Shown: piece by piece, positions 1 through 12,043 of the stretch
Numbering within the stretch: position 1 is the first letter of the stretch
Layout of the letters: each line of letters starts with the position of its first letter
Assembly: GCA_003218345.1 (NCBI GenBank)
Contig: QHNF01000013.1
Location: 1-12,043 of the forward strand
Length of the DNA stretch: 12,043 nt
Source of the DNA: Verrucomicrobiota bacterium
GTDB lineage: Bacteria > Verrucomicrobiota > Verrucomicrobiia > Chthoniobacterales > UBA10450
Direction: 5' to 3'
The notes under the pieces: model-generated
The model's input: the letters and a program-made list of their open reading frames with translations, nothing else
Database searches by the model: none
What the model was told of the DNA's origin: nothing
Translations under genes and position numbers: made by a program

Positions 1-430
1 TTTCTGTATATCCTTTAACGAACTTTTCATAGATGGCTCGCGGCATCATGGCGAGGGATGCTTCCTCGAAGTTCCATGACGTCCCGGCGAAGGCCGGTTG
101 CCAATCATCGCCCGCGACGCGCTGGATATAACTCGCTGCAATCTGCCAGATTTCATATTCCCCATCGACATATGACTTCACAACAGCCTCATATTTATAA
201 AACCAACTGAACCGTTTCACGAAGACCCAGACGTTTTCGTCGTTGCAGCAAAAATAGTGAGGACCATAGGTGTGCATCTGTATTCCACTGGGATGGCAAT
301 GATCGTGAGCGTTGCCGCCGATATGTGACCGCCTCTCCAGGATCAGCACGGAAAATCCGGCGTCCGATAACAGCCGTGCGATCACGCTACCGGTGAGTCC
401 GGAGCCTATTATCAGGTAGTCAGCTTTCAC
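1..430 (-). CDS. glf: UDP-galactopyranose mutase, N-terminal part (cut by window edge)
   Basis: Flavoenzyme that converts UDP-galactopyranose to UDP-galactofuranose in the cytoplasm, the donor for galactofuranose-containing glycans. About 143 N-terminal residues are visible. They show the FAD-binding Rossmann motif LIIGSGLTGS (GxGxxG, G9/G11/G14), an acidic residue ending beta-2 (E32), the family motif HIGGNAHD (36-43), and MHTYGPHYF (52-60), which matches the YGPH region of known mutases. The sequence leaves the window at GYTE, the beginning of the conserved GYTxKQW motif. I chose the GTG start at 428-430 because an in-frame stop (TGA, 443-445) lies just upstream and AAGG precedes it closely. 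It sits 33 nt after the GT2 gene on the same strand, as the last visible gene of the polysaccharide operon. Family assignment is secure; the 3' end is not seen. Confidence 0.93.
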   Translation of the reverse strand, partial: MKADYLIIGSGLTGSVIARLLSDAGFSVLILERRSHIGGNAHDHCHPSGIQMHTYGPHYFCCNDENVWVFVKRFSWFYKYEAVVKSYVDGEYEIWQIAASYIQRVAGDDWQPAFAGTSWNFEEASLAMMPRAIYEKFVKGYTE

Positions 431-463
431 TGCGCCTTGATCTCAAAGAACTCACGTGAAGCA

Positions 464-1375
464 TCACGCGGCAGCTCCCGTTTTGTCGAACAATTGTGAT
501 TCTGATGAGAGCGGCTGGCGCGCGAGCTTCATCCACGCGTAATAAACGCGCCATTCAATCGGAGACCGATGGCGCAGACAGGTTGGAATTCCACGAAATG
601 CTGACCACCACCAGGCCGGTTCCAGAATCGCCCACTTCGGGCCCTTACTGCATGCATACCGAAACTGCCGCCAGATCCGATACAACGCGACGGGGATGAC
701 ATACGGGAACGGGCAGCGCATCAAGACGCTCCAAAGCTCATTGCGTGCGTTCAAAGGGTGCCTGGGTAATCTGCCCCTATTTTGTGGACTTACATGATGA
801 CGAATGCTTAAACGAGGATCGAAACAAACAGAATAACCCGCCGCATAACACTGGAGCGCGTAATCCGGTTCTTCATACGCATGCTCAAAAAAAATCGGAT
901 AACCGCCAAGGCGCAGGTAGATTTCACGGCGCATCGCAGCGGCACAATTTGGATAGGCAGAGACGAGACGCGCGGGCGCCGATGGCAATCTAGCCAGATC
1001 TGTGGTCGTTCCGCCATCGCGGATCTCGGGGAATGTGATCACGGCTGCATCTGCATGTTCTCCGGAGACAAGCTGCAATCTCGGGAAGAAATCTCGATCG
1101 AGTGGGTAACTATCGTCATCGAGACTAAGAACGATGTCGCCAGAAGCGGTGCGCAGCAAGCGGTCACGAGAAAAGACCGACCCGCGCGGGGAATCGTTTT
1201 CTAACAATATGCAACCGGGAAAGTCTTGCCGCACCATCTTGCTTGTTCCATCCGTACAACCGTCGGCGCAGATGAGAATTTCATCGGCTGCCGGCTCAAG
1301 TTCGAATAATTTCCCAAGCGTTCGCCGCAACTCTTCGCGCCTGTTGCGCGTGGTAATCATGATCGAAGTTTTCAT
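464..1375 (-). CDS. GT2-family glycosyltransferase
   Basis: Inverting GT-A glycosyltransferase of 303 residues that adds one sugar to a growing lipid-linked oligosaccharide at the cytoplasmic membrane face. Visible features are the N-terminal strand SIMITTRNR (4-12), the nucleotide-binding region ILICADGCTDGT (33-44), the metal-binding LSLDDDSYP (83-91) with the DDD triad at 86-88, the acceptor-side motif HAYEEPDYALQ (165-175) with the likely catalytic acids E168/E169, and NARNELW (208-214), common in rhamnosyl- and galactofuranosyl-type GT2 enzymes. The C-terminus is aromatic and basic and may lie on the membrane. The start codon overlaps the GT4 stop by ATGA, indicating translational coupling. 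Position before glf makes a galactofuranosyl or rhamnosyl donor possible, but donor and acceptor cannot be read from sequence. Confidence 0.92.
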   Translation of the reverse strand: MKTSIMITTRNRREELRRTLGKLFELEPAADEILICADGCTDGTSKMVRQDFPGCILLENDSPRGSVFSRDRLLRTASGDIVLSLDDDSYPLDRDFFPRLQLVSGEHADAAVITFPEIRDGGTTTDLARLPSAPARLVSAYPNCAAAMRREIYLRLGGYPIFFEHAYEEPDYALQCYAAGYSVCFDPRLSIRHHVSPQNRGRLPRHPLNARNELWSVLMRCPFPYVIPVALYRIWRQFRYACSKGPKWAILEPAWWWSAFRGIPTCLRHRSPIEWRVYYAWMKLARQPLSSESQLFDKTGAAA

Positions 1376-2616
1376 TTGCCTACTGAGTCATTTTCACCCG
1401 CGGCGAATGATTTGAGCGCGGAAACTAGACGCTCGCCATAGCATTCCCATGTAAAATCCCGTGCCCGCTCGCGCGACGCGCGAGCCATCCGGTCGCGCTT
1501 TTCTCGATCTTCAATGATCTCAACAATTGCATTCGCGAGTACTTCAGGATCGCGCGCCCGAACAATTCTGCCCTCGATCCCGTCACGCACGACCCCCCGT
1601 GCCTCCGGCGTCGTCACAACCGGAACTCCGCAGGCGAGCGCTTCGTAATTTACCTCGGGTCCGGTTTCCGCCAGCGACGGCATCACAAACAGATCAGCCG
1701 CAGCGAATTCGCGCGCCATTTCCCCGCGCGGAATTCGCCCAAGAAATGTTAGGTATCGGCACTGCTTCTGGTTTGCAACGGAGTGTTGCACATCGCCCGC
1801 GACTCGGAATTCATAATGCAGTCCTCGCGCCGCCAGTTTTTCCGCTGCCATTGCGAAGTAATGAATACCCTTGCGCAGTTCCGCTGTGCCGGCAAAGAGT
1901 ACCCGGCCACGCACCGGTTCATTGCACACTGACAGCAATTCGGGATTGATGCCATACGGGACAATTGCAGTACGTTCCTGCGTGAATCCAAAATTTTGGA
2001 CCAAATCGTCGCGCGCTGTTTTCGATGGGCAGATCGCGAAATCGGTAAGTGCGAGCAGGGCGTTTTCACCGCCACGCTCTCGACGGATCGCCGCGAAATC
2101 GGGTGTATCCGGTTCCCAGTCCGGAAAATTTTTCCGCTCCTGAGCCACGATGCGCTCTGTGCTCAGGGGAATATAAATTTCAGTGACGACGGTGAGACCG
2201 CGCTGTTTTCCCGCGGCAAAGAGCGGACTGCATTCGCCCAGCATGGAGTACATGTGCGTAGCCTCGCCAAAGCCGCATCGTGTCATAGCGCGACCTAGCG
2301 CGCTCGAAAAGCGCATCGACTCGCGAAAATCTGCGGCAGGGCCGCGCCTGTTCGCGAAGCGACGCAAGACGTGACCAAGACTCAAACCGGGGAAGGTTGT
2401 TGTCTTCGCGCGAATGTTCGGCGGCAAACGGCGTTCCGCTAATCGTGGCGCGGGGTTATCTGGGAACGGCAACATTGCCCCGGTGGAAAGCACTTTTCCA
2501 AGGTCGAGATCCCCAGTGATGTCGGTGTAGAAACGTTCCAGCATTCCGGCTTTTTCAAGAATTGCTGGGACGGCGTAACCTCGCCGCGCGCCAATCTGAG
2601 CGACGATAAACTTCAT
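1372..2616 (-). CDS. GT4-family glycosyltransferase
   Basis: Retaining GT-B glycosyltransferase of 414 residues, about the normal length for family GT4, acting in the cytoplasm on a lipid-linked saccharide. The N-terminal domain (1 to about 215) is divergent. The C-terminal donor domain is clear: IVPYGIN (218-224), RVLFAGTAELRKGIHY (238-253), YEFRVAGDV (268-276), LTFLGRIPRGEM (289-300), and VMPSLAETGPEVNYEALACGVP (311-332). The last contains the conserved E-x7-E pair (E317 and E325) that positions the nucleotide sugar. It overlaps the flippase stop by ATGA (2613-2616) and the GT2 start by ATGA (1372-1375), so the three genes are tightly coupled. No good Shine-Dalgarno precedes its ATG, consistent with coupled initiation. 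Sugar specificity cannot be inferred. Confidence 0.93.
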   Translation of the reverse strand: MKFIVAQIGARRGYAVPAILEKAGMLERFYTDITGDLDLGKVLSTGAMLPFPDNPAPRLAERRLPPNIRAKTTTFPGLSLGHVLRRFANRRGPAADFRESMRFSSALGRAMTRCGFGEATHMYSMLGECSPLFAAGKQRGLTVVTEIYIPLSTERIVAQERKNFPDWEPDTPDFAAIRRERGGENALLALTDFAICPSKTARDDLVQNFGFTQERTAIVPYGINPELLSVCNEPVRGRVLFAGTAELRKGIHYFAMAAEKLAARGLHYEFRVAGDVQHSVANQKQCRYLTFLGRIPRGEMAREFAAADLFVMPSLAETGPEVNYEALACGVPVVTTPEARGVVRDGIEGRIVRARDPEVLANAIVEIIEDREKRDRMARASRERARDFTWECYGERLVSALKSFAAGENDSVGK

Positions 2617-4001
2617 GAACGGCCGAGAGAGCCACTAATTACCAGCCACGCCCGATTTCTCAGTTCCACAAGATCATGGACCCGTGGTAGCAATGTGTTC
2701 AACAACGCGCGATGAAAATGCCAACGGGCGGCGAACATCATCACCGCTAACACGATGCCCTGCGACCCAATCATGGCGAAGACCACACCAAGAATGCCAA
2801 ACACCGGCGCAAGTAACCAGCCAACCGCAATCATCACCAGCAGGCCTGCCGCTCTGGCTTCCAGTCCAATGAAAGCGCGTCCTTGTCCCCGCATCGATTC
2901 CTCCAGAATCGTCGCCTGTCCCGCCAATGCAACGGCGGGAATCAGGAGAATAGCCGGCCAGATCGCGGGCCCGAAGGCCGTCCCATATAATAGCGGTAAC
3001 ATCATCGGAATGATGATCGCGACAGCAAGCCCGGCAAGCAGCCACGTCCAGGCAGTGAACCGAAACATTCGCGCGACCCGATCAAAACCTTCGCGATCTT
3101 CTGCCTGAGTGGACAGGCCGAAGCTCACTGTCCCTGCCGCGCCCGCAAGGCTGTTCACGACAGAGGCCGCAGTCAGAGCGACGGCATAAAAGCCAAGTTG
3201 CATTGTGCCCAGCAGATAAAGCAGCAGCGCCTTGTCGGCGAATTGAGCAAAGGCACCGAGCAATCCGGCCACACCGTACGGGAACGCCTCGCGAAGAACG
3301 GCACTCACGGGTTCCATTGGACCCGGAAGAGGCGCGCGTTGCACCGCCAAGCACACGCGAGCGAAAGCGACTACGCCGTTTGAGATAAGCAAACCTATGA
3401 CGAACCAGCTGACGTTGCGAACTCCCGCAAACCACAAGACGAGGACAAACAACAGGTAAACAGGATTCACTATTAGTCGTGTCCAGTTCATCTGGGCAAA
3501 CCAACCAGCCCCCTGATCGATCGCGATCATCGCCAGCGAGACTTGATTGAAGATGATGAACGGAACGAAAACGTAGGCGGCGTTCCGGACGACTGTATCA
3601 TTGCCCGGCAGAAGCCACGGAATTGCTGCAGCGCAAAGCACCGCGGCGACAGTCCCGGTCATCGGCGTGAGTAACAAGCCGGTCCGGATCACTCGCGCGA
3701 GATCGTGGGCGCGTCCGGCGCGGCGAGCCAGCGCAACACTAATACCCATCCCACCCATAGCCGCGAACAATCCAGGCCAAAGAATGGCGGCGGCGAACTG
3801 ACCGCGTCCCACAGGACCTAGCAACCGCGCAACCAGAATTCCCTGAACCACCGTGCACGCCTGGATGACAACATTGGTGATCAGCGTAGAAGCGAATTCC
3901 CGTGAGCCAATGGGGCGTATTTGAGGGGGGCTTGCGACGCCACCTGCAACAGCGTCGCCCTTTGGGACGGCTTCGATGTTAGCGTCAGGGTAGGAATTCA
4001 T
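2613..4001 (-). CDS. Wzx-like polysaccharide/oligosaccharide flippase
   Basis: Integral membrane protein of 462 residues, predicted to move the undecaprenyl-linked oligosaccharide across the inner membrane (MOP superfamily: Wzx, MATE and MurJ relatives). After a polar N-terminus (1-35) the chain is almost entirely hydrophobic helices, enough for 12-14 spans. Early in it is ARLLGPVGRGQFA (58-70), the ARLLGPxGxGxFA signature shared by Wzx-like transporters, followed by GGMGISVALAR (83-93). It lies between the secreted protein gene (84-nt spacer) and the GT4 gene (4-nt overlap). That is the expected setting for a Wzx in a Wzx/Wzy-type locus. No Wzy polymerase is visible here. No strong ribosome binding site precedes the ATG; the spacer instead carries a short hairpin and a heptad repeat. 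Substrate specificity is not predictable. Confidence 0.9.
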   Translation of the reverse strand: MNSYPDANIEAVPKGDAVAGGVASPPQIRPIGSREFASTLITNVVIQACTVVQGILVARLLGPVGRGQFAAAILWPGLFAAMGGMGISVALARRAGRAHDLARVIRTGLLLTPMTGTVAAVLCAAAIPWLLPGNDTVVRNAAYVFVPFIIFNQVSLAMIAIDQGAGWFAQMNWTRLIVNPVYLLFVLVLWFAGVRNVSWFVIGLLISNGVVAFARVCLAVQRAPLPGPMEPVSAVLREAFPYGVAGLLGAFAQFADKALLLYLLGTMQLGFYAVALTAASVVNSLAGAAGTVSFGLSTQAEDREGFDRVARMFRFTAWTWLLAGLAVAIIIPMMLPLLYGTAFGPAIWPAILLIPAVALAGQATILEESMRGQGRAFIGLEARAAGLLVMIAVGWLLAPVFGILGVVFAMIGSQGIVLAVMMFAARWHFHRALLNTLLPRVHDLVELRNRAWLVISGSLGRS

Positions 4002-4017
4002 CGCGGGCCATATGATA

Positions 4018-4050
4018 CCCCGGTAGGAAGAGACTCTGTCGAGTCGACGA
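4018..4050. repeat. Short palindromic element in the flippase leader
   Basis: The 84-nt spacer between two operon genes contains GACTC-TGTC-GAGTC (4032-4045), a perfect 5-bp inverted repeat with a 4-nt loop, followed by the palindrome GTCGAC (4043-4048). It is not followed by a T-run in the direction of transcription, so a terminator is unlikely. It looks like one copy of a dispersed palindromic element, or an RNA processing or attenuation hairpin. Only one copy is present in this window. Confidence 0.4.
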
Positions 4051-4060
4051 ATAAAAGCGG

Positions 4061-4088
4061 TTCAATTCTGATCTCTGTTTTCTGATTA
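4061..4088. repeat. Heptad repeat array at the 3' end of the secreted-protein gene
   Basis: Four units in 7-nt register: TTCAATT, CTGATCT, CTGTTTT, CTGATTA. On the minus strand the last unit contains the TAA stop codon (4086-4088) of the 563-residue secreted protein, so the array begins exactly at the gene end. It belongs to the set of 7-nt-period arrays scattered over the window. Confidence 0.6.
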
Positions 4089-5777
4089 CCGCGTCGCTTC
4101 TTCGTAGAGCTCTTTGATTTTCGTAGCGCCAGCGTTCTTATACCAGCAATTGAACAGGAGGATGTCGCCACTTCGGACGGCATTGAGTAGAGCAGTGTGA
4201 TCCTCAGGCCGATCACCATCAGGCGCCATCAGCACGCTGAATGCCTTCGGGTAAACCATTCGTGCGCCGGCTGGCGTCGAAGTCACCTTGTGATGCACGT
4301 AGGAGTTAAATGGTGCCGCGTAAGCAAAGTAACGCATCGATTCGTTTTCAGGAATTAGCAGGACATCGGGATACGCTTCCGCGACGGCCTTGAAAACGTT
4401 TGGACTAAGAGGACGACCTACCGTGGCCGTTGAATCCACATAAAAGAGCGTGCAGCCCCAGCGCTGTTTTGCGTACGCGATTTTATCTTTAAGAACCTGG
4501 GCCGCGTGCTCGTCATCGGCGGCTTGTTGGACTGGCTTGCCATGTACCATCACGATCTGTTGCGGACGAATGCACACACCTACGCTTAATCCTGGGGCAT
4601 GGAACTTTTTGAAATATTCGTCAATTGCGCTAGTTCGTCCATTCCCATCAAACTCCATTTCCGGTGCCAAAGTCGACGTCAGGCGAGGGTCACCGTAATA
4701 GCAGGATTCGAGAAACTCCTCTCCTTCCGGGTCCCAGATGATCATTCCCTGGGCATTAGCCTCCTGCAACATTTTGACGCTGCTATCGGCCAGTCTGAGC
4801 AACGCTTCGCGAAAAACGCTCTTGCCTCGCCCAGTTGTGATGTCGATCTTGCCCGAGTTCAGAATCCACCGGCGTGGATTGGTTGCTACGTTGATTCCCG
4901 AGCTGGCCAGGAAGATCGCGCCGATTGGACGACGGTCGGTCCAGTTTATTCGAAACGGATACTTCTCTGCATAGCGCCTCACAAGGTCGTCCGATAAATC
5001 TTGCACGCGCGAACCTGCTGGCCCAAAGCGCAGAGAAACATTGAAGGTTTTAGTGTCGCCCGGCTTTATATCGCGACAATTGACAATGAATGGATAGCTG
5101 GTTTGAGCCGACGGATTTGTCGTATATGGCACACTAACGGAGCACTCAAAATCATCGCTGCAAAAGTTGAGCGCGCCTGCGCCGAAATCGATAAGGACAA
5201 TTGGGGCCACAAACTGTGGGTCGGCGATGGATGGATACTGGTATAGCGGATGCAGAGCTCCTGTGAAGCCGAAGCCGAACATACCAGCTTCCAGCGTGCC
5301 GCCCGTCGGAGGGCTCGAAAAGTTCAGTTCCATTAAGCGAAGCGAGAGCTCATCAATACGTTCTCTGCCGGTGTTCAAAACCCGAACTCGCAGTATCAAC
5401 TTTTCGTCTTGTTTGCCATACGTGCAGGACACACGGCCCCAGGGATAACTCAGATCGATTGTGTCGCTCTGCTTATTCCGCTCCGCTGCCGACGATGGCG
5501 AACCGGTAAGAAGCGCATCAAGCACCGAGCGAAAAACAGATTTCCACGGCTGCAACTCTCCACTTTGGGCAGAACTTAGAAGCGATTGCCCGTTAAATAC
5601 GAGGGAATTGAGGCCCCGGTTTCCAATCGAGAAATTCAAACCTTGTCTTGGGGAAGAAGATGGATGTGCTGTCCTCGTCTGGGTATCTTGTGCTTGCGCA
5701 TTCGCTCGGCTTGTGACGGAGAAAATACCCAGCGCAAAAAGCATGCAAAAAGAGCGACGACACTTCTCACGTCTCAC
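4086..5777 (-). CDS. Secreted two-domain protein, possible glycoside hydrolase
   Basis: Exported protein of 563 residues; I do not recognise a named family. Residues 1-27 form a signal peptide (basic start, hydrophobic CMLFALGIFSV, ANA cleavage site at 25-27). Residues about 45-255 are beta-rich, resembling the N-terminal beta-sandwich of many glycosidases. Residues about 283-563 alternate strands and helices like a TIM barrel, with acidic strand ends: MIIWDPEGEEF (345-355), LFYVDST (444-450, D448) and LLIPENES (473-480, E477/E479). These are candidate active-site carboxylates, by inference. The location inside a polysaccharide operon suggests trimming, editing or release of the polymer in the periplasm or outside the cell. 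The GTG start is chosen because GAGAGGTGA lies 5' with its AGG core six nt before it; an ATG at codon 12 would shorten the signal peptide. Both gene ends lie in heptad repeats. Confidence 0.72.
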   Translation of the reverse strand: MRREKCRRSFCMLFALGIFSVTSRANAQAQDTQTRTAHPSSSPRQGLNFSIGNRGLNSLVFNGQSLLSSAQSGELQPWKSVFRSVLDALLTGSPSSAAERNKQSDTIDLSYPWGRVSCTYGKQDEKLILRVRVLNTGRERIDELSLRLMELNFSSPPTGGTLEAGMFGFGFTGALHPLYQYPSIADPQFVAPIVLIDFGAGALNFCSDDFECSVSVPYTTNPSAQTSYPFIVNCRDIKPGDTKTFNVSLRFGPAGSRVQDLSDDLVRRYAEKYPFRINWTDRRPIGAIFLASSGINVATNPRRWILNSGKIDITTGRGKSVFREALLRLADSSVKMLQEANAQGMIIWDPEGEEFLESCYYGDPRLTSTLAPEMEFDGNGRTSAIDEYFKKFHAPGLSVGVCIRPQQIVMVHGKPVQQAADDEHAAQVLKDKIAYAKQRWGCTLFYVDSTATVGRPLSPNVFKAVAEAYPDVLLIPENESMRYFAYAAPFNSYVHHKVTSTPAGARMVYPKAFSVLMAPDGDRPEDHTALLNAVRSGDILLFNCWYKNAGATKIKELYEEATR

Positions 5778-5795
5778 TTCTCACCTCTCACTTCT
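5761..5795. repeat. Heptad repeat array forming a gene junction
   Basis: Five near-perfect 7-nt units: CACTTCT, CACGTCT, CACTTCT, CACCTCT, CACTTCT (minus strand GTGAGAA-like). The array contains the TGA stop of the GT26 gene (5788-5790), the likely Shine-Dalgarno of the next gene and its GTG start (5775-5777). It continues into the first codons of the secreted protein. Confidence 0.85.
5781..5789 (-). promoter_or_regulatory. Ribosome binding site supplied by the heptad array
   Basis: Minus-strand GAGAGGTGA is close to the ideal anti-16S complement. Its AGG core (5784-5786) lies six nt before the GTG at 5775-5777, which decides the start of the secreted protein. The site overlaps the stop codon of the upstream GT26 gene, allowing translational coupling. 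Confidence 0.55.
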
Positions 5796-6534
5796 TCATC
5801 GGCGGCAAATTTTCGCCGTATTTCCAAATCAGCGAGGGAAGTTCGAGAGCCCCCGTGAGGCGGGGAATGAAGATGCGCGGCTGCGCAAGCAATCGCCAGA
5901 GCCAGCCGAGATAAAACCGGTCGACCCAATCGGGAATTGCAACCTGATCGCCCGTAATAAACCCGAGCGCGGCGCCGGTACAATGGATCGCCGGCCGATA
6001 AGACAACTTTTCACGTAGATAATATCCGAGCTTTTCCTGTGGCCCAGCGCCGATCGCAATCACCACGTGCGCCGGGCGACGTTGTTCAACGAGCGTAAGA
6101 AAATGTCGATCTTCGATTTCCAATCCGTAGTGCGGCGCGATATGGCACTGGTCGATCTTGACCTCAAATCCTTCATGGTGCGACCAAGCGAACAGTTTTT
6201 GCTGCGCGCGTTCGGTTGGCAGCACCCAGAAAACTTCTGCGCCCCCCTCGCGTTTCAGATTTCCGAGTAGGTGTTTTAGATATTTGAGGCCGGAAATGCG
6301 ATGGACTTTTCCACGCTGCAACAAACGACACACGACAACCATCAATCCGCTGTCAGCAATCGCAAGGTCGGCCGCCAGGACTGCCCGCCGATAGGCCTGA
6401 TCTCGCCGCAGCCGCACAAAACAGGTTCCGGATGGGGCCACCAATAAACCGCCATGGCGGAGCATTACGGAGACCGCTTCATCAACATCGCCGTTGAAGA
6501 ACGTGATCCCCAGAATCTGCCGGGTGGAAATCAT
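5788..6534 (-). CDS. WecG/TagA/CpsF-family (GT26) glycosyltransferase
   Basis: Membrane-associated glycosyltransferase of 248 residues, the usual length for family GT26. Members transfer the second sugar (for example ManNAc or ManNAcA) onto undecaprenyl-diphosphate-linked amino sugar. Visible elements are TFFNGDVDEAV (11-21) at the N-terminus; the core SGTCFVRLRRD (35-45) and LAADLAIADSGL (53-64), with D61 at the place of the family's proposed catalytic base; the HRISGLKYL segment (78-86); the strand HVVIAIGAGPQEK (156-168); and CTGAALGFITGD (185-196). The C-terminal basic and aromatic appendage, DRFYLGWLWRLLAQPRIF (205-222), mediates membrane contact in this family. The usual DGxG is DSGL here. 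It is the first gene of the minus-strand operon, divergent from the exosortase. No clear ribosome binding site precedes the ATG. Confidence 0.9.
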   Translation of the reverse strand: MISTRQILGITFFNGDVDEAVSVMLRHGGLLVAPSGTCFVRLRRDQAYRRAVLAADLAIADSGLMVVVCRLLQRGKVHRISGLKYLKHLLGNLKREGGAEVFWVLPTERAQQKLFAWSHHEGFEVKIDQCHIAPHYGLEIEDRHFLTLVEQRRPAHVVIAIGAGPQEKLGYYLREKLSYRPAIHCTGAALGFITGDQVAIPDWVDRFYLGWLWRLLAQPRIFIPRLTGALELPSLIWKYGENLPPMKK

Positions 6535-6711
6535 TGAAACAAATATCGAACATCCGACATCGAACGCCGAATATCGAACAGAAAGGATGAGTCACGATGC
6601 AAGATGCGAGCCGCGTTCTCTCTCAAGTAAGATTAACAACTTTTGCACAAAGATTCCCAATTCGCTTTGCGCCTAAATTTGGTAAGATGTCGATCCGTGC
6701 AAAATCTGGCA
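6535..6711. promoter_or_regulatory. Divergent intergenic region between EPS operon and exosortase
   Basis: About 177 bases separate the two divergent first genes, so promoters for both should lie here. I see no convincing -35/-10 pair on either strand and no sigma-54-type -24/-12 element. The left part is occupied by a heptad array. The exosortase reading frame is open leftward to a TTG at 6643, so part of this region could be coding if that start is used. Confidence 0.4.
6543..6584. repeat. Heptad repeat array upstream of the GT26 gene
   Basis: Six units in 7-nt register: ATATCGA, ACATCCG, ACATCGA, ACGCCGA, ATATCGA, ACAGAAA. The array begins eight bases upstream of the GT26 ATG and would lie in the 5' leader of the whole minus-strand operon. 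Confidence 0.75.
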
Positions 6712-8409
6712 ATGCCGCAAGCGTTCGGGACTGAAACTGCGCCGTTATCCCGTACTGATTCTTCAGTGCGACTTACACTGAGTTTTCTCTTTTTGGCTGC
6801 ACTGTGGTTTGTCCTTTGCAGGCAACTCAGCGGTGAATGGTCCGTCAACGAGCAATACAGCTTTGGATGGTTCGTGCCGTTTTTCGCTCTCTATCTTTTC
6901 TGGCTCCGCTGCCAGGATCGGCCGGAGCCGGCGGTCGGTGGTCAATGGTCAGTGATCAGTGGTCGGGGGTTGGTCGCCCTGGCAATCGGCCTCATAGCCC
7001 TTCTCTTGTTACTGCCGGTGCGGCTTTTTGAAATTGCGAATCCGGAGTGGCGACCGCTCGCCTGGATTCACACTGCAGTGGTCGTTACGCTCACTCTGCT
7101 ATTTATATGGTGCGCAGGCGGTGGACCGTGGCTCCGCCATTTTGCTTTCTCAATCGCATTCATTTTTGTCGCAGTGCCGTGGGTAACCCCAGTGGAAGCT
7201 CCCATTATCCAGGGCCTGATGCGCGCGCTTGCCCGCGTTGCCGCGGAGACCGTAATGCTACTTGGAATCCCTGCACACCTCGAGGGAAACCTCATTCGTG
7301 TGAGCAACGGACTTGTAGGCGTAAATGAAGCCTGCAGCGGGATCCGTTCATTGCAGACGTCGCTCATGATCGGCTTACTCTTCGGCGAACTAAAGCGACT
7401 TTCGATCTTGCGCCGCGGCGCGCTCATTGCGGGCGCTGTTGGCATTGCGCTCTTCGCTAATTTTCTACGCGCAGTTTTTCTGGTTCGGGTCGCAGCCACG
7501 AAAAATATCTCAGAGGTCACTCGGTGGCACGACATTGCTGGCTACACCATCGTCGCTCTTGTTTTTGTTGGCACTCTCGGCTTGGCGTATTTGCTCGGGA
7601 GATCGGAAATCAGAAGTCAGAAGTCAAACGTCACTAATCAATGGTCTGTCGCCAGTCGCCAGCCTCTAGTTTCCTATCTCGCGGCGGCGCTTTGCTGGCT
7701 CGTCATTGTAGAGATCGGAACGGCGGCATGGTATCGCCTTCACGAAAGCAATATTGTCAGCGGTCTACGTTGGAGTGTGCAATGGCCCGAGCAGGCGCCC
7801 AACTTTCACAAGCTGAAGATCGATGAAGAAATTCGCAGCGTCCTTCGTTTCGATCAGGGTGAGGCAGCAATCTGGGCGGTCACAACGCCGCCGAAAGCTT
7901 TTGAGGAGCCGGTGAAGTTCAACTCGTCGAGGCCGAACGACATTTCTTGTTTCTTATACCTGTTTCGCTGGAAGCCAGGCCGAAACAGCGCGCTGCTGGC
8001 AAACTTACACCGGCCGGACGTATGTTTGCCTGCAATCGGCTGGAGCGAAATCGCGGACACAGGCGTGCGCAATTATCCGGTGATCGGTTCGTTTCAGTTG
8101 CCGTTTCGTCATTTCGAGTTTCATCGCGCATTCGAAGATTCGAGCCCACAGACAGCGCACGCGTTTTATTGTTTGTGGGAAGATCGTGCGCCGCAATCTT
8201 CCGCTGCCGGAGCGAAATCGCCCTTAATGTCCGGAAGTCGTTCCGAATGGACACGCGCCGAACGCGTGCGCGCGGTGCTCGACGGACGCCGCCATCTGGG
8301 ACAGCAGGTAATCGAAATAGTGTTCATCAGCGACGAGCGAGTTTCGACGACGGACGCAGAATTGCGCCTAGCTGATTTGGTGCGTGATGTCGTCGTTTCA
8401 CGAAAGTAG
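6712..8409 (+). CDS. Exosortase with fused C-terminal EpsI domain
   Basis: Membrane transpeptidase-like enzyme predicted to recognise and cleave PEP-CTERM sorting signals. With the ATG at 6712 it has 565 residues. Residues about 20-300 form some eight hydrophobic helices carrying the exosortase catalytic motifs: NEACSGIRSL with C208, NFLRAVFLVR with R253, and RWHDIAGY with H273. After a polar linker and another hydrophobic segment (about 321-338), residues to the end form an EpsI-type periplasmic domain with the typical HRPDVCLPAIGW motif. Such fusions are known in exosortase systems. The start is uncertain: GTG at 6697 and TTG at 6643 are in frame, and none has a good Shine-Dalgarno; ATG was taken by default. 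Two 7-nt repeat arrays lie inside the coding region, in predicted inter-helix loops. The gene is divergent from the polysaccharide operon and upstream of a PEP-CTERM gene. Confidence 0.93.
   Translation: MPQAFGTETAPLSRTDSSVRLTLSFLFLAALWFVLCRQLSGEWSVNEQYSFGWFVPFFALYLFWLRCQDRPEPAVGGQWSVISGRGLVALAIGLIALLLLLPVRLFEIANPEWRPLAWIHTAVVVTLTLLFIWCAGGGPWLRHFAFSIAFIFVAVPWVTPVEAPIIQGLMRALARVAAETVMLLGIPAHLEGNLIRVSNGLVGVNEACSGIRSLQTSLMIGLLFGELKRLSILRRGALIAGAVGIALFANFLRAVFLVRVAATKNISEVTRWHDIAGYTIVALVFVGTLGLAYLLGRSEIRSQKSNVTNQWSVASRQPLVSYLAAALCWLVIVEIGTAAWYRLHESNIVSGLRWSVQWPEQAPNFHKLKIDEEIRSVLRFDQGEAAIWAVTTPPKAFEEPVKFNSSRPNDISCFLYLFRWKPGRNSALLANLHRPDVCLPAIGWSEIADTGVRNYPVIGSFQLPFRHFEFHRAFEDSSPQTAHAFYCLWEDRAPQSSAAGAKSPLMSGSRSEWTRAERVRAVLDGRRHLGQQVIEIVFISDERVSTTDAELRLADLVRDVVVSRK
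6933..6974. repeat. Heptad repeat array inside the exosortase gene (first)
   Basis: Six units in 7-nt register: GGTCGGT, GGTCAAT, GGTCAGT, GATCAGT, GGTCGGG, GGTTGGT. The 42 bases equal 14 codons, so the reading frame is kept. They encode roughly VGGQWSVISGRGLV (residues 75-88), a polar loop between two membrane helices. Confidence 0.75.
7600..7662. repeat. Heptad repeat array inside the exosortase gene (second)
   Basis: Nine units in 7-nt register, starting AGATCGG, AAATCAG, AAGTCAG, AAGTCAA, ACGTCAC and ending with two TCGCCAG units. The 63 bases equal 21 codons and keep the frame. They encode a polar linker (about residues 296-317) between the exosortase core and the EpsI part. It shares CAATGGTC, hence the residues QWSV, with the first array. 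Confidence 0.75.
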
Positions 8410-8413
8410 CGCA

Positions 8414-8427
8414 AGCGCGTCCGCGCT
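8414..8427. other. Short GC-rich palindrome after the exosortase stop
   Basis: AGCGCG-TC-CGCGCT is a perfect 6-bp inverted repeat beginning five bases after the stop codon. The two-base loop is too tight for an ideal hairpin and no T-run follows, so it is at best a weak transcript-end structure. Confidence 0.3.
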
Positions 8428-8432
8428 GAGTA

Positions 8433-8520
8433 ACCACGAATTCACAGGAATCGACGCGAATCAGCCGAAAACTGCTCCTGAAACGAATTCTTATGAATTT
8501 GTGTTCATTCGTGTCCACCT
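8433..8520. repeat. Dispersed-type element with inverted 10-nt-period arms
   Basis: The left arm (8433-8462) reads as ACCACGAATT, CACAGGAATC, GACGCGAATC. The right arm, read on the minus strand from about 8516 to 8484, gives GGACACGAAT, GAACACAAAT, TCATAAGAAT. Both arms have a 10-nt period with a CGAAT/GAAT core and face each other around a central spacer. No credible coding sequence lies here. It fills most of the gap between exosortase and the PEP-CTERM gene. Confidence 0.55.
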
Positions 8521-8524
8521 GTCG

Positions 8525-8548
8525 CGCCGTAGCTTTGGCGAAGGCGGC
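8525..8548. repeat. REP-like interspersed repeat, copy A
   Basis: The unit is CGCCGTAGCT-TTGG-CGAAGGCGG, whose ends CGCC and GGCG are complementary. Nearly the same unit occurs at 9453-9474 with GTA in the middle, and a related one at 11992-12017. It lies directly after the 10-nt-period element, upstream of the PEP-CTERM gene. Confidence 0.65.
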
Positions 8549-8635
8549 TTCGTGATTGGAAGCCTTGGAAAAAAATCCGAAAAATGTCTTGCCCTGTAAA
8601 AGGGAATTGCTAGAAGAGAGCGCAATCTCAAACTT

Positions 8636-8642
8636 GGGAGGG
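8636..8642 (+). promoter_or_regulatory. Strong Shine-Dalgarno upstream of the PEP-CTERM gene
   Basis: GGGAGGG is the best ribosome binding site on the plus strand of the window. Nine bases after it, in frame with the PEP-CTERM protein, lies ATT (8652-8654). The nearest downstream in-frame TTG (8667) is 24 bases away, and no ATG or GTG lies near, so the site argues for the ATT start. Confidence 0.5.
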
Positions 8643-8651
8643 AATACGCGA

Positions 8652-9494
8652 ATTTGTAAGAAAATCTTGTCGGCCAATTTCGCGACTGCGCATAGGAGTC
8701 GCAACAGGCCAGTCTCCTTCCGGAGATTTGATTGGCTTTTCGGTGGATTGGCAGGCGCGTTAATGCTTGCCGGCACTTTCGCACCGAAAGCCGATGCGGA
8801 TGTAATAGTCTATTTCAATTTCGAAGGTAATACCTTTACCTCGGTTCCTGCGCCAGGCCCTGGAGGACTGTACCCGCTTCTGCAGAACCAGACGATTATC
8901 AACTCCCCCACCGATCCGTTTCCGCCTGGGGGTCTCCTTGTTACTCCAGGAGTCGGCACCATACTCAATGAACTCGTCCCTGACGTCCCGACGACGAATA
9001 CGGCTCTAGAACTCAGGGGTAATACCCAAGGCACGGCCAACATGAATTGCTTCCGGTTCGGCGTGAACACCACGGGGTACGCGCAGGCGTCGCTTAGTTT
9101 TGCGCTTCAGAGCCTTGGAAACGGAACACAATTCACCCAAATGGAAGTCCGGTACAGCACGAATGGCGGCGCTAACTTTACGGTTACTCCTGAGGGCCTG
9201 GTTACCATAAACCGAGACGGCCTTTACCACATTTACACTTTTAACATAAGCGGAGCTGGTAACACAGCCAACGCCTTGATCGAAGTCTGTTTCACTGGGA
9301 GCACAAGCAACAACGCAGCTAATCATACTTATCTCGATAATCTCCAAATTAGCGCAGTCGTTCCAGAGCCCGCTACCGTCGCCAGCGGCCTGCTTGGCGT
9401 TATGGGACTCTGCTGGTATCAACGCCGCCGGTTAATTCGCTCTCTCCTACCACGCCGTAGCTGTACGAAGGCGGGTCGTTGGCGCCGCACTTAG
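8652..9494 (+). CDS. PEP-CTERM sorting-domain protein
   Basis: Exported protein predicted to be a substrate of the exosortase encoded upstream. From an ATT start it has 280 residues. It opens CKKIL, then a basic stretch, a hydrophobic helix (about 28-43) and a KADA cleavage site (to about 49). The mature part is beta-rich, Gly/Thr/Asn-rich, and has two cysteines in MNCFRF and EVCFTG that could pair; it resembles extracellular beta-sandwich modules. The C-terminus is a textbook sorting signal: VPEPAT (237-242), a hydrophobic span, then QRRR (257-260). A 20-residue basic tail follows, partly encoded by an interspersed repeat. The start is the weak point: no ATG precedes the signal peptide; ATT at 8652 has a strong Shine-Dalgarno, while TTG codons at 8556, 8607 and 8667 are alternatives. 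The molecular role beyond surface sorting is unknown. Confidence 0.85.
   Translation: MCKKILSANFATAHRSRNRPVSFRRFDWLFGGLAGALMLAGTFAPKADADVIVYFNFEGNTFTSVPAPGPGGLYPLLQNQTIINSPTDPFPPGGLLVTPGVGTILNELVPDVPTTNTALELRGNTQGTANMNCFRFGVNTTGYAQASLSFALQSLGNGTQFTQMEVRYSTNGGANFTVTPEGLVTINRDGLYHIYTFNISGAGNTANALIEVCFTGSTSNNAANHTYLDNLQISAVVPEPATVASGLLGVMGLCWYQRRRLIRSLLPRRSCTKAGRWRRT
9453..9474. repeat. REP-like interspersed repeat, copy B, in the PEP-CTERM 3' end
   Basis: CGCCGTAGCT-GTA-CGAAGGCGG matches copy A (8525-8548) outside the central three to four bases. It is translated in the PEP-CTERM frame as about RRSCTKAG, and the stop codon follows about 17 bases later. Confidence 0.7.
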
Positions 9495-9545
9495 GTGGGG
9501 GCCGCAAACGCACTTCGTCTTGTAAAATCTCGCGCGACAGCCGAA

Positions 9546-11459
9546 ATGTCTCTCGTGGTTAGACGGCCGTCGCCCGCCCGCACACGCAAGGACAATTTTG
9601 GTCTAACTCCACCTGAGGAAGTTCGCGCGCAACGCGTCCGACTATTCTTGTTCCTCGGCGTGGTGGCTATCTGTGCGCTCGGCATTGCGCTCTACTTTGG
9701 CGCACCCCGGCTGGGGAGAGCAACCAAGGCGTGGCAGTCGCGTCGCCTCGCGCGTGAGGCGTTCGCCTTAATCGAGCAAAAGCAATGGAGCGAGGCCGAA
9801 GCCAAAGCGCGCGATGCGTACCTGCTGCGCCCAACTGAACCCGAGGCCTGGCGTGCAATCGCGCGTCTGCTCTCGCGCGCGGGTCAGGGAAGCGCCGCGC
9901 TGGAATGGTGGAAAAAACTCGATGACCAACATCGCCTCACGATGGAGGACCGGCGCGACTTTGCGGGTGCTGCGCTTGCGGCCGGTGAATTAACGACGGC
10001 CGCGACACAAATCGATGCGCTACTTGCACAGCGCACGAGTCTCTTGCCGGTCGATACAGTGCTTGCCGGTCAACTTGCCGTTCGTCAGAGCGATGCAGTT
10101 CTCGCCGTGGATTATGCCGAACGCGCGCTCGCTAATAAGCGCGCAAAACCGTACGACCGTCTCTCCGCCGCGACCCTCGTCCTCTCGGTCACCACGCCCG
10201 ATTCGCAGCCATACATCAGTGCTTGGAAGCAAATTGAAGATTTGGCGCGCGACCCAAGGAATGCAGCGTCCCTCGAAGCGCTCATTTATCTCGCGCGTGA
10301 GCAGGCGCGAGCGCCCTCGCCTTCACCGGGTAGCAACACTTCCATTTCGCTCGACACTGGTTCCACGCCACAACTAACACCTGCAACACAAGCCGGCGAT
10401 GCTCCGTCGCTTAACCTCGGCGCTGCAGCGCAACCCGCCTCAGCCGGGCGGACCATGAGCGCCATTGAAGTGGCAGACGCTCTTGAAAATCACCCTGATG
10501 GCCGCTCTTATCACAAACTGCTGGCACTTGAACTTCGTGTTCAGAACGATCCAGCCCTCGCCGATGAATACGTTACACAAGCTATCAAGCGCTTCGGAAG
10601 CGGAGACGACGAAACGCTCGCTGCGCTGGCAGTATGGCTCAATAATCTCGGCCGGCCCGCGAAAACGTTGGAAGTGTTGCCTCCGGAGCGAGCGTTACAA
10701 CGCCAGGACCTGTTTCTCCAATACATTAACGCGCTCGCCGCGCTTCAGCGCTGGGGTGACGTCAAAGATCTGCTGACGAGCGAACGCTTTCCGGTCGAGC
10801 CGGTCCTGCAACATATGTATCTTGCCACTGCACAGACACACCTAGGAGCGCTAACTGCTGCAACTAACGAGTGGCACCGCGCTCTGGAAGCTGCTAATAC
10901 AGCGGAAAAGTTGTTGGGCCTGGCAAGTTATGCCGAGCAAAACGACGCCATCGACATAGCTGATGCCGCCTACGGCGAAGCGATCAAGCTCGCGCCTAAA
11001 AACCGGGCGGGCTATGCCGGTCAGCTTCGCGTGGCACTGGCAGGCGGGCATACGGCTCGCGCGCAGACTGTCGCAGCGGAGATCGTCCGCCTATGGCCCG
11101 ATGACGCGGCGGCCCGCAATCAGGACGCTTATCTGCGATTGCTGCTCGGTGCATCGGATGGCGAAGCGGAAGCGACAGAGCGAGAAGCTCAAGTTCTTGT
11201 CGCAAAGGAACCGTGGAACTGGTTAGCTCGGGCGACACTCGGGCTGGCACGTCTTCGCCTTGGCCAGAACAAGGATGCACTGGCAGCATTCCGCGATGTG
11301 CGGGCAACGGGCGCCGAACCTCCTGGCGCGCTCGCAGTGCGCGCCGCGATTCTGGCGGCAAACAGCTACGAAGAAGGCGCTCGAGGCGATGCGCGCAACC
11401 TTGGAGCCAAACCGCTTCTGCCCGAAGAACGCGCCCTGATCGCTCCGTTGTTGCGATGA
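9546..11459 (+). CDS. Membrane-anchored TPR protein
   Basis: Protein of 637 residues from the ATG at 9546. A cytoplasmic basic N-terminus (1-32) precedes one membrane helix, LFLFLGVVAICALGIALYF (33-51), and the rest should lie outside the cytoplasm. Alpha-helical repeats begin about residue 65 (REAFALIEQKQWSEAEAKA, with LRPTEPEAWRAIARLLSRAG) and resume to the end. Examples are ASYAEQNDAIDIADAAYGEA and WLARATLGLARLRLGQNKDA, typical TPR patterns. A low-complexity linker rich in Ser, Pro, Thr and Ala (about 254-303) separates two helical blocks. TPR proteins often accompany PEP-CTERM/exopolysaccharide systems as assembly scaffolds; that role is inferred here. The reading frame extends to a GTG (9495) touching the previous stop codon, giving 654 residues; neither start has a good ribosome binding site. 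Confidence 0.85.
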   Translation: MSLVVRRPSPARTRKDNFGLTPPEEVRAQRVRLFLFLGVVAICALGIALYFGAPRLGRATKAWQSRRLAREAFALIEQKQWSEAEAKARDAYLLRPTEPEAWRAIARLLSRAGQGSAALEWWKKLDDQHRLTMEDRRDFAGAALAAGELTTAATQIDALLAQRTSLLPVDTVLAGQLAVRQSDAVLAVDYAERALANKRAKPYDRLSAATLVLSVTTPDSQPYISAWKQIEDLARDPRNAASLEALIYLAREQARAPSPSPGSNTSISLDTGSTPQLTPATQAGDAPSLNLGAAAQPASAGRTMSAIEVADALENHPDGRSYHKLLALELRVQNDPALADEYVTQAIKRFGSGDDETLAALAVWLNNLGRPAKTLEVLPPERALQRQDLFLQYINALAALQRWGDVKDLLTSERFPVEPVLQHMYLATAQTHLGALTAATNEWHRALEAANTAEKLLGLASYAEQNDAIDIADAAYGEAIKLAPKNRAGYAGQLRVALAGGHTARAQTVAAEIVRLWPDDAAARNQDAYLRLLLGASDGEAEATEREAQVLVAKEPWNWLARATLGLARLRLGQNKDALAAFRDVRATGAEPPGALAVRAAILAANSYEEGARGDARNLGAKPLLPEERALIAPLLR

Positions 11460-11467
11460 CCATACCT

Positions 11468-11509
11468 TTCACGATTCAGCGCTTCAAAACTCTAACGATT
11501 TAGCGATTG
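11468..11509. repeat. Weak heptad repeat array after the TPR gene
   Basis: Units in 7-nt register: TTCACGA, TTCAGCG, CTTCAAA, ACTCTAA, CGATTTA, GCGATTG. The period is less regular than elsewhere, but the last units (CGATTTAGCGATT) resemble, inverted, the CAATCGCTAAT core of the array at 11872-11906. It lies between the TPR stop and the small downstream gene. Confidence 0.5.
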
Positions 11510-11543
11510 ACCCTGTCGGGATTTTCCGTCAGGCTCAAAGGGT

Positions 11544-11822
11544 ATGCGACTGTTGGTTGAAATATTCATTATTGGAGGACTGATCTATCTTGGATGGGAA
11601 CAGCCCTTTAAAGAACAGTTGGATCAGGTGCGTGCGAAAGTGACAGCGAAACAAGCTCAGGTTGCTCCGCAGGAGTTGACGCGTAGGCCTGCACCAGCGC
11701 CGAGAATAGCGCCGGACATGATACACGATCCAAGCGTACCGCGTGGCGCATGGAGGCTGGATCCGAATCATCGATCGACTCTGGATGCTCCGGCACACGG
11801 TTCACCGTCGCCGCATTATTGA
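11544..11822 (+). CDS. Small single-pass membrane protein, function unknown
   Basis: Predicted protein of 92 residues that I do not recognise. It starts with a hydrophobic helix (MRLLVEIFIIGGLIYLGW, 1-18) that could be an anchor or uncleaved signal. A short charged helix follows (KEQLDQVRAKVTAKQAQ, about 23-39), then a tail rich in Pro, Arg, Ala and His without clear structure. The ribosome binding site is poor: AAAGGG almost touches the ATG and an AGG lies ten bases upstream. The gene follows the TPR gene on the same strand after 84 bases and may share its transcript. I call it real because of the well-formed N-terminal helix; the antisense frames here show no such pattern. A role in the exosortase/TPR module is only a guess from position. 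Confidence 0.55.
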   Translation: MRLLVEIFIIGGLIYLGWEQPFKEQLDQVRAKVTAKQAQVAPQELTRRPAPAPRIAPDMIHDPSVPRGAWRLDPNHRSTLDAPAHGSPSPHY

Positions 11823-11871
11823 GAACGACGCACTTTCTCATCCTGCATGGGTAGGACACCACACAACGCGC

Positions 11872-11906
11872 TTCATTCACCAATCGCTAATCACCATTCA
11901 CCTGCG
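11872..11906. repeat. Heptad repeat array downstream of the small gene
   Basis: Five units in 7-nt register: TTCATTC, ACCAATC, GCTAATC, ACCATTC, ACCTGCG. The shared core is AATC/ATTC at the unit end. It lies 49 bases after the stop codon of the small membrane protein. Confidence 0.65.
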
Positions 11907-11991
11907 CAGCAACGTGTAGCCCCGTCGTCCCGCTTGGCACGCCGGCCGCTCGCGAAGGCCTTGGGAAGTAGCCGTGGTTCAAGTGTGCCTG

Positions 11992-12017
11992 GCCGTCGAA
12001 GCCTTGGCGAAGGAGGC
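11992..12017. repeat. REP-like interspersed repeat, related copy C
   Basis: GCCGTCGAAGC followed by CTTGGCGAAGGAGG resembles copy A (TTTGGCGAAGGCGG) with substitutions and an insertion near the start. Nearby sequence (11947-11976) carries further similar fragments, so several degenerate copies may be stacked here. Confidence 0.45.
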
Positions 12018-12043
12018 TAATCGCTGTAGGCGCTTGGCAAGGC

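Follow-up and report, generated by a model that had tools for sequence, protein, structure and literature searches.

Loops of exosortase, aconitase and dihydroorotase keep tandem heptads in place while the families of the repeated unit differ among relatives within one genus, a switching in protein loops for which we found no description in the literature searched (titles and abstract openings in one library). Enzyme loops with differing heptad families in close relatives can be treated as replacement events for which the flanks serve as a control, and such events let slippage, copying between arrays and import of short tracts be told apart with data. Heptads in variable loops of relatives therefore offer a handle on the origin of an unexplained class of repeats, and they carry the warning that the sequence of a heptad loop need not track the species tree.

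The exosortase gene (6643..8409, plus strand) lies in the window, the whole 12,043-nt stretch of DNA that was analysed, and matches Pfam PF09721 (E 2.9e-42) and TIGR02602 (E 2.7e-30), with the Exosortase_EpsH domain at aa 49–317. It carries two heptad arrays in frame: GGTCAGT units at site 1 (6933..6974, plus strand, about aa 97–111), and at site 2 (7600..7662, plus strand, about aa 320–340, directly past the EpsH domain) units that drift from AAGTCAG to GGTCTGT and GTCGCCA. When the best lag-7 match count was compared with that of 200 shuffles of the window under an order-2 Markov model, no shuffle reached the count of site 1 (26 of 35) or of site 2 (39 of 56). The first-pass annotation, made from the letters of the window, was silent on both arrays sitting inside an open exosortase reading frame. 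In orthologues from the genus, site 1 holds AAATCCC, AATCCGA, AATTCGA or AGTCAGA heptads in some and none in others, and site 2 holds different heptads or REP-like inserts in relatives. Palindromic elements of Rickettsia sit in frame within genes. Repeats are tolerated in frame there as here, but those elements are long palindromes and not tandem heptads.

Within genes, the arrays sit in variable loops of enzymes that are conserved elsewhere, namely exosortase, aconitase, dihydroorotase and a PrmC-type methyltransferase; the names of the loop genes were assigned by eye and then confirmed. Heptads were present in 24 of 29 anchored aconitase loops of the genus by hand labels (23 of 29 by rule) and in 27 of 30 dihydroorotase loops by rule, and within one genome the families of these two genes often differ. 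On trees built from one gene each, the 23 aconitase rows with heptads gave 12 family changes (11.7 with shuffled labels), all 29 aconitase rows with "no heptads" included as a label gave 17 label changes (shuffled mean 16.85), and the 30 dihydroorotase rows gave 15 (shuffled 17.3, P 0.10); in the aconitase tree, 11 of 26 inner branches were well supported. Loop length was constant within each large family: in aconitase, 42 nt for AGTCAGA (8/8) and AATCAAC (4/4) and 36 nt for AACTCTC (9/9); in dihydroorotase, 48 nt for AATCCGA (9/9) and 45 nt for AGTCAGA (7/7) and AACTCTC (8/8). A small AATCCGC group in dihydroorotase had loops of 45, 48 and 45 nt. Length sets apart just one family per gene, AACTCTC in aconitase and AATCCGA in dihydroorotase. 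The compact aconitase loop of genome G042 spans 18 nt, that of G439 from the same genus is 24 nt longer and built of AAATCTC units, and G048 and G055 have 42-nt aconitase loops without heptads.

Close to the loops, the flank residual tracked family at 0–30 nt (P 0.001 and 0/1000), a signal to which array edges extending into adjacent codons may contribute partly. At 30–60 nt no association with family was seen (P 0.44 and 0.80), and the dihydroorotase flank at 60–120 nt gave a weak signal (P 0.029, hand labels). Eight sister pairs chosen by hand, including two that set heptads against none, showed no general near-loop excess of differences, the pooled values being 9.6% within 30 nt of the loop and 10.9% beyond 400 nt, with 1/60 in the pair G006/G027.

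Besides the two exosortase arrays, the window holds a clear array at 5761..5795 (CACTTCT five times, GTGAGAA when read on the minus strand), where a WecG-type gene (5788–6534, minus strand) meets the ORF 4086–5777 (minus strand); its 24 of 28 lag-7 matches were reached in 0/200 shuffles, and its Tandem Repeats Finder score is 56. A degenerate array of the ACATCGA/TTCGATG family at 6543..6584, in the gap that separates the WecG-type gene from the divergently oriented exosortase gene, scored 21/35, equalled in 7.5% of shuffles, and the same gap holds a similar array in the relatives L059, L060 and L063. Weak, degenerate heptads resembling AATCAGA on the minus strand lie at 4061..4088, between a flippase gene and the stop of the ORF 4086–5777 (13/21 matches, equalled in 86% of shuffled windows; Tandem Repeats Finder score 30), and weak TCACCAA heptads follow the ORF 11544–11822 at 11872..11906 (16/28, equalled in 75%; score 31). 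The stretch at 11468..11509, after the stop of a TPR gene, is an irregular repeat that fails the lag-7 test as a 7-nt array: its 13/35 matches were equalled in 100% of shuffles, its lag-8 fraction exceeds its lag-7 fraction, it is overlapped by a lag-24 segment at 11461–11508, and it is without an entry in the Tandem Repeats Finder output at a minimum score of 30. At that threshold the program reported a 7-nt array at each of the six other places named. A scan of the window at lags 2–30 returned five segments at lag 7 and four at lag 14; beyond that there were a few weak segments, and lags 2–6 and 8–13 gave none. The first-pass annotation had claimed all seven stretches as heptad arrays, an observation that is partly confirmed, and its interpretation is partly supported. 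Three lie far above chance, with unit sequences that match those it had named, 6543–6584 is borderline with a counterpart in relatives, and three are indistinguishable from chance alone, the lag-7 excess being absent at 11468–11509.

The preference for period seven is real. In 242 kb sampled from the window's own genome (60 of 475 contigs, periods up to 30 scanned) we found 19 period-7 arrays, the next most frequent period being six with 6 arrays, and 80 loci around a seed array from many phyla (537,805 masked bases) gave 141 arrays of period 7, 17 of period 8 and 16 of period 9. Period-7 runs in the own genome were longer than expected under a Markov null; the published run-length test uses exact repeats, and the arrays here are degenerate. 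The own-genome heptads comprise many different units, and those at different loci are more alike than random 7-mers; neither TAACTGA nor its rotations or complements occur among the 21 units listed from the 60 contigs. With tandem 7-nt units, over-representation of seven and longer runs than expected, the arrays belong to the known prokaryotic class of heptanucleotide repeats.

The distribution of the arrays is patchy and reaches beyond the genus. An initial comparison counted 24 arrays of period 7 in 218 kb from the genus vs 1 in 160 kb from seven genomes outside it, and an origin limited to the genus was dropped when a search of the phylum returned matches in other families, including genomes G039 and G070. 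Of 387 genomes in the phylum, 118 held three tandem copies of RTCNGAR and 38 the mirror motif (the 38 being a hand count); within the genus the numbers were 32 and 0 of 35. A small comparison of RTCNGAR-rich and -poor genomes used short stretches, in which the G297 group gave N letters only and G185, with 36 RTCNGAR matches, had zero period-7 arrays in the 100 kb drawn. Inverted partners at a score of at least 12 accompanied 4/21 arrays in the own genome, 4/26 in the genus and 66/281 across phyla, compared with 1.3–5.8% of random regions. Hairpins as a general feature were rejected on this minority, as was an identity with REP or BIME elements, since an inverted-repeat stem is not the main feature and the REP-like inserts are separate sequences in the same loop.

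Within arrays, mean unit identity fell from 5.45/7 at lag 1 to 4.27 at lag 4 in 32 arrays of at least eight units from other phyla, and from 4.77 to 3.16 between the same lags in the three genus arrays that were long enough. Four arrays were compared in the close pair G015/G029: array B differs in length by exactly 7 nt, the sole such case, array C is equal in length with a variant unit shifted to another position, and pair D differs by two substitutions. The three equal-length arrays occupy open frames of 314–333 aa. No protected core positions were detected within arrays, phase heterogeneity being not above simulation; in this respect the arrays do not resemble binding sites of regulators built on direct repeats of heptads, for which protected positions are expected.

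The reading that we prefer, with confidence that is about evenly poised, is that these are degenerate heptads grown by slippage, whose coding copies are swapped as short alleles; the cause of seven lies outside this account. Arrays would grow, shrink and homogenise via 7-nt slippage or misalignment in DNA synthesis, without a recognised core. A lone 7-nt step would shift the reading frame, so coding arrays would not be rebuilt slip by slip. Instead, short-tract recombination may carry a small number of loop alleles, each consisting of an array and a very short flank, from one lineage to another as whole blocks, or the blocks may be copied from similar arrays elsewhere. Block replacement is supported by sites that are kept while the family differs, by the constant length of each large family and by the nearest 30 nt tracking family. 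Against the account, slippage alone leaves constant coding-loop length and unit bias unexplained, imported flanks should often raise near-loop differences, of which the eight sister pairs show no general excess, and a change of length by whole units is seen in one case (G015/G029 array B). Further points against it are that length sets apart just one family per gene, that the AATCCGC loops vary in length, that dihydroorotase has the weak signal at 60–120 nt and that each tree comes from one gene. The sister pairs also leave import of long flanks unsupported as a general rule. It is doubtful that a genome's arrays, at unrelated loci and with in-frame loops of conserved enzymes among them, form one exchanging set, overwritten in register mutually or from other species by tracts hardly exceeding the array; the period would then remain seven, inherited and not re-invented per locus, because copying requires an equal period.

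Unlikely, if still a serious contender, is pure in-place slippage with a 7-nt preference, the apparent exchange of coding arrays being convergence combined with selection on loop length. The decay of unit identity with lag, the 7-nt length difference in array B, the uniform phases and the sister pairs all agree with it, as do the compact G042 loop beside the heptad loop of G439, which implies that arrays can arise anew, and the heptad-free 42-nt loops of G048 and G055; it fits poorly with constant length within families scattered over the trees and with the occurrence of related units at separate loci within a genome. Another rival is that the arrays of a genome serve as templates for one another: a nascent strand would jump to a second array, copy its units in register and return, so that the period is inherited by mutual copying. 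This strikes us as rather improbable. Similarity of own-genome units across loci speaks for it, but the donor correlation, between loop family and same-family arrays elsewhere in the genome, is mixed. AGTCAGA arrays elsewhere numbered 0 in eight and 1 in one of the 9 genomes with AACTCTC aconitase loops and 0 to 15 in 20 others (P 0.0009), and AGTCAGA matches elsewhere averaged 4.6 in 8 genomes with AGTCAGA loops vs 1.9 in 21 others (P 0.05), whereas AACTCTC had no such link (2.9 vs 2.65, P 0.41); these counts were hand-entered, overlapping matches of one array were counted repeatedly and the genomes are related. Aconitase and dihydroorotase loops that often differ in family within the same genome also tell against templating. 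A conserved DNA- or RNA-binding protein whose recognition of a core within the heptad, TCA/TGA for instance, keeps the arrays in place, an idea put forward for other heptads, would account for the RTCNGAR bias and the arrays with inverted partners, but it is very improbable given that no unit phase is protected, that the own genome holds many different units and that fixed sites switch family. A chance reading, to which the three window stretches not above shuffles on their own would conform, is scarcely credible overall and is refuted for the clear arrays: the first-pass annotation had named as its refutation a 7-nt signal equal to that of shuffled sequence or other periods equally common, and both the shuffles and the genome-wide period spectrum show otherwise.

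Known heptad systems are compared here as described in the cited passages. A 2018 survey of 7006 genomes ranks heptamers first in abundance among the tandem repeats of prokaryotic intergenic DNA and reports no clear clue to their function (PMC6344855), and long simple sequence repeats of heptanucleotides were described in prokaryotes by Mrazek, Guo and Shah 2007 (as cited in PMC4679880); polymerase contact length is the published proposal for seven. Like those heptamers, the present arrays are of the commonest long unit class, scattered among species and abundant intergenically; unlike them, they are degenerate, and orthologous sites in conserved coding genes differ in family. In Xanthomonas and Nostoc, GGGNATC heptamers (PMC4692102) similarly occupy the same intergenic places in related species with varying length and sequence and some inverted pairs, but form one G-rich family with quadruplex potential, whereas here many non-G-rich families are found in one genome, genes included. 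The direct repeats with unit TAACTGA in Beggiatoaceae, cyanobacteria and Bacteroidetes (PMC4679880) share the occurrence in distant phyla, the intergenic location and an origin given as unknown; that system has one dominant unit, with related heptamers seldom repeated, unlike the arrays here. The four-heptad elements and class 3 sites of Geobacter metallireducens (PMC2700814) likewise consist of four or five tandem heptads within and between genes, and their MTYCTGA, read on the opposite strand, matches the AGTCAGA family, but they were interpreted as regulatory elements, unlike our reading. In the Nostoc trnL intron P6b (PMC4476775), a structurally limited loop also carries seven-nucleotide repeats whose class was swapped whole several times on the tree; there the loop is RNA, the classes number two and the change runs one way, whereas ours are protein loops with at least four families and no direction inferred.

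By a home-made gene finder, which is rough, 22 of 47 arrays were called coding and 25 noncoding in sequence called 88% coding, and 12 of the 22 lie at the two exosortase sites. The array at 12119 of L059 was called coding by the gene finder but is probably intergenic.

The window forms the entire contig C48 (12,043 bases) of a draft genome of 2.39 Mb in 475 contigs that is 81% complete. Open reading frames and family searches identified a polysaccharide locus with genes for two glycosyltransferases, a flippase, a WecG-type transferase and an exosortase and, on weak hits, for a TPR protein and a PEP-CTERM-like protein (8556–9494, adjoining the exosortase gene). Another protein of this locus (563 aa, 4086–5777) matched no Pfam or NCBIfam family at E 0.001. 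A lag scan of the window recovered period 7 with its multiples, plus a few weak signals at greater lags. Seven heptad arrays had been claimed by the first-pass annotation; compared array by array with 200 shuffled windows, three were never matched by chance, one was borderline and three turned out to be ordinary. The borderline array (6543–6584) is located between the divergent genes of the WecG-type transferase and the exosortase, and three relatives carry a similar array in the corresponding gap. Two short stretches (8521–8560 and 9447–9475, around GCCGTAGCT...GAAGGCGG) are alike by eye and perhaps represent another dispersed element.

The proposed preference for period seven was borne out in the source genome: in 60 contigs of this partly masked genome (242,380 unmasked bases, periods up to 30), 19 arrays of period 7 were found; period 6 followed with 6, and no other period had more than 5. 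The signal also exceeded that of shuffled sequence, as the Markov-3 null contained 0 period-7 arrays versus these 19. Around 80 of the seed loci listed, after masking of the seed array together with 150 bases to either side, we counted 141 period-7 arrays, while periods 8 and 9 gave 17 and 16; this is not a genome average because the loci were picked for having a heptad array; at least one further period-7 array was present at 48 of them. A pattern of four AAGTCAG units occurred, among the matches listed, in records titled Acidobacteria, cyanobacteria, Nitrospirae, Bacteroidetes, deltaproteobacteria and others. Exact matches to three tandem RTCNGAR units occur in 118 of the 387 phylum genomes and in 32 of the 35 genus genomes, and the distribution of heptads is patchy. 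Repeats of this class are already known, according to excerpts of PMC6344855, PMC4692102, PMC4679880 and PMC2700814. A very long TTTAAGG array (score 210) at a Galbibacter locus appears telomere-like by eye.

The units of the source genome (n = 21) resemble each other more than random 7-mers from the same genome. The mirror image of RTCNGAR was absent from all 35 genus genomes and, by our own count, present in 38 of the 387 phylum genomes, with 180 matches versus 1443 for RTCNGAR; mirror controls were zero for ATCCGAA and GTCAGAR and nonzero for ATCAACN and for CTCAACT, which is near-identical when read backwards. One genome of the same order (G385), with 34 mirror-image matches and none to RTCNGAR, seems to have a unit family of its own. 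No protected unit phase was found inside the arrays, which is evidence against a fixed recognition core. In arrays of sufficient length (3 from the genus, 32 from other phyla), adjacent units resemble each other more closely than units further apart, a pattern expected from copying between neighbours. Inverted partners within 150 bases accompany 4/21 arrays of the source genome, 4/26 of the genus and 66/281 of other phyla, compared with 1.3–5.8% of random regions.

Slippage or misalignment may act in steps of seven, which fits the lag decay and a single 7-nt difference between the genomes G015 and G029, in which we compared four arrays with flanks 92.7–97.4% identical. Three lie in open frames of 314–333 aa and have equal length, one being almost unchanged, one having a variant unit repositioned and one having two substitutions. 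The open stretch around the fourth spans 233 aa; this array differs in length by exactly one unit and is only likely noncoding, because a frame shift would otherwise be expected. Within genes, single 7-nt steps would break the frame, and the pattern observed there is one of fixed-length families scattered over the tree.

The exosortase reading frame runs on through two arrays, at site 1 (6933–6974; aa 97–111, inside the EpsH domain) and site 2 (7600–7662; aa 320–340, directly after it). In relatives, site 1 contains AAATCCC, AATCCGA, AATTCGA or AGTCAGA heptads, and site 2 contains AGTCAGA, AATCCGC, TTTCTAC or mixtures; elsewhere the sites hold REP-like inserts or are repeat-free, the latter in L038, L040 and L043 at site 1 and in relatives outside the genus. 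With site 2 flanks 95% identical, G010 and G032 differ in that one has a heptad array and the other a hairpin-type insert. The REP-like inserts, so named by eye, lie in frame in loops occupied by heptads in relatives, at exosortase site 2 (L031, L032, L043, L044) and in aconitase (L360). The gene context of arrays was called with a home-made gene finder. Inspection of further arrays pointed to loops in aconitase, dihydroorotase, a PrmC-type methyltransferase and a glycosyltransferase; from their variability, we infer that the heptad-bearing loops are probably surface loops.

For aconitase, 29 of 30 genus loci were anchored, and hand labels gave 9 AGTCAGA, 9 AACTCTC, 4 AATCAAC, 2 single kinds and 5 heptad-free loops. 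Automatic labels required 17 changes over the 29 rows on a loop-free tree (shuffled mean 16.85) and 12 in the 23 heptad rows (shuffled 11.7), and the 30 dihydroorotase rows required 15 (shuffled 17.3, P 0.10), with families assigned by a simple rule, on single-gene trees of draft genomes, one per species. Between G015 and G029 the family differs with the aconitase gene 2.8% apart. Length is constant inside each of the three large families in both genes, and several families share the same length. Outside the genus, 6 of 15 anchored aconitase loops had at least 15/21 lag-7 matches (5 of these from genomes of the same family), 4 were compact and 5 were longer without strong periodicity; within one genus, the filled site of G439 and the empty site of G042 differ by 24 nt.

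The most likely mode of family change in coding loops is short-tract allele replacement, and the nearest precedent for class replacement inside a fixed loop is, going by excerpts of PMC4476775, the Nostoc trnL P6b region. Copying from other arrays in the same genome ranks second among the exchange models, and its test, based on array counts copied by hand, had a mixed outcome. Import of long stretches found no support as a general rule, since sister pairs of unlike family show no general pile-up of differences beside the loop. Between G010 and G032, differences amount to 21/180 within 90 nt, 24/610 at 90–400 nt and again 78/662 beyond 400 nt. Over all pairs, with families labelled by hand, like-family flanks at 0–30 nt resemble each other more closely, in both genes, than the remainder of the gene would predict; this likeness is absent at 30–60 nt, and dihydroorotase shows it weakly at 60–120 nt. 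Part of the 0–30 nt signal can be the array edge reaching into adjoining codons. Aconitase loops with AGTCAGA use AGC or AGT for the serine that precedes the array, the other loops with serine at this position use TCC or TCG, and L349, an AACTCTC row, has phenylalanine instead.
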